Assembly: GCA_002869845.2 (NCBI GenBank)
Contig: NEWS02000004.1
Coordinates: 110,347 to 174,346, forward strand
Reading direction: 5' to 3'
Length of the DNA stretch: 64,000 nucleotides
Source of the DNA: Nitrospira sp. CG24B
GTDB lineage: Bacteria > Nitrospirota > Nitrospiria > Nitrospirales > Nitrospiraceae
How positions within the stretch are numbered: the first letter of the stretch is position 1; each line of letters opens with the position of its first letter. Of this stretch, positions 1 through 64,000 are shown piece after piece. A program made the translations under genes and the position numbers. Below the pieces are notes generated by a model. It had not been told where the DNA came from. It searched no databases and saw nothing but the letters and a program-made list of their open reading frames with translations.

Positions 1-735
1 TTTCCCGATACGAAGTGGGAGACGAGTCAGTCGTTGCAACAGCTCGCTCAAGTTGTTGTGATCAGCTATAATGGCCGGGCACCACGCAAGGAGGATCAGT
101 TTCTTGACCTGCCGGTCAGTCTCGACGCACTCCAGTTGGTGCTTCTCAATCGCGGGTTGTCGCAGGCGGGTCGGCAATCCAATCGGGGAGTGGACACGGT
201 TTTGTACGGACTGAACGGGCGCGTCGTTCGCGTGGCGCTGCCGCGGCTCGCTCCACAGAAGACGCAGGTGCCTGTCGATAGGGTGAGTCTCATCCCGGAC
301 AACGGCACAGGGGTGACGGTGAACACGGAACTGGTGCATAACGTGACGGCTTTAGCTGATAAAGCGCTCTCGGAGCGCATGGCTGGAATTACCGTCAAGG
401 CTCTCGCTCGTGCCGCTACAAAGTTCGCGCTGGCCGAGGGAGCGATGAGAGGGGCTCAGCAGGCAGCGGGGAAAGATGCGGGCCCGTGGGTCGGTCTTCT
501 CGTCGGATTGCTGGCGAAAGGACTGGCAGTGGCATCGGAAGAAGCCGACAAGCGGAGCTGGCAGACGTTGCCCGATGAAATCCATCTTGCTCGGGTCTGG
601 GTTCCACCAGGGCGTTACCAGGTGCAGAGCCAGTCAGGCGGCGGGTCTCATGGTCCCTTGACCCCTGAAGCCATGCAGACCCTGTCCATCGGGCCTGGTG
701 AAACCGCCGTGCTGCTTCAACGGGTGATGCCATGA
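1..735 (+). CDS. COG3014-like hypothetical protein, 5' end outside window
   Basis: Frame is open from base 1 through the track ORF 34..735; TTG at 34 looks internal; abuts LPP20 gene. Confidence 0.6.
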   Translation, partial: FPDTKWETSQSLQQLAQVVVISYNGRAPRKEDQFLDLPVSLDALQLVLLNRGLSQAGRQSNRGVDTVLYGLNGRVVRVALPRLAPQKTQVPVDRVSLIPDNGTGVTVNTELVHNVTALADKALSERMAGITVKALARAATKFALAEGAMRGAQQAAGKDAGPWVGLLVGLLAKGLAVASEEADKRSWQTLPDEIHLARVWVPPGRYQVQSQSGGGSHGPLTPEAMQTLSIGPGETAVLLQRVMP

Positions 736-1418
736 AAGACGGATTGAGATTCGTGTGCCGGATTGGGGCGACGCTGATGGCGGTGGTTGTGCTATCCGGC
801 TGCGCATGGTTTGGAGGACAATCGAAACCGGATTGGATCGATGGGGTGAGCGATGCCTATCCGTCAGGCCAATATCTCGTCGGTGTGGGACAGGCTGAGA
901 GCCGCGCGGCAGCGGAGGATCGCGCCTATGCAGCGGTGGCCAGAATTTTCAAAGCCGAGGTGAGTGCGCAGGCGAAAGACTGGGAGTCGTATCTGGTGAT
1001 TGAGCAGCGAGGGCACAGCAGCGCTGAACGGCGTTTGACGCTCGACAATCTGACCCGTGTGTCGACCGACAAGGTGTTGGAGAACGTCCGGATCGTCGAT
1101 CGGTGGGCCGATGTACACAAAGGGCTCCACTATGCCTTGGCGGGAATGCATCGGCCTCAGGCAGAGACATCGTTCATGGAACGGATTACCGAGCTGGACA
1201 GATCGATCGGCAACGATGTGGAGGAGGCTCAGCGGCCCTCCGATAAGCTGGCACGAGTCAGAGCTCTGAGACGGGCTGTCAGAAATCTTGTGCTGCGGGA
1301 AACCTATAATGCCGATCTTCGCGTGATTCGACCGAGCGGGCAGGGTACTGCCGCAGCTTACCGCGTAAGCGAACTCACACAGGAGCTGGGATCGGATCTT
1401 GAATCGTGCATGGCGTAG
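732..1418 (+). CDS. LPP20-family lipoprotein
   Basis: Lipobox-like VVVLSGCAW; DWIDGVSDAYPSGQYLVGVGQAESRAAAEDRAYAAVARIF typical of LPP20; ATGA overlap with upstream gene. Confidence 0.75.
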   Translation: MKDGLRFVCRIGATLMAVVVLSGCAWFGGQSKPDWIDGVSDAYPSGQYLVGVGQAESRAAAEDRAYAAVARIFKAEVSAQAKDWESYLVIEQRGHSSAERRLTLDNLTRVSTDKVLENVRIVDRWADVHKGLHYALAGMHRPQAETSFMERITELDRSIGNDVEEAQRPSDKLARVRALRRAVRNLVLRETYNADLRVIRPSGQGTAAAYRVSELTQELGSDLESCMA

Positions 1419-1994
1419 GAGATCGGTTCCATCGCGCCACTCAAGATTCCCGCACATGTTATACTCACCAGCCACTCTTCTTTTCATGATGCCGCACCGT
1501 GCGGCGGTGCTTGATGTGGTGCGTCGGCTACGGCACAACAGTCGTGCCATTGGGCGACAGGATTCTTCGAACCATCGACCATTGGCGTACATGATTGCTA
1601 CAAGAGAACGACATCGGCGATCGCGAGTGACAGCCGTGCACATGTCGGGTAGCAGACTCCTCCTCATCAGCGGACTTGAGTGTAACTCCTCCGTGGCCCA
1701 CCAGAGGAAGGCTACAGACATCATTATTACGTCTGGCGTTTAACCAAGAAATAGTGAGGTGATCATGTGTCATAGTAAGGCTGGGGTCGGATCTTGTATC
1801 GTGCATGATGGAAACGATTCGGTGTATTCTGCTCTCACTGCCCCAGCTCACACATGATTGCCACCCAGTATTCTCTTGAGTGCGCCGTTTGTTAGGCGTG
1901 ATTCTCGATGTGACGCCTCGGCTACAGTATGACTTGAGAAAGCAGTTCCTCCCATTCCCCACAACCTGCCTCCAGTGCGAATAGCGTAACCGCC

Positions 1995-2032
1995 TTGACG
2001 CTGTCGGACAGAATTTGGTACATTGTCAGACA
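1995..2032 (+). promoter_or_regulatory. candidate vapBC promoter with two TGTCNGACA operator-like palindromes
   Basis: TTGACG (1995-2000), 18 bp, TACATT (2019-2024); TGTCGGACA (2002-2010) and TGTCAGACA (2024-2032). Confidence 0.55.
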
Positions 2033-2043
2033 AGAGGTTGGAC

Positions 2044-2238
2044 ATGGCGCTTATCCAAGTTTCCGCCAGGCTAGATCCCACGCAATTGCGGCGAGCCCAA
2101 AAAGCACTCGGCGCCAAGACGACGAGTGAAACGCTGCAGCGCGCGTTGGATTTGGTTACTGAAAAGGCTGTGCACGATCGTATTCTTCAGCGCTACAGTG
2201 GTGTAGGTAAGCCCGATGCATTCGACGAAGACCACTAA
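2044..2238 (+). CDS. VapB-type antitoxin
   Basis: Small ORF overlapping the PIN gene; MALIQVSARLDPTQLRRAQKALGAKTTSETLQRALDLV ribbon-helix-helix-like; RBS-like aagagg before ATG 2044. Confidence 0.7.
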   Translation: MALIQVSARLDPTQLRRAQKALGAKTTSETLQRALDLVTEKAVHDRILQRYSGVGKPDAFDEDH

Positions 2239-2641
2239 GTTCGCGCTGCTCGATACCGCAATCTACATTGAGAATTTCCGATCCGGTCGCTTCACGTTTC
2301 GCTTGCTGCAATCTCCTTTCATTATCCGCTGTTCTTCCGTTGTGCTCCACGAATTACTCCGGGGGGTTCGAACGGCTACTGAACGGAAGTTTGTCTTTGA
2401 ATTGAGTCGGCAGTGCCAGGTGTTGACGCCCACTGAGCAACAGTGGCTGAAGGCCGCAGAAATCCTCAATCGACTCAAGCGACGCGAGCATTATGAGGCC
2501 GCCAAGGTGCGCGAGCTGGCATTCGATGTGTTGATTGCCCTGTCTGCACGAAGTATTGGGGCCAGTGTCATTACGACCAATCACGCAGACTTTCAGGCAA
2601 TTCAGCGGGAGGTGCCCTTTCATCTTCTGTGTTGGGACTAA
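2216..2641 (+). CDS. PIN-domain VapC-type toxin ribonuclease
   Basis: LLDTAIYI, VVLHELLRG, FDVLIALSA, ITTNHADF acidic-residue pattern of PIN domains; overlaps antitoxin by 23 bp. Confidence 0.8.
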   Translation: MHSTKTTKFALLDTAIYIENFRSGRFTFRLLQSPFIIRCSSVVLHELLRGVRTATERKFVFELSRQCQVLTPTEQQWLKAAEILNRLKRREHYEAAKVRELAFDVLIALSARSIGASVITTNHADFQAIQREVPFHLLCWD

Positions 2642-2761
2642 GGTGAGCTCAGTCTATCCTGATACTCTGTGGGCGGCGTGGGGAAGGTGGCAAACTTCTC
2701 GCTGGTCTGAAACAAGAAAATTGCTTGCTACATCATCCCCTGGGGAAGAACCAGACGCTTT

Positions 2762-2995
2762 CTACGGCTGATTCTGTGCCGATGATCTGTAGGTGTAGTA
2801 GAGGATGATACCGGCGAAGATTGAGACAAGAATCCCAAACCCCATCTGTGCACCGAAGCTCACTGTGCCCACGTAGATCTTGTAGAGCTGCAACAGTACC
2901 ACGGGCAGGCCCACTGCCAGGGCAAGCACGATCAAGTGCCGTCGCAAATAGATCGGCTCCCCTGGTTTTCGACCGCCCCGTCCCAATACAGTCAC
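2762..2995 (-). CDS. small two-TM membrane protein, translationally coupled to acs
   Basis: Two hydrophobic segments; GTG start overlaps acs stop (GTGA). Confidence 0.6.
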
Positions 2996-4881
2996 TCCTC
3001 GATGGTTGAAATATCCCCTGGGTCTTGCCCAAGTTCTTTCGCTTTCAGCACACGGCGCATGATTTTTCCGGAGCGAGTTTTTGGCAGCGACGACACGATG
3101 TCAATTTCCGATGGCACGCCGATTTTCCCCAGCTCTTTCAAGACCTGATCTTTGATCGATTTGATCAGCTCCGGACTTTCCTGTTCTCCCTGTTTCAAGA
3201 TGATAAAGGCCTTGATGGATTCGCCGACCGTCTTATGCGGTTTGCCGATCACGGCAGCCTCCGCAACGGCAGGGTGACTGACCAACGCGCTTTCCACTTC
3301 GGCGGTTCCAAGCCGATTGCCCGCCACCTTGATCACGTCATCTGCACGGCCCATGAACCACATATACCCATCCGCGTCTTTGTGACAGACATCCCCGGCG
3401 GTATAGCAGTTGGGAATCGTATTCCAATAGGTTTTGTACCGCTCCGGATCTTTGTAGATCGTGCGCATCATGGAGGGCCAGGGTTTCTTGATGACAGCAA
3501 AGCCGCCGGCGTTTGCCGGGAGACTGTTGCCCTCGCGATCGACGACATCCGCTTCAATGCCAAGAAAGGGACGCGTAGCCGAGCCGGGTTTCAGCGGCAC
3601 GGTGGGAAGCGGAGTAATCAAGATCGATCCCGTTTCCGTCTGCCACCAGGTGTCCATGATCGGTTTGTTCCCGCCCGTCACGCGGTGATACCATTCCCAG
3701 GCTTCCGGGTTGATCGGTTCTCCGACGCTCCCAAGAATGCGGAGCGTCGAGAGATCGAATTTCTTCGGCCAGTCTTCACCGTAGCGCATGAGTAGGCGGA
3801 TCGCTGTCGGGGTCGTATAGAAAATCGAGACCCCATACCGCTCGATGAGATCCCACCAGCGCCCAGGATTCGGATAGTCCGGTTTTCCTTCTGCTGTCAG
3901 AATAGTTGCGCCATTGAGAAGAGGCCCGTAGACGATATAGCTGTGGCCTGTGACCCACCCTGGATCAGCCACGCAGAAGTACACGTCATCATCTTTCAGG
4001 TCGAACACATACTTCGTCGTGGTATAGGTGCCGACCATGTACCCTCCATGGACATGGACAACCCCCTTGGGTTTCCCGGTTGTCCCGGATGTGTAGAGGA
4101 TATACAGCGGGGCTTCGGCATCCAGCTGTTCTGCCTCACAAACCGGTCGCTCCTGTTCAATCCACTCTTTCCAGTCAATTTCCTTTGGGGCGGAAAGGGC
4201 TGGACCCTCGACCTCACGGCGTACGACCACCACATGGTCGATCGTCGGGCAGATTTTGACGGCCTCGTCCACGACTGGTTTCAATGGGATAATCTTGCCT
4301 CGGTCGAACCCGACATCAGCGGTGATTACCAGCTTGGCCTCTGCATCGTTAATGCGGCTGGCAAGGGCGGGGGCGCTGAACCCTGAATAGACGACGCTGT
4401 GGATCAGGCCGATCCTGGCGCACGCCAGCATGGCGATGACTTGTTCGGGGATCTTGGGCAAATAGATGGTGACACGATCGCCTTGCTGAAGGCCAAGCTT
4501 TTTGAGGGCGTTGGCGCAGCGGTTCACTTGTCGGTACAGTTCGGCATAGGTGAAGATGCGTTCCTGATCGTTCTCACCCACCCAGATCAGGGCTACTTTG
4601 TTCTTGCGCCAGGTCTTCATGTGGCGGTCCAGGCAGTTATAGGCGATATTGCATCGCGCGCCGACAAACCATTTGGCCCATGGATAGTCCCACTCCAGGA
4701 CCTTCCCCCAAGGAGAAAACCACTCCAGCTCCTTGGCTTCACGGTCCCAAAACGCTTCAGGGTCGGCGATGGATTGTTTGTACTCGCTTTCGTAGTCTTT
4801 GATATAGGCAGCAGCTATCGTTTTGGCGGTCGGCTGGTACGTCCGACTTTCCTTCAGCAGGGTCTCAATCTTTTCGCTCAT
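2992..4881 (-). CDS. acs: acetyl-CoA synthetase
   Basis: [25 protein letters not shown]-binding motif; [10 protein letters not shown]-terminal [13 protein letters not shown] acetylation motif. Confidence 0.95.
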
Positions 4882-5052
4882 GGCGGTCGCGTCTCCTTAT
4901 CTCAGCACAGTCCATCGTCGACGCGTAATTATGGAGAAAGTTAGAGACGCCTGCAACCATACAGTTGTTCCACGACTAGCTCCTTGTGGTGCCACGGGCT
5001 TCTCTGGATTCCGTTTCTTGACACCTGCCTAGGCCGGAGATAGGCTGACTCA

Positions 5053-6450
5053 ATGACCAGCGAACGGCATTTCAGGAAGAAGAACCTGTGGCGTGGACTC
5101 TTGAAACTGCTCTTAGGGGGCGCGCATGTGTTTGGGCTGTTTTCAGTCGTCGCCCTGTCGACTGCTGAAGCTCAATCGGGAAAGCCGGAAGGCCTGTACT
5201 ACAAGTCTTGGGCGATCATTATTGGGATCGAAAACTATGTCGTGGCTCCTCCCATCCCGGGAGCGATCAGTGATGCCAAGAAGGTGGCCGAGGCGTTTCG
5301 GCGGTTAGGGTTCGACGAGGTGGTCGAGTTCTACGATAAGGATGCAAGCTCGCGACGTCTGCACCAGTTGTTCAACGACATGTTGCCGAGAAAAGTTGGG
5401 CGCATGGATCGGCTCGTTGTGTTCTTTGCGGGCCATGCCGGGTCTATGCAGGATCCTGATGGGTACGATCGAGGGTATCTCGTGCCGTTTGACGCGCCGG
5501 TCAACAACGCCGCGAAGTCGATCACGGTTGAGCACTTAAAAGAATTTACGAGACGGTCGGCTTCCAAACACACGCTCCTCATTCTCGATGCGCCGGTATT
5601 CGGGTGGGAGACCACTGCGCCATCGGGACTGTCATTGGAAGGGCGTTTGGCTCCAGAATCGGAGACGGATCGGCGCGCAGTCCAAGTCATCAGCGCGGCA
5701 GGTAAAGGAGAGACCGCTGTTCGTGCTGAGAAAAGCAGTCGTTTTGTTGAGACACTATTGACCGGGCTGTCCGGTGCTGCCGATTTGGACGGAAACGGTT
5801 GGCTCATGGCTTCCGAGTTGGGGACCTATGTGGTGCGACAGGTTGAGGCGGCCTCCAATGGTGCACAACGTCCATCCAATCTACGCATCGATGGTGATGG
5901 AGACACGGCGTTGGTCGAAGGGCGGAGGTCGGCGTTTACGCTTGATGCCGGTCCTCGGACTCCCTCTGAGCGGCAACGGGAGGCGAAGGCGCACTACGAG
6001 CGAGCCTTCGCGCTGTTGCAGGAAGGGAAATCAGGAGAAGAAGCCTTAGAACGACTGGATCGCGCGATCAGTTACGATCCGACCTACGGCGATGCGTACG
6101 TGCTGAAGAGTTATGTTCGATTGGAAGTGCTGCCGAATCTCGACGAGGCCTTGGCGACCGGCCTTCTTGCGGTGAAATATGCGCCGGGGAATCCCGACTC
6201 GTTTTACACGCTGGGATTGATTCACGAAAAACGAGGCGAGTTTGCGGAAGCTGAAGCGGCTCTTCGACAAGCCTTGCTCGTGAACAACACCTATCAGGAT
6301 GTGTACTTCACATTGGGGACACTGTATGCCGATCATCTCAATGATCAGGCTAAATCGGTGGAGGCGTTTCGCCGGTATTTGGAGTTGGGCGGCACCCATC
6401 CTCGCGCCCGAGCCACTGTGAGTCAAGCTGATCGCATTTCCGCACCCTAA
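5053..6450 (+). CDS. caspase-fold (C14-like) protein with C-terminal TPR repeats; catalytic Cys position is Pro
   Basis: WAIIIGIENY, VVFFAGHAGS, LLILDAPVFG (canonical Cys replaced), DLDGNGWLMASELGTYV, TPR-like C-terminus. Confidence 0.8.
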   Translation: MTSERHFRKKNLWRGLLKLLLGGAHVFGLFSVVALSTAEAQSGKPEGLYYKSWAIIIGIENYVVAPPIPGAISDAKKVAEAFRRLGFDEVVEFYDKDASSRRLHQLFNDMLPRKVGRMDRLVVFFAGHAGSMQDPDGYDRGYLVPFDAPVNNAAKSITVEHLKEFTRRSASKHTLLILDAPVFGWETTAPSGLSLEGRLAPESETDRRAVQVISAAGKGETAVRAEKSSRFVETLLTGLSGAADLDGNGWLMASELGTYVVRQVEAASNGAQRPSNLRIDGDGDTALVEGRRSAFTLDAGPRTPSERQREAKAHYERAFALLQEGKSGEEALERLDRAISYDPTYGDAYVLKSYVRLEVLPNLDEALATGLLAVKYAPGNPDSFYTLGLIHEKRGEFAEAEAALRQALLVNNTYQDVYFTLGTLYADHLNDQAKSVEAFRRYLELGGTHPRARATVSQADRISAP

Positions 6451-6511
6451 ATATGCTGCGAAAAGACCCGCTCACTCATACGGGCAGCGTGCAGCGCTAT
6501 TGAGCTACTTG

Positions 6512-8392
6512 TCAGCGAACCGTCTGGGATTGCGCGGATGAGGGCGTTTCGGAAGAGGTGAGCGAAGGAAGCGCGGTTAGGGCGAGTGAGGCGGCTGGAT
6601 CGTCCGGTTTGAGAGGGGGAAATAGCAGGGGCCGTTGCTCTTGATTGAACTGTGACTTTGCCGCCCAGGCGACTTTCTGGCGCACGTAGCCGGCGAGTTC
6701 TCCGAATGTGACAGTTCCGTTGCGGTTGGTGTCGGCCTCTCCTCGGAGCCCTTTCAAGAGGTAGTAGGTGAAGAGGCCATGGCGGTGGTGGTCGTCTTCC
6801 AGCCCCTTCGTCATGTCTTCGCCCCCGATCAGTCCGATCGTATGTCCTCCGCCAAGTTCCCAGCGGGGTGATGCGGGCTTTCCCTTGGTATCGCCGCGCA
6901 GTCTGGCAACCATGCCATCGAATAGGAAAATGATCTGTTTGGCCTTGAGTCTGGCGAAGGCGGACTCCAGATCAGTGAGTGGGTAAAGTCGCGTCGAGTC
7001 CCCAGCATTCCCGTCATACAGGGTCAGCAAGATGTCGCCGGATGGTGTGACCATCGCCTGTCCCGAAAAATAGACGATCACGACGGCATCCTTGGCCGCA
7101 TGTTGTGGGAGCCAGCCGTACAGTGTTTCGTGAATATCGGCGCGGAGCGCCTTCTGGTTGTGCAACAGCCGGACGTTGGACGGGGGCACACCGCCGAGCG
7201 ATTGAAAATAGGCGGCGACGGTCTCCGCATCCGTCGCGGCGAAGCGACGGGGCGTGAGCTTGGGATCGCGATAGGCGCCGACCCCGATCGAGACGAGGTA
7301 GGTCTGAGGCTGGTGAAAGCCCGGCGCCGGTGAGGGAATTTGGTTGACGTCGTCCTGGCCGATCCCGGCTGGGTGAATGGTCAACGAAAGGGTTTGGGAC
7401 GGCGCCTCGGCTCCTCCCGATTCGGCGACGGTGACATGGATCGCGGCCTGTTGTGCCTGCTTGGTCGGGGGGAGGGTCGCGATGAACTCGAGGGATTTTG
7501 TTTGGCCTGGTTGGAGCGGCGGGATCGGCAGTGTCGTGGCGGGGAATTGCTCGATGACAACCGGGGTTCCGGTGAGCGAAGCAGAGGCGCTCTCAATCAC
7601 TCTCGTTCCCGCATTGATAATATCCACACGCACCCGCACATGCTCGCCTCCTTCAAGAATCAGATTACTGTTCTCGTCGAGCAGCATCGCCTTAAATCGA
7701 AGAGCCTGTGATGGTGACGCCGAGGATGCGCCCACGCTTCCCCCCGGTGTCGGACTCAACTCGGTCGAGGAGGCGGTTTCCTGGCCGGTCACGGCTTGTC
7801 TGGCATCGAGCGAGACACGTGTCGCAAAATCGATGACGGTATCGCGGATGAAGGGGTCGATCAGATAGTTGCAGTTCTTGGAGAGCTGTTCAAGCCGCAG
7901 CCGTTCCTGGCGGGCAATTTTGATGTCCGTTTGACGGAGCAACGCTCCCTTTCGATCGTGGATGCGAGCGATGGCGTTGAGGTGTAAGACGGCAGGGGCC
8001 CGATCGTACAAGGCCTCCTTATTGAGGTCGAACGATGAATCGACGAGATCAACGTGAATGACATAATCAGGTGTGGCGGTATCGCTGGCGCTGTCGCCAA
8101 CCGTCGTGTTGAACGTTCGCCGAAGGCCTTCCCGTACGGCCTCCTGGAGTCGATCGCCCAGCGGAATTTCCTGGAGCTGTCCACAGGAATCGCTGTAGCG
8201 AATCGTCAGGTCTTTGATCGGTGGGGCCATGTCCAGCTTGGCGCTGACGGGCAACGGGTCCCCTAGTGGGGGAAGTTCAAGAGGTTTGACGCACGCGGCA
8301 AGGAGCAGCACGCAGAGAATCCACGCCCCTGTGACGAGCCTGATATGATTGAGTCGTTCTGTCGAAATCACCGCATGACCTATGGCGACCAT
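6512..8392 (-). CDS. lipoprotein with C-terminal degenerate caspase-fold domain
   Basis: LLLAACVK lipobox; CARDB-like middle; LVSIGVGAYRDPKLTPRRFAATDAETVAAYF; YFSGQA and FLFDGMV where catalytic His/Cys are expected; DTNRNGTVTFGELAGYV. Confidence 0.75.
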   Translation of the reverse strand: MVAIGHAVISTERLNHIRLVTGAWILCVLLLAACVKPLELPPLGDPLPVSAKLDMAPPIKDLTIRYSDSCGQLQEIPLGDRLQEAVREGLRRTFNTTVGDSASDTATPDYVIHVDLVDSSFDLNKEALYDRAPAVLHLNAIARIHDRKGALLRQTDIKIARQERLRLEQLSKNCNYLIDPFIRDTVIDFATRVSLDARQAVTGQETASSTELSPTPGGSVGASSASPSQALRFKAMLLDENSNLILEGGEHVRVRVDIINAGTRVIESASASLTGTPVVIEQFPATTLPIPPLQPGQTKSLEFIATLPPTKQAQQAAIHVTVAESGGAEAPSQTLSLTIHPAGIGQDDVNQIPSPAPGFHQPQTYLVSIGVGAYRDPKLTPRRFAATDAETVAAYFQSLGGVPPSNVRLLHNQKALRADIHETLYGWLPQHAAKDAVVIVYFSGQAMVTPSGDILLTLYDGNAGDSTRLYPLTDLESAFARLKAKQIIFLFDGMVARLRGDTKGKPASPRWELGGGHTIGLIGGEDMTKGLEDDHHRHGLFTYYLLKGLRGEADTNRNGTVTFGELAGYVRQKVAWAAKSQFNQEQRPLLFPPLKPDDPAASLALTALPSLTSSETPSSAQSQTVR

Positions 8393-8553
8393 TTCGCTCG
8401 GCCGTCCGCCACCGTACTGGAAACATCAGATGAAAGGCAACCGTTCGGTTGGTAGGACTGGTATGAGCAGAATGGATGTCTCGGGGCGGTGATGAAGGGC
8501 TTTGATTAGATTTCTCTCATGACAGACGTTGCTTTTACAGGGACTTTTCCTCT

Positions 8554-8583
8554 TTGAAGCTCGTTGAAAAAGTAGTGTAAGAT
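8554..8583 (+). promoter_or_regulatory. candidate sigma70-type promoter for the Do-family protease gene
   Basis: TTGAAG, 18-bp spacer, TAAGAT upstream of the protease ORF; sequence match only. Confidence 0.35.
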
Positions 8584-8628
8584 GAAGTGTTCACTGTATA
8601 GAAATGCTCGTTCCCAATAGCACTCTCG

Positions 8629-10170
8629 ATGAGAGTCACATCCTGGAGGATTTCAGATATGGTCACGACGTGGACTCAGCAAGCGACAAATGTGCTTATC
8701 GGTGGCGGCTTGGCCGTGTGTGCTCTTGTCGGAAGCGGATGCGTCTCACCTGTCTCAGCTGCCGGAGTCCCTCCAGCATGGGCTCAGGGATTTTCGGAGA
8801 TCGTGAAAAAGACCACCCCAGCCGTTGTCAATATCGCGGTGACGGGTGGAGGAGAAGGGAGCCGGAGACGCGGAGGAATGCCGCCTAATCCGTTCGGTAC
8901 CCCTCCTCCTAGCGATGAGCCGGGAGGCGGAGAATTGCCGACCCCGCCGTCAAACCCGCATGGTCCACCCGCGCCGCATGGCCGCCCGGATCAGAGCGCG
9001 GGATCCGGAGTCATCGTGGATGCCAACGGGTTCATCGTGACCAATAATCACGTCGTTGAAGGAGCCACGCAGATTACGGTGACCCTCAGCGATCGGCGCG
9101 AGTTTTCGGCGAAGGTGGTGGGCACGGATCCAAAGACGGATTTGGCGGTCATCAAGATTGAAGCGAAGGATCTGCCGTCGATGAAATGGGCGGAGTATGA
9201 AAAACTACAAGTCGGCGATCTGGTGCTGGCGGTGGGAAGTCCGTTTGGCCTGAGCTCGACCGTCACGCTCGGCATCATCAGCGCCCTGGGGCGTGGCAAT
9301 GTCGGCATCGCGGACTATGAAGATTTCATTCAGACCGACGCAGCCATCAATCCTGGGAATTCGGGTGGAGCGCTCGTCAACATGAATGGAGATCTGATCG
9401 GAATCAACACCGCGATTTTCTCGCGTACCGGCGGGTCGGAAGGGATCGGGTTTGCGATTCCCAGCAGCATCGCGCTCGATATCGTGGATAGTCTGCAGAA
9501 AACAGGCAAGGTCGTACGAGGATGGATGGGTGTTGCGATCCAAGAAATTACGCCGGCCTTGGCGAAATCGTTCAAACTCCCGGAGCAGCGGAAGGGGGTC
9601 TTGATCAGCGATGTCAATGAGAATGGCCCATCCCATGCCGCAGGAGTCAAGCGAGGCGATGTCGTCGTGGCCTTTAATGGCAAGGAAGTGCAGAGTGTCA
9701 GCCAGCTGCGCAATCTTGTCGCGCGGACGATGGTCGGAAAAGACGCGCAGGTCAAGGTGTTGCGCGAAGGCAAGGAGCAGCTGATCGCGGTGAAGGTTGC
9801 CGAACGCCCATCGGATGAACTGCTGGCCAAGAAAGAGCCGTCTCCACCGAAGGATGCGGGCGACACGATGAAGCTGCCGGACAATGTGCTCGCGTCGTTG
9901 CGTGTCCAAACGCTCGATAATGCGTTGATGAGTCAGTTGAATATTTCCACGAAGATGGCCGGAGTGGTCATCACCTCGGTAGAGCCGGGCGGGCAGGCAG
10001 AGGCAGCCGGGCTTCAGCGTGGTGATGTCATCCAAGAAGTCAATCACGAGCCCATCAAGACGTTGGGCGATTATCAAAAGATCGCAGAAAAGATCAAGAA
10101 AGACGAACTCGCCGTGCTGTTGGTCAATCGGCAGGGGAACAGCCTGTTTGTGGCGGTGAATCCGAAGTAA
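8629..10170 (+). CDS. Do-family serine endopeptidase (DegP/DegQ/HtrA) with two PDZ domains
   Basis: SGSGVIVDANGFIVTNNHVV; TDLAVIKI; NPGNSGGALVN catalytic Ser; two PDZ segments. The start may be the ATG at the MVTTWTQQ position. Confidence 0.92.
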   Translation: MRVTSWRISDMVTTWTQQATNVLIGGGLAVCALVGSGCVSPVSAAGVPPAWAQGFSEIVKKTTPAVVNIAVTGGGEGSRRRGGMPPNPFGTPPPSDEPGGGELPTPPSNPHGPPAPHGRPDQSAGSGVIVDANGFIVTNNHVVEGATQITVTLSDRREFSAKVVGTDPKTDLAVIKIEAKDLPSMKWAEYEKLQVGDLVLAVGSPFGLSSTVTLGIISALGRGNVGIADYEDFIQTDAAINPGNSGGALVNMNGDLIGINTAIFSRTGGSEGIGFAIPSSIALDIVDSLQKTGKVVRGWMGVAIQEITPALAKSFKLPEQRKGVLISDVNENGPSHAAGVKRGDVVVAFNGKEVQSVSQLRNLVARTMVGKDAQVKVLREGKEQLIAVKVAERPSDELLAKKEPSPPKDAGDTMKLPDNVLASLRVQTLDNALMSQLNISTKMAGVVITSVEPGGQAEAAGLQRGDVIQEVNHEPIKTLGDYQKIAEKIKKDELAVLLVNRQGNSLFVAVNPK

Positions 10171-10268
10171 GACGCACAGGGGCATTTGTTGATCTGTCGA
10201 TCTGGTGATTGCCAGCGGCTCGATCATCAGATTGTCGGATCGACAGATTCCAAAACGTACGAGGCTCT

Positions 10269-11210
10269 GTGCTGAATAAGCTGAGCCGGTGGCTGCAAGA
10301 TTCGGTCTTCAAGCCGCTGGAAGACAAGAAGATGCCGGTCATGGAACACCTCGTGGAGTTCCAGGTCCGGCTCACCCGTGCGGTGATCGCCCTGGCGGTC
10401 GTGTTCATGGGGACGTTTTTTTATGCCGATGCGCTGGTTAAATGGCTGCGGGTTCCGCTCCAGAACATGTTCGTGCCGAGCCAATTAACCTGGGAACCGA
10501 CCGATTTGCCAACGGTGCCGTTTGTCTTTCTTGCGCCGGCGGAGGCACTCTGGCAGAACGTCAAGGTCGCGGGACTGTTTGCCATTGTGCTTGCCATGCC
10601 CTATCTCTTGTATGAGATCTGGCGGTTCGTCGTTCCGGGACTGCATGCTCAGGAGCGACGGTTTGTCGGGCCGTTTGTCGGTGTGAGCGCGTTGGCATTC
10701 TACGCCGGGGTCGGATTCTCCTTTTTCTTTGTGCTTCCGTTCGCGTTAAATTTTTTGATTTCGTACGGAGTGAACGCCGGATTCGTGCCGCAAATCTCGA
10801 TCGCCCAGTATGTCGGGTTTGCCCTGTGGTTTTTGACGGTCTTTGGGCTGATCTTTGAAGTGCCGCTAGCCATCACACTCATGGCTAAGTTAGGCTGGGT
10901 CGATGCGCCGTTCCTGATTCAGTATTGGAAGTGGGCGTTGTTGGGATCGTTTATCATCGCCGCGATTCTAACGCCCACGCCGGACCCGTTTAATCAGATG
11001 CTGATGGCTGGCCCCATGTTTCTTCTTTACTGGGTCGGCATCTTCGGCGCGAAGGTATTTGGCAAGAAGGCAGCTGCTGAAAATCAGCAGGCAGGTGTTC
11101 CGACAGTCGCCATGGCCGGGGTAGGGGCTGGAGGGGCTGCTTCGGGCATGGCAATGCCGAAATCTTCGGGTGATGATTATGTCGGCGTTCCCGGGGGACG
11201 ACACCATTAA
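10269..11210 (+). CDS. tatC: Sec-independent protein translocase TatC
   Basis: MPVMEHLVEFQVRLTRAVIAL; YEIWRFVVPGLHAQERRFV; multi-TM; GTG start at 10269. Confidence 0.92.
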   Translation: MLNKLSRWLQDSVFKPLEDKKMPVMEHLVEFQVRLTRAVIALAVVFMGTFFYADALVKWLRVPLQNMFVPSQLTWEPTDLPTVPFVFLAPAEALWQNVKVAGLFAIVLAMPYLLYEIWRFVVPGLHAQERRFVGPFVGVSALAFYAGVGFSFFFVLPFALNFLISYGVNAGFVPQISIAQYVGFALWFLTVFGLIFEVPLAITLMAKLGWVDAPFLIQYWKWALLGSFIIAAILTPTPDPFNQMLMAGPMFLLYWVGIFGAKVFGKKAAAENQQAGVPTVAMAGVGAGGAASGMAMPKSSGDDYVGVPGGRHH

Positions 11211-11253
11211 CGACGAGGGCGATCGACAGCAATGGTCGCAGAAAAGAAATCCT

Positions 11254-12225
11254 ATGGCACGTGAACTCAACGTCATCAATAGCGGAAGTGGAAACAGCGA
11301 TGCCTGCACCTATATGTGGGCCTGTGCGATCTGCGACGAAAACGAGCGGTGCCAGAAGGATAAAGAAGGACATAGCCGATGGCTGGTTGCCAAGCGGATG
11401 GAACGCATCGAGCACAAAGTGCTCATTATGAGCAATAAGGGCGGTGTGGGGAAAAGTACCTGCACAACCAACATTGCGGTGAGCCTCGCACTTAAGGGAT
11501 GGCATGTCGGAATCTGTGACATGGATATTCATGGTCCCAACATTCCGAAAATGGTCGGTGCGGAAGGCCAGAAGCTCAAGGTCAGCACTTCCGGGGGGAT
11601 TATTCCCTTCCAAGCCTACAATTTGAAGATCGCCTCGATGTCATTTCTGCTACAGAACTCGGATGACCCAATTATCTGGCGCGATGCCTACAAGTATGAA
11701 TTCATCAATCAGCTCCTCGGGGGAGTCGATTGGCAGGATTTGAATTTTCTCCTGATCGATCTCCCGCCGGGAACCGGGAACGAATCGGTCACGACAATCG
11801 ATCTGCTCGGCACGGTGAGTGGTGCCGTGATTGTGACAACGCCACAAGAAGTGGCGCTCCTTGATTCCAGAAAATCAGTCACATTTTGTAAGGATAGCGA
11901 GGTGCCGATCGTCGGCATTGTGGAAAATATGAGCGGGCTCGAGTGTCCGCATTGTCACACTCAGATTGATGTTTTTAGAAAGGGCGGTGGGGAAGCGTCC
12001 GCGCGTGATATGGGCGTCCCATTTTTGGGACGGATTCCGCTTGACCCCGATGTCGTCACGCAGTCAGACGCGGGTGAGCCCTTTGCCCTGTTCAACTCTG
12101 ACACGCCGACCGCAGAAGCCTATCACCAGATTGCCAATCAGGTTGAAGCCTTTTGTAAAAAGAGTGCTTCGTTGCTGAAAGTGGGGCGGACGACGACGGG
12201 ATTGTTGAAGGGAGTCAGTCAGTGA
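11254..12225 (+). CDS. Mrp/NBP35-family P-loop ATPase
   Basis: SNKGGVGKSTCTTNIA deviant Walker A; N-terminal CTYMWACAICDENERC cysteine cluster. Confidence 0.9.
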   Translation: MARELNVINSGSGNSDACTYMWACAICDENERCQKDKEGHSRWLVAKRMERIEHKVLIMSNKGGVGKSTCTTNIAVSLALKGWHVGICDMDIHGPNIPKMVGAEGQKLKVSTSGGIIPFQAYNLKIASMSFLLQNSDDPIIWRDAYKYEFINQLLGGVDWQDLNFLLIDLPPGTGNESVTTIDLLGTVSGAVIVTTPQEVALLDSRKSVTFCKDSEVPIVGIVENMSGLECPHCHTQIDVFRKGGGEASARDMGVPFLGRIPLDPDVVTQSDAGEPFALFNSDTPTAEAYHQIANQVEAFCKKSASLLKVGRTTTGLLKGVSQ

Positions 12226-13520
12226 AAGCTACGGATGCCATGACCGGGTTGACCCAACTCTCCGATGCGCAACAGGTAGTCCTCGCTGCTGCGCCATTGT
12301 TGGGTCTTGAAAAAATCTCGATTCTGGACGCCTTGGGCCGTGTGCTGGGTGAAGACATCATCGCGGAGCGAGACAATCCACCCTGGAATAACTCAGCTAT
12401 GGATGGGTTTGCCGTCAAGTGGGAGGACATCAAGCAGGAGCAAGCCATTCAGAAACCGGTGACGCTCTCGGTCATTGAGAATGTTCCCGCCGGGACCATG
12501 CCGTCCAAAACAGTCGGTTCCGGTCAGGCCATCCGGATCATGACCGGTGCACCGATCCCCCAAGGGGCGGATACGGTCATAAAAGTCGAGGATACGGAAC
12601 AGGGGCCTGATGTGGTCCGTGTATTTAAGGCGGAGCTAAAAGGGGCCAACATTAGGCCGCAGGGTGAAGACGTCAAGAAAGGGGACTGCATCATCGCGAA
12701 AGGGACCAGAATTCGTCCCAGCGAGGTTGGGATGTTGGCGATCCTTGCGAAGTCGTTCGTGTTTGTCCACCAGCGACCGCGGGTGGCGATCCTTTCGACC
12801 GGTGATGAGTTGGCTGACTTGGACGAGCGGTTCAGCGAGGAGAAGATCATCAATTCGAACAGCTATGGGATCGCCGCAGCTGTGCAGGAAGCGGGAGGCA
12901 TTCCGTTCTTACTCGGCATCGCCCGCGATACGCCGGCGGCGCTCAAAGAAAAAATTTCCCAGGGGCTGAATGCGGATATTCTGGTGTTGTCCGGTGGCGT
13001 CTCGATGGGGGACTATGATTTCACCAAAGCGGTGTTCCGTGAGCTCGGCGCTGAGATGAATTTTTGGAAACTCGCCATCCGACCCGGGCAGCCGCTAGCC
13101 TTCGGGAAGATCCAGGGCAAACTCGCCTTCGGACTTCCGGGGAATCCGGTCTCGTCGATGGTGACCTTCGAGCAGTTGGTGAGACCCGCGTTACTCAAAA
13201 TGAGCGGATGTCGGAGCTATGGGCGTCCGGTGGTTCAAGCCCGATTCCAGGAACGATTTTCCAAGCGTGGCGATCGCCGGCATTTTCTGCGCGGCATTCT
13301 CACGAGGGAAGATGGTGTGCTCAAGGTTCGAACGACCGGAGACCAAGGATCCGGTATTCTGACATCTATGGTGAAAGCCAACTGTCTCATCGATGTACCG
13401 GTCGAAGTGGAGCGATTGAATCCTGGTGATGATGTCACCGTTCAGCTGTTGAACGGTGAAGCGTGGCCTAGCACCACCGAACAGACACACTCGGCTGAAC
13501 ATCGTCTCTCCTGTTGCTGA
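12222..13520 (+). CDS. moeA: molybdopterin molybdenumtransferase MoeA
   Basis: NSAMDGFAV; TGAPIPQGADTVI; STGDEL; GNPVSSMVTFEQLVRP. Confidence 0.93.
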   Translation: MKATDAMTGLTQLSDAQQVVLAAAPLLGLEKISILDALGRVLGEDIIAERDNPPWNNSAMDGFAVKWEDIKQEQAIQKPVTLSVIENVPAGTMPSKTVGSGQAIRIMTGAPIPQGADTVIKVEDTEQGPDVVRVFKAELKGANIRPQGEDVKKGDCIIAKGTRIRPSEVGMLAILAKSFVFVHQRPRVAILSTGDELADLDERFSEEKIINSNSYGIAAAVQEAGGIPFLLGIARDTPAALKEKISQGLNADILVLSGGVSMGDYDFTKAVFRELGAEMNFWKLAIRPGQPLAFGKIQGKLAFGLPGNPVSSMVTFEQLVRPALLKMSGCRSYGRPVVQARFQERFSKRGDRRHFLRGILTREDGVLKVRTTGDQGSGILTSMVKANCLIDVPVEVERLNPGDDVTVQLLNGEAWPSTTEQTHSAEHRLSCC

Positions 13521-13542
13521 ACAAGAAACACAACGGTCACAC

Positions 13543-14061
13543 ATGTCCATTCCAATTGTTTCGTTTATCGGTCGGTCAAACAGCGGTAAAACAACCTTGA
13601 TCGAACGCATCATCCCCGAGTTGGTCAAGGCCGGGTACCGGGTGGCGACGGTGAAGCATGCCGGACACGGGTTTGATCTTGATACGGAAGGGAAGGATAG
13701 TTGGCGCCATAAGCGCGCCGGCGCCAGTAGCGTTGTGGTCGTCTCTAAGGGCAGTCTTGCGTTATTTGCCGATGTCTCCGAGCAGCTGAAGGTTGAGGAA
13801 GTACGGGATCGTTTTTTGGATGCGTCCTATGACCTCATCATCGCCGAGGGGTGGAAAAGCGAAGGGTATCCGAAGATCATCATCGTTCGTGATCAGCTCG
13901 GTGAAATTTCTTACTCTTCCGACGGTCTCCTGGCGGTGGTCTCCGACAAGCCGATCACTATTCCTGTGCCAGTGCTCCATTTGGACGATGTGGCTGGGGT
14001 CGCCGCCATTTTGATCAAACATTTCCCCCGTAGACGACGGGAGCATGAGCTGGAAGCCTAA
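13543..14061 (+). CDS. mobB: molybdopterin-guanine dinucleotide biosynthesis adapter MobB
   Basis: IVSFIGRSNSGKTTLIERIIPEL; VATVKHAGHGFDLDTEGKDSWRHKRAGA; downstream of moeA. Confidence 0.9.
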   Translation: MSIPIVSFIGRSNSGKTTLIERIIPELVKAGYRVATVKHAGHGFDLDTEGKDSWRHKRAGASSVVVVSKGSLALFADVSEQLKVEEVRDRFLDASYDLIIAEGWKSEGYPKIIIVRDQLGEISYSSDGLLAVVSDKPITIPVPVLHLDDVAGVAAILIKHFPRRRREHELEA

Positions 14062-14755
14062 GGCCACGCTGCTGGTGACCCTCGTTATCGGAGCGATGGC
14101 TCTGGTTGGAACTGCGCTACCACTTACCGATCACCCGACGTTCTGCGCAGGATGTCACACGATCGCCCCTGCGTATGAGAGCTGGGCCAAGTCTTCCCAT
14201 AAGGACGTCGCCTGTGTTGCCTGTCATGTGCGGCCAGGCGTTCAAGGCTGGTTGTCCGACAAGGTCTTGGCAGGAGTCAGAGATACGGCGATCTATGCAT
14301 TCGGAACACCGACCGATGCGCACAATCTCAAGGCACGGGTGGATTCCGGAGTCTGCCTCAGTTGCCACCGCCATATCCTTCGTGTGTCCGAGACGGCGCC
14401 GCGCGATCTTCCGTCACCGGTGAACGAGGTGGGGCTGGTTATGAACCATCGCCGACATATGGAGGCGTTCAGCATCCGTGGACAGGATGAAGGTTGTACG
14501 ACCTGTCATTCCGGGGTGGTGCACGATGCCCCCATCAAGGGGTATCCCATTGTCATTCCACGCGGACATGTCTCGGCCGACAGCCAGCCGTGGCACCCAA
14601 CTCATCCGGAGGGCTCCTATCTTCGCGAGAGGGCACTCAACGACTGTTTTCGCTGCCATGATGGGAAGGCGCAGCATGGCGGGAAAGTGTTGGACCGAAA
14701 ATGCGAGACCTGTCATATCCCGGAGAAGATCAGCCGCGCCTTGTTGTTCAATTGA
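14045..14755 (+). CDS. NapC/NirT-like membrane-anchored multiheme (six CxxCH) cytochrome c
   Basis: N-terminal TM; CAGCH, CVACH, CLSCH, CTTCH, CFRCH, CETCH. Confidence 0.88.
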   Translation: MSWKPKATLLVTLVIGAMALVGTALPLTDHPTFCAGCHTIAPAYESWAKSSHKDVACVACHVRPGVQGWLSDKVLAGVRDTAIYAFGTPTDAHNLKARVDSGVCLSCHRHILRVSETAPRDLPSPVNEVGLVMNHRRHMEAFSIRGQDEGCTTCHSGVVHDAPIKGYPIVIPRGHVSADSQPWHPTHPEGSYLRERALNDCFRCHDGKAQHGGKVLDRKCETCHIPEKISRALLFN

Positions 14756-14773
14756 TCGACTGAATCCGCCCAC

Positions 14774-15517
14774 ATGATGGCTATCCCAGTACTGAAAGCA
14801 TCGGCTCTGACCAAGCGGTTCGGCGACTTTGTGGCGGTCAATGGGGTATCCTTTGAGATCAGGCCGGGGGAAATCCTCGGACTCTTGGGCCCGAACGGAG
14901 CCGGGAAGACCACCACCATTCAGATGCTCTTGGGACTCGTGACCCCGACGGCTGGTTCTATTCACATGTTCGGGCTGGATCTCTCGACCCATCGCGAAGA
15001 GATTCTGCAGCAGGTCAACTTTTCGTCCACCTACATCTCCATGCCTCAGGCGCTCACGGTGGAAGAAAATTTATGCGTGGTGGCGCGTCTCTACGGGATT
15101 TCAGATAGGGCGCGGCGCGTCAACGACATCATCAAAAAACTGGATATGGAAGAGTTTCGCAGCAAGACTACCCGCAAGCTGTCGTCGGGGCAGATGACGA
15201 GACTGACATTGGCGAAGGCGTTTCTGACAGAGCCGCGCATTCTGTTTCTTGACGAGCCGACGGCGAGCTTGGACCCCGATATCGCCGAGAAGATCAGGTT
15301 GTTGCTGAAAGAAGAACGGCAAGCATCCGGGCTGAGTATCCTCTATACGTCCCATAACATGCGTGAGATGGAAGAAATGTCGGATCGCATTATTTTTCTT
15401 CAGCGTGGACGCATTGTGGCAGAGGGAACGGCGCGGGAAATTATCGATCGATTTGGGAAAGCGGATTTGGAGGAGGTCTTCTTGAAGTTTGCACGAGAGC
15501 AGCGGCAGGCATCATGA
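14774..15517 (+). CDS. ABC transporter ATP-binding protein
   Basis: GPNGAGKTT Walker A; LSSGQMTR signature; ILFLDEPTASLDP Walker B. Confidence 0.93.
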   Translation: MMAIPVLKASALTKRFGDFVAVNGVSFEIRPGEILGLLGPNGAGKTTTIQMLLGLVTPTAGSIHMFGLDLSTHREEILQQVNFSSTYISMPQALTVEENLCVVARLYGISDRARRVNDIIKKLDMEEFRSKTTRKLSSGQMTRLTLAKAFLTEPRILFLDEPTASLDPDIAEKIRLLLKEERQASGLSILYTSHNMREMEEMSDRIIFLQRGRIVAEGTAREIIDRFGKADLEEVFLKFAREQRQAS

Positions 15518-15924
15518 CAGATGTCGTTGCCAATAGTGTTGCCGGATTCATGACCGGAGGGCTTGCACTTAGCGCGGCCTGGGGTCTCTTTTGGTTGGCG
15601 ATCAGCCTGGTCGGGCTGAGCCGTGGCACGTGTGGTTGGCGCGTGGTGTTCATGAGTGTGGTGGGAGGATGCGTGCCACTTGCGTTGGCGATTGTTCTTG
15701 TGTGGTGGATGGGTGGCTTTGAACGCATGACGTCCTGGTTCGTCATGGGACTTCTGGGGATGCCAACGGTGCTGGTTGGCCTTGGGCTACGGCGGATGTC
15801 AGACGGTCAACGGGCGGGAACGCACTTGGCTGCGGGAGTCCGGCATCTCAGGGAGAACCTTCTGGGTGTACATCAGGGATGCGGTGGCTGTCACGATGGA
15901 CATGACCAGAAGACGTGCCGATGA
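15514..15924 (+). CDS. membrane protein with C-terminal CxxCH motif, encoded between ABC subunits
   Basis: Several hydrophobic segments; C-terminus HQGCGGCHDGHDQKTCR; overlaps both neighbouring genes by about 4 nt. Confidence 0.75.
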   Translation: MTDVVANSVAGFMTGGLALSAAWGLFWLAISLVGLSRGTCGWRVVFMSVVGGCVPLALAIVLVWWMGGFERMTSWFVMGLLGMPTVLVGLGLRRMSDGQRAGTHLAAGVRHLRENLLGVHQGCGGCHDGHDQKTCR

Positions 15925-16712
15925 AACTGCACCGCATCACGGCATTGCTCGTCAGGCATCTCTACCTCTACCGGCGCAGTTTGCCCCGCATTATGGAAAT
16001 CTTCTACTGGCCCTTTCTGGATCTCGTGATCTGGGGGTTTATCACGCTCTACCTCGCTCGATACCAAAGCCAGGTTCCAGGATTCGTGACCTTTTTTTTA
16101 GGCGCATTGATTCTCTGGGACATGCTGTTCCGATCGCAACAGGGGATCACGATTGCCTTTCTCGAAGAGCTCTGGGCGCGTAACTTGATGAACCTGTTTG
16201 CTAGTCCGCTGAAACCGAGCGAGTTTCTGACCGCCACGATGGCCATGAGCGTGATGAAAGTGACGGCCGTGTCGATTGTCATGGCGGGCAGTGCTCTTCT
16301 TTTTTATTCGTACAATATCCTGATCATCGGGGCATGGCTCATGCCGTTCGTGCTCAATCTGGTCATTACCGGTTGGATTATCGGCGTGTTTACGACCTCA
16401 CTGATCATGAGGTTCGGACAAGAAGCCGAAGTACTTGCCTGGAGCATGGTGTTTCTCTTCCAGCCGATCTCCTGTGTCTTCTATCCGCTGGAGGTATTGC
16501 CCACGTGGCTGCAGGTGATTGCATGGGCAAATCCGGCGGCACATATCTTTGAGGGCATGCGGACCGTCTTGAGTGCAGGGGCCTCGCCTCTTGGGAATCT
16601 TGCCTGGGCCGTGTGTCTGAACGGAGTATTCCTTGTCATGGTCGTGGCATGGTTCTATCGGACGGTCGCCTATTGTAAGGAGCACGGGCTCTTGGTTCGA
16701 GTCGGGGAGTGA
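15921..16712 (+). CDS. ABC-2-type transporter permease
   Basis: RHLYLYRRSLPRIMEIFYWPFLDLVIWGF; multi-TM; ATGA overlap with the upstream ORF. Confidence 0.88.
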   Translation: MKLHRITALLVRHLYLYRRSLPRIMEIFYWPFLDLVIWGFITLYLARYQSQVPGFVTFFLGALILWDMLFRSQQGITIAFLEELWARNLMNLFASPLKPSEFLTATMAMSVMKVTAVSIVMAGSALLFYSYNILIIGAWLMPFVLNLVITGWIIGVFTTSLIMRFGQEAEVLAWSMVFLFQPISCVFYPLEVLPTWLQVIAWANPAAHIFEGMRTVLSAGASPLGNLAWAVCLNGVFLVMVVAWFYRTVAYCKEHGLLVRVGE

Positions 16713-16938
16713 GGTTGTAATCCCGAGGGCTCTGTGCTAGGGTAGCTCAGGCTCATATCGCCCTGGGTCTCGGCGATGCTGAGTGTCCATCAGAGGAGAC
16801 CCACAATGCCGATGTTGCCTTGTCCGGGAATCTTGTCGGAAGTCAGACCTAAGTCGCTGCATCGATCGCGTCTTCGGCCCGCTCCTTCCCCGTTCCTCGT
16901 GTTCAAGACAATGTCATTATTTTAAAGGAGGAACCCCG

Positions 16939-17286
16939 ATGGGTTCGAAGATCTATGTCGGTGGGTTGCCCTATTCGGCGACCGAGCAGCAATTGAGTGA
17001 CTTATTCGCAGCCCATGGCGCAGTGGCCTCGGCGCGGATCATTACGGATAAGTTCACCGGCCAATCCCGTGGGTTCGGCTTTGTGGAGATGTCCGCAGAC
17101 GCTGAAGCCCAAGCTGCTATCACGGCTCTCAACGGGTCAGAGATGGGTGGTCGGACTTTAACAGTCAATGAAGCACGTCCGCAGGAACCGCGCACTGGCG
17201 GCGGTGGTGGGGGACGTGGTGGATTCGGTGGAGGCGGTGGTCGGAGCGGCAGCGGTGGTGGTGGTGGAAAGCGCGATCGCTGGTAA
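16939..17286 (+). CDS. glycine-rich RRM RNA-binding protein
   Basis: KIYVGGLPYSATEQQLSDLF RNP2; SRGFGFVEM RNP1; Gly-rich tail; strong RBS aaaggagg. Confidence 0.93.
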   Translation: MGSKIYVGGLPYSATEQQLSDLFAAHGAVASARIITDKFTGQSRGFGFVEMSADAEAQAAITALNGSEMGGRTLTVNEARPQEPRTGGGGGGRGGFGGGGGRSGSGGGGGKRDRW

Positions 17287-17318
17287 TCCAATAGCTTAGA
17301 ATGCAGGATGATGGAGGG

Positions 17319-17354
17319 AGGGGGTGCCACGAATATGGCACCCCCTCTTTTTTT
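17319..17354 (+). terminator. Rho-independent terminator after the RRM gene
   Basis: GGGGGTGCCA - CGAATA - TGGCACCCCC followed by tctttttttg. Confidence 0.9.
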
Positions 17355-17426
17355 GTGAACTGAACGGGCGGATAATAAAGTGTCGTAGGGAAAGGGCGTA
17401 CTTCATCACTGGAAGTGTGACTAAGT

Positions 17427-18089
17427 ATGAATATTGTCCACTCACCAATTGCACCGGCTGATCTGGCATCCGTTTCATTGCAGGGAAGTCCGGTGCTTGT
17501 TGTAGAAAACTTTTGGTTGCCGGACGAGCGCCAGTTCTTTCGGGAAAAGATGAAGCAGGCGCCCTGGAAAAGCCTTTCGGATCTGCCACATGTTCGGGCA
17601 GACTTTCCGAATTCGGGTAACTGGGCCAAAGCTGAAATCGGCACAGAGGAGGGGCAGCGATTTCTGTCGCGGCTACAGCTTCCTTGTATTCGAGATCATA
17701 TCGAGTCGTTCCCGAATATCATCGGGCGTCATGTAGGATTCAACTACTATTCCTATTCCGCCGGAGACTGTCTATTGACGCATGACGATACGGATCAAGG
17801 TCGGCTCGTAGAAGGCCGCCGAGCGCCAAAGCGCCGGATCGCTGTCGTCACCTACGTTCATGAAGAGTGGCAGCCCGATTGGGGAGGGGAGTTGATCATC
17901 TATGAGCGACGAGCAGATTGTGCCGGGGGGCCTATCAATCTTATGCCGACACACTGTATTGAACCTCGCCCTGGATCATTGATCATGTTTACGGTTCCTC
18001 GATTCCATCGAGTGTGCCGCGTGGACCCTACAGCTGGTGAGCACCGGCGGTTATCGATTGCCGGATGGTTCATGACGGAGCATAGCTAG
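17427..18089 (+). CDS. 2OG-Fe(II) oxygenase (prolyl-4-hydroxylase-like)
   Basis: YYSYSAGDCLLTHDDTDQ (HxD), WQPDWGGELIIY, RFHRVCRV, RRLSIAGWF. Confidence 0.82.
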   Translation: MNIVHSPIAPADLASVSLQGSPVLVVENFWLPDERQFFREKMKQAPWKSLSDLPHVRADFPNSGNWAKAEIGTEEGQRFLSRLQLPCIRDHIESFPNIIGRHVGFNYYSYSAGDCLLTHDDTDQGRLVEGRRAPKRRIAVVTYVHEEWQPDWGGELIIYERRADCAGGPINLMPTHCIEPRPGSLIMFTVPRFHRVCRVDPTAGEHRRLSIAGWFMTEHS

Positions 18090-18179
18090 GATACAAGAGG
18101 GTCGAGGGTAATCCGTGGATGGGGGAGAGCCCAACCATTTTTGGTGAACCATCGCCCCACTTGCCATCTCTTCAGGCGT

Positions 18180-18686
18180 TCAACCAAACCAGTTGGTATC
18201 GTTGGCTGCACGTGGCTGATCTTCTACTCCAAGGGTTGGTGCTGGCTGTGTGAGTACGTTGCGCACGAGGGCGATCAGGCGCTCACGCTCGAACGGCTTG
18301 GCTAAAAATGGGAGTGTCCCTCGCTTGATCCCATGACTGGTAAGTTCTTTATCCGGATTCCCCGACATCAGAATAATGCGGAGGCCTTTCCTCATCAGGG
18401 TTGCGCGAACTGCCAGTTCATGACCGTTGACGTGCGGAAATTGATTGGAGGTCGAGGCAAGTTGAAAGCCTGGTGGGGGTAACACAAGATCGGTGAGGAG
18501 GAGATCAATCGGACCTTCGTGGTGGGTACAAATCTGGAGCGCCTCCGAGCCGCCGTTGGCCCCTAGTACCGTAAGCCCCGCGCCTTCCAGCAGCGTTCTG
18601 CACAGTGTGACGATCGACGATTCGTCGTCGACGACCAAGATGGTTGCCGAACCATTTGATGACGGGGTGCCTCGTTGACCTTCCAT
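18180..18686 (-). CDS. stand-alone response regulator receiver protein with an internal insertion
   Basis: ILVVDDESSIVTLCRTLLE; LLLTDLVLP; IILMSG; PFLAKPFERERL. Confidence 0.85.
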   Translation of the reverse strand: MEGQRGTPSSNGSATILVVDDESSIVTLCRTLLEGAGLTVLGANGGSEALQICTHHEGPIDLLLTDLVLPPPGFQLASTSNQFPHVNGHELAVRATLMRKGLRIILMSGNPDKELTSHGIKRGTLPFLAKPFERERLIALVRNVLTQPAPTLGVEDQPRAANDTNWFG

Positions 18687-18767
18687 AAGTTCTTCTACCC
18701 CATCATAGTGCTGAACCCTTCGCTCGGCGAGGGAAACCCCATTTGTTGCACGTAATCTGGCGTAAGG

Positions 18768-20243
18768 TCAGGACGGAGGTGTTACAGAAGCTGGTTCCCA
18801 TCCTCCGCCCAGCGCCTTGAACAGGCTGACCATCTCGGTGAGGCGGACTCTTTCGGTGAAGACCAGTTGGTTTTCAGCGGTTAAGACTGCCCGTTGCGCA
18901 TCCAGCACATCCAAGTAATTGACCATCCCTTTGCGATAGCGGATCTGAGCCAATCGCACAGCCTCCTGCGCTGCGGTCAGTTGTGCTCGTTGATGGGTGA
19001 GTTGCTCGCCTCGTGCGTGTACAGAAACCAGCAGATCAGCAACTTCTCTGAAGGCCTGTAGGATGGTCTGCCGGTAGCTCTCCAGCAACTGCCGGTATTG
19101 GGACTCGGCCTGATCAAGACGTGCTAGGTTGGCCCCTCCCTGGAAGATGGGCAAGGTGACCGATGGGCCGATACTGTAGTTGAAGCTGTTGCCGGTAAAC
19201 CACTTGGCGAAGTCCGTGCTTTGAAGCCCACCTTGCCCAGTAATCATGAGAGCCGGGAAGAAGTAGGCGCGGGCTTGACCGATGCGGGCATTGGACGCGA
19301 TAAGTGTAGCTTCTGCTTGGAGAATGTCCGGGCGCCGCTCAAGAAGCTGAGAGGGAAGTCCCACTGGAATGTCTGGTTGAGCGATGACGGCACGAAGAGG
19401 TGTGCGCGAGAGGTCGAGCGACCCGGGCGCCATTCCGGTCAAGACTTCAACTCTGTGCGATTCGATGGCCCGTAATCTTGTCAGGCCCGGGATAAGACCG
19501 GCTGCTTCGGCTACGAGTACTTCGGTCCGTTTGACGTCAAGGTCTGAGGCTAGCCCAACTCCCGCACGTTTTTGGATGATATCGAGAGATTCTTGCCGGA
19601 CAGCAAGGGTGCGTGTGGCAATATCAAACTGCTCATCCAGCTCTCTGATGCGAAAGTAAGACTGCCCCACTTCGCTAATGAGCGAGAGCGCAACGGCACG
19701 GGCGTCTTCTTCGATCGCTTTGGTCTCTGCCTGCGCGGCTTCGCGGCCGCGTCGGATACGGCCCCAGAAGTCAATTTCCCAACGAAGGTCCATCGCGCCG
19801 TTCCAGAGATCGAAGGTCGTTCCTGGCGTTGCGAAAATCGATGGACCTGGACGCTGGCCCGTCGCCAATCCCAGCCCTGCTAAGGTGTTCTCAGATACCG
19901 CGATGTTGGTGTAAGAACTGGAGAGGTTCAAATGGGGGAAGAGGCCAGCCGTGGCGGACATCACAGAGGCCCGGCCCTCTACGATTCGAGCGACTGCGCG
20001 TTTCACGTCGTGGTTCTGCTGCAGAGCCCGTTCGATTAGTTCCGAGAGTTCGTCATTCTGAAACGTCTTCCACCAGGTAGCCTCTGGCCCACGATCGGAT
20101 GACACTGTGGCGGCGATGGGAGCGAGTCGGGACCAGCTGTCCGGTATCTCTGTCTGGGGGCGCTGGTAGTCGTTCCCTTGTACGCAAGCACCCAGGGCTA
20201 ACGTCGCAACGATGATTCCAAGAGTGGATGTCGTGCGGCTCAC
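18768..20243 (-). CDS. TolC/NodT-type outer-membrane efflux factor
   Basis: Lipobox-like LALGACVQG; DLRWEIDFWGRIRRGREAA; VAYRKGMVNYLDVLDAQR-like repeat. Confidence 0.92.
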   Translation of the reverse strand: MSRTTSTLGIIVATLALGACVQGNDYQRPQTEIPDSWSRLAPIAATVSSDRGPEATWWKTFQNDELSELIERALQQNHDVKRAVARIVEGRASVMSATAGLFPHLNLSSSYTNIAVSENTLAGLGLATGQRPGPSIFATPGTTFDLWNGAMDLRWEIDFWGRIRRGREAAQAETKAIEEDARAVALSLISEVGQSYFRIRELDEQFDIATRTLAVRQESLDIIQKRAGVGLASDLDVKRTEVLVAEAAGLIPGLTRLRAIESHRVEVLTGMAPGSLDLSRTPLRAVIAQPDIPVGLPSQLLERRPDILQAEATLIASNARIGQARAYFFPALMITGQGGLQSTDFAKWFTGNSFNYSIGPSVTLPIFQGGANLARLDQAESQYRQLLESYRQTILQAFREVADLLVSVHARGEQLTHQRAQLTAAQEAVRLAQIRYRKGMVNYLDVLDAQRAVLTAENQLVFTERVRLTEMVSLFKALGGGWEPASVTPPS

Positions 20244-21229
20244 GACGGCTGCTCCATGGGGACAACGGGAGAAGGTGGTGTTCCACCAGGCGTGCTTGAG
20301 GGCTGCCGTTCAATGAACACATCGACCTGTTGACCTGCGTACACAGGGAACGACGGACGCTTGAATCGATAGATAATTTGCAGAACCCTCGTGTCGACTC
20401 GCTCGGTGTTTTCTCCCGTCAACGACTTCTTTGGGATGACATAGGGTTCAATACGGACGAAGGTCAGTGGGATTTTCTCACTTCCTAAAGACTTGATCGA
20501 GGCTACGGCGCGCGCTTGCGGAGGGACGAGTGGGGCGTTCACTTCATCGACATCTGCACGGATTTGCAGGTGCTCTGTCTCACCCAACAACATCAGCGGC
20601 TCATTTGGTCCGAGGGTCGCGTATTCGCCGGCTCTGATGTTGACTTGCAAGATAGTTCCGTTTCGTGGCGCACGCACAGTCAGGCGCTCGAGCAGGATGG
20701 TGACTTCATCTCGCTGAGCCTTGGCCTGTTTGTGACTCGCATGAAGCCGCTGGTCGCCACGTTTGGCCATCTCAAGTGCGTACCAGGTACGTTTGAGCTC
20801 ATCCTCGCTCACGGCTCGCTCATCGTGGACTGATTGGAGACGCTGTAATTGGGTTTCAAGATCACCAATCTTGTATTTTTGCTCATCGATCTGCGCCTGG
20901 AGAGGGGCAATGGCAGCTTCACGGGTGAGAAGTTGTGCCCGCAGTTCTCGATCATCCAGTTGGAATAACGGAGCTTGTTCCGTAACCCGGTCGCCGACTT
21001 TTACCAACACCTTGAGAACCAATCCGGCGACCGGGGGCGCAACGCGGACGTTTTCGTTCACCGCTTCAATGATACCGGATGCGGCTATGACTTGTTCGTA
21101 CGGCGAACGTGGTGGCTCTGAGATGGGAGTCGGCATCGAGTCTTTCTTATTCGCGCCTGTTAAGACCCAGGCGGCAAACCCTACCCCGGCTACAGCCAGC
21201 CAGACGCTCATTCGTTTCATGACGATCAT
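20240..21229 (-). CDS. HlyD/DevB-type membrane fusion protein
   Basis: ASGIIEAVNENVRVAPPVAGLVLKVLVKVGDRV; coiled-coil; operon position. Confidence 0.9.
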   Translation of the reverse strand: MIVMKRMSVWLAVAGVGFAAWVLTGANKKDSMPTPISEPPRSPYEQVIAASGIIEAVNENVRVAPPVAGLVLKVLVKVGDRVTEQAPLFQLDDRELRAQLLTREAAIAPLQAQIDEQKYKIGDLETQLQRLQSVHDERAVSEDELKRTWYALEMAKRGDQRLHASHKQAKAQRDEVTILLERLTVRAPRNGTILQVNIRAGEYATLGPNEPLMLLGETEHLQIRADVDEVNAPLVPPQARAVASIKSLGSEKIPLTFVRIEPYVIPKKSLTGENTERVDTRVLQIIYRFKRPSFPVYAGQQVDVFIERQPSSTPGGTPPSPVVPMEQPS

Positions 21230-21945
21230 GCCGTTCCTTCCTGTGAGATCTGTTCAATATTGACGATGCGTCCATCCGTGAGATTGGCCATGCGATCGCC
21301 GAAATGGAAGATGCGGCTGTCGTGTGTGACCACGATGACACAGCGGTCCGGTGAACGTCCCACCTCTCGAAGCAGCTCCATGATCTTTTGCCCGTTTGGC
21401 CCGTCCAAGGCTGCCGTTGGTTCATCGCAGATGAGCAGGCGTGGTTCATTGACCAGGGCCCTGGCAATCGCGACACGCTGCTGCTGACCACCGGAGAGAT
21501 TCTTGGGGAGAAATTCCGTTCGATCAGCGAGGCCGACACGATTCAACATGACTCGTGCCCGTCGCAAGGCCTCGGCACGTCCGACCTTTTGGATCAGAAG
21601 AGGGACGGCGACGTTCTCAGCTGCAGTGAGCGCAGGCAGAAGATTGAATTGCTGGTAAATAAATCCCATCGTTTGGCCGCGGAACCGAGTACGTTTGTTG
21701 GCTGGCAACGCACTCAGTGGGACACCGAGCACATCAATGTTGCCTTCATTGATGTCAAGAATACCGGCGATGGCCGACAGCAGTGTCGTCTTCCCACCCC
21801 CTGATTCGCCCACGAGCAACAGCAACTCGCCTAGATAAATATCAAGGTCGATGCCTTTCAGCACCGTAATCTGCGTATCGCCGGAACCAAACGACTTGAC
21901 GATACCGCGGGCGCGTACGGCCGCTGGTTGTGAGTTGTCGTTCAT
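21226..21945 (-). CDS. ABC exporter ATPase (LolD/MacB/DevA type)
   Basis: GESGGGKTTLLSAIAG; LSGGQQQRVAIARALV; LLICDEPTAALDG. Confidence 0.93.
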   Translation of the reverse strand: MNDNSQPAAVRARGIVKSFGSGDTQITVLKGIDLDIYLGELLLLVGESGGGKTTLLSAIAGILDINEGNIDVLGVPLSALPANKRTRFRGQTMGFIYQQFNLLPALTAAENVAVPLLIQKVGRAEALRRARVMLNRVGLADRTEFLPKNLSGGQQQRVAIARALVNEPRLLICDEPTAALDGPNGQKIMELLREVGRSPDRCVIVVTHDSRIFHFGDRMANLTDGRIVNIEQISQEGTA

Positions 21946-21950
21946 ATTCC

Positions 21951-23081
21951 TTACCGAAAGACGATCGCCGGTTCTAGCCGTGCGAGTTTGATAATGCTGA
22001 CTGATGCGGACACAAGGCAGATCGCGAGTAAGGCGACGAGGACCAGGAGGAGTAATTGCCAGGTCTCAGCAAACGGCAAGTTGCCACCTCGCGCCGTTAA
22101 GAATCCAAAGACCGTCGCAAACCCGATGCCGATGCCATAGCCGGTGAGTCCGACGGTGAAGGCCTGGAGCAGAATCATGCGTGACAGAGTGAAGCTTGAG
22201 GCTCCCATAGCCTTCAGCGCGCCAAACTGTCGAAGGTTTTCGATGGTGAACAGATAGAACGTTTGTCCCGCAATGGCCATTCCAACGATGAATCCGAGCA
22301 GAATTGTCGTGCCGAAGTTGATACCAATCCCAGTGTTTACGAGGACCCACATGTACGTCTTGAACCCAAAGTCTTCCTGGGTGAATGCCCCTAGGCCTGT
22401 CTGTGTGCGGATGCGCTGAACTACGTCTTCAACTGGAACACCGTCCTTGTGTTTTGCCAGGACGTAGGACAGTATTCGGCGTTCATGCGGTACGTAGCGC
22501 ATCGCACGTTCGTAGGTCGTGTACACCACAGGGATATTTGTGAAACTTTTTTGAGTTTTCGCAATGGCCACGACGCGGGCCAGTTTGTCGTTCAATTCAA
22601 AGATGGTGCCGACCCTAACAACGGTCGGGCCTCCCATTCGTTCCACGGCCCATTGGTCCAACACGACGGCGTCAGGCTGCAAGATATCTTCGAACCGGCC
22701 TTCTAGAACTTCAGCGGGACGTCCGATCAGTGTTGCCGATTCGAGTCCGGTTAACGTGATCTGATGATACTCTCCGGTGGCCAGGCGGGCTCGGAGGAGT
22801 CCTTTGTACAAGGGCACGGCCCATTCCACCCCATCCACGCTTCTGACTCGATCCACCGCTGTGTCGGCAAGCGGCTTCACCTCATCCACTTGTGCAATGC
22901 CCGGATCTGTGACCCAGATTGGAACATTGAGGTTGGTGATGCTGGCTTGAGACCACATCATGAGACCCCAGAAAATAGAGCCCTGCTGCACGATCAGCAT
23001 GACGGCGAAGGTCAACCCACAGAGCAACATGAGATATTTGGCACGATCGCCGAACAGCATTTTGAGCGCGACATAATTCAC
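21951..23081 (-). CDS. FtsX/DevC-type ABC exporter permease
   Basis: Four-TM MacB/DevC-like; FYLFTIENLRQFGALKAMGASSFTLSRMILLQA; likely GTG start at 23081. Confidence 0.88.
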   Translation of the reverse strand: MNYVALKMLFGDRAKYLMLLCGLTFAVMLIVQQGSIFWGLMMWSQASITNLNVPIWVTDPGIAQVDEVKPLADTAVDRVRSVDGVEWAVPLYKGLLRARLATGEYHQITLTGLESATLIGRPAEVLEGRFEDILQPDAVVLDQWAVERMGGPTVVRVGTIFELNDKLARVVAIAKTQKSFTNIPVVYTTYERAMRYVPHERRILSYVLAKHKDGVPVEDVVQRIRTQTGLGAFTQEDFGFKTYMWVLVNTGIGINFGTTILLGFIVGMAIAGQTFYLFTIENLRQFGALKAMGASSFTLSRMILLQAFTVGLTGYGIGIGFATVFGFLTARGGNLPFAETWQLLLLVLVALLAICLVSASVSIIKLARLEPAIVFR

Positions 23082-23270
23082 CGTATGGTCTCCAACTCGT
23101 GATGATGAAGTGGAAAACTCCAATCCAATGGAGCTGAAGCAATCGTACCTGATCATAGTAATAAAAAAATAGGCGCCGATCATGGCAGCAGTGCTACGGC
23201 ACCACAGTGTGCATGGGTTAAGGTTGTAGTATCAGAACTGAAGAGTGCGAAATTGGCGAGGATTGAGCAG

Positions 23271-24698
23271 TTACTCCTGGCTCTTTCGACTTTTGAGTAA
23301 TTCAAGTCTGGTCTTGTCGAGACTGATGTGCAGTGATTTCTCCTGGGTGACGATGACCGCGCCTGGCGCCTGCCCCTTCGCTTTCTTGACCCACTTGCGC
23401 CGCGTATAGATGACCTCGCCTTTGCCGCTTTTCTTGAGGTCACTATAGAGAAGTGCCAGCATGGCAGCGTCACGGAGAGTTTCCGGTGGGGGATCGATTC
23501 CTTTGCCCAGTCGTACGACGACGTGAGACCCTGGCGTCCCGCGAGCATGCAGCCAGAGATCGTCGCTCTTGGCCAGACCAAACGTCAGCTCGTCATTCTC
23601 TCGAGCGTTGCGTCCGACAAAGATCGGCATCCCGTCAATCGAGGTAAACCGGCGGAACGGGCCATGGCGCTGATCAGTGGCGCGAAGTTCCTTGCGGACG
23701 GCTATGTTCAGACGTGCGGGAGGTACGGCGGGTGGGGTCCAGCTTCCTTGCTCGATGTGCGTGAGCTCCTGGCGCAGCTTCTCGAGCCCGTGTTCGGCTC
23801 GCTCGATACGCGGCTTGAGTTCACGCTCAGCGGCAAGATATTTGCGGTGTTTTCGAAAGTAGTCGTCCATATTGCCCTGGGCTGATTTTATCGGGTCGAG
23901 CGGAATCGTGATGGTGGGGAGCCGGTCATCGAAGTAATCTGTCATCTCCATATGATCGGCTCCCTTCGTGATCGCACTGAGATTGGCCTTGATCAATTCT
24001 CCATATCGGGCATAGTCGTGATAGGCGGTAGCTCGTGAGAGGTCGTTCCGCCAGGCCGCAATGAGTCGCTGCTCTTTCTTGAGGGTTTTCTTGAGGACGC
24101 GCAGACGGTCTTCTTGTATCCGGTCGACGGCTCGTGAGGTCTCCTGTTTACGGTAATGCGCATCGATGGCTTCTGAAACAGGGAGCATGCCTCCGCTCGT
24201 ACGTGCGAAACGGCTGGGCACCGTATCGCGGGAGGCGTTGCGTTGAGGTGGCGGGGCATAGGCCTGTCCGGCGCGCGGGTGTTGACGGGAGAGCGCTCTC
24301 AGTACGCGGCGTTCCGCATCAAGGACCAGGATGTTTGCCTTGTTGCCGGTCAATTCGCACACGAGGCTGCGCACTCCTTCTTTCCCGGTCATCTCTAGTT
24401 CAACGATACGGTCATTCCCAATCTGACGAATATCGTCGATCCTCGCTCCTTGGACATGGGCTCTGAGAAACTGGCAGAACGGTGGAGGTGTTGGAGGATT
24501 GACCGGCGAGTGGGTAGTGAGGTGCACACGAGCCGTGTCTGGGTAACAGGAGATCAACAGTCGATGGGTCTGTCCCGGTACGCGCACGTCCAGCACCACG
24601 GTATGGTCTGTGGGCTGCTGAATCTTCTGAATCCAGCCACCACGAAGGAGAGGGGAAATCTCCGTCAGTACCTCTGTCACATCCGATACGGTTAACAT
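23271..24698 (-). CDS. NFACT-family protein (RqcH/FbpA-like)
   Basis: N-terminal LTEISPLLRGGWIQKIQQP; NFACT-R region DGMPIFVGRNARENDELTF...DLWLHARGTPGSHVVVR. Confidence 0.9.
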   Translation of the reverse strand: MLTVSDVTEVLTEISPLLRGGWIQKIQQPTDHTVVLDVRVPGQTHRLLISCYPDTARVHLTTHSPVNPPTPPPFCQFLRAHVQGARIDDIRQIGNDRIVELEMTGKEGVRSLVCELTGNKANILVLDAERRVLRALSRQHPRAGQAYAPPPQRNASRDTVPSRFARTSGGMLPVSEAIDAHYRKQETSRAVDRIQEDRLRVLKKTLKKEQRLIAAWRNDLSRATAYHDYARYGELIKANLSAITKGADHMEMTDYFDDRLPTITIPLDPIKSAQGNMDDYFRKHRKYLAAERELKPRIERAEHGLEKLRQELTHIEQGSWTPPAVPPARLNIAVRKELRATDQRHGPFRRFTSIDGMPIFVGRNARENDELTFGLAKSDDLWLHARGTPGSHVVVRLGKGIDPPPETLRDAAMLALLYSDLKKSGKGEVIYTRRKWVKKAKGQAPGAVIVTQEKSLHISLDKTRLELLKSRKSQE

Positions 24699-24743
24699 GA
24701 GGAGTCCATCCCATCGTCGGCCTGTCGGCTCACCGCGCCTCGA

Positions 24744-26588
24744 TTGTGTCTCGTGAGAACAATCTGGTCACATCCTGTGTGCACTTCTTCCGTTCGCACT
24801 GTACGATCTGCCATAAAAACCCGCAAGAGTGCCAGTAAGGTTTCTGGCATCATCACAAACCGTTCGGCTATTCTCGCAACCTCCCCAGGCGGCGTAGAGG
24901 CCAGAAGAAACGGTTGGGCTGCACCGCCACTGCAGCGTGGCATCGCTGTCTGGCCTCTCGCTTGCGCTCACTCTCCCGCTACGCTAGAGTTCCTCCAGCA
25001 TCTCTTGGATACTCACTCCACCATGCTCCTTCTCGATTCGCAGCGGCTTGCGCAATTACGGGATGAATTTCGCCTCTCGATGCGGCGGCTGTTTGTTGAT
25101 CTATGCCGAGAAATGCATACCCACCACGCTGATCTGGCCAGAGAATTTGGGCTTCCGACCGGTTTCTTTGATCGCCTCCACTTCAGCCTCAAGCCGAATG
25201 CCTATTCCAACTGGAAAGTTGTCGGATGGATCGAGACGCTGAATGACCTCGTGTATCTCTTGGATGTACTCCGTCAGCTACAGAGTGAACAGGATCGGCA
25301 CGAGTTCGCAGCACAATTGTTGAACGAATGTCAGGAGAAGTTTTTTGAGCATGGCTATCTGGATGACCTCTTTCCCACGGGCCAACCTCAAGCGCGTGGA
25401 TTGGAGAAGCGCCTGTTCGCGCTGTGCCAGAGATTGGCACAGGAATTGACCCGGGAGGCCCTCTGGCTCGACCCGGCTGTAGCGGTGAAGTGGCTCCGTC
25501 AGCGGAAGATGAAGCGGTGGGATGTGCCAGGAATGCTCTCTGACAATTTCGAGCGCAGCGAAATTGCAGGAACCGTTTCCGTTGATACCTCGGGAGCCTG
25601 GTGCCAGGCGCCTAAGCAAGTCCCAGGTGCGTTACGCCAATCGGTAGGGCGTGTTTTGTTTCGAGTGGAGTCAACCGGCATCACGTTAAAGGCCGGTAAG
25701 GTTGTGTCACCAATCTGGTTGGATGGGGGGGGGGTAGGACGCTGGCAGTGGGCATACCATCCACCAATTGTTGCATCCCATAGCGGCGACGATTCCGTCA
25801 CCGTAGGGCCGACTCTTGTCTATGGGAAGAACCGCCAGCCACGAACAGTGAAGCCGACCGATCGACGACAGGTCGAACGGATCACCTGCGCATGGCAGAC
25901 CATCCAGCAGGCTTGGCAGGATGGACATGCTCTCCTAGACTTACTCACTTCTCGCATTATTCCGCTTCAGGCGAAGGGTGTGGTCAGTTTTAGTTATCGG
26001 CATCGCCCGGGGTTGTCATTCATCAACTGTTTTGATCGCGGCAACCTGGATTTGATTGACGACCTGATCCATGAGAACAGTCATCACCATTTGAATCTTC
26101 TGTTGCGAAAACATGTCATGTATCGTGGGGATCATAACCAGCAGATCTTCTACTCGCCATGGCGACGGAGCCTCCGACCGTTGCGCGGGATTCTTCACGC
26201 CACGTTCACGTTCACCATGGGTGCGCTCTTATTCCAGCGACTTTCGTCCTGGGCTTCGGGTCGAGGCGGAGCTGCGAGATGGACGCAGGCCGGTCTGACA
26301 CAGCGAGACTTGCAACGGGCTCGATTTCGCTGTCTGGAAGAAGTCGCCTCTGTCCAGTACTCGCTCCAAGACCTGCACTATGCCGATCACCATCTTGGGT
26401 GGCTGACCGGTTCAGGCCGGCGCTTGGTCGTGCAGCTCACCGAAGCAATTGAGCATGTCGAGCGTGAAAGTGAGCGATTCAAGCGCGAAGTGTCTCGTTC
26501 AGTGTTTAGATCGGCCCTGCGGAAACACAGTACAGAACTCCAACAAGCCCGCCAAGCCTATGGGCCGATGCGATTGCGTCCAACTTAA
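24744..26588 (+). CDS. HExxH motif protein resembling the aKG-HExxH peptide beta-hydroxylase family
   Basis: LIDDLIHENSHHHLNLLLRKHVMY...IFYSPWRRSLRPLRGILHATFTF; true start may be internal (e.g. MLLLDSQRL at about 25023). Confidence 0.65.
   Translation: MCLVRTIWSHPVCTSSVRTVRSAIKTRKSASKVSGIITNRSAILATSPGGVEARRNGWAAPPLQRGIAVWPLACAHSPATLEFLQHLLDTHSTMLLLDSQRLAQLRDEFRLSMRRLFVDLCREMHTHHADLAREFGLPTGFFDRLHFSLKPNAYSNWKVVGWIETLNDLVYLLDVLRQLQSEQDRHEFAAQLLNECQEKFFEHGYLDDLFPTGQPQARGLEKRLFALCQRLAQELTREALWLDPAVAVKWLRQRKMKRWDVPGMLSDNFERSEIAGTVSVDTSGAWCQAPKQVPGALRQSVGRVLFRVESTGITLKAGKVVSPIWLDGGGVGRWQWAYHPPIVASHSGDDSVTVGPTLVYGKNRQPRTVKPTDRRQVERITCAWQTIQQAWQDGHALLDLLTSRIIPLQAKGVVSFSYRHRPGLSFINCFDRGNLDLIDDLIHENSHHHLNLLLRKHVMYRGDHNQQIFYSPWRRSLRPLRGILHATFTFTMGALLFQRLSSWASGRGGAARWTQAGLTQRDLQRARFRCLEEVASVQYSLQDLHYADHHLGWLTGSGRRLVVQLTEAIEHVERESERFKREVSRSVFRSALRKHSTELQQARQAYGPMRLRPT
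25725..25734 (+). repeat. G10 homopolymer inside the HExxH gene
   Basis: gat GGGGGGGGGG ta; ORF encodes DGGGVGR. Confidence 0.9.
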
Positions 26589-26806
26589 TCCACCTTGATT
26601 CTATCGTCTGTTCTTTTACTGAAAAAGAGGAGCAGGCAATAGCGCCATCTCACATCGGTGAGCGGATGTAACGGACCATCCTATTGATTAGCTTCCATCC
26701 CCAGGCCCTATGCCTGGAGAGTTGAGCGACGCCTGACGATCGAACATTCTATATTCCTTGACGATCGGTTTGTACGATGTAGACTCGACGGTAAGAGGTG
26801 AGGACT

Positions 26807-27388
26807 ATGCGTCAATTCAAGGTCACGCATGATGCGAAAGCTGTTCTCGTGGTGTGGTGGTGTCTCGTGACGATCGGTTCAGGTCTGATGGCCGTGGATG
26901 AAACGGCTGCCATTGAGAACGCAAAAACTATCAAGGTCGAAAAGCTGCTGACGCTGATTCGAGTCTCGGAGCTCGAGGCGGAATATGACGCGTTGACCCA
27001 GAAATATGTGAGCGAATATGAGCAACAAATAAGAAAGTCTATTGGGAGCACCTATTCCAATCTGACAGGTGAAAAAAAGAAGGAAATCGAACGGCTTCTT
27101 GACGCATTCTTGCAGGACATCAGAAAATCAATCGGGCAGGTTGAGTCCCTCCACGACCATTTGAAACAAGCCTATTCGAGAAGTTTCGGTGAAGAGGAAC
27201 TGGATCGCCTCATTGCGCACTATTCTTCCCCTGTAGGTGAAAAAGATGCAGGCATGAAGAAGAGTGCAGCTATCGAATACAACAAGATGTGGACGGAGCA
27301 ATTCATGAATCAATACAAGGCCCGAGTCGAGAAGCTGTTTCAGGTCGTCGCCGTGGTTGCAAAAGGCAAGGGAAAGCAGGGAGCGTAG
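26807..27388 (+). CDS. DUF2059-like secreted protein
   Basis: N-terminal hydrophobic segment; helical region with LDRLIAHYSSPVGEKDAGM typical of DUF2059. Confidence 0.6.
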   Translation: MRQFKVTHDAKAVLVVWWCLVTIGSGLMAVDETAAIENAKTIKVEKLLTLIRVSELEAEYDALTQKYVSEYEQQIRKSIGSTYSNLTGEKKKEIERLLDAFLQDIRKSIGQVESLHDHLKQAYSRSFGEEELDRLIAHYSSPVGEKDAGMKKSAAIEYNKMWTEQFMNQYKARVEKLFQVVAVVAKGKGKQGA

Positions 27389-27421
27389 CAGCCACGCTTG
27401 AGCCCGTAGAGTTTCATCCCA

Positions 27422-28501
27422 TTACGGTTCTACCGTCACATTCACAAACGCAGGCAAACTGTCTGCACCCTTCTTATCTGTCACGCGTAATTTAAAGCGA
27501 TACGTTCGTGGCTCCGAAACAACTGGTGCCAGGAAGGAGGCTTCGGAATTGTTGGCGTCGAGCAGCGAGACTTTGCTGCCACGCACTTGGTCCCAGCTAT
27601 AGTAGAGTGCTTCGCCTTCTGGATCACGGCTTTTGAGTCCGCTCAGTTTCACTCTGGATCCTGCCTTGACGGACTTGTTCGCTCCGGCATCGGCAACCGG
27701 TGGTTCGTTCGGCTCCTCATTCACATTCACGTCTACATCAAGTATGGCTTGTTTGCCGCAATTGGTGACGGTGATGGTGGCTTTGCCGTTGCCGACGATC
27801 TGTAAGAGGCCCCCCGGCAGGACTTTAATGACTTTTGGACTTGAAGACTCATAGTTCGTCCCGCTGGCCGGTGTGCTGATGCGCCGGGTGATGCCATCGG
27901 TAAAGTCGGCGACGACGGGAAGCTCAAAGACCTTACCCAGTGAATCGACATGGCCGAAGGCGGATGATTGTCCAGCCCGGCCCAGTTGCAAAGGCTTCTC
28001 CGTCTCGAAATCGATTGTGGTGAGAGCTGCAGATGGTTCCACCGTCACGATCACTTCATCGAAGACAGATCTGGGCCCTAATCGTCCACGAGAGATTTCG
28101 GCCACCGCCAGAAGACGCATCGGTCCAATGCGATCGTGCGGAACTTTGAGTGGGCCGCCAAAGGGTGGGCTCTGATCAGCTGATCCAATCAGCGCCACTG
28201 GCGCGACGATCGAACCGGTGGCCGTCGAATCATCTTGTTCTACTAGGGTATCGTCTTGTTCGCCGTACCAATAGTAGCGGACCTTCACGATACCGGTGTC
28301 CTTCCCAGGATCGACACGCGCGATCACGGTGCTTCCCGCAGTCAGGGTGGTCCCTGCTGCCGGGGTTGTGATGGTGAAGGCGAATGACTGCTCGATCAAA
28401 AAACTAGAGACAAGTGCAAAAGCTAAAAAGTTAGCAAGGAGGGGAGGGAAGAGGCGGTTCTCAAACTTTTCACTTTTCACTTTGAACTGTTTACGGTTCA
28501 C
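27422..28501 (-). CDS. secreted Ig-like/PKD domain protein
   Basis: Signal-peptide-like LLANFLAFALVSSFLIEQSFA; EPPVADAGANKSVKAGSRVKLSGLKSRDPEGEALYYSWDQV PKD-like repeat. Confidence 0.65.
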   Translation of the reverse strand: MNRKQFKVKSEKFENRLFPPLLANFLAFALVSSFLIEQSFAFTITTPAAGTTLTAGSTVIARVDPGKDTGIVKVRYYWYGEQDDTLVEQDDSTATGSIVAPVALIGSADQSPPFGGPLKVPHDRIGPMRLLAVAEISRGRLGPRSVFDEVIVTVEPSAALTTIDFETEKPLQLGRAGQSSAFGHVDSLGKVFELPVVADFTDGITRRISTPASGTNYESSSPKVIKVLPGGLLQIVGNGKATITVTNCGKQAILDVDVNVNEEPNEPPVADAGANKSVKAGSRVKLSGLKSRDPEGEALYYSWDQVRGSKVSLLDANNSEASFLAPVVSEPRTYRFKLRVTDKKGADSLPAFVNVTVEP

Positions 28502-28503
28502 GC

Positions 28504-30318
28504 TTATCGCGTCAGGTGATAGGGAACGTCGATGAGAATCACTCGATCTTTGAAGAGCAGTGCCGCTTTCAGCATCAGAGCCCGCTGATTGTGCAGGATG
28601 TTCTGCCACCACCTCGCCGGAAGAATTTCAGGGATCACGACGGTGATCCAGGCATCCGGGTCCTTCTCAAGCACTTCTTCAACGTAGTCCAACAACGATC
28701 CCAAGACTGAGCGGTAGGGCGAGGAGAGGGCAATCAAATTGACGCCACCTCCCCATTGAGCCCACTGCATTTTGACTTTGGCACTTTCTGCCGGGTCCAC
28801 GTCAACGAACACGGCGCGAATTTCACCGGGCCGGCTTCTCGCATAGTCCAACCCACGGATGACGGCGCGATTCAAGCCGCTGACCGGAATGATCACGATA
28901 TTGCGCCGCGGCAAGGGAGGGCGTTCACCCCGACGGTCCAGTGCGATCTGTTCGGTGACGGCCTTATAGTGCGAGCGAATCCCCTGAAACATGAGGAGGA
29001 GGACCGTGATGAGCAGGAAAACAATCCAGGCACCCTGCATGAACTTGGTGCTGGCGATGATAACCGTTGCGATGCCGGTCGTCACGGCGCCGACCCCATT
29101 GACAATCAGTTTTGTCTGCCAATGAGTCCCTTTCTTGACGAGCCATTGTTTCACCATCCCGGCTTGAGAGAGCGTGAATGACAGGAACACGCCGATGGCG
29201 TACAACGGAATCAGTGCGTGCGTATCACCTTCGAACACGACGAGCAGGAGGCAGGCGAGGAACCCCAGGATGATGATGCCGTTCGAGAAAACCAGGCGAT
29301 CGCCGAACGTGGCCATCTGATGGGGCATGAATCCATCGCGGGCCAGGATCGACGCCAAGTGTGGAAATCCCGCGAAAGCGCTGTTGGCCGCCAACACCAA
29401 CAAGGCCATGGTGCCGATCTGTATGGTGTAGTAGATGGGGCCAGTGCCGAACGTCACACGAGCCAGTTGGGAGACTACCGTTTCATCCACCTTGGCCAGG
29501 ATGCCATAGTGAAAGGCCATCCAGCTGATGCCCATGAACAGCGAAGCCAGGATGGTCGACATCCAGATCATGGTGGTTGCGGCGTTTTTTGATTCTGGTG
29601 GGCGAAAGGCTTTGACCCCGTTTGAAATGACCTCCATGCCGGTGACCGCCGAGCAGCCCGCCGCAAAGGCGCGGAGCACTAAGAATAGGGTTAGCGTTTC
29701 GGCCTCGACAGGGCTGGACGGGATAGAGGGTGCTCCAGCGCTGGATAACGATCGAACTGTTCCCACGACGACAAGAATGCCCAGTGCTCCGATGGCGAAA
29801 TAGGTTGGAATGGCGAAAAACTTGCCGGATTCTCGTACTCCACGGAGATTCATGACGATTATGAACAGAATGGCGACCAGTCCCAGGGCTTCTCGGTGGA
29901 TAAACAGACTTGGGATCGCCGAAGTCAGAGCGGCAATACCGGCTGCAACGCTGACGGCCACCGTTAAGACGTAGTCGATCATCAACGCTGCAGCCGCCAC
30001 CAGAGCCGGCCGGTCGCCCAGGTTCGTCCGTGCGACGACGTAGGCCCCGCCTCCTTCTGGATACTCGTAGATGATCTGGCGATAGGAGATGGTCAGGACT
30101 AACACGAGGAACAGAATCGCGAGACTGACGGGGATCGACCAGGTGACCGCTGCTGCTCCTGCGAGGATGAGCACCAGCAAGATTTCTTCCGTGGCATAGG
30201 CGACGGAGGAAATCGCGTTCGATGAGAAGATGGCAAGGGCGATCGTTTTAGAAAGCCGTTCGTGCCTTGCTTGGGCGGTCTTGAGAGGGTCGCCGACGAG
30301 CCAGCGCTTCAGAATCAT
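28504..30318 (-). CDS. APC-family amino acid permease with C-terminal soluble domain
   Basis: About 12 hydrophobic segments; EYPEGGGAYVVARTNLG; ATG at 30318 preferred. Confidence 0.88.
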   Translation of the reverse strand: MILKRWLVGDPLKTAQARHERLSKTIALAIFSSNAISSVAYATEEILLVLILAGAAAVTWSIPVSLAILFLVLVLTISYRQIIYEYPEGGGAYVVARTNLGDRPALVAAAALMIDYVLTVAVSVAAGIAALTSAIPSLFIHREALGLVAILFIIVMNLRGVRESGKFFAIPTYFAIGALGILVVVGTVRSLSSAGAPSIPSSPVEAETLTLFLVLRAFAAGCSAVTGMEVISNGVKAFRPPESKNAATTMIWMSTILASLFMGISWMAFHYGILAKVDETVVSQLARVTFGTGPIYYTIQIGTMALLVLAANSAFAGFPHLASILARDGFMPHQMATFGDRLVFSNGIIILGFLACLLLVVFEGDTHALIPLYAIGVFLSFTLSQAGMVKQWLVKKGTHWQTKLIVNGVGAVTTGIATVIIASTKFMQGAWIVFLLITVLLLMFQGIRSHYKAVTEQIALDRRGERPPLPRRNIVIIPVSGLNRAVIRGLDYARSRPGEIRAVFVDVDPAESAKVKMQWAQWGGGVNLIALSSPYRSVLGSLLDYVEEVLEKDPDAWITVVIPEILPARWWQNILHNQRALMLKAALLFKDRVILIDVPYHLTR

Positions 30319-31537
30319 GACGTGATTATCGCACAAACTTCCTAGGGGGTGAATGTTCACATGCTCTCGACCATAGGGCGAAAGACTCTTGGCCGGGGCA
30401 ATTATATCTGTGATGACCACGCCCGCGCTTCCAAAATCGTTCCTCTGTTGGAAAAAATTCTAGGAGACAAGAAATGAAGTGGTTCTGGCTAAGGCAGTCG
30501 GCGCGCGACTCCGTGTAGTGGCGCAGAAACAATAGGTGCCCGATTCTCTTCTCACACCCTAGCCAGCGCTCAAAACGCAGAGGAATCCGGCTGGCTCCTA
30601 TACGGCATTTTGAATTAGTCGGACCTTCACGAGGTTGCAGGACAGGAATAGGCGTGTTCTCTAGAACGTAACGGTTTTGCAACCGCCTCCAATTGACCCG
30701 ACTCATCGAGTGATCCCCGTTGCGCTCATCTGATGGGAAATTTAGGCGAGAATGGATGCATAAGTCGTGACGTAGAGTTGCAGACAATTGTCTGCAACCA
30801 ATGCCCCTTCCAGGGAACTGACGGCATGACGAGCTTGAATATCTGAGCCTATTTCCAGTAGAGGAAGCTTTGAACGATGGATATGGGTATGCCTTCTCTT
30901 TTTACCGTGTACAGGTACGGTATCGCTTAAGTTGCTGTCACCTGTCGGGTCGGTATCTCCGCAGCCCTGGACTGAATGATTTCTTCCTCACGTCTGAAGA
31001 TTTGCTTGCCTTGGTCGTAGAACGCAAGCGAGTATCTTCTCCAAAGCTATGTCTCGCCAACGAAGCGACTTCGCGTCTGATGACGTCGATTGAGGATGTA
31101 TTGTCGACCGAATTGGGATCAGTCAACCCTAGAAGTTGCCAGCGGATTTTTGGTTTATGGGCTGACTTTTTCTTTCCTGCTTTTCGACTTTTCCAAACTG
31201 AAGCGAGATTCATGGAGCGTCCTCCTGTACAAACACGAAGCTCAAGTCAATGGCTGCCTGACAGAGAAACTCAATAGCTCTGATTCAGCTCCACTAATGG
31301 ACCTGCCAAGCTCTTTGGATGTCTGCCTCTACCATTCAGGTGAAGAAGCATCAGGTTGGTGATACTACACAGACTATCGTGCAACACTGGGAGTGAGTAC
31401 GAGGAGTGCACGGAGAGGACAATAGCGTATAAGGGATACTCTTATAACATGTAATTTGTGAAGGAGTCAAACCTCGCCACAGGGCTCATGGTGTAGGATT
31501 AGGCGACAAGGTGCACGACCTATCAATTATCTAGTCT

Positions 31538-31571
31538 CTCGTATCTATTGAAGACTCGTATCTATTGAAGA
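31538..31571. repeat. 17-bp perfect tandem duplication, intergenic
   Basis: ctcgtatctattgaaga repeated twice head to tail. Confidence 0.85.
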
Positions 31572-31772
31572 ACTGGTTGACGTCGGGATGGCCATGCTGT
31601 AAGGTAACACCACATTTACCTCGTGGTTGTCCGGCGAGGAGATGTTCAAACTATATCGGACTTCGCGATCGCATCGCGACCAGGTCCAGTTTGGAGTTGC
31701 ACCCTTCTCGGTTGTCTCTCCCCTCGGTTCTCTGATCCCGTCATAATGCGATCATACTGAAAGGATAACGTA

Positions 31773-33059
31773 GTGGATACGTCTGTTCACGCCAATTTTC
31801 ACGCCCTCGGTTTGTCCGAGGCGCTTCTCCGGGACCTGGCTGATGCCGGGTTCGCATCACCCACGCCCATTCAAGAACAAGCCATTCCGCCCGCGCTCGC
31901 TGGGCGCGATGTCATCGGATGTGCCCAGACCGGGACGGGAAAAACCGCAGCCTTTGTCATTCCAATCGTCGAACGACTCGCTGCATTGCCGAAGGGGCAA
32001 CCGCAGGCATTGATCTTAGCGCCAACCCGTGAGCTGGCATTGCAGACCCTGACGACGATTGAGAAACTTGGCCGGAGTCGGCGCATTTCCGCGACCGTCA
32101 TAGTTGGAGGCGCCGATATGCAAGCCCAAGTGCGAGGCTTACGACAGAGACCGGACATCTTGATTGCGACGCCTGGGCGTCTTCTGGATCACATGTGGAA
32201 CGGCACGGTTGTTTTGTCGTCCATGAAGATCTTGGTGTTGGATGAAGCGGATCGGATGTTGGATATGGGCTTTGCGCCTCAGATCAATCAGATTCTTGAC
32301 GCGTTGCCTGAAGAGCGACAGACTCTTCTCTTCTCGGCCACCTTGCCGACAGATCTGGCTCGATTGGTTCAAGCCAATGTGAACAATCCGGTGCGCGTCA
32401 TGGTCGCACCGTCTGCCACGACAGCCGATGGGGTCACGCAGGGGATCCATTACACCTCCCACGGCGAGAAGCCCGATCTTCTCTTGTCGTTATTGAAGGC
32501 CGATCAGGATACGGCTCTGGTGTTCACCAGGACGAAGCACCGTGCCGATCGGTTGGGGCGTATGCTGGGTAGCGCAGGCCATCGAGTGGCCGTGTTGCAT
32601 GGAGACCGGAGTCTCTCACAGAGGCGCGCCGCGCTAGAGGGTTTTAGACGTGGGTCATTCCGGGTGCTGGTCGCGACGGATATTGCTGCACGAGGGATCG
32701 ATGTCGCGAACATCGGCCACGTGATCAATTTCGATCTACCTAATTGCCCGGAAGATTACGTCCATCGTATTGGCCGCACGGCTCGAATGAAGACGACCGG
32801 CCGCGCCACAAGTTTTGTGACGGGCGAAGACCGGCAGCAACTTCGAGATATTGAGCGCCTCCTGGGACATGCAGTCCCGCTCGCGCCGGGAAGCGGAACT
32901 TCGTTGCCAGCAATTCATGGCGAGGATAGTCGGGCACATCGGGACGAGCGTTCCGCTCCAAGTCGCTCGAGGTTTGCCAACCGACACCGCCGTCCCAACT
33001 CCAGGGGAGATCACGCCGAACCATCCCCGCGCAGTGCCTCGCCTGCAATACGTGCATAA
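31773..33059 (+). CDS. rhlE: DEAD-box RNA helicase (RhlE-like)
   Basis: AQTGTGKT; PTRELA; VLDEADRMLDMGF; SATLP; HRIGRTAR. Confidence 0.93.
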   Translation: MDTSVHANFHALGLSEALLRDLADAGFASPTPIQEQAIPPALAGRDVIGCAQTGTGKTAAFVIPIVERLAALPKGQPQALILAPTRELALQTLTTIEKLGRSRRISATVIVGGADMQAQVRGLRQRPDILIATPGRLLDHMWNGTVVLSSMKILVLDEADRMLDMGFAPQINQILDALPEERQTLLFSATLPTDLARLVQANVNNPVRVMVAPSATTADGVTQGIHYTSHGEKPDLLLSLLKADQDTALVFTRTKHRADRLGRMLGSAGHRVAVLHGDRSLSQRRAALEGFRRGSFRVLVATDIAARGIDVANIGHVINFDLPNCPEDYVHRIGRTARMKTTGRATSFVTGEDRQQLRDIERLLGHAVPLAPGSGTSLPAIHGEDSRAHRDERSAPSRSRFANRHRRPNSRGDHAEPSPRSASPAIRA

Positions 33060-33085
33060 GTTTCGAAAGTAGTTCCCAAACGACC

Positions 33086-33114
33086 CCTCGTGAGATACTC
33101 TGTGTCTCACGAGG
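33086..33114. repeat. 10-bp perfect inverted repeat, 9-nt loop, downstream of rhlE
   Basis: CCTCGTGAGA tactctgtg TCTCACGAGG. Confidence 0.8.
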
Positions 33115-33371
33115 TGGATGTGGACCCGTCTTTACATGGCGTGCGAGTGGGCACTGAGGCATCGATCAAGCCCGGTGATCAGATCTCACTCACCCTTCAA
33201 TTACCAAATGACACTGTTCCTGCCGCAATCGCACTCGCCGTGGTCCGCCTGACCAAGGGTTTGGTCGATGGGCTAGCCCTCAAAAGGCTGGCTCTGCCGT
33301 TACGTAAATGGTTGACTGAATGCAACAAGGCTGCAGGCTTGGCGAAAGAGGAAACAATATGGAAGATCTAG
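33090..33371 (+). pseudogene. N-terminally truncated PilZ-like remnant
   Basis: GVRVGTEASIKPGDQISLTLQLPNDTVPAAIALAVVRLTKG resembles the downstream PilZ protein but lacks the RxxxR segment; apparent start lies in a hairpin. Confidence 0.55.
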
Positions 33372-33757
33372 ATTTGAAGGCCATCACCGGACAGAATACC
33401 CCACAATTACGCAAACACCCTCGCGTACGAGTGGCGGCTCCATTTCCTTGTTCATTGGCCCGCGTCGGTGTGACGAGGAAGGGGGCCGTCGAACAGGGGT
33501 TAGGGATAATTTTCGACGTGTCCACTAAAGGGGCACGTGTCATGACGGAAGCGGTGATTACGCCAGGAGACCGAATCGCTATGAATCTTCGGTTTCCAGA
33601 TCAGACAACAGCAATGGTCATCGAAGCCGCGACGGTTCGGTGGGGCAAAGAGTACACCTACGGCGTGGAGTTTGATGGACTCTCGGCAGCCACGAATCAA
33701 CATCTCCAGAGTGTCATCACACACCTCTCCCAGTCTGGGCCGGTGTTGACTGCCTAA
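33359..33757 (+). CDS. PilZ-domain protein
   Basis: LRKHPRVRVAAPFPCSLAR (RxxxR); DVSTKGARVMTEAVITPGDRIAMNLRFP; TVRWGKEYTYGVEFDGL. Confidence 0.8.
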   Translation: MEDLDLKAITGQNTPQLRKHPRVRVAAPFPCSLARVGVTRKGAVEQGLGIIFDVSTKGARVMTEAVITPGDRIAMNLRFPDQTTAMVIEAATVRWGKEYTYGVEFDGLSAATNQHLQSVITHLSQSGPVLTA

Positions 33758-33831
33758 CTTTCACCTGCCACCTCGAGAGTGTTAAGCGTCCCCAACTGTA
33801 CTATGGGCTTTCAGCACGCACGGACTTGCCT

Positions 33832-35055
33832 TTAGGGGAGAGCCACGAACTGTTTCCTGAAGGTGACGACTTTGGCGAGGTAGTCCCTCGTTTCCTGGTA
33901 GGGGAGGTTGTTGCGTAATCGGTCGTAGACTGCTGGTGGTTCAAGGTTATTAATTTGATTGATGGCAGCCGTGTTGTCACTGGCGAATGTCTTGAAGACA
34001 TTTCGTGGGCCTGTATTATAAGCCGAGATGACGCAATATTCTCGCGAGACCTCATTGCCGATGTTTTCAAGCAGATTGTAGGACAGGACATTGAGGTAGG
34101 CACTGCCTAACTCAATATTGTTCTCCGGATCGAAGAGATATTCACGCGATGGAATCGTATCCGTTCCCTTTGCTTTTCGGTAGGCATCTCGTCCGCCGCT
34201 GGTTGGTACGAGCTGCATGAGACCATAGGCGGGGGCGGAACTAACGGCGAAGGGGTTGAAGTTGCTTTCCGTTCGAATAACAGCAAAAATGAGGCTTGGG
34301 CTGATCTTGAATTGCTCCGCAAATCGGGTAACGGTAGCTCGGTATTTTTCCGCTTGCTTGTTCGAGAAGTTCGCCACCATCTTGATTTCAGCGATCAGCG
34401 CTTGTCTTGCGGTTCCATTCTGGTCAACGGGTCTTGATTTAGTGGCGGTTTCGAGGGCTGAGGCTGCGAAGGCCTCTGCTTGGGCTGGAGTTCGGATCGG
34501 TTGACCTTGCTGATCAACGACCAGGCCCAACAGGTAAGGAGGCTTGTCACTCGTGAGGGTGACAGGTTTGTCTGAAAAGAGGTCGACGGAGCGTGGATCG
34601 TCTGGTGTGAGTATGGTCGTAACAATCGCGTTCTTTAAGCTCTCTTTCGGTGCTTTGTCATCCAAGGTTTCTACGACGATCGTCCCATTGTCGAAGTCGA
34701 CGATGGTTCGGCTCATATAGTTCTGGGTGTACTTCACGTACTTCTTCTGTTCCGGGACCTTCACTTCCTTCTCGCCCCAGGTTTGTCGGACTCGTCCGGT
34801 CAATGCGGTCATGAGGGTGTTGAAATCACGTTGAATCGTCCGTAGATCTCTGATCACAGCCTCGGGGTCTCGCTGATAGGCGTCGACGCGCTCTTTGAGG
34901 ATTAGTTTGGGGTCTTTGCCCGTGGCAATGTCGAGCACGGTCCTGCTGGTTCGGCTGCCGAGCACCCGTTCAGCGTTTGTGAGTACACGGTCTGTGGATT
35001 CACATCCCGTGAACATGAGCAGTGGCACCAAGAACAGCGACGTGATTCGTATCAT
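33832..35055 (-). CDS. MltC-like murein lytic transglycosylase
   Basis: LLMFTGCES lipobox; SLIFAVIRTESNFNPFAVSSAPAYGLMQLVPTSGGRDAY; YLNVLSYNLL; ISAYNTGPRNV. Confidence 0.9.
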   Translation of the reverse strand: MIRITSLFLVPLLMFTGCESTDRVLTNAERVLGSRTSRTVLDIATGKDPKLILKERVDAYQRDPEAVIRDLRTIQRDFNTLMTALTGRVRQTWGEKEVKVPEQKKYVKYTQNYMSRTIVDFDNGTIVVETLDDKAPKESLKNAIVTTILTPDDPRSVDLFSDKPVTLTSDKPPYLLGLVVDQQGQPIRTPAQAEAFAASALETATKSRPVDQNGTARQALIAEIKMVANFSNKQAEKYRATVTRFAEQFKISPSLIFAVIRTESNFNPFAVSSAPAYGLMQLVPTSGGRDAYRKAKGTDTIPSREYLFDPENNIELGSAYLNVLSYNLLENIGNEVSREYCVISAYNTGPRNVFKTFASDNTAAINQINNLEPPAVYDRLRNNLPYQETRDYLAKVVTFRKQFVALP

Positions 35056-35150
35056 AAGTACAATACTGTGGGCGTATTCTACATGGTTGTGGGGAGAGAG
35101 TGAAGGGGCTGATCGCAGAAAGCTGGGTGTATTGAATAAAGTCAGAAGGC

Positions 35151-37472
35151 CTATTTGATGGCGACCGCTTTGACTTCTTTGTTGGTTGTGTGACCTTGTA
35201 AGACTTTTTGAATCCCGTCCTGCACCAGCGTTGTCATTCCCTCTTCAATTGCGGTTTTGAGCATATCCTCGGTGCGCGATTTCTGCTGGATCATTCGCTT
35301 CATGTGGTCTGTGCCCAGCAGAAGTTCGTGCAAGGCGACCCGTCCCTTAAAGCCTGAACGGTTGCACGTTTCACAGCCCTTCCCACGGGAAAGGCGGAAC
35401 GTATTATCCTGTTTGATACCAAGCTTGTCCCAATGCTCAGCCCCGTAACCCAATCGGAGTTCTTCGTACTCTTCTTTGCTTCCGACGTATTGTTCTTTAC
35501 ATTCTTTGCAGATTCGGCGAGCCAACCGTTGCGCCAGCACACCCAGCATGGCATCGGCAAAGCTGAATGGATCGCAGCCCATGTCGAGCAGGCGAGTAAC
35601 CGTTTCGACGGCGCTGTTGGTATGCAGCGTGCTCATCACGAGATGGCCGGTGAGCGACGCTTCGATGCCGGTGTCGGCCGTCTCTTTATCCCGCATTTCT
35701 CCTACCATGATGACATCGGGGTCGGCGCGGAGAAATGCGCGCATAGCAGTGGCAAAGGTGAGGCCAATTTTCGGCTGTACCTGCACTTGGCGCAGACCAT
35801 ACTGTGTGATTTCGACCGGGTCTTCGGCGGTCCATATCTTGATGTCCGGGGTGTTAATATTACCCAGAACTGAGTGCAATGTGGTTGTCTTACCAGAGCC
35901 CGTCGGACCGACGCAGAGAATGATGCCATAAGGCTTTTCTGAAATCTCTTTCAGCATTCTGAGGTTCCGCTCCGAGAACCCCATTTTGTCGAGAGGCAGT
36001 GGTTCGCTCGCGGCGAGGATACGCATGACCACGTCTTCGTTGTATCCGGCGGTGGGGAGGGTCGCAACGCGAAGTTCGATTTCTTTTGTCTCCGAAAGTT
36101 TGAATTTGATCTTTCCGTCCTGAGGTTTGCGGCGCTCGGCAATATCCAGGCTGGCCATGATCTTGAGTCGGGAGACGATTGCACGGCGGTAACTCTGCGG
36201 AATCTTCATGTACTCGAAGCATTCTCCATCAACTCGGAAACGGACCAACGTTTCACGTTTTTCTCCGTACGGTTCGATATGAATGTCTGACGCACTCTGC
36301 CGGTAGGCATCGGCAATAATTTGGTTAGCCAGGCGGACGATTGCGCTGTCGTTTTCGTCGAGTCCGCCGCCCGCAGATTCTTCAGTTGCTTCGGCCTGCG
36401 CCTCCGTAACCAGTTCGCCGAGAATATCGGACACATTTTCGTCGAGTTTGCGTCCATTGCCACCACCATCACTCTGTCCAGTCGCGGAACTCAAAAATTG
36501 GGCGATGTCTCGGCGAAGACTGACGGCGAATCGAATGTTAAGGCCAGGAAAGGTCCTCTTGATGTCTTGAACGCGGTCAAGATCGCCTGGATCGTCGGTC
36601 AGAATTTCGATCGCTGTGCGATCTCGCTTGAGCGGCATCCAGTGGTTCTTCTTGAGATAATCGACATTGAGGTTCTTCAGTAATTCCACGTCGACGATGG
36701 TGCGTTCGCTGTACTCGATGTAGGGACATTTGTGGAACTGGGCAAGCGATTTACCGATATCGAGTTTTGGAATCTTGTGTTTTTCGATGAGAAGACTCTC
36801 TAGATCGCTCATCCCTTTTCGCGAGTCGGCCATGGCCTGGTCGAGTTCATTTTGTGTGATGCGGTTATTGCTGACTAAGAGATCGAACTTCGTGGGGTTC
36901 TTTTTTGAGATTTTACGAAGGTTGAAGAAGGCGATGCCGAGCGCTTTTGCAATCTCATCAACGACCTCTTCATCCTTTCGAGTAAATCGACTGCCGCTTT
37001 TCTTATTGAGGAGTTGCAGCACCCCCATCAAATATTTATTGTCGGCCACGATCGGATACGTCAGGACCTGCTTGGTCCTGAATCCGGTTCGTTTATCATA
37101 GGATGTATCGTGGAGCAGGGACGGATGAATGCCTTGGAGTTCCGGGATGTTGTACGCGTCGGTAATGTTAACAGGGCGAAGATATTTGGCACAGAACCCG
37201 GCGAGACTTTGTTCAGTGATGGGGATGCGGACTTCCTCCACACCGTCGATGTGAGGAACTTTGGAGAAGATTTCTTTCTTCTCTGCGTCGAAGGCGAAAA
37301 GAGTCAAATCCTCTGCGTCGAACAAACTCAAAATGTCTTTATGCAAGTCTAGTAGGATTTGATCAAGGTTGCTGGCCGCATGAATCTGGGTGGTAATACG
37401 TTTCACATGTTCGGCATGCTCGGCCTTGTGCTGCAATTCCTGAGGATTTTGAGTCATCGGCTTGGCTTGCAT
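35151..37472 (-). CDS. GspE/PilB-type ATPase with N-terminal GAF-like domain
   Basis: GPTGSGKTTTLHSVL; EDPVEITQYGLRQVQV; GEMRDKETADTGIEASLTGHLVMSTLHTN; CKECKEQ...CETCNRSGFKGR; N-terminal ~190 aa GAF-like. Confidence 0.92.
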   Translation of the reverse strand: MQAKPMTQNPQELQHKAEHAEHVKRITTQIHAASNLDQILLDLHKDILSLFDAEDLTLFAFDAEKKEIFSKVPHIDGVEEVRIPITEQSLAGFCAKYLRPVNITDAYNIPELQGIHPSLLHDTSYDKRTGFRTKQVLTYPIVADNKYLMGVLQLLNKKSGSRFTRKDEEVVDEIAKALGIAFFNLRKISKKNPTKFDLLVSNNRITQNELDQAMADSRKGMSDLESLLIEKHKIPKLDIGKSLAQFHKCPYIEYSERTIVDVELLKNLNVDYLKKNHWMPLKRDRTAIEILTDDPGDLDRVQDIKRTFPGLNIRFAVSLRRDIAQFLSSATGQSDGGGNGRKLDENVSDILGELVTEAQAEATEESAGGGLDENDSAIVRLANQIIADAYRQSASDIHIEPYGEKRETLVRFRVDGECFEYMKIPQSYRRAIVSRLKIMASLDIAERRKPQDGKIKFKLSETKEIELRVATLPTAGYNEDVVMRILAASEPLPLDKMGFSERNLRMLKEISEKPYGIILCVGPTGSGKTTTLHSVLGNINTPDIKIWTAEDPVEITQYGLRQVQVQPKIGLTFATAMRAFLRADPDVIMVGEMRDKETADTGIEASLTGHLVMSTLHTNSAVETVTRLLDMGCDPFSFADAMLGVLAQRLARRICKECKEQYVGSKEEYEELRLGYGAEHWDKLGIKQDNTFRLSRGKGCETCNRSGFKGRVALHELLLGTDHMKRMIQQKSRTEDMLKTAIEEGMTTLVQDGIQKVLQGHTTNKEVKAVAIK

Positions 37473-37557
37473 CCGACTGCGCTTTCGTTGTGGTTGAGAC
37501 GTGAATTAGTCAGGTTATGCGCTGGATGAATAGGTGCCTGGTTATCAAAGGTTGTGA

Positions 37558-37578
37558 ACTGAGACGTCGAGTCTCAGT
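37558..37578. repeat. perfect 8-bp inverted repeat between gspE-like and proS genes
   Basis: ACTGAGAC gtcga GTCTCAGT. Confidence 0.75.
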
Positions 37579-37661
37579 CTAAACGAAGAGGTCGGGAAGG
37601 CAAGGAAAAGGCATTTTCTGCCGGTGCATTCCTGGAAAGCGCGAGCGATTCAGCTCCGGAA

Positions 37662-39440
37662 CTACGCGAGAGGTGAGCCTGCGGATGGATGGGCTTCAAA
37701 AGAAAGCTGCTTGAGGTGGGCGACAAGCTCACTGGGTGCGATGCGGGATTTCATCCCGGTGCGTCGAATCTTGATTTCTACCACGCCGTCCGCAAGGCCT
37801 TTGTCGCCGATGACGAGTTGGAATGGGGCGCCGATCAAATCCGCGTCATTGAATTTAACGCCGGCGCGATCGGTACGGTCGTCCCATAAGACCTCAATGC
37901 CTGCCGCCATCAAATCGGTATAGAGACGTGCAGCGGTTTCGGTTGTCTTTTCTGATTGGCTGACCGTCAGGAGGTGAACATGGAATGGCGCGATGGGAAA
38001 CGGCCAGATGATGCCCTTCTCATCGTGGTTTTGCTCGATCGCCGCAGCGGCCGTCCGACCGACTCCAATGCCGTAGCAACCCATAACGGCAAGGCGCTCC
38101 TTGCCCTGATCATCAAGGATGGTGGCATTCATTTTGTGGCTGTACTTGGTGCCGAGTAAGAACACCTGTCCAACTTCGATGCCCTTGGCGAGTGTCAGCG
38201 CACCTGGTCCTCGGGGAGAGGGGTCGCCGGCTTGTGCATTGCGAAGATCGGCAAATTGTTCGGCGGTGAAATCACGGTCGAGATTGGCATTTTGATAGTG
38301 CGTATCGGCTTTGTTGGCACCGATGACGACGTTTTTCATTCCCTTAATGGCGTGATCCGCCAGGATTCGTGCGTGCTGCAGGCCGACTGGTCCGGCGAAT
38401 CCTGGAGGGGCCCCTGTGACATGTTGAACCGTCACAGGATCGGCCAACGCCACATCGGTCACCTTGAGTAAACGAGCCAATTTGACCTCGTTCACTTCAT
38501 GATCTCCCCGGATCAGCACGGCGACGGTTTCGGTGCCTGCGCGGTACAGGAGTGTCTTCACGAGTTGACGGGGTGTAATCTGCAAAAAGGCTGTGACCTC
38601 TTCCACCGTCCGGCGCTGTGGCGTATCGATCGGCGTTAGGGGGAGAAGGGGGGTGGTATCGACATCAGATGGAGGAAGTACTTCCGCCCGTTCAAGATTG
38701 GCGGCGTAAGAACCCTGGTCGCTGTAGGCCACCATCGCTTCGCCGGTATCGGCCAGGACCATGAACTCGTGTGAGACGTCCCCGCCGATGAGGCCGGTGT
38801 CGGCTTCTACCGCCCGGAAGGTGAGGCCGCATCGTGTGAAGATTCGGGTGTAGGCGTCGTACATCTTCTGATAGCTGACCTTGGCGCCAGCCTCATCGAC
38901 GTCGAAACTATAGGCATCCTTCATGATGAATTCCCGCCCTCGCATGAGCCCAAATCGCGGGCGGATCTCGTCCCGAAATTTGGTTTGGATCTGGTAAAAA
39001 TTGAGCGGGAGTTGTCGGTAGGATCGCACTTCTCGCCTGAAGAGATCAGTAATAACTTCTTCATGCGTCGGGCCTAGGCAAAAATCTCGTTCGTGACGAT
39101 CCTTGAAGCGAAGCAGTTCCTTCCCGTAGTAGTCCCATCGGGCTGTTTCTTTCCAGAGTTCAGCAGGGGAGGCGATCGGCATCAGCAGTTCCTGTGCGCC
39201 GGATCGGTTCATCTCCTCTCGGATGATCTGCTCGATTTTGCGGATCACACGGAGACCGAGTGGAAGATAGGTATAGATGCCGGCTGCCACCTTTCGGATC
39301 AGTCCGGCACGCAGCATCAATCGGTGGCTGACGGTTTCCGCTTCGCCGGGATCGTCCCGCAGTGTGGGGATAAGTAACTGGGATGTTTTCATGAGAAGGT
39401 TAGTGGGAGAAGATGCGTTCCAGGTCGTTCCAGAAGGCAA
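37662..39440 (-). CDS. proS: prolyl-tRNA synthetase
   Basis: AGLIRKVAAGIYTYLPLGLRVIRKIEQIIREEMNRSGAQELLMP; CLGPTHEEVITDL; start probably the MKTSQLLIPTLRDD position. Confidence 0.95.
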   Translation of the reverse strand: MPSGTTWNASSPTNLLMKTSQLLIPTLRDDPGEAETVSHRLMLRAGLIRKVAAGIYTYLPLGLRVIRKIEQIIREEMNRSGAQELLMPIASPAELWKETARWDYYGKELLRFKDRHERDFCLGPTHEEVITDLFRREVRSYRQLPLNFYQIQTKFRDEIRPRFGLMRGREFIMKDAYSFDVDEAGAKVSYQKMYDAYTRIFTRCGLTFRAVEADTGLIGGDVSHEFMVLADTGEAMVAYSDQGSYAANLERAEVLPPSDVDTTPLLPLTPIDTPQRRTVEEVTAFLQITPRQLVKTLLYRAGTETVAVLIRGDHEVNEVKLARLLKVTDVALADPVTVQHVTGAPPGFAGPVGLQHARILADHAIKGMKNVVIGANKADTHYQNANLDRDFTAEQFADLRNAQAGDPSPRGPGALTLAKGIEVGQVFLLGTKYSHKMNATILDDQGKERLAVMGCYGIGVGRTAAAAIEQNHDEKGIIWPFPIAPFHVHLLTVSQSEKTTETAARLYTDLMAAGIEVLWDDRTDRAGVKFNDADLIGAPFQLVIGDKGLADGVVEIKIRRTGMKSRIAPSELVAHLKQLSFEAHPSAGSPLA

Positions 39441-40791
39441 AAATCATGACGCCAACCAACAGAACTAACCCGACCTGCTGGGCAACCTCTCGTTGCCGCT
39501 CAGCGAGTGGCTTACGCAGAATGCCCTCAATGAGGAAAAAGAGCAAGTGGCCGCCGTCGAGGATCGGGATCGGCAGTAAATTGAGGACACCGAGGTTGAT
39601 GCTCAAGATGGCGATCAGGAACACGACACTAGAGGCGCCCTGGGAAGCCGCTTCACCGGAAATATTGGCGATCGTCAGCGGCCCACCGATATTCTTGCTC
39701 GAAATATCCCCCACGATCATTTTATAGAGGCCGATCGCGGTCAATTCAGTCCATCCCCACGTGGCTTCGAGTCCTTGATACACAGCTGCTGCCGCATTGT
39801 CGGAGCGCATCAACGAACGGCCAGGTCCTGCGATGCCGATCTTTCCGACTTCGAGAGTCTGTCCGTTCATCGTCACTTTTTCACTGGTTGGCGTGACGGT
39901 CAGTGCGGTACGTATTCCGTCGCGGAGGACTTCGAGTGTCAATGGCTTCTGCGGGTGATCCCGTACCTGAGTCGTCATCTGCGCCCAGGTATAGATAGCT
40001 TGGCCATCGATCGCGACGACTCGATCGCCTGGCTTGAATCCGGCCAGGGAGGCGGGCAATCCGGGCATAACCGAGGTGACGAGAGGAGGCGTTTCTTCGA
40101 CACCGATCGTATACAGCGGTTCGTTGCTGCTGGCCCCTTCTCCAGTGATTGGGATAGGAGTGGCTGTCAGTGTCTTTAGCTGATTGTCTCGTCGGACTTC
40201 GAGTAAAACAGGCTGGCCTTTGCTCCTGGAGACGAGATCGAGTAACTCTGTTTTGGTCGAGATGTCTTTGCCGTTGATCTTGAGGATGCGGTCTCCGACT
40301 TCCATCCCTGCCATCGACGCAGGAGAGCCGGGAGCCAGGGCCTCGACATCAGCGCTTAGATCGTGAAACGTTGGGACAAACAACGGCGCGCCAGTGGACA
40401 GCCATCCGGCGAAAATCAAGTAGGCCAGAATAAAATTGAACCCCGGGCCAGCCGCGACGATAAGAACCTTTCCCCACAAGCCTTGGTGTGAAAACGATCG
40501 CCGCCGGTCCTCAGGTGTTGTGGCCTCCGTCTCATCCTCGCCGAACAACTTGACGTACCCACCGAGCGGGACGGCGGAGACGAGATATTCGGTTTCGCCG
40601 ACCTGGCGGCCGAATAACTTCGGGCCGAAGCCGATGGAAAACTTGAGGACTTTCACTCCGACCCATCGAGCGGCGAGAAAATGGCCGAGCTCATGGAAGG
40701 CGACGAGTACGCCAAGGACCACAAGGAACCACCAGGCTTTCTGAAGGAGCAGCCACAATGTATCGGGGGACCAGGCAAATACGGACGTCAT
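39400..40791 (-). CDS. rseP: RIP metalloprotease RseP
   Basis: VAFHELGHFLAARWVGVKV (HExxH); two PDZ domains; LNLLPIPILDGGHLLFFLIE. Confidence 0.94.
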   Translation of the reverse strand: MTSVFAWSPDTLWLLLQKAWWFLVVLGVLVAFHELGHFLAARWVGVKVLKFSIGFGPKLFGRQVGETEYLVSAVPLGGYVKLFGEDETEATTPEDRRRSFSHQGLWGKVLIVAAGPGFNFILAYLIFAGWLSTGAPLFVPTFHDLSADVEALAPGSPASMAGMEVGDRILKINGKDISTKTELLDLVSRSKGQPVLLEVRRDNQLKTLTATPIPITGEGASSNEPLYTIGVEETPPLVTSVMPGLPASLAGFKPGDRVVAIDGQAIYTWAQMTTQVRDHPQKPLTLEVLRDGIRTALTVTPTSEKVTMNGQTLEVGKIGIAGPGRSLMRSDNAAAAVYQGLEATWGWTELTAIGLYKMIVGDISSKNIGGPLTIANISGEAASQGASSVVFLIAILSINLGVLNLLPIPILDGGHLLFFLIEGILRKPLAERQREVAQQVGLVLLVGVMIFAFWNDLERIFSH

Positions 40792-40854
40792 CGGAACTCC
40801 CTATCGAGTGTGATCTTCTACTCTAACATTCGCTGCGTGAAATGCAAACGATCG

Positions 40855-42015
40855 TTAGCGGGGTAACGCATGCACCAACGATTCAGCCTTTTCTCGAGCC
40901 CATCGATCCGCTTCCAGCGCATCATCAAGGCAGGTAATCTCCTGATGCGCATGCGCCTCCATGGTGCTGCGAATGACCTGCGGGATCTCACTGAAGCGAA
41001 GGCCATGATTGAGGAATGCGTCGACGGCGATTTCGTTGGCCGCATTCATGGCGGCAGGCATGGTACCGCCGATTCGAAGCGACTCGTACCCGAGATTGAG
41101 GCACGGAAAGCGATCATGGTCGGGTTTGCAAAAGGTCAATCGTCCGATTTCCGTCAAATCCAGTGAGGGGAGGTCGAGCGCCATTCTGGCGGGGTAGCGC
41201 ATCGCGTACGAGATCGGAGTTCGCATATCCGGGAGACCTAGTTGGGCGATCATGGATCGATCTGTGTATTCTACGAGAGAGTGGATAATGCTTTCTCGAT
41301 GAACCAGCACGTCGATGTTGGACGCGGAAATATCGAACAGCCAGCGGGCTTCCACCACTTCCAGTCCTTTGTTCATCAGCGTCGCCGAGTCGATGGTGAT
41401 CTTGGATCCCATCTTCCAGTTGGGATGCTGCAGGGCTCGTTCCGGTGTCACACTCAGAAGCTCCTCCTGGGTCATCGTCCACAGGGCTCCGCCGGACGCT
41501 GTGAGGATCACTCGCCGGACGTCTTCAGTCCGATGTCCTTCCAATGACTGGAAAATGGCACTATGTTCGCTATCGACTGGAAAAATCCTGACACCATGCT
41601 TCCGGGCCTCATCCTGCATCAGCTTACCGGCCATCACCATCGGTTCTTTATTAGCCAAGGCAATGTGTTTCCCGCTGCGAATAGCGGACAGGGTTGGTAC
41701 GAGTCCGGCTGCTCCCACGATGGCAGAAATCACCAATTCGGCATCCAGCATCGATGCTACCTGTGTAATGCCTTCTTCGCCGGCCATGATCTCAACCGGA
41801 AGATCGGCGCACCGGCTTCGGAGTATGGCCGCAGAGGATTCCGTAGAGACCGCCACGGCGTTGGGTGTGAACTGGCGGATCTGGGCTTCAAGCTTGTCGA
41901 TATTATTACCGGCCGTCAGGCCGACGACGCGGAATTCATCGGGAAACCGTTGAACGATATCGAGTGTATTGGTTCCGATTGATCCGGTTGATCCCAAGAT
42001 GATAATCGACTTCAT
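40855..42015 (-). CDS. dxr: 1-deoxy-D-xylulose-5-phosphate reductoisomerase
   Basis: ILGSTGSIGTNTLDIV; ALANKEPMVMAGKLM; PVDSEHSAIFQSL; KMGSKITIDSATLMNKGLEVVEA. Confidence 0.96.
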   Translation of the reverse strand: MKSIIILGSTGSIGTNTLDIVQRFPDEFRVVGLTAGNNIDKLEAQIRQFTPNAVAVSTESSAAILRSRCADLPVEIMAGEEGITQVASMLDAELVISAIVGAAGLVPTLSAIRSGKHIALANKEPMVMAGKLMQDEARKHGVRIFPVDSEHSAIFQSLEGHRTEDVRRVILTASGGALWTMTQEELLSVTPERALQHPNWKMGSKITIDSATLMNKGLEVVEARWLFDISASNIDVLVHRESIIHSLVEYTDRSMIAQLGLPDMRTPISYAMRYPARMALDLPSLDLTEIGRLTFCKPDHDRFPCLNLGYESLRIGGTMPAAMNAANEIAVDAFLNHGLRFSEIPQVIRSTMEAHAHQEITCLDDALEADRWAREKAESLVHALPR

Positions 42016-42033
42016 ATCCTCTCCTCTCCACTC

Positions 42034-42924
42034 TTATAGAGGCGGTGCCAGGTCTCGAACGTAGGCGACATAGTAGTAGAAGGTGGGGGCGGTGAACAAG
42101 AGACTATCGAGCCGATCCAACATACCGCCATGGCCGGGCAAGATTCCACCGGAATCTTTGACGCCCGTGCGTCGCTTGATCATTGATTCAAACAGGTCTC
42201 CGATGAGCCCGGTTCCCGTCAGCAGCACGCCAAGGATTACCGCATCGAACAGTGAGAGTTGTGAGGCAAACCACCACTGAGCCACGATGGCTGCAGCGAC
42301 GGCCAGTGCGAGCCCTCCGAGTACCCCCTCGACGGTCTTCTTGGGACTGATCGACGGCAAGAGAGGGTGTTTGCCCCACAAAGTCCCAGTGTAGTACGCG
42401 CCAGTATCAGAAGCCCATGTGACAACCGCCAGAAACAGCACGAGGAATTCGCCTGTCGGCAGTGAGCGGGTCGATACAATGGTACTGAGTGTGACGCCCA
42501 CGTAGCACACGCCGAACATGGTGATCAGCGCGTCCTTCCATCGATGCGTTGCTGACGTGACAACTAAAGAGGCCGTCACTGCAATCACAAAGGCACCGCC
42601 GAGAAGAAGTTCGGGAAGCGGGAGCGACACATGAGATCGGGCGAGTGTCAGGACAAAGGTTGCCAACCCGACGCCTACGAGGACATGATTCAACCGCGAT
42701 TGGAAGCTGAGGCGATACAGTTCGAGCAGGGCAAGAGAGCCGACGGCAATCAGGAGCAGTGTTAAGGCCCAGGGAGAGAGGTGGACGATGATGAGGTAGA
42801 CCGCCGGGATCAGCGCAGCCGCAGTATAGAGGCGCCTGATATCGAACTGTTTGGGGCGTGCAGGTGGGGTGGTCACGGATGTCGAGCTGTGGGCGATTGC
42901 TTCGGTGATGAGTGGATATCCCAC
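42034..42924 (-). CDS. cdsA: phosphatidate cytidylyltransferase
   Basis: Multi-TM; TWASDTGAYYTGTLWGKHPLLPSISPKKTVEGVLGGL; SMIKRRTGVKDSGGILPGHGGMLDRLDSL; likely GTG start near 42924. Confidence 0.9.
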   Translation of the reverse strand: MGYPLITEAIAHSSTSVTTPPARPKQFDIRRLYTAAALIPAVYLIIVHLSPWALTLLLIAVGSLALLELYRLSFQSRLNHVLVGVGLATFVLTLARSHVSLPLPELLLGGAFVIAVTASLVVTSATHRWKDALITMFGVCYVGVTLSTIVSTRSLPTGEFLVLFLAVVTWASDTGAYYTGTLWGKHPLLPSISPKKTVEGVLGGLALAVAAAIVAQWWFASQLSLFDAVILGVLLTGTGLIGDLFESMIKRRTGVKDSGGILPGHGGMLDRLDSLLFTAPTFYYYVAYVRDLAPPL

Positions 42925-42929
42925 ATGGG

Positions 42930-43715
42930 TTACGAAGACACCGTACTCAGCACTCGACCGAAGCGGCGTTCCCGCTTTTGATACTCGATCAGCGCGAGGA
43001 GAAATTCCCGTCGTCGAAAGTCCGGCCACAAGGTCGGTGTGAAGCACAACTCTGTGTAGGCCAGTTGCCACAGGAGAAAGTTGCTGATCCTGGCTTCTCC
43101 ACTCGTTCGAATCAGTAAGTCCGGATCCTGAAGCGGGTGTGTGTAGAGGTACTGTTGAATCGTGGTTTCATCGATACGGCTTGGGTGGACGGTTCCCGCC
43201 TGGACGTTCTCTACCAGTTTTTTTACGGCATCGACGATTTCCGCTCGTCCTCCGTAGCTAAGGGCGACCGTTAGGATCAGCTTATCGAGATGCGCTGTTT
43301 CCTTCTCGGTCGTACGAATCCAGTGTTGAGCCGATGGAGGGAGCAGCTCGTGGCGACCGATGGTGCGGAAGCACACGCCTTGCTCAATCAAGCTGGCTCG
43401 CTCCGTGGAGAGGTAATGCTCCAAGAGCCCCATGAGTGCGCTGATTTCTTGTGTCGGACGGTTCCAGTTTTCTTGTGAAAACGCATAGATCGTCAGGGCA
43501 TGAATGCCGAGTTCCAGACTGAGGGTGATCATCTCCCTGACGGAATTGATGCCTTCGCGATGGCCTGCGATGCGAGGAAGACCGCGGAGTTCCGCCCACC
43601 GCCCGTTGCCATCCATGATGACCGCGATATGTTTCGGGAGCAGTTCCGGTTCCAACTTGGCGGTCAATTCGCTCTCGGACAGGTGGTCAAAACTTGAAGC
43701 GGGAGGGTGTGCCAT
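42930..43715 (-). CDS. uppS: isoprenyl (undecaprenyl diphosphate) synthase
   Basis: HIAVIMDGNGRWAELRGLPRIAGHREG; FSQENWNRP; DLLIRTSGEARISNFLLWQLAYTEL. Confidence 0.95.
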   Translation of the reverse strand: MAHPPASSFDHLSESELTAKLEPELLPKHIAVIMDGNGRWAELRGLPRIAGHREGINSVREMITLSLELGIHALTIYAFSQENWNRPTQEISALMGLLEHYLSTERASLIEQGVCFRTIGRHELLPPSAQHWIRTTEKETAHLDKLILTVALSYGGRAEIVDAVKKLVENVQAGTVHPSRIDETTIQQYLYTHPLQDPDLLIRTSGEARISNFLLWQLAYTELCFTPTLWPDFRRREFLLALIEYQKRERRFGRVLSTVSS

Positions 43716-43920
43716 AACGAGCCTAGAGCGCGTTCCTCATATCCAGTGTTAGCAGGGAGAGAAGTGGGGAAAGTCTACTGTCGGGGGTATCGAATGTCAA
43801 ACGATAACTCGGAAACGATTTCACCAACCCAATCAGTGAGGAGTCATTGCATTGCGACGGCGGAAATGAATGGGCTATACTCGCCCATCACTCAACAGAG
43901 ACAAGGAGGCGCCCATCACT

Positions 43921-45351
43921 ATGCTCGAGCCGGTTCAGCTAGCCAAATTCGGTGTCACTGAACTCGAAGCTCAACACGCACTCGATCGGCTCAACGTGAG
44001 GGATGTTGATTATGCGGACCTCTATTTTGAGTCCCGCACCTCAGAGTCGGTGTCGATGGAGGAAGGCATTGTGAAGCGTGCAGCCAAGAGTGTCTCTCAA
44101 GGCGTCGGCGTCCGTGCAACGGCCGGTGAGAAGACAGGGTTTGCCTACTCAGATGAACTCACAAAGAAGGATTTGGAGATTGCGGCCGACACGGCACGCT
44201 ACATCGCCAATTCTCCTCAGGGTGCGTCTCCTGTTCCGGTGCCCACCCAGCGCCGACCGACCAGAGACCTCTATCCGATCGAACGGGCGAAGGCCGAGGT
44301 TGCCACGGCTGATCGCGTGGCGCTGTTGAACGCAATTGATGCCGAGGCCAGACGGTACGATCCCCGCATTAAGAACGTCATGGCTTCTTTTAACACCGAA
44401 TACAAGGTGGTGGTGGTTGCGACCTCTGATGGGACACTGGTCGGCGATATTCAGCCGTTGTCCCGTCTGCAGATCACTTGTATTGCCGAGGACGGCGACA
44501 ATCGACAGGTCGGGAGCTTCGGCGGGGGCGGCCGGGTTGGATTCGAGTACTACCTTGAGGGCAATCGACATTTGAGCTATGCGCGAGAGGCGGCGAGAGA
44601 GGCGATCCTGAACTTGTCCGCTGTGGATGCTCCGGCCGGGGTGATGCCCGTGGTGCTGGCCGGTGGATGGCCCGGTATCCTGCTGCACGAGGCGATCGGA
44701 CATGGCTTGGAAGCCGACTTCAACCGAAAAAAGACGTCGGCTTTCTCAAGCCTGATCGGGAAACGCGTGGCGTCGGACGTTTGCACGATCGTCGACGATG
44801 GAACCCTTCCATTTCGCCGAGGCTCGTTAAATATGGATGATGAGGGAACGCCAACTAGCTGCACGACACTCATCGAGAAGGGCATTCTCCGCCGCTATAT
44901 CACCGATAAGCTCAATGCTCGCCTCATGGGCATTCCGCTGACCGGCAACGGTCGGCGTGAGAATTATCAAAGCGTGGTGCTCCCTCGGATGACGAATACC
45001 TTCATGTTGGCCGGTGAGTCGGATCCTCAGGACATGATTCGGTCGGTGAAAAAAGGGCTCTATGCCGTCTCGTTCGGCGGTGGGCAGGTTGATATCACCA
45101 ACGGGAAGTTCGTGTTCTCTGCCAGCGAGGCCTACCTCATCGAGGACGGACAGATCACGAAGCCGGTGAAGGGAGCGACATTGATCGGGAGTGGGCCTGA
45201 GGTCCTCACCAAGGTCTCGATGGTGGGGCACGATCTGAAACTCGACAATGGGATCGGGACGTGTGGGAAGGACGGCCAATCGGTGCCGGTCGGGGTCGGC
45301 TTGCCGACCATCAAAATCGATGAAATCACGGTCGGGGGTACACAGAGGTAG
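43921..45351 (+). CDS. tldD: TldD family metalloprotease
   Basis: HEAIGHGLEADFNRKKTSAFSSLIG (HExxxH); ATG at the MLEPVQLAKF position. Confidence 0.93.
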   Translation: MLEPVQLAKFGVTELEAQHALDRLNVRDVDYADLYFESRTSESVSMEEGIVKRAAKSVSQGVGVRATAGEKTGFAYSDELTKKDLEIAADTARYIANSPQGASPVPVPTQRRPTRDLYPIERAKAEVATADRVALLNAIDAEARRYDPRIKNVMASFNTEYKVVVVATSDGTLVGDIQPLSRLQITCIAEDGDNRQVGSFGGGGRVGFEYYLEGNRHLSYAREAAREAILNLSAVDAPAGVMPVVLAGGWPGILLHEAIGHGLEADFNRKKTSAFSSLIGKRVASDVCTIVDDGTLPFRRGSLNMDDEGTPTSCTTLIEKGILRRYITDKLNARLMGIPLTGNGRRENYQSVVLPRMTNTFMLAGESDPQDMIRSVKKGLYAVSFGGGQVDITNGKFVFSASEAYLIEDGQITKPVKGATLIGSGPEVLTKVSMVGHDLKLDNGIGTCGKDGQSVPVGVGLPTIKIDEITVGGTQR

Positions 45352-45425
45352 GAGAGTCGCTAGTCATTGGTCTCCGGCCCACCACATGAGACCGACCACA
45401 TGACAACTGACAGAAAAGAGGGCGC

Positions 45426-46811
45426 GTGCATCAAGGGCAACGAGGAACAGAGCCTGCCACAATCACCAACGGCTATGCGCAGCTGGCTGCCAATGTCCTG
45501 GCTCGTGCGAAAGCGTGCGGCGCGACAGAGGCCGATATCGTGGTGGCCGATGGTGAGACCTTTTCAGTCCAAGTACGGGTTGGCACAGTCGATCGATTGA
45601 CGAAGGCGAGAGAAAAGCGGCTCGGACTACGCGTCTTCATCGGAAAACGTTCGGCGACGACCTCGACATCCGACTTTTCACAAGACTCTCTCGAACGGCT
45701 TATTGCCGACACGTGCACCTTGGCTAGGGCGGTTGTTGAGGATGACGTATCAGGGTTGCCGGATGCGGCTCAGATGGCGACGGACCAGCCGAGCCTTGAT
45801 CTCTATGATGAGACCGTGCTCGATACGGAAACGCAGATTGATTGGGCCAAGCGCGGAGAAGCGGCGGCGTTTGCCGCTGATCCACGCATTACGAACTCGG
45901 AAGGTGCGGAGTTTGATTCATCATCGGGACGGGTAGTGCTGGCGAACAGCCATGGGTTCGTCGGGTCCTATAAGAGTTCAAACTTTTCGCTATCCGTCTC
46001 TCCGATTGCGACTGAGTCCACGACCGGGGCTATGCAGCGGGATGCCTGGTATGAGGTGCAGCGCAAATTTGCACGGCTAGCCTCAGCCGAATCGATCGGG
46101 CAGGAGGCAGCCAGACGAGCTGTTCGCCGCCTGGGTGCACGCAAAGTGGCGACTAAACGAGTGCCGGTGGTGTTCGACCAAGAGATGGCTGGCAGCCTGC
46201 TTGCAAACTTGTGTGGCGCCATTTCCGGCTACGGTCTCTACAAGCGGGCCTCGTTCCTTCTCGATAAGCTTGGTCAGACGATTGCGTCCGATCTCATGAC
46301 CGTGTACGACGACGGCCGGATGGCCGGAGGCCTTGGATCTCGCCCGTTTGACGGCGAAGGATTGGCCACCCGCAAGAACACGATCGTGGAGCGTGGTGTG
46401 CTACAGAGCTATCTGCTCGATACCTATTCCGGACGGAAACTGGGGTTGCCCTCGACCGGTAATGCATCACGGAGCGTGGGCGAGAGTCCGTCCGTCGGCC
46501 CGACGAATTTTTATCTCGTCCCAGGATTGAAGAGCGCTCAGGAGATTATCGGTTCAGTTAAGGAAGGGCTCTACGTCACTGAGTTAATCGGATTCGGAAT
46601 CAATATGGTCACGGGTGATTACTCGCGAGGGGCCAGCGGGTTTTGGATTGAAAACGGAGAATTGGCCTATCCTGTCGAAGAAATCACCATCGCGGGGAAT
46701 CTCAAGCAGATGTTCAAGGATATCGAAGTGATTGGGAGCGACCTCGTGTTCCGGGGGCGAATTGCCAGCCCGACGCTGAAAATTTCAGAACTGATGGTGG
46801 CAGGTAATTAA
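45426..46811 (+). CDS. pmbA: TldE/PmbA family protein
   Basis: VPVVFDQEMAGSLLANLCGAISGYGLYKRASFL; GVLQSYLLDTYSGRKLGLPSTGNASRS; next to tldD. Confidence 0.92.
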   Translation: MHQGQRGTEPATITNGYAQLAANVLARAKACGATEADIVVADGETFSVQVRVGTVDRLTKAREKRLGLRVFIGKRSATTSTSDFSQDSLERLIADTCTLARAVVEDDVSGLPDAAQMATDQPSLDLYDETVLDTETQIDWAKRGEAAAFAADPRITNSEGAEFDSSSGRVVLANSHGFVGSYKSSNFSLSVSPIATESTTGAMQRDAWYEVQRKFARLASAESIGQEAARRAVRRLGARKVATKRVPVVFDQEMAGSLLANLCGAISGYGLYKRASFLLDKLGQTIASDLMTVYDDGRMAGGLGSRPFDGEGLATRKNTIVERGVLQSYLLDTYSGRKLGLPSTGNASRSVGESPSVGPTNFYLVPGLKSAQEIIGSVKEGLYVTELIGFGINMVTGDYSRGASGFWIENGELAYPVEEITIAGNLKQMFKDIEVIGSDLVFRGRIASPTLKISELMVAGN

Positions 46812-46816
46812 GAAGA

Positions 46817-47296
46817 TTGTGGGCTGACGATATGCGTATGACGTCCACGGCATTCAGCCACGAGGGGGCCATTCCGACAGTCTATACCTGCGAGGGCAAG
46901 GACATTTCGCCGCCACTGGCCTGGAACGGCTTGCCGACCGGTACCAAGAGCCTGGTGTTAATCGTCGATGATCCTGACGCCCCAGATCCTGTGGCACCGA
47001 AAATGACCTGGGTCCATTGGGTGCTCTATAACATATCGCTGACAACTGAGGGTCTGCCCGAAGGCGCGAAGGTTCTCCCAGAGGGAACCAAGGAGGGCGT
47101 CAACGATTGGAAACGAACGGGCTATGGGGGGCCTTGCCCACCCATCGGCCGACATCGGTATTTCCATAAGCTCTACGCCCTTGACGCCGTACTGCTGGAT
47201 CTGAAGCAGCCGACCAAAGTTCAGTTGGAACAGGCCATGAAGGGGCACATTCTCGCCGAAGCGCAGTTGATCGGAACGTATCAGAAGAATCTGTGA
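46817..47296 (+). CDS. YbhB/YbcL (PEBP/Raf kinase inhibitor-like) protein
   Basis: YTCEGKDISPPLAWNGLPTGTKSLVLIVDDPDAPDP; GYGGPCPPIGRHRYFHKLYAL; start probably MRMTSTAF. Confidence 0.9.
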   Translation: MWADDMRMTSTAFSHEGAIPTVYTCEGKDISPPLAWNGLPTGTKSLVLIVDDPDAPDPVAPKMTWVHWVLYNISLTTEGLPEGAKVLPEGTKEGVNDWKRTGYGGPCPPIGRHRYFHKLYALDAVLLDLKQPTKVQLEQAMKGHILAEAQLIGTYQKNL

Positions 47297-47351
47297 GTTT
47301 TTTCACCAAGGCCATGATCCTGGGAACGCATATCGAGAGAGGGGACCAGCG

Positions 47352-47909
47352 ATGAAACCGACATGGAGCATTGTGCTGCTCGCGATCGCACTCATGCCCG
47401 GCATCAGCGCTGCTGCCGATTTTCAGCTCGCTAGTCCGACGATCAAGCCGAAACAGATGATCGGCAAGACCCATGTCTTCGACGGATTCGGCTGTACTGG
47501 TGACAATGTGTCTCCGGAGTTGCGCTGGAGCAATGCCCCTAAGGGGACCAAGGGTTTTGCCGTGACGATGTATGATCCCGATGCGCCGACCGGCAGCGGC
47601 TGGTGGCATTGGGTCGTCTTCAACATTCCTCCGGATATTTCGGCTCTCGCCGCAGGTGCCGGAAAGCCAGGCGGCTCCGGTGAGCCGCAACGCGCGGTGC
47701 AAAGCACGACGGATTTTGGTCAGCCTGGGTACGGTGGACCCTGTCCTCCTCCGGGCCACAAGCCGCATCGCTACATCTTTACGGTGTTTGCGTTGAAGGT
47801 AGACCAATTGCCTCTGAAGTCTGAGGCCTCCGGAGCAATGGTCGGTTACTATCTCAACCAGAATGCCCTGGCCAAAGCTTCCTTCACCGGCCTGTATAGC
47901 CGTAAATAA
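47352..47909 (+). CDS. YbhB/YbcL family protein with signal peptide
   Basis: Signal peptide MKPTWSIVLLAIALMPGISAAA; GFGCTGDNVSPELRWSNAPKGTKGFAVTMYDPDAPTG; GYGGPCPPPGHKPHRY. Confidence 0.9.
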   Translation: MKPTWSIVLLAIALMPGISAAADFQLASPTIKPKQMIGKTHVFDGFGCTGDNVSPELRWSNAPKGTKGFAVTMYDPDAPTGSGWWHWVVFNIPPDISALAAGAGKPGGSGEPQRAVQSTTDFGQPGYGGPCPPPGHKPHRYIFTVFALKVDQLPLKSEASGAMVGYYLNQNALAKASFTGLYSRK

Positions 47910-47931
47910 CGACGAGTAAGAACCTCACGCT

Positions 47932-48387
47932 ATGCCACTTGATACTGAGCTTGGAAAGAAGATGCTGCAGCTGATCACGTCTCGTTACGATGATCGGCAT
48001 TGGCGAAAGCACATAGAAAAAACGCTCAGTCTCCCACAGACCGGCGTCACCGATCCGGTTCAACAGCAGATCTTCATGTATCTCAAGCATGGCTTGAAGG
48101 CCTACAAGTCTCGCCGAGCCGATCCGGACTCTTGGATCATCGGCGGCTATGCCACAAAAGAAGTCATCAATCGCGCGAAATTCCAGCCGCAGCTGGTCGA
48201 GGCATCTCTCAAGCAAGAGGATGTCGCTTTCCTAGGGACAGATCCAGGCGCTGACGTGACCGAAGCTTGGTGGGAAGAGATGCTGGTGCAGTGGTTCGAT
48301 GTGCCAGAGGAAGAGAAATCTGCCGAGGAAGAAAACAGTCAACCTGAGAATTCAGATTCCTCTTCGACTATCAAGTCGAAAGCGTAA
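47932..48387 (+). CDS. hypothetical protein, full-length member of a duplicated pair
   Basis: 151-aa ORF; C-terminal ~80 aa duplicated downstream. Confidence 0.65.
   Translation: MPLDTELGKKMLQLITSRYDDRHWRKHIEKTLSLPQTGVTDPVQQQIFMYLKHGLKAYKSRRADPDSWIIGGYATKEVINRAKFQPQLVEASLKQEDVAFLGTDPGADVTEAWWEEMLVQWFDVPEEEKSAEEENSQPENSDSSSTIKSKA
48145..48386 (+). repeat. copy 1 of diverged direct repeat (gene C-terminus)
   Basis: YATKEVINRAKFQPQLVxASLKQEDVAFLGTDPGxDVTEAWWEEMLVQWFDVPEEEK shared with 48971..49213. Confidence 0.85.
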
Positions 48388-48414
48388 CAAGGCTCATGCG
48401 TGTGGCCTAGTCTG

Positions 48415-48732
48415 TTAACCGCCTAGATCCCAAGGCTCTCGCCGGATCAGTCCGAGTAGATCTCGTGCACCATGCACAACGCGAAGAACAAGGACCTCGT
48501 CGCTCTGCACGAGGTACACGATCCGGTATCCCCTAAAAATAACTTCTCGAAGGTCTTGACGATTGAACTCTGGAACGACCCGTCCGATGAGGGGAGTCTT
48601 GAGGAATGTCTCTGCAGATTCAACAATGTAATCGACGAAGGTGATCGCATGAAGGACGGAATCGCGGGCGATGAAATCTTCAATCTCCTGCAGATCCATG
48701 CCGGCGGTCAGCGACCAGCGGACTTGCGCCAT
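48415..48732 (-). CDS. RelE/ParE-family toxin
   Basis: VRWSLTAGMDLQEIEDFIARDS; LREVIFRGYRIVYLVQSDEVLVLRVVHGARDL. Confidence 0.85.
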   Translation of the reverse strand: MAQVRWSLTAGMDLQEIEDFIARDSVLHAITFVDYIVESAETFLKTPLIGRVVPEFNRQDLREVIFRGYRIVYLVQSDEVLVLRVVHGARDLLGLIRREPWDLGG

Positions 48733-48905
48733 CGGGCGATTCTGTCTTTCATTTCTTGATGGGTGATGATTCGACCCTGGGCTACATCTTCAAGGCCCTT
48801 TTCAATCTGCTGCTTGAAGAACAACTCCTCCATAATCCTACCGGTGGTCACGTCATCAGGTAGCTGTTTAATAAGTTCTAACGCCTCAGCCTTGGCCTTT
48901 GCCAT
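48708..48905 (-). CDS. cognate antitoxin-like small protein
   Basis: 65 aa, overlaps toxin start; QIEKGLEDVAQGRIITHQEMKDRIARW. Confidence 0.7.
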   Translation of the reverse strand: MAKAKAEALELIKQLPDDVTTGRIMEELFFKQQIEKGLEDVAQGRIITHQEMKDRIARWRKSAGR

Positions 48906-48942
48906 GGGTGCCTCCTTCCTATGGGGCTTTCTTCGGTAAGGC

Positions 48943-49213
48943 TATGCCCGGAAGTCAGAAAAAGCAAGTTGGCTATGCCACGAAGGAAGTCATCAATCGT
49001 GCGAAATTCCAACCACAGCTTGTCGGGGCATCCCTCAAGCAAGAGGATGTGGCCTTCCTGGGTACTGATCCAGGAGACGACGTGACCGAAGCTTGGTGGG
49101 AAGAGATGCTGGTCCAGTGGTTCGATGTGCCGGAGGAAGAGAAGCTAGCCGAGGAAGAAATCAGCAAGACCAAGGATTCAGATCCTTCGTCCATCCTCAA
49201 AACAAAATCCTAA
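48943..49213 (+). pseudogene. truncated paralog of 47932..48387
   Basis: Keeps only the C-terminal ~80 aa; no RBS; N-terminal half absent. Confidence 0.65.
48971..49213 (+). repeat. copy 2 of diverged direct repeat
   Basis: See 48145..48386; differences largely at third codon positions. Confidence 0.85.
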
Positions 49214-49678
49214 AACCGATGCCCGCAGCTGCTTCGCTCTTACCAGCTAACTGCTAGCTCGCCCTCACGTTCCGCCACGATTGGCCCAAGCACTAGCTCA
49301 GCTCAGACCGATGGTCGAACGGAGCGTCGAACAGTCTGTGCCACCCACTGGGAGTGGGTCACGTGGCGTTGTTGCGGCGCGGAACTCACCATCACGCCTG
49401 CTGCACGCACCAGCAGCAGGTGTCGTTGAGGAGGAGAAGGTCAGCAAGTTTAGAGGTGTTGATTGATACAAACGCGATGTTGAGGCTCACCGGTTCGTCT
49501 ATATCCAAGCCTCATCGAATTGGAGTAGAGATCATAAGTCAAACAACGACCCCATTTCCTTCCCATTCGCCATCAGTCTTCTGACACACCCAACATCTAA
49601 GCTGAGCGGCCAGCGTCGAACCAGGCCACTCCAGTCTGCTGTTAGATGCTCTTGGGAAGATGCGTCTCAAGACCATGC

Positions 49679-50537
49679 CTACCTCGACCTTCGTCCCAGA
49701 CCCGACAGGGCGCGACTATGGACCTCCAATTGGTCCTCCTCTTCAACGAGAGGGCGAACCCAGTCAACAACTTCGGTGAGCGATCCGTTCCGCGGCATCC
49801 AGTCGTCTGGCCACGGGTCATTCTGCAGGGTGGCGAACGCAAGCGCTTCACACGACCGTCGGGGATGCCAAGCCAGATAGGTGTCCCGAATGTCATCGCG
49901 GTAGCTCCAGTGTTGGCGGGTGATGAATGGTGCCCAGGAGTCGAACACCTCATCCCGCTTGCGAACATCGATCAGTTCAACCTCTGCAAGCGTATGGGTC
50001 GCGTTCTCATTCCAGACGGCTTGAAGGAGCCAATAGCAGCCGCGTCCGACTGCGGGGCCCGGTAGCCGAATATCGTGAGGAAGTAAGCATGCCGGAGGAT
50101 CTCGCAGAGGGCCGTCCATTCTGCCGCAATGAATGGGTCAGCAGTATAATTCTTGTCCGCTATGGGAAAGAGGAGTCGGCTGGGAGCCAAGAGGTGGTGA
50201 CACCGGCCACAGCGAGTACCGGCGCGTCCCTTGATCTGGCAAGACAGGCAAACGCCGATGGCTACAGAGCCATGAAGGAAAAGGATCTTGGGCAAGCGGC
50301 GAAGCGCAGAATGGCGCTCATAGGCTTGGAGCAGCAGGGGATCCCAATTGAACGTTGCGATGACGTCTTTCTCGCGGAGGCTCAGCAGCAGATAGTCGTA
50401 TGCGGTCGGGCCAGGAGGAAGCACGAGGCTGCAGAAGTATTGGCGGACCCTGGTGTCGAGTTCCGACACTACGGCAGTCAGTCTTGGGTCACAAACCGCC
50501 GTGTTGTAGAGTAGCTCGAAGTCGTCGGCATACCGTC
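49679..50537 (-). pseudogene. SIR2-like NAD-binding-fold protein gene, frameshifted near 50050 and 5'-truncated
   Basis: Two minus-strand frames join: DDFELLYNTAV...VIATFNWDPLL...ILFLHGSV...CLSC..CGRC...LTIFGYRAPQSDAAA / CYWLLQAVWNENATHTLAEVELIDVR...WHPRRSCEA. Confidence 0.6.
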
Positions 50538-51305
50538 AAGTCCGTGTGTATTCAGGAGAGATCCCAGGTAGAACAGCTCGATGTACTCCGAGATCTCGCG
50601 GTGTGCCTGTGCACGGGTCTCGTAGCGCCGGTGATGCACCAGCTCATTCTTCAGGGTCCCCCAGAAACTTTCCATCGGCGCGTTGTCATAGCAGTTGCCC
50701 TTCCGACTCATGGACGCGGTCATGCCGAACTGCCGCAGTTGCGCCTGATAGTCCTGCGCACAATATTGGGACCCACGGTCGGAGTGGTGGATCAAGCCTG
50801 GGCGTGGGCGCTTCGCCCCCACCGCTTTTCTTAAGGCGTCGCTCACCAAGTCCGTTGTCATCCGAGCCCCCATGGCATGCCCGACCACCTCACAGGTGAA
50901 CAGATCCTTGATGCCAGCGAGATACAGCCAGCCTTCTGCGGTCGGCACGTACGTGATGTCGGTGACCCAGGTCGCGTTCGGGCGTGTCGCAACAAACGTT
51001 TGGGCTAAAACATTCTCCGCCACTGGCAGGGCATGATTAGACGCGGTGGTCGTGGTGAACCGCCGAACTTGTGTGCAGCGCAGCCCCAGCTTCTTGCGCA
51101 GCCGCTTGATGCGCCCGATCCCAGCAGGAAACCCGTCGGCATGCAATTCAGCTTGGAGGCGCTCCGGGCCGTACGTCTGCCGGGTGCGCACATGGGCGGC
51201 TTGGATCGCCACTTCCAGCCGCGCATTCTCCCGGTCGCGGTTCGACGGACGCCGATGTTGCCAGGCATAGTAGCCGCTTCGAGACACCTCCAGCACCCGG
51301 CACAA
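50478..51305 (-). CDS. IS3-family transposase OrfB (DDE integrase), C-terminally truncated/fused
   Basis: SRSGYYAWQHR; TWVTDITYVPTAEGWLYLAGIKDLFT; LIHHSDRGSQYCAQDY; CYDNAPMESFWGTLKNELV. Confidence 0.9.
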   Translation of the reverse strand: MCRVLEVSRSGYYAWQHRRPSNRDRENARLEVAIQAAHVRTRQTYGPERLQAELHADGFPAGIGRIKRLRKKLGLRCTQVRRFTTTTASNHALPVAENVLAQTFVATRPNATWVTDITYVPTAEGWLYLAGIKDLFTCEVVGHAMGARMTTDLVSDALRKAVGAKRPRPGLIHHSDRGSQYCAQDYQAQLRQFGMTASMSRKGNCYDNAPMESFWGTLKNELVHHRRYETRAQAHREISEYIELFYLGSLLNTHGLDGMPTTSSYSTTRRFVTQD

Positions 51306-51340
51306 CAGACTCAGCGGATAGTGGGCACGCAGCGTCCTTA

Positions 51341-51382
51341 TCAGCGCGTACCGGGCAGCTGCGCCTTCGCAAAGTACGCGGT
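51341..51382 (-). pseudogene. 3' fragment of IS3 orfA separated by the IS30 insertion
   Basis: Reads AYFAKAQLPGTR-stop, restoring DILKKATAYFAKAQLPGTR when the IS30 element is removed. Confidence 0.75.
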
Positions 51383-52612
51383 GGTGAGTTCAACCGGTCA
51401 CAGCAACACCCTTTGTTCTACTATGGATGCAAAGGGGGATCTGTATGGGGAAGATGGGACGTCCGAGGTTGTCTGCGGTCCAGAAAGCGGATTTGTGGCA
51501 ACGATGGAAACAGGGGCAGTCATTGAGCGAGATCGGCCGAGCCCTCGGCAAACACGCGGGTTCGATTCATGGCCTGGTGTCCTCGAATGGAGGATTCATT
51601 CCTCCCGTTCGGCAGCGGGCGCGCTGGGCGCTGACCCTGGCAGAACGAGAAGAGATTTCGCGTGGTCTGGCAACGGTGTGCTCGATCCGGCAGATCGCGG
51701 CCACGCTCGGGCGAGCGCCGTCGACCATCAGCCGGGAAATCCATCGCCATGGTGGGGCCCCCGGCTATCGAGCATCGGTGGCTGACGGGCGGGCTTGGGA
51801 ACGCGCGCGACGCCCCAAGCTCTGTCGGCTCGCCACCAATCCCATGCTCCAGCGCATGGTCGCGAGCAAATTGGCGTTGGAGTGGTCTCCAGAACAAATC
51901 GCGGGATGGCTCAAGCGGGAATTTCCCGCGCAAGACACCATGCAGATCTCCCATGAAACGATCTACCGCAGCTTGTTCATTCAAGCCCGAGGCGTACTCA
52001 AGAAGGAATTACTCAGACCTCTCCGATCTCGGCGCATGATGCGGCGCGCCAAACGTGCGAGTACAGCAAGCCAGCCGCGCGGGCAGATCATTGATGGGAT
52101 CTCGATCCGTGATCGCCCCGCGGACGTAGAAGACCGCGCGATTCCCGGTCACTGGGAAGGGGACTTGATTGCCGGTTCCAAGATTACACACATCGCCACC
52201 TTGGTGGAACGACAGTCGCGCTTCACGATGCTGGTGAAAGTGCCGGGAAAAGACACTGCCAGTGTGGTGACGGCGCTGAGCCAGCAGATACGACGACTCC
52301 CCTCGGCATTGCGCCGGTCATTAACCTGGGATCGCGGGATGGAATTGGCCCAGCACAAACGCTTAACGATCGCCACCAACGTACAGGTCTACTTCTGTGA
52401 CCCGCAAAGTCCCTGGCAGCGGGGCACCAACGAAAATACGAACCGCTTGCTGCGTCAATATTTCTCAAAAGGCACCGACCTGTCACGCTACTCCCAGGCA
52501 GACTTGGACAGGGTCGCGTTACGGTTAAATCAACGGCCGCGGAAGACATTGGGATTTCAGACGCCAGCGGCTATATTAGGGGTAGGTGTTGCGCACACCG
52601 GTTGAACTCACC
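51383..52612 (+). mobile_element. IS30-family insertion sequence, apparently complete, inserted in IS3 orfA
   Basis: Exact 16-bp terminal inverted repeats GGTGAGTTCAACCGGT (51383-51398) / ACCGGTTGAACTCACC (52597-52612); flanking GT duplicated at 51381-51382 and 52613-52614. Confidence 0.92.
51427..52605 (+). CDS. IS30-family transposase
   Basis: RPRLSAVQKADLWQRWKQGQSLSEIGRALGK HTH; GRAPSTISREIHRHGG; HWEGDLIAGS; LTWDRGMELAQHK; FCDPQSPWQRGTNENTNRLLRQYF. Confidence 0.94.
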   Translation: MQRGICMGKMGRPRLSAVQKADLWQRWKQGQSLSEIGRALGKHAGSIHGLVSSNGGFIPPVRQRARWALTLAEREEISRGLATVCSIRQIAATLGRAPSTISREIHRHGGAPGYRASVADGRAWERARRPKLCRLATNPMLQRMVASKLALEWSPEQIAGWLKREFPAQDTMQISHETIYRSLFIQARGVLKKELLRPLRSRRMMRRAKRASTASQPRGQIIDGISIRDRPADVEDRAIPGHWEGDLIAGSKITHIATLVERQSRFTMLVKVPGKDTASVVTALSQQIRRLPSALRRSLTWDRGMELAQHKRLTIATNVQVYFCDPQSPWQRGTNENTNRLLRQYFSKGTDLSRYSQADLDRVALRLNQRPRKTLGFQTPAAILGVGVAHTG

Positions 52613-52614
52613 GT

Positions 52615-52887
52615 GGCTTTTTTTAAGATGTCGCGCTCCATCCGTGCTTCGGCAAGATCGCGTTTGAGTCGGGACAGCTCCGCTTCCAGCTCCGTCACGG
52701 GTCGTCGGTTCTCCCCCAGCGTGGCGAGCTGGCCGCGCCGGGCTCGCCCCACCCAGTTCTTCAGCGTTTTTCCTGACATGCTCAGGCGCCTGGCTGCCTC
52801 CGCAATCGTCACCTGCTGTGCAAGGACCAGCTGCACGGCTTGCTCCCGGAACTCCTTCGTATACTGCTGCCGCGGTACTTGTTCCAT
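52615..52887 (-). pseudogene. IS3-family OrfA (HTH) interrupted by IS30
   Basis: MEQVPRQQYTKEFREQAVQLVLAQQVTIAEAARRLSMSGKTLKNWVGRARRG...ARMERDILKKAT then IS30 sequence. Confidence 0.85.
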
Positions 52888-53144
52888 CTCACACCTCCAG
52901 ACCTCTGATTGTAGGTTGAAGGCGTCCACTTTTTCGAGCTTACCTCAATCTCCACATACGCCTACACCTAAGAGCTTTTCAGGTGATGGAGGCGAGACAG
53001 ACTCAGAGGCCCAAGAACATCATCCCGTGCGCGCAGTCAGTCATGATTTCCTTGGAAAATTCAGTTGATGTCTATTGGTACGGATGATGCCGCATATCCT
53101 TACGTAACATTTGGCCCACATGAGCCTTCAACTTGGAGGGCGTA

Positions 53145-53228
53145 ATGACATATATCGTGGGACTGTTATCGTTTGTACTGTTGTTCGCCCTGGGAGTCGG
53201 AGCTGCCTTCATCGTGACGAGCCTGTGA
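53145..53228 (+). CDS. candidate 27-aa single-TM microprotein
   Basis: ggagg 6-7 nt before ATG; MTYIVGLLSFVLLFALGVGAAFIVTSL. Confidence 0.45.
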   Translation: MTYIVGLLSFVLLFALGVGAAFIVTSL

Positions 53229-53501
53229 TGGCATGACCACAAGCTAGGCAGCCCACTCATTCAGAAACCGCTCGGCCAGAGTATCCATCGCAGACAAGGC
53301 GGCTCTCAGCTTGATACTTGCTTGAGCGCACTCAAAAGGATACCTGATCTCTTATATTGCCTGCAATGATAAGGAATTGGATCGGCAAAAAACTGAAGTG
53401 GCGAAGTTGCGGAGGACCACCACCGCTCTAACAAATACCACGGAGAGTCAACAGCGAGAATTACAGAACGACCACTAGACTCACGACGTAGCCTCAAGCT
53501 G

Positions 53502-54074
53502 TTACATGAAGAACTGTCGAACCTGTTCCTGAGGGACACAACCGACGAGCAAATCCCCGTCCGGAGACACGAGGAGGGGAACTCCATTTTGACCCGTTGC
53601 ATGCCAAGCTGTTTCCCATTTCTGCGCAACGAGCTGGTTCTCCCCATCAATATCTTCAGTGAAATATTCTCCCGCCAACTGCTTCAACACAAGCGGATCG
53701 GAAATATCTCGGCCGTCGCACCAAAAGGCACGGTAAGTTCGCTGAACAAAGTCCATCCCGTTCTGTAAATCCTTTTGCAAGAGCGCAACCGCTTGTTCAA
53801 TCGCCGGGAGGGTATTGGGCTTTCCAGGCGGCAATGCAATTGGCAATCCCGGCGCCAATCGCTGCACCATAGCAACTTCGTGCCGTAATTCCGCCCCCAA
53901 CGAGCCCTCCCACGGTTTCATGGGACGCGGCAACTGTGGTGCATGCTGAACCCCACGCCATTCACACCGGTCAACCACACCTATCTCGTGCAGCCGTTCA
54001 TGCAGTGCATAGCAGAATGGACAATTAAAATCGCCATAGAGCAGAAATCGATCAGATGCAGGAGTGGAATTCAT
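53502..54074 (-). CDS. DsbA-family thioredoxin-fold protein
   Basis: LLYGDFNCPFCYALHERL CxxC active site; NGVPLLVSPDGDLLVGCVPQEQV. Confidence 0.8.
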   Translation of the reverse strand: MNSTPASDRFLLYGDFNCPFCYALHERLHEIGVVDRCEWRGVQHAPQLPRPMKPWEGSLGAELRHEVAMVQRLAPGLPIALPPGKPNTLPAIEQAVALLQKDLQNGMDFVQRTYRAFWCDGRDISDPLVLKQLAGEYFTEDIDGENQLVAQKWETAWHATGQNGVPLLVSPDGDLLVGCVPQEQVRQFFM

Positions 54075-54205
54075 GACGACACTGTACCGAAGTGGCGAGA
54101 GAGAGTCTAGCCCTAGATATACCGCTAGAGAGCGTAGGAAAGTTCTGATGAATCAAAACTTTCAGACCGCAGTCAGCCTCAACCGATGTTTGATGTTTGG
54201 TGGAA

Positions 54206-56140
54206 TCAGGAGTTGGCTTGTTGTAACAGCTCTTGAAGACTTGCACGAAGTATCGGCAACGTCAACGGCTTCGTCATGACTTTATCCATCCCAGCTTGGT
54301 GACACTTCTGGGCATCTTCATCGGAGGCATGGCCAGTGAGAGCCATGATGGGCAGATGGCTCGGTGTCCCTTCTTCGCGACGACGAACTTCTCGCGTGGC
54401 TTCATACCCATCCATCTCCGGCATCTCACAATCCATCAGGACAACGTTATACACAGTTCGAGTGATCGCTTCGACCGCTTCACGGCCCGTGCGAGCAATT
54501 TCGACATGACACCCGAGCTTCTGCAAAAATTTACAGGCTACCACTTGATTGATCTCATTATCATCTGCAACCAGTACGCGCAGAGACCCAACCTGCTCGC
54601 CTACACTACGTTGGTCCGATCCCAAGGAAGATGCGGAAGCATCCCGATGTATCGCGGGTAACAGATTAGTAGTGTAGCCAAATGTACTGCCCTGGCCAAT
54701 CGAGCTCTCGACCGTAATGGCACCGCCCATCAGCTGGACAAGCTGATGACAGATCATGAGACCAAGTCCGGTTCCACCAAATTTCCTTGTAGTCGATGCA
54801 TCGGCTTGTGCATAGGCCTGAAAGAGACGTGCTTGCTGTTCAGGCGTCATCCCAATACCGGTATCCTGAATGCGCCACTGCAGAACGACTGCGTCCGATC
54901 CCTCCGTCCGTCCCTGTTTCAAGGAGACCGAGACCGTCACCCGTCCTCGTTCGGTAAACTTAATCGCATTCCCAACAAGATTGAAAAGGATCTGTCTCAA
55001 CCTGATCGGATCCCCTCGGAACTCCTCTGGGACATCAGGATCGATCTGCACTGAAACGGTGAGATCTTTCTTGGAGGCCAACCCCTCCGTTAATGTTGTC
55101 ACGTCACAGATCAGTGATCGCAGGTTCACATTGGCCACTTCCAACGTCATCTTGCCGGCTTCAATTTTTGAAAAATCGAGAATGTCGTTCACCAGCGTCA
55201 GTAACGCATCCGCAGAACGATGCATCGTCTCGATGAGCTCCCGCTGCTGGTCGGTCAATGATGTGTCTTTAAGGAGCTGCGTGCACCCCAGTACCCCATT
55301 CATCGGAGTCCGAAGTTCATGGCTCATGGTGGCGAGAAAGATGCCCTTTGCCCGCGTCGACTCCTCAGCCGCTTCTTTCGCTCGACGCAAGGCCACATCG
55401 GACGTGATATCAAGCCCATAGGCACGAACGAGTTTCAATTCCTCAAGGGGAAAGAGCGACCAGGCAATAACCCGATCAGCCACGACATGTTCAACCCGCA
55501 TGAGAGCGGAATTGGTCGTGAGACATTCCTGCAACATGGCCGGTAGAACGGCCGGAAACATCACGTCGATCCCGGCTTCGAGTAACCCGCATTGAGCCAT
55601 TAGATTGAGCATGCCGGTGTTGGCATACAGTATGGCGCCCGTCGCATCAAACTCCACAATAGGATTCGGCGCATCCTCAGCCAGCCGTGCAGCGCGTTGC
55701 ACATCTCTCTGAATCTCCATGGCATCGGTCAGATCGCGAACCACGACCATGCCGCCAATTGGCACACCCTGTTGGGTTCTGGGCCAGAACGAGAGCGAGA
55801 GCTCAAACTGAGTCCCATCCTCTCGATCCCAAAAGTGGGAAGGGATCACGACAAGCTCGCCGGTGTCCACCATCCGAGTGAATGGGCACTGGGCCACCTC
55901 ACTCTCGCCAGACATGAAGCATCCAATCAGGTCGTGAAACCCCAGCCCAATTACATCGCGTGTTTGCCCGACAAGTTGCTGGGCCACAGGATTGAGTAAC
56001 AGTATGCGATTGTCGTGATCCAAGAAGAAGATGGCCTCCGGCACCGCTTCCAGGATCAGGCTCGTCTCCTCTCCTATCAGCAAACGCGATTTTTGGGTCT
56101 TGGATCTGGAATCAGAAGTTGAGGGATTAAAGGTAGACAT
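54206..56140 (-). CDS. hybrid sensor histidine kinase with PAS domains and C-terminal receiver
   Basis: FLATMSHELRTPMNGVLG H-box; GTGLGLMICHQLVQLMGG; RVLVADDNEINQVVACKFL...NVVLMDCEMPEMDG. Confidence 0.95.
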   Translation of the reverse strand: MSTFNPSTSDSRSKTQKSRLLIGEETSLILEAVPEAIFFLDHDNRILLLNPVAQQLVGQTRDVIGLGFHDLIGCFMSGESEVAQCPFTRMVDTGELVVIPSHFWDREDGTQFELSLSFWPRTQQGVPIGGMVVVRDLTDAMEIQRDVQRAARLAEDAPNPIVEFDATGAILYANTGMLNLMAQCGLLEAGIDVMFPAVLPAMLQECLTTNSALMRVEHVVADRVIAWSLFPLEELKLVRAYGLDITSDVALRRAKEAAEESTRAKGIFLATMSHELRTPMNGVLGCTQLLKDTSLTDQQRELIETMHRSADALLTLVNDILDFSKIEAGKMTLEVANVNLRSLICDVTTLTEGLASKKDLTVSVQIDPDVPEEFRGDPIRLRQILFNLVGNAIKFTERGRVTVSVSLKQGRTEGSDAVVLQWRIQDTGIGMTPEQQARLFQAYAQADASTTRKFGGTGLGLMICHQLVQLMGGAITVESSIGQGSTFGYTTNLLPAIHRDASASSLGSDQRSVGEQVGSLRVLVADDNEINQVVACKFLQKLGCHVEIARTGREAVEAITRTVYNVVLMDCEMPEMDGYEATREVRRREEGTPSHLPIMALTGHASDEDAQKCHQAGMDKVMTKPLTLPILRASLQELLQQANS

Positions 56141-56351
56141 GATGCGCGAGTCTGGATTGTTTTAGCTCTCCAATCTATCGGTCGAACAGGGATCCGTCTG
56201 TAGCATGGATAGGCACGATTCCTGGAGTACGGTATGGGATGCAGTCGGTTGATAGCGGTTAAGACACAGACCACTCCGTAGCTTAAGTTCTTCCCGGACA
56301 AACCGATAAGATTCTCGACAAGGCGTACTAGATCATCCAACGGAGGTGTCT

Positions 56352-56705
56352 ATGATATCCGCCATACACACCGCATTCTCAGGCCTGGCTGCCTTCGGCA
56401 AACAGATCGAGGTCGTTGCACACAATGTCGCCAACGTCAATACGGACGGATTTAAGAAATCCCAAACGGAGTTCATCGAAATTCCTAGCGGTGGAGTCCT
56501 CCCTGTGGTTAAGAAAGATGATTCCTCCGGCCCAACGGTTCTTCGCGACAGCGGTGGGAATCAATCCAGAGTCGAGCTTTCGAATGTTGATCTTGGTGAG
56601 GAAGCGGTGCAGCAGATCCTGGCTCAACGGAGCTTTGAAGCGAACCTCCAAACCTTACGAGCAGGAAATGCGCTACTCGGCAGTATCCTGGATATCAAGA
56701 AGTAG
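56352..56705 (+). CDS. orphan FlgC-like flagellar rod-domain protein
   Basis: MISAIHTAFSGLAAFGKQIEVVAHNVANVNTDGFKKSQTEF N-terminal rod motif; C-terminal QRSFEANLQTLRAGNALLGSILDIKK. Confidence 0.75.
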   Translation: MISAIHTAFSGLAAFGKQIEVVAHNVANVNTDGFKKSQTEFIEIPSGGVLPVVKKDDSSGPTVLRDSGGNQSRVELSNVDLGEEAVQQILAQRSFEANLQTLRAGNALLGSILDIKK

Positions 56706-56769
56706 CAGGGGCGTTACCGATGGGCTCCAGGCATAGCATTCACGACTGTCCGTATGTTATGTCGAGCCC

Positions 56770-58944
56770 ATGGCGTCTCCCCGTGTCCTCTTATTGCTTC
56801 CCCCTTTGACTCAGCTCAACACCCCGTACCCATCTACTGCCTACCTAACTGGGTTTCTTCAGTCTCGCAATATTGCCGTTGAACAGGCGGATCTCGGCAT
56901 CGAGATGGTGCTGCGCCTCTTCAGTCCCGATGGACTACGGCATATCTTCCGGCAACTGCATGGCCTGGAACCCTCCCTTCCCAGGGAAGCCATCGGCATG
57001 ATGAGGGCCGAACACTCCTACGTGGATATGATCGGACCGGTCGTCGCTTTCTTACAGGGCAAACTCCCCGACCTTGCTTCGTACTTGATTCAACCCAGAG
57101 TCTTGCCTCAGGGCCCACGATTCCGAGGGCGTAAGAAATTCGCGCGCGCGGTGTCACTGGAGGATAGAGCCAAACAATGGGCGACGTTCTTCCTCGAAGA
57201 TCTCGTCGATTTGGTGCAAGCCACGATTACACCGCACTTCGCCTTGAGCCGCTATGCCGAACAGATCGGGCGCAGCGCCTCATCGTTTGATCACATCGCC
57301 GCTGCCTTGGCGGAACCACCGAGTGTGACTGATGAATGGCTGCTAGATATATTCTGGGACCACGTCAACCGAGTCAACCCCTCGCTAATCGGTCTCTCCA
57401 TACCGTTTCCAGGTAATCTCTATGGGGCATTTCTCATTGCAAAGACTCTCAAACAGCACCGTCCTGAGTTGCCGGTGGCCATCGGCGGCGGCTATGTGAA
57501 CACGGAATTGCGCCGGGTTACCGATCCACGAGTGTTCGACTATGTCGACTTTATTACCCTCGACGACGGTGAACGGCCGCTCCTCTCCTTAATTGAACAT
57601 CTGTCCGGCTCGCGCCCTCGCCAATCGCTGTGCCGCACGATGTATCGCCACAACGATCATGTGATCTATGCGGATGATCCCTCGTCAGGCGACTTCACGA
57701 TGAACGATATCGGCTGTCCAACCTATCGAGGCCTGACACTGGATCGCTACCTGACCATTTTGGACAGCACCAACCCCATGCATCGTCTCTGGTCGGAAGG
57801 CCATTGGAATAAACTGACCGTGGCACACGGCTGCTATTGGAAGCAATGCACGTTCTGTGATGTGGGACTGAACTACATCAGCCGCTATGAAATGACACCG
57901 ACCGAGCGGCTCATCCAGCAAATCGAACAACTCGTCGCCGAGACAGGACGAACAGGGTTTCACTTCGTAGACGAAGCCGCTCCACCTGCCGCACTGAAGG
58001 CATTGGCTCTCGCCCTCCTGGAACGACGGATGTCTATTACCTGGTGGGGCAATATCCGGTTCGAGACCGCCTTTTCACCGGACCTGTGCCGCCTTCTCTC
58101 CGCCTCTGGCTGCATTGCCGTCACCGCAGGACTCGAAGCCGCATCAGACCGTCTCTTGGACAACATGAAGAAAGGCATCACCGTTGATCAGACCGCACTA
58201 GTCGCTGCCGGATTCAAGGATGCCGGTATTCTGATTCACGCCTATCTCATGTATGGGTGTCCATCGGAGACTATTCAGGAAACTGTCGATTCACTCGAAC
58301 GAGTCCGCCAGCTTGTCGCAGCAGATCTCCTTCAATCAGCCTTTTGGCACCGCTTCACGGTCACGGCCCACAGCCCAGTGGGGTTGGATCCCTCTGCCCA
58401 TGGCTTGCGCATTCTCGGACCAGAATTTCGAGGTTTCGCGGAGAATGACCTTCTGCATCACGATGACCGTACAGAAACACCGGCCTGGCTTGGTGAAGGG
58501 CTGCGTCGATCGCTCCTGAACTACCTTGAGCGACGTGGACTCGATCTCGATGTCCGTCAGTGGTTCGAGTATGAGTCCCCTCGCCCTCAGGTCCCTTCAA
58601 CATGGCTTGGGCGCTTGCTCAAGAAGCAAATGAATAATGACCATTCAGACTTAGAACGACGTGTGGTCTGGCTGGGTGGAGCCGTGACTTGTGAACGCAT
58701 CGGAAAGAGATCAACGCTCACTCTGACCGGTAGCCAAAAGGATCACGTCATCACCCTGCCGGAACCAGAGGCTCAATGGTTGGAGCAATTGATTCGAGAG
58801 GCTACCCCCCAGCAAGCATGCCGGACCTACCCGCATATGCGGGAGGCTTGCCAACGGTTTCCTGGCTCGGAATCAACGTTCAACTCCTTCCTGACCCCCC
58901 CTTCGTGGAAAAAGATTCGCAACGCAGGCCTCGTGCTCATCTAA
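56770..58944 (+). CDS. B12-binding-domain radical SAM protein
   Basis: N-terminal LLLLPPLTQLNTPYPSTAYLTGFLQSRNI; VAHGCYWKQCTFCDVGLNYISRYE Fe-S motif; FHFVDEAAPP. Confidence 0.85.
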   Translation: MASPRVLLLLPPLTQLNTPYPSTAYLTGFLQSRNIAVEQADLGIEMVLRLFSPDGLRHIFRQLHGLEPSLPREAIGMMRAEHSYVDMIGPVVAFLQGKLPDLASYLIQPRVLPQGPRFRGRKKFARAVSLEDRAKQWATFFLEDLVDLVQATITPHFALSRYAEQIGRSASSFDHIAAALAEPPSVTDEWLLDIFWDHVNRVNPSLIGLSIPFPGNLYGAFLIAKTLKQHRPELPVAIGGGYVNTELRRVTDPRVFDYVDFITLDDGERPLLSLIEHLSGSRPRQSLCRTMYRHNDHVIYADDPSSGDFTMNDIGCPTYRGLTLDRYLTILDSTNPMHRLWSEGHWNKLTVAHGCYWKQCTFCDVGLNYISRYEMTPTERLIQQIEQLVAETGRTGFHFVDEAAPPAALKALALALLERRMSITWWGNIRFETAFSPDLCRLLSASGCIAVTAGLEAASDRLLDNMKKGITVDQTALVAAGFKDAGILIHAYLMYGCPSETIQETVDSLERVRQLVAADLLQSAFWHRFTVTAHSPVGLDPSAHGLRILGPEFRGFAENDLLHHDDRTETPAWLGEGLRRSLLNYLERRGLDLDVRQWFEYESPRPQVPSTWLGRLLKKQMNNDHSDLERRVVWLGGAVTCERIGKRSTLTLTGSQKDHVITLPEPEAQWLEQLIREATPQQACRTYPHMREACQRFPGSESTFNSFLTPPSWKKIRNAGLVLI

Positions 58945-59030
58945 CTCTTCAAGTCTTTCTACTCGCCCACTACCAGTCACACGCAGACTTCACTCTGCCC
59001 AGAGGCTTATTCAATTGGGAGGACAAAAAC

Positions 59031-59067
59031 AAAGAGCCGGAACCCACAGCGTGGATTACGGCTCTTT
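59031..59067 (-). terminator. terminator for the porin gene (minus strand)
   Basis: AAAGAGCCG...CGGCTCTTT stem followed on the minus strand by gtttttgtcc. Confidence 0.65.
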
Positions 59068-59104
59068 GTTGAGCACGGATCTTCTTCTACGTCACGCGAG
59101 CTGC

Positions 59105-60381
59105 TTAGTACTGCAGCTGCAACGCGACGTGGAACGAATCGACCTTGTTGCCGGTCGCATTCGGCCCAAAGTTGTTGAATGGCCCCTTGGTTTCCAAATC
59201 GCCGTACCGGCCATAGACAGAAACGCGAGCATTGTGCCCGGAGATGATGTAGTTTAGACCATACTCCCACTCCTGTCGCATGGCACTATACAGCGGATCG
59301 ATACTGACGAACCGCACATAGGGCTGAAACCGTCCAATACCGACCTCATGCGGAATCAGGTACAACCCGTACACGGTCCAGGAATGGCCATTGAACATAC
59401 AGAAACAATCCCCGCCGGCAAAGGCTCCGGTCCCGTAGTTCGCCCAGTACCGCTTGAATTCCGCATTGAACGTAAACACGCCCATATTGTTTGGCATCAA
59501 CTTTTCCACCAAGAGGTCGACGGTCGCCCCGGTGAAATCACTGCGCCCCAACGTGGGAGAACCCGCGCCATCTTTTTGATGGATCACGTTGCCCGAAATC
59601 GCCACGATATCTCCCGCCGTCCCATAATAGGTCCCGGAGGTGTAGTAGCCGGGGTTGTTTTCATCGTTCAAGAGGTTCCATTGCAGACGACCGGCATATA
59701 ACAGGCTGCCGGTGTTGTTCGGTCCCCCGCGCGCCCCTGTGAACACCGACGCCACGTACAACAAGTGGGTCCCGAAGGGATGGATTTTGCCGAAGAAGAC
59801 CGCACCGTTGTCACGACCATAGAGCCCGGCCTGTCCACCCGTTCCAGGACCTGCTCCATTGGGGCCACTGGGGAAGTTGCCGCTGAAGTCAGCCGAGTTG
59901 AAGGGAGTCCGGAACCCATCGAAGGTCGCATGGTAGAACGGCCCGTTCAATTCACCGCGCTCACTCGGCACCAAGGTGCGTCCCACCCAGAGGTTGACCG
60001 TCTCGCTGATCTCGAATTTTCCGATCGCGTCGAGCAATCCAATGTTGGAGTTTCCGCCAAACTGAGTGCCCCCTGCGCCGACGTTGCAATTAAAACAGTC
60101 CGTGTTGAAGGTAAACTTCACATACTTGTGAATTTGCCCGTCGATGTAGATACGGGCGTTGTCGATTTTGAAGTCGTTGCTATAATGGCCTCCGGCGCCA
60201 CCTTCTATACTGTTGAAGCTTGAACGGATACCCATGCCGATCGAAATCCACTTGTCATCATCGGCTTTGATCATGCCACCAGCATAAGCACTCGGCAGCG
60301 TGGATCCCAGTCCAGCCACCAGCGCCGCCATGGCCCCAGCAACTACAAACCGTTTCCACCGCCTCGTAAGATGTTCCTTCA
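59105..60381 (-). CDS. secreted porin-like outer-membrane protein
   Basis: Signal peptide MKEHLTRRWKRFVVAGAMAALVAGLGSTLPSAYAG; DNARIYIDGQIHKYVKFTFNTD; ends in aromatic HVALQLQY. Confidence 0.75.
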
Positions 60382-60534
60382 TACTGATGCCCTCCCTTGT
60401 GAGTATTGAGAAACCACTGCCCACCTGCACTGATATCCAAAAACGTATACATCCGGGAAGTTGGCGGCGAGTATGCCTACGTGCTCGAAAGATAGCAAGA
60501 AACTTTTCGCTACTTGCTTCCACATGTCACAAAT

Positions 60535-60546
60535 ATACATATGTAT
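60535..60546. repeat. 12-bp perfect palindrome upstream of porin gene
   Basis: ATACATATGTAT. Confidence 0.7.
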
Positions 60547-60790
60547 TTCTGCCTGTCCATGTAAATGCAGAAAGCGATCAGGTGGGATACTGATGTGGTT
60601 TTCACCTGCGCACCTCAGCATACGCTGCGAAGATCGCGTGCAAACCTCATCGTCACTGACTCGTTTTTCATGTGTCACCATACGTGCCGTTACTCGCCTA
60701 CGTAGGATGCCCCGCTGTGACGCGGTGGAAGAAGCGCACCGAGTATCCTCTGCCCAGTCGGCCAGGGCCATTTGGCGGCATGCCGACACC

Positions 60791-60828
60791 TTGGCGAAAG
60801 GAGAACAAGTTTCGGCTACTTTCGCCAA
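60791..60828. repeat. 10-bp perfect inverted repeat with 18-nt loop, intergenic
   Basis: TTGGCGAAAG...CTTTCGCCAA. Confidence 0.8.
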
Positions 60829-61006
60829 ACAAACCAAGCGGGCCATGGCTCTAAAGGCATAGGCTCGAACGATGTCAAGCAATCCTTGTACCCCAGATTC
60901 TATGTATGCGGCGATTCTACCGTCCGACAGAATTAGGAAACGGACAACTGTGAAATGTATGCCTGCACGTAGAAATGTTGGAGGAGGTAACTCATAGATA
61001 AATAAG

Positions 61007-61043
61007 AGCCAGGCAGAAGAAGCTCACCATCCTCTGCCTGGCT
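61007..61043 (-). terminator. stem-loop downstream of peroxiredoxin, probable terminator
   Basis: AGCCAGGCAGA...TCTGCCTGGCT, just after the peroxiredoxin stop on the minus strand. Confidence 0.6.
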
Positions 61044-61066
61044 TTCTTCAGTACACCGGTAAGCGC

Positions 61067-61702
61067 CTACCGGTTCGGCTGAGGAGTGTAGCGGAGATAC
61101 GGCTTGACAGTCGTGAAGCCTTTAGGAAACAGTTGTTGTGCTTCTGCATCACCCACTGCGGGCGTAATGATGCAATCTTCACCATCTTTCCAGTTCGCCG
61201 GAGTGGCGACCTTGTATTTCGAGGTCAGTTGAAGCGAGTCGATCACTCGCAACAACTCATCGAAGTTCCGGCCGCAGGACGCGGGATACGTCAAGGTGAG
61301 TTTGACCTTTTTGTCCGGACCGACAATAAAGACCGATCGCACCGTCATATTGTCGATGGCGTTGGGATGGATCATATCGTACAGTGTTGCGACCTTCTTA
61401 TCCGGATCGGCGATGATGGGATAATTCATCGTCGTCTTTTGCGTTTCGTTGATATCGTTGATCCAACCTTTGTGGGAATCCATCGGATCCACACTGACCG
61501 CAATCACTTTCACGCCCCGCTTTTTGAACTCCGGCGAGATTTTGGCCACAGTCCCCAGTTCCGTCGTACATACCGGAGTGTAGTCCTTGGGGTGAGAAAA
61601 CAGAATCCCCCACCCGTTGCCCAACCATTCGTGAAAATTGATCGTGCCCTCTGTCGTCTCTGCCGTAAAGTTTGGCGCGTCATCGCCCAGCCGTATTGCC
61701 AT
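61067..61702 (-). CDS. 1-Cys (Prx6-type) peroxiredoxin
   Basis: LFSHPKDYTPVCTTELG active site; IIADPDKKVATLYDMIHP; TVRSVFIVGPDKKVKLTLTYPASCGRNFDELLRVIDSLQ. Confidence 0.94.
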   Translation of the reverse strand: MAIRLGDDAPNFTAETTEGTINFHEWLGNGWGILFSHPKDYTPVCTTELGTVAKISPEFKKRGVKVIAVSVDPMDSHKGWINDINETQKTTMNYPIIADPDKKVATLYDMIHPNAIDNMTVRSVFIVGPDKKVKLTLTYPASCGRNFDELLRVIDSLQLTSKYKVATPANWKDGEDCIITPAVGDAEAQQLFPKGFTTVKPYLRYTPQPNR

Positions 61703-61958
61703 GAGATACCTCCTTGTGTCGTGATCACCTTCAAGTATCTTTGTACCTTACTGTGTCCCATCAGATGAGTTCAAGGGGGGCACGTTTTAAAACATCGGCG
61801 GTCTGACATTGCACGACACGCGGCAGTACTTGGGGAAAGGCATTCCACCCACCTTGGCTATGACGGCTGACAGGCATCATTCAGCACTGCCACCTCGATT
61901 CAAGTTTCTCAATAGCCTTGCCGATATGGCTCACGAGAACCTGTATAAGGAGTCGAAC

Positions 61959-62324
61959 ATGGACGGCACGGACACATCGCGTATAAAACTCCATATTTCC
62001 AAAGACCCAATGTACCTCATGCTCCGCGAAGGCTGCATCAAAGAGTTCAACGTGAAGAAAGCTTCCGGCGACAAGTGTGAGCTCCGGGGCTGCGATCTGC
62101 GTGGTCTTGACCTTCGAGGCTTAGATGCCGACGGGCTGGATTTCAGCGACTGCTATTTTCGGCAATCCGATTTGCGTGGGGTCGATTTCAGCAAGGCTAA
62201 TATGGATGGGGCCAGCATCAACGCTTGTAAGATCTCAGGCGTCCTCTTCCCCCGAGAACTCAGTGGGCCGGAGATTGAACTCTCCCTCTTACATGGGACA
62301 CGCATGCGGTACGGGGTAAAATAA
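61959..62324 (+). CDS. pentapeptide-repeat protein
   Basis: CELRGCDLRGLDLRGLDADGLDFSDCYFRQSDLRGVDFSKANMDGASIN; internal ATG at 61959 preferred. Confidence 0.75.
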   Translation: MDGTDTSRIKLHISKDPMYLMLREGCIKEFNVKKASGDKCELRGCDLRGLDLRGLDADGLDFSDCYFRQSDLRGVDFSKANMDGASINACKISGVLFPRELSGPEIELSLLHGTRMRYGVK

Positions 62325-62490
62325 CAGACGGCTCAAGCCTCGGCAGCGGTGTCATCCCGTGAAGCGTTCCTCATTTTCTCAATCCTGAGTTCCAAGTTGC
62401 ACGTTCAAAGTTTCAGGTTGTGGGAAAACCAGAACTTGAAACCTGAAGCTCGAAACCGTTGGCCGATACACGTAACTGAAGGGTGGACAT

Positions 62491-64000
62491 TTAAGAGCCA
62501 GCAGAGAGGGACAACGGAGTCCGCACCTTCTCATGACCAGACTCAGCAGCGCCCGTATCGAGAAGAATGACTCGTTCCTCTGTGAGCTTTCCACCCTCTA
62601 GGAGATGATGGCGGATCGCCTCGGCGCGCTGGTGGGCCAGCGCCTCTAATTCGCTCGGAGAAATTTGGATGGCCACCGCGAGTTTTCGCTTCATGTCTTC
62701 CACGGTCGGCTGTGTGGGTTCCGCCGGTGTCACTGATGGATTAGGCACAGGAAGCTTCGCATACAGTTTTTCCACCAGCCGTTGCTCTTCTTTTGGCGAC
62801 AGCTCTTCCTGATCTGGCTTCCTCCCGCCATTCATCGCGAACAGCTGCTCTCGAAGTTTCATCGTTTGAAGCACCGCCACATCACGCATCGCATCGGTCG
62901 TTCCCGTGATATCGAGTCGGAGTCCTGCCCGCTCATCCAATGCCTTCTCCAATGCTTCAAGCTTTGTCAGTTCCGCATCAGCCAGCACGGCGCTCCCGGG
63001 TTGAAATTCGATAAATTGAAGATCTTCCTCGCTCGCACCGCCTGGCACGAGCTTCCCCATCAGCGCAAACGGCGACGCGACGACCTTTCCGAGCAGATTG
63101 AGCAACGTCGAAATCACCACCTTGCCATACTTGAAATCCGGATCGTTCAGATTGCCCCGGATCGGCATGTCGATCTCAATGATCCCTTTGCGATCCTTCA
63201 GCAATCCTACGAGAAGCGGCACCGGCAATGATGTGGCATCTGGACTGTTTGTCTTGTCCCCAAATGTCAGTTGATCGACATGCACGAGATTTTCCGCTTC
63301 CAATACCTTTTGCGACACCTTGTACTTCAAATCGAGCGACAATTTCCCCTTCGACAATCCATAGCCGGCATATTTGCCGCTGTACGAACCAATCGGCGTC
63401 AGGTCCATTCCGCCCAGTGTAATGACCAAGTCGGTAAAGGCGTCCTCGCTCAGTGGATTTATCTTTCCGACGATGTTCAGTCGCGCCGCCCGACCGATCC
63501 TGCCCGTGAGATTGACATCGGCTTTCTTCAGTTGCTTGGACGATAACCCTTTGATGGTCCCTCCAAACTCCGTCAGACTGGTCTTTACGTTCGGTTCGAT
63601 GGACCGGTCTTCAAATCTTGCGGCCAGCTTGACCAACTTGACCTGGTCGATCGTCACAGGCACAGGCTCCGCCGCTTTAGCAGGCGACTTCTCACCTTCA
63701 GGTTCCTTAGCAGCCGCCTGATCTCCGGGTGGAGGCGAGGCTGCCAGTTGAGACACATTGAGTTGGCCGTCGGCTTCCACCACCATCTGCATAGACGGTT
63801 CTTGCCAAACCACTTCAGCGATTTTCACCACGGTCGGCTCCACATCCAACGCCACGCGGTTCACCGCCAACCTCTTCCAGGTCACGACATTGTCAAACTC
63901 TTTGCGATCGACAACGGCCAACTGATTGACCGCAAGATCACCCTGGAACCGAAGCAGAGGCTCATTCGGGTGTTCTTTGGCAACGTGTAGTGTCCCTTTG
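62491..64000 (-). CDS. DUF748/AsmA-like protein, truncated by window end
   Basis: Frame stays open past 63921 to the window edge; DADGQLNVSQL, NIVGKINPLSEDAFTDLVITLGGMDLTPIGSYSGKYAGYGLSKGKLSLDLKY. Confidence 0.85.
   Translation of the reverse strand, partial: KGTLHVAKEHPNEPLLRFQGDLAVNQLAVVDRKEFDNVVTWKRLAVNRVALDVEPTVVKIAEVVWQEPSMQMVVEADGQLNVSQLAASPPPGDQAAAKEPEGEKSPAKAAEPVPVTIDQVKLVKLAARFEDRSIEPNVKTSLTEFGGTIKGLSSKQLKKADVNLTGRIGRAARLNIVGKINPLSEDAFTDLVITLGGMDLTPIGSYSGKYAGYGLSKGKLSLDLKYKVSQKVLEAENLVHVDQLTFGDKTNSPDATSLPVPLLVGLLKDRKGIIEIDMPIRGNLNDPDFKYGKVVISTLLNLLGKVVASPFALMGKLVPGGASEEDLQFIEFQPGSAVLADAELTKLEALEKALDERAGLRLDITGTTDAMRDVAVLQTMKLREQLFAMNGGRKPDQEELSPKEEQRLVEKLYAKLPVPNPSVTPAEPTQPTVEDMKRKLAVAIQISPSELEALAHQRAEAIRHHLLEGGKLTEERVILLDTGAAESGHEKVRTPLSLSAGS

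Follow-up and report, generated by a model that had tools for sequence, protein, structure and literature searches.

A conserved pseudo-caspase domain in a predicted envelope lipoprotein of Nitrospira

In the stretch of Nitrospira sp. CG24B DNA analysed here (64,000 nucleotides, hereafter the window, to which all positions refer unless stated otherwise), gene B encodes a pseudo-caspase lipoprotein of 626 residues (6512..8392, minus strand). Its caspase-fold domain is under purifying selection and carries neither residue of the catalytic dyad. We consider B to be an outer-membrane-anchored periplasmic lipoprotein whose C-terminal caspase fold is kept as a non-catalytic binding module, and put the probability of this reading at about one half. 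The modelled fold and architecture draw on the open reading frame, Pfam matches, orthologues from Nitrospira and an AlphaFold2 model; the outer-membrane location, the binding function and the involvement of Ca2+ are inferred.

Architecture and predicted structure of B

The protein begins with a signal peptide and a lipobox, LLAAC34 (residues 1-34; 8291..8392, minus strand), whose Cys34 is invariant in 67 orthologues; on these features B is a predicted bacterial lipoprotein. Three further regions follow on the same strand: an LptE/CsgG/PelC-like outer-membrane lipoprotein domain identified with AlphaFold2 and Foldseek (residues 36-205; 7778..8287), a CARDB-like Ig-type region (residues 229-345; 7358..7708) and the caspase-fold domain (residues 362-606; 6575..7309). 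The last matches Peptidase_C14 (PF00656) with an E-value of 2e-8 and 34.6 bits, above the curated cut-off of 21.4, and its predicted caspase fold likewise places it in this family. The CARDB match (PF07705, E 8e-4) falls slightly below its curated cut-off, and the model shows beta strands there. Thus the open frame, caspase fold, lipobox and CARDB-like region proposed from the sequence alone are all recovered. The closest match to B is from Nitrospira sp. RSF5 (97%); relatives that carry the gene are, where named, nearly all Nitrospira, including N. moscoviensis, N. defluvii and N. lenta.

Modelled from 67 orthologues and without templates, B folds into three parts with a pLDDT of 80; the N-terminus is of low confidence, as expected for a signal peptide. 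Foldseek places MALT1 closest to the caspase domain among solved structures in the PDB, with metacaspases and caspase-8 also among the best matches. The N-terminal domain modelled alone reaches a pLDDT of 90 and a pTM of 0.87, and resembles LptE, CsgG, PelC and the LPHT ring (E 3e-6 to 1e-4). As the TM-scores are moderate (0.4-0.5), we read this likeness as one of fold class, not of function. B shares a predicted N-terminal fold and a lipid anchor with the LptE, CsgG and PelC lipoproteins, but only 7-16% sequence identity, and no LptD, curli or Pel partner gene was found among the neighbours examined. Within this domain Cys70 and Cys174 are invariant in the 67 orthologues, and from their conservation a disulfide between them is possible.

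Residues 554-565 form an EF-hand-like loop (DTNRNGTVTFGE; 6698..6733, minus strand). It follows the DxN/DxD/NGxxxxxE pattern: D554, N556, G559 and E565 are invariant in 67 orthologues, and position 558 is either D or N. The loop is therefore kept, as the sequence-only reading had it, and Ca2+ binding is putative. The Pfam EF-hand match (PF00036) is weak (E 0.09), and a search for sequence relatives of B among solved structures returned only weak calcium-binding matches, to the loop. Three active caspases from the order carry the same loop, so we rejected it as a special trait of B.

The C-terminus of B is a mosaic (6512-6725): for residues 556-617, dS against the closest relatives is 0.23-0.67, versus 0.03-0.16 for the N-terminal parts. 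Nine extra residues at the very end are missing from most orthologues.

Loss of the catalytic residues and selection

The two catalytic sites read exactly as first reported: YFSGQA at the His site, with Gln445 (codon 7058..7060, minus strand), and FLFDGMV at the Cys site, with Met494 (codon 6911..6913, minus strand). Cysteine is found in none of 79 Nitrospira orthologues; eleven different residues replace it, mostly Met (23), Ile (15), Lys (13) and Thr (10), with seven others. At the His site Gln prevails (48), followed by Leu (20), His (8), Thr (2) and Val (1). The proposal that both catalytic residues are missing is hence accurate for the window copy and, for Cys, across the genus; eight orthologues retain His, and some residual constraint may persist at this site.

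Position 494 lies at the 98th percentile of variability within the caspase domain, in the top 2% of its columns. Around it, F491 is invariant, and D492 and G493 are invariant or nearly so. We infer that the catalytic constraint was released and that the constraint on the fold was kept. Selection on the gene was estimated from pairwise dN/dS (Nei-Gojobori): the pseudo-caspase domain gives about 0.10-0.15 against most close relatives and 0.21 for the most distant of ten; in most comparisons both other domains have higher values. Orthologues span nearly the whole genus, and 74 of the 80 loci contain B as one open frame.

These data bear on two other accounts of B. That it is a decaying pseudogene is scarcely credible: the gene is indeed broken in two close relatives (G007/L122 and G019/L128) and extra degenerate copies exist, but frames are not widely broken, the window copy is conserved at 92-97% identity, and a dN/dS well below 1 refutes decay for the B family. 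Chance decay was rejected on dN/dS and conservation together, in agreement with the earlier suggestion; with the invariant Cys34, the absence of Cys from all 79 orthologues also supports its picture of an envelope-associated pseudoprotease. Nor is it at all probable that B works by swapped chemistry, with catalysis taken over by a different residue of the former active site. In favour of this, one paralogue, C, carries Ser where the Cys would be and Arg in place of the His; in B the residues at position 494 include Ile, Met, Lys, Leu, Ala and Pro, and this variety, next to a His site that is mostly Gln or Leu, speaks strongly against it.

B belongs to a described kind. Of the caspase homologues in bacteria, 8.6% are pseudo-orthocaspases, and Alphaproteobacteria and Cyanobacteria account for 90% of these (Klemencic et al. 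2019, PMC6426788), and one cyanobacterial member, SyOC of Synechocystis, affects survival of oxidative stress (PMC7889975). Like these, B combines a caspase p20-like fold with a substituted His-Cys dyad and conservation in its lineage. Unlike them, it has a lipid anchor and, besides CARDB, an LptE/CsgG-like domain, and its sites differ: known pseudo-orthocaspases are mostly of Tyr-Ser types, whereas B has Gln, Leu or His and a freely varying Cys site. The YS type of Cyanobacteria and Rhizobiales (Tyr-Ser, YA or FS) does not describe B, as the Tyr-Ser pair occurs in 0 of 79 orthologues. With active orthocaspases (PF00656) B shares the fold, the domain length, the p10-side motif HGLFTYxLLxGLxGxAD and the EF-hand-like loop; it differs in lacking the catalytic Cys in all orthologues and the His in about 90%, so that it cannot be counted among them. 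Dyad loss in the phylum had already been seen in bulk: in the part of their 2012 survey that we draw on, Asplund-Samuelsson et al. (PMC3501461) give a dyad conservation of only 57% in Nitrospirae metacaspases, and that part describes neither the B family nor its architecture, age or selection.

Gene A, gene order and ancestry

Gene A (5053..6450, plus strand) converges on B, as the sequence-only reading noted, with 61 bp between the stop codons. It encodes a second pseudo-caspase of 465 residues with TPR repeats (PF00656 E 3e-16, plus a Pfam TPR match) that keeps His128 and has Pro181 at the Cys site. Its status as a pseudo-caspase holds for Cys, found in 0 of 30 orthologues and replaced by Pro or Ala, and does not extend to His, retained in 30 of 30 (GHA). 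A too is under purifying selection, with a pairwise Nei-Gojobori dN/dS of 0.14-0.18. About a third of the genus (L054-L063) has A orthologues that end after the caspase domain, at about 310-350 residues, without the TPR part. We also considered B as an anti-phage defence caspase and rejected this, as PADLOC returned no match for it; A matches the generic PADLOC caspase model over 124 of 453 positions.

The adjacency of the two genes is not conserved. Downstream of B, the neighbouring gene encodes a cytochrome c in 43 and a PPC-domain protein in 23 of 69 resolved loci (66 together); A stands there in two (L085 and L086, close relatives that match the window colinearly over 3.8 kb at 92%) plus the window itself. 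Upstream, a divergent HtrA gene is found in 69 of 70 resolved loci, at 0.2-5.8 kb. In sampled relatives, B adjoins HtrA and a cytochrome c/RodZ-like block, and A lies in a neighbourhood of its own, between acetyl-CoA synthetase and an LpoB/LPP20/COG3014 cluster. The record coordinates of a single-contig genome (G024) set the two about 3.1 Mb apart. In G019, B was apparently cut in two by recombination with a degenerate B copy, while A is whole. The rarity of the arrangement, the degenerate copies and this recombination event indicate that the A-B adjacency is young and unstable.

Several observations were made around the two genes. A degenerate extra copy of B (G000:C15:106937-107824, equal to L064:6591-7478, minus strand) lies about 2.5-3.4 kb before the first base of the window, as an open frame of 295 residues that is then broken; similar remnants in L066, L083, L072, L084 and L097 suggest that B was repeatedly duplicated and that the copy decays. 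The window at 1-1418 and L064:8003-11418 contain a cluster of LPP20, LpoB, a COG3014-like TPR protein and LPP20, which accompanies A, not B, in sampled relatives and is reminiscent of FlgO/FlgP/LpoB-type clusters of outer-membrane lipoproteins. Literature searches for LPP20/LpoB/COG3014 clusters, for LpoB together with caspase and for peptidase C14 of Nitrospira returned no directly relevant work. At 2216-2641, an ORF of 141 residues resembles a PIN-domain (VapC-type) toxin.

We then placed both genes in a tree of caspase domains (40 rows, some long branches among the active caspases), from which the two catalytic columns had been removed. A single clade with 99/99 support unites B and its paralogues C and D with homologues that belong to two further families of the order; no member has the Cys, and the loss in the B lineage is accordingly ancient. 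A falls on the other side, with the active caspases, and parsimony counts two losses of Cys. By this tree the loss in A is independent of that in B, and the two are separate pseudo-enzymes, not a recently duplicated pair. Paralogue C (L065:9215-11257, minus strand; G000:C15, about 183.2-185.3 kb) lies just beyond the window and has 680 residues and a B-like architecture; it is conserved in the genus, adjoins cytochrome c genes in the window's genome and is not recognised by the Pfam C14 model. At the level of the order, the neighbours of B homologues show no common block, apart from cytochrome c-like genes within family f2.

Could B act through another caspase? The sequence-only reading had joined A and B into a functional pair of pseudoproteases. 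Convergence at 61 bp, colinearity in the two close relatives, the exported look of both proteins and purifying selection on both are in keeping with such a pair; synteny overturns it as a conserved unit, and families f2 and f3 have B homologues without a clear A orthologue. A dedicated pair is thus improbable, and we regard the arrangement as local, recent, outside the mechanism of B and mostly an accident of rearrangement. Somewhat less improbable, though still unlikely, is that B regulates an active caspase of its own cell or serves as a decoy for it. Animal pseudo-caspases act as regulators, as cFLIP regulates caspase-8, and the window's genome does encode one intact small caspase (L180:896-1729, minus strand; G000:C15, about 1138.4 kb), with GHG and DACYSG motifs and followed by a TPR protein, the only one found there with both catalytic residues. 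A regulatory role in bacteria is also suggested in the part of the survey by Asplund-Samuelsson et al. cited above (PMC3501461). That caspase, however, is about 1 Mb from B. Moreover, a B homologue is present in seven genomes of the sister genus g3 that yield no match to PF00656 over the cut-off (best chance hit E 0.15); in two of them, single-contig and 99-100% complete, nothing caspase-like was found apart from this homologue. Caspase regulation is for this reason unlikely as the general role of B.

A caspase fold without cutting

The reading we prefer remains that of a lipoprotein with a non-catalytic binding module. In the mechanism we propose, the N-terminal LptE/CsgG-like domain would dock B to the outer membrane, on its inner face, or to a complex within the envelope, and the CARDB-like region would serve as a spacer. 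The pseudo-caspase domain, which Ca2+ at the invariant EF-hand-like loop may stabilise, would then bind but not cleave a partner, either a peptide or a protein. As the genus has several pseudo-caspase paralogues, the partners may be each other. More tentatively, the order-wide family and its paralogues might together make up a module of the Nitrospira envelope that senses or assembles without proteolysis; an LptE/CsgG-type domain would be its base, and the caspase fold, with its Ca2+-type loop, would sit on this base as an adaptor that binds peptides.

Discussion of caspase homologues in bacteria usually centres on proteolysis in cell death or defence. Bacterial pseudo-orthocaspases being a described kind, the novelty of B lies in its architecture, its order-wide age and the selection acting on it. 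In an order that comprises nitrifiers and their relatives, a caspase fold joined to an envelope lipoprotein has been kept without catalysis, including in genomes where no further caspase is detectable. Annotating genes of the B type as peptidases is therefore inadvisable. Altogether, the use of the caspase fold without cutting becomes directly testable in bacteria.
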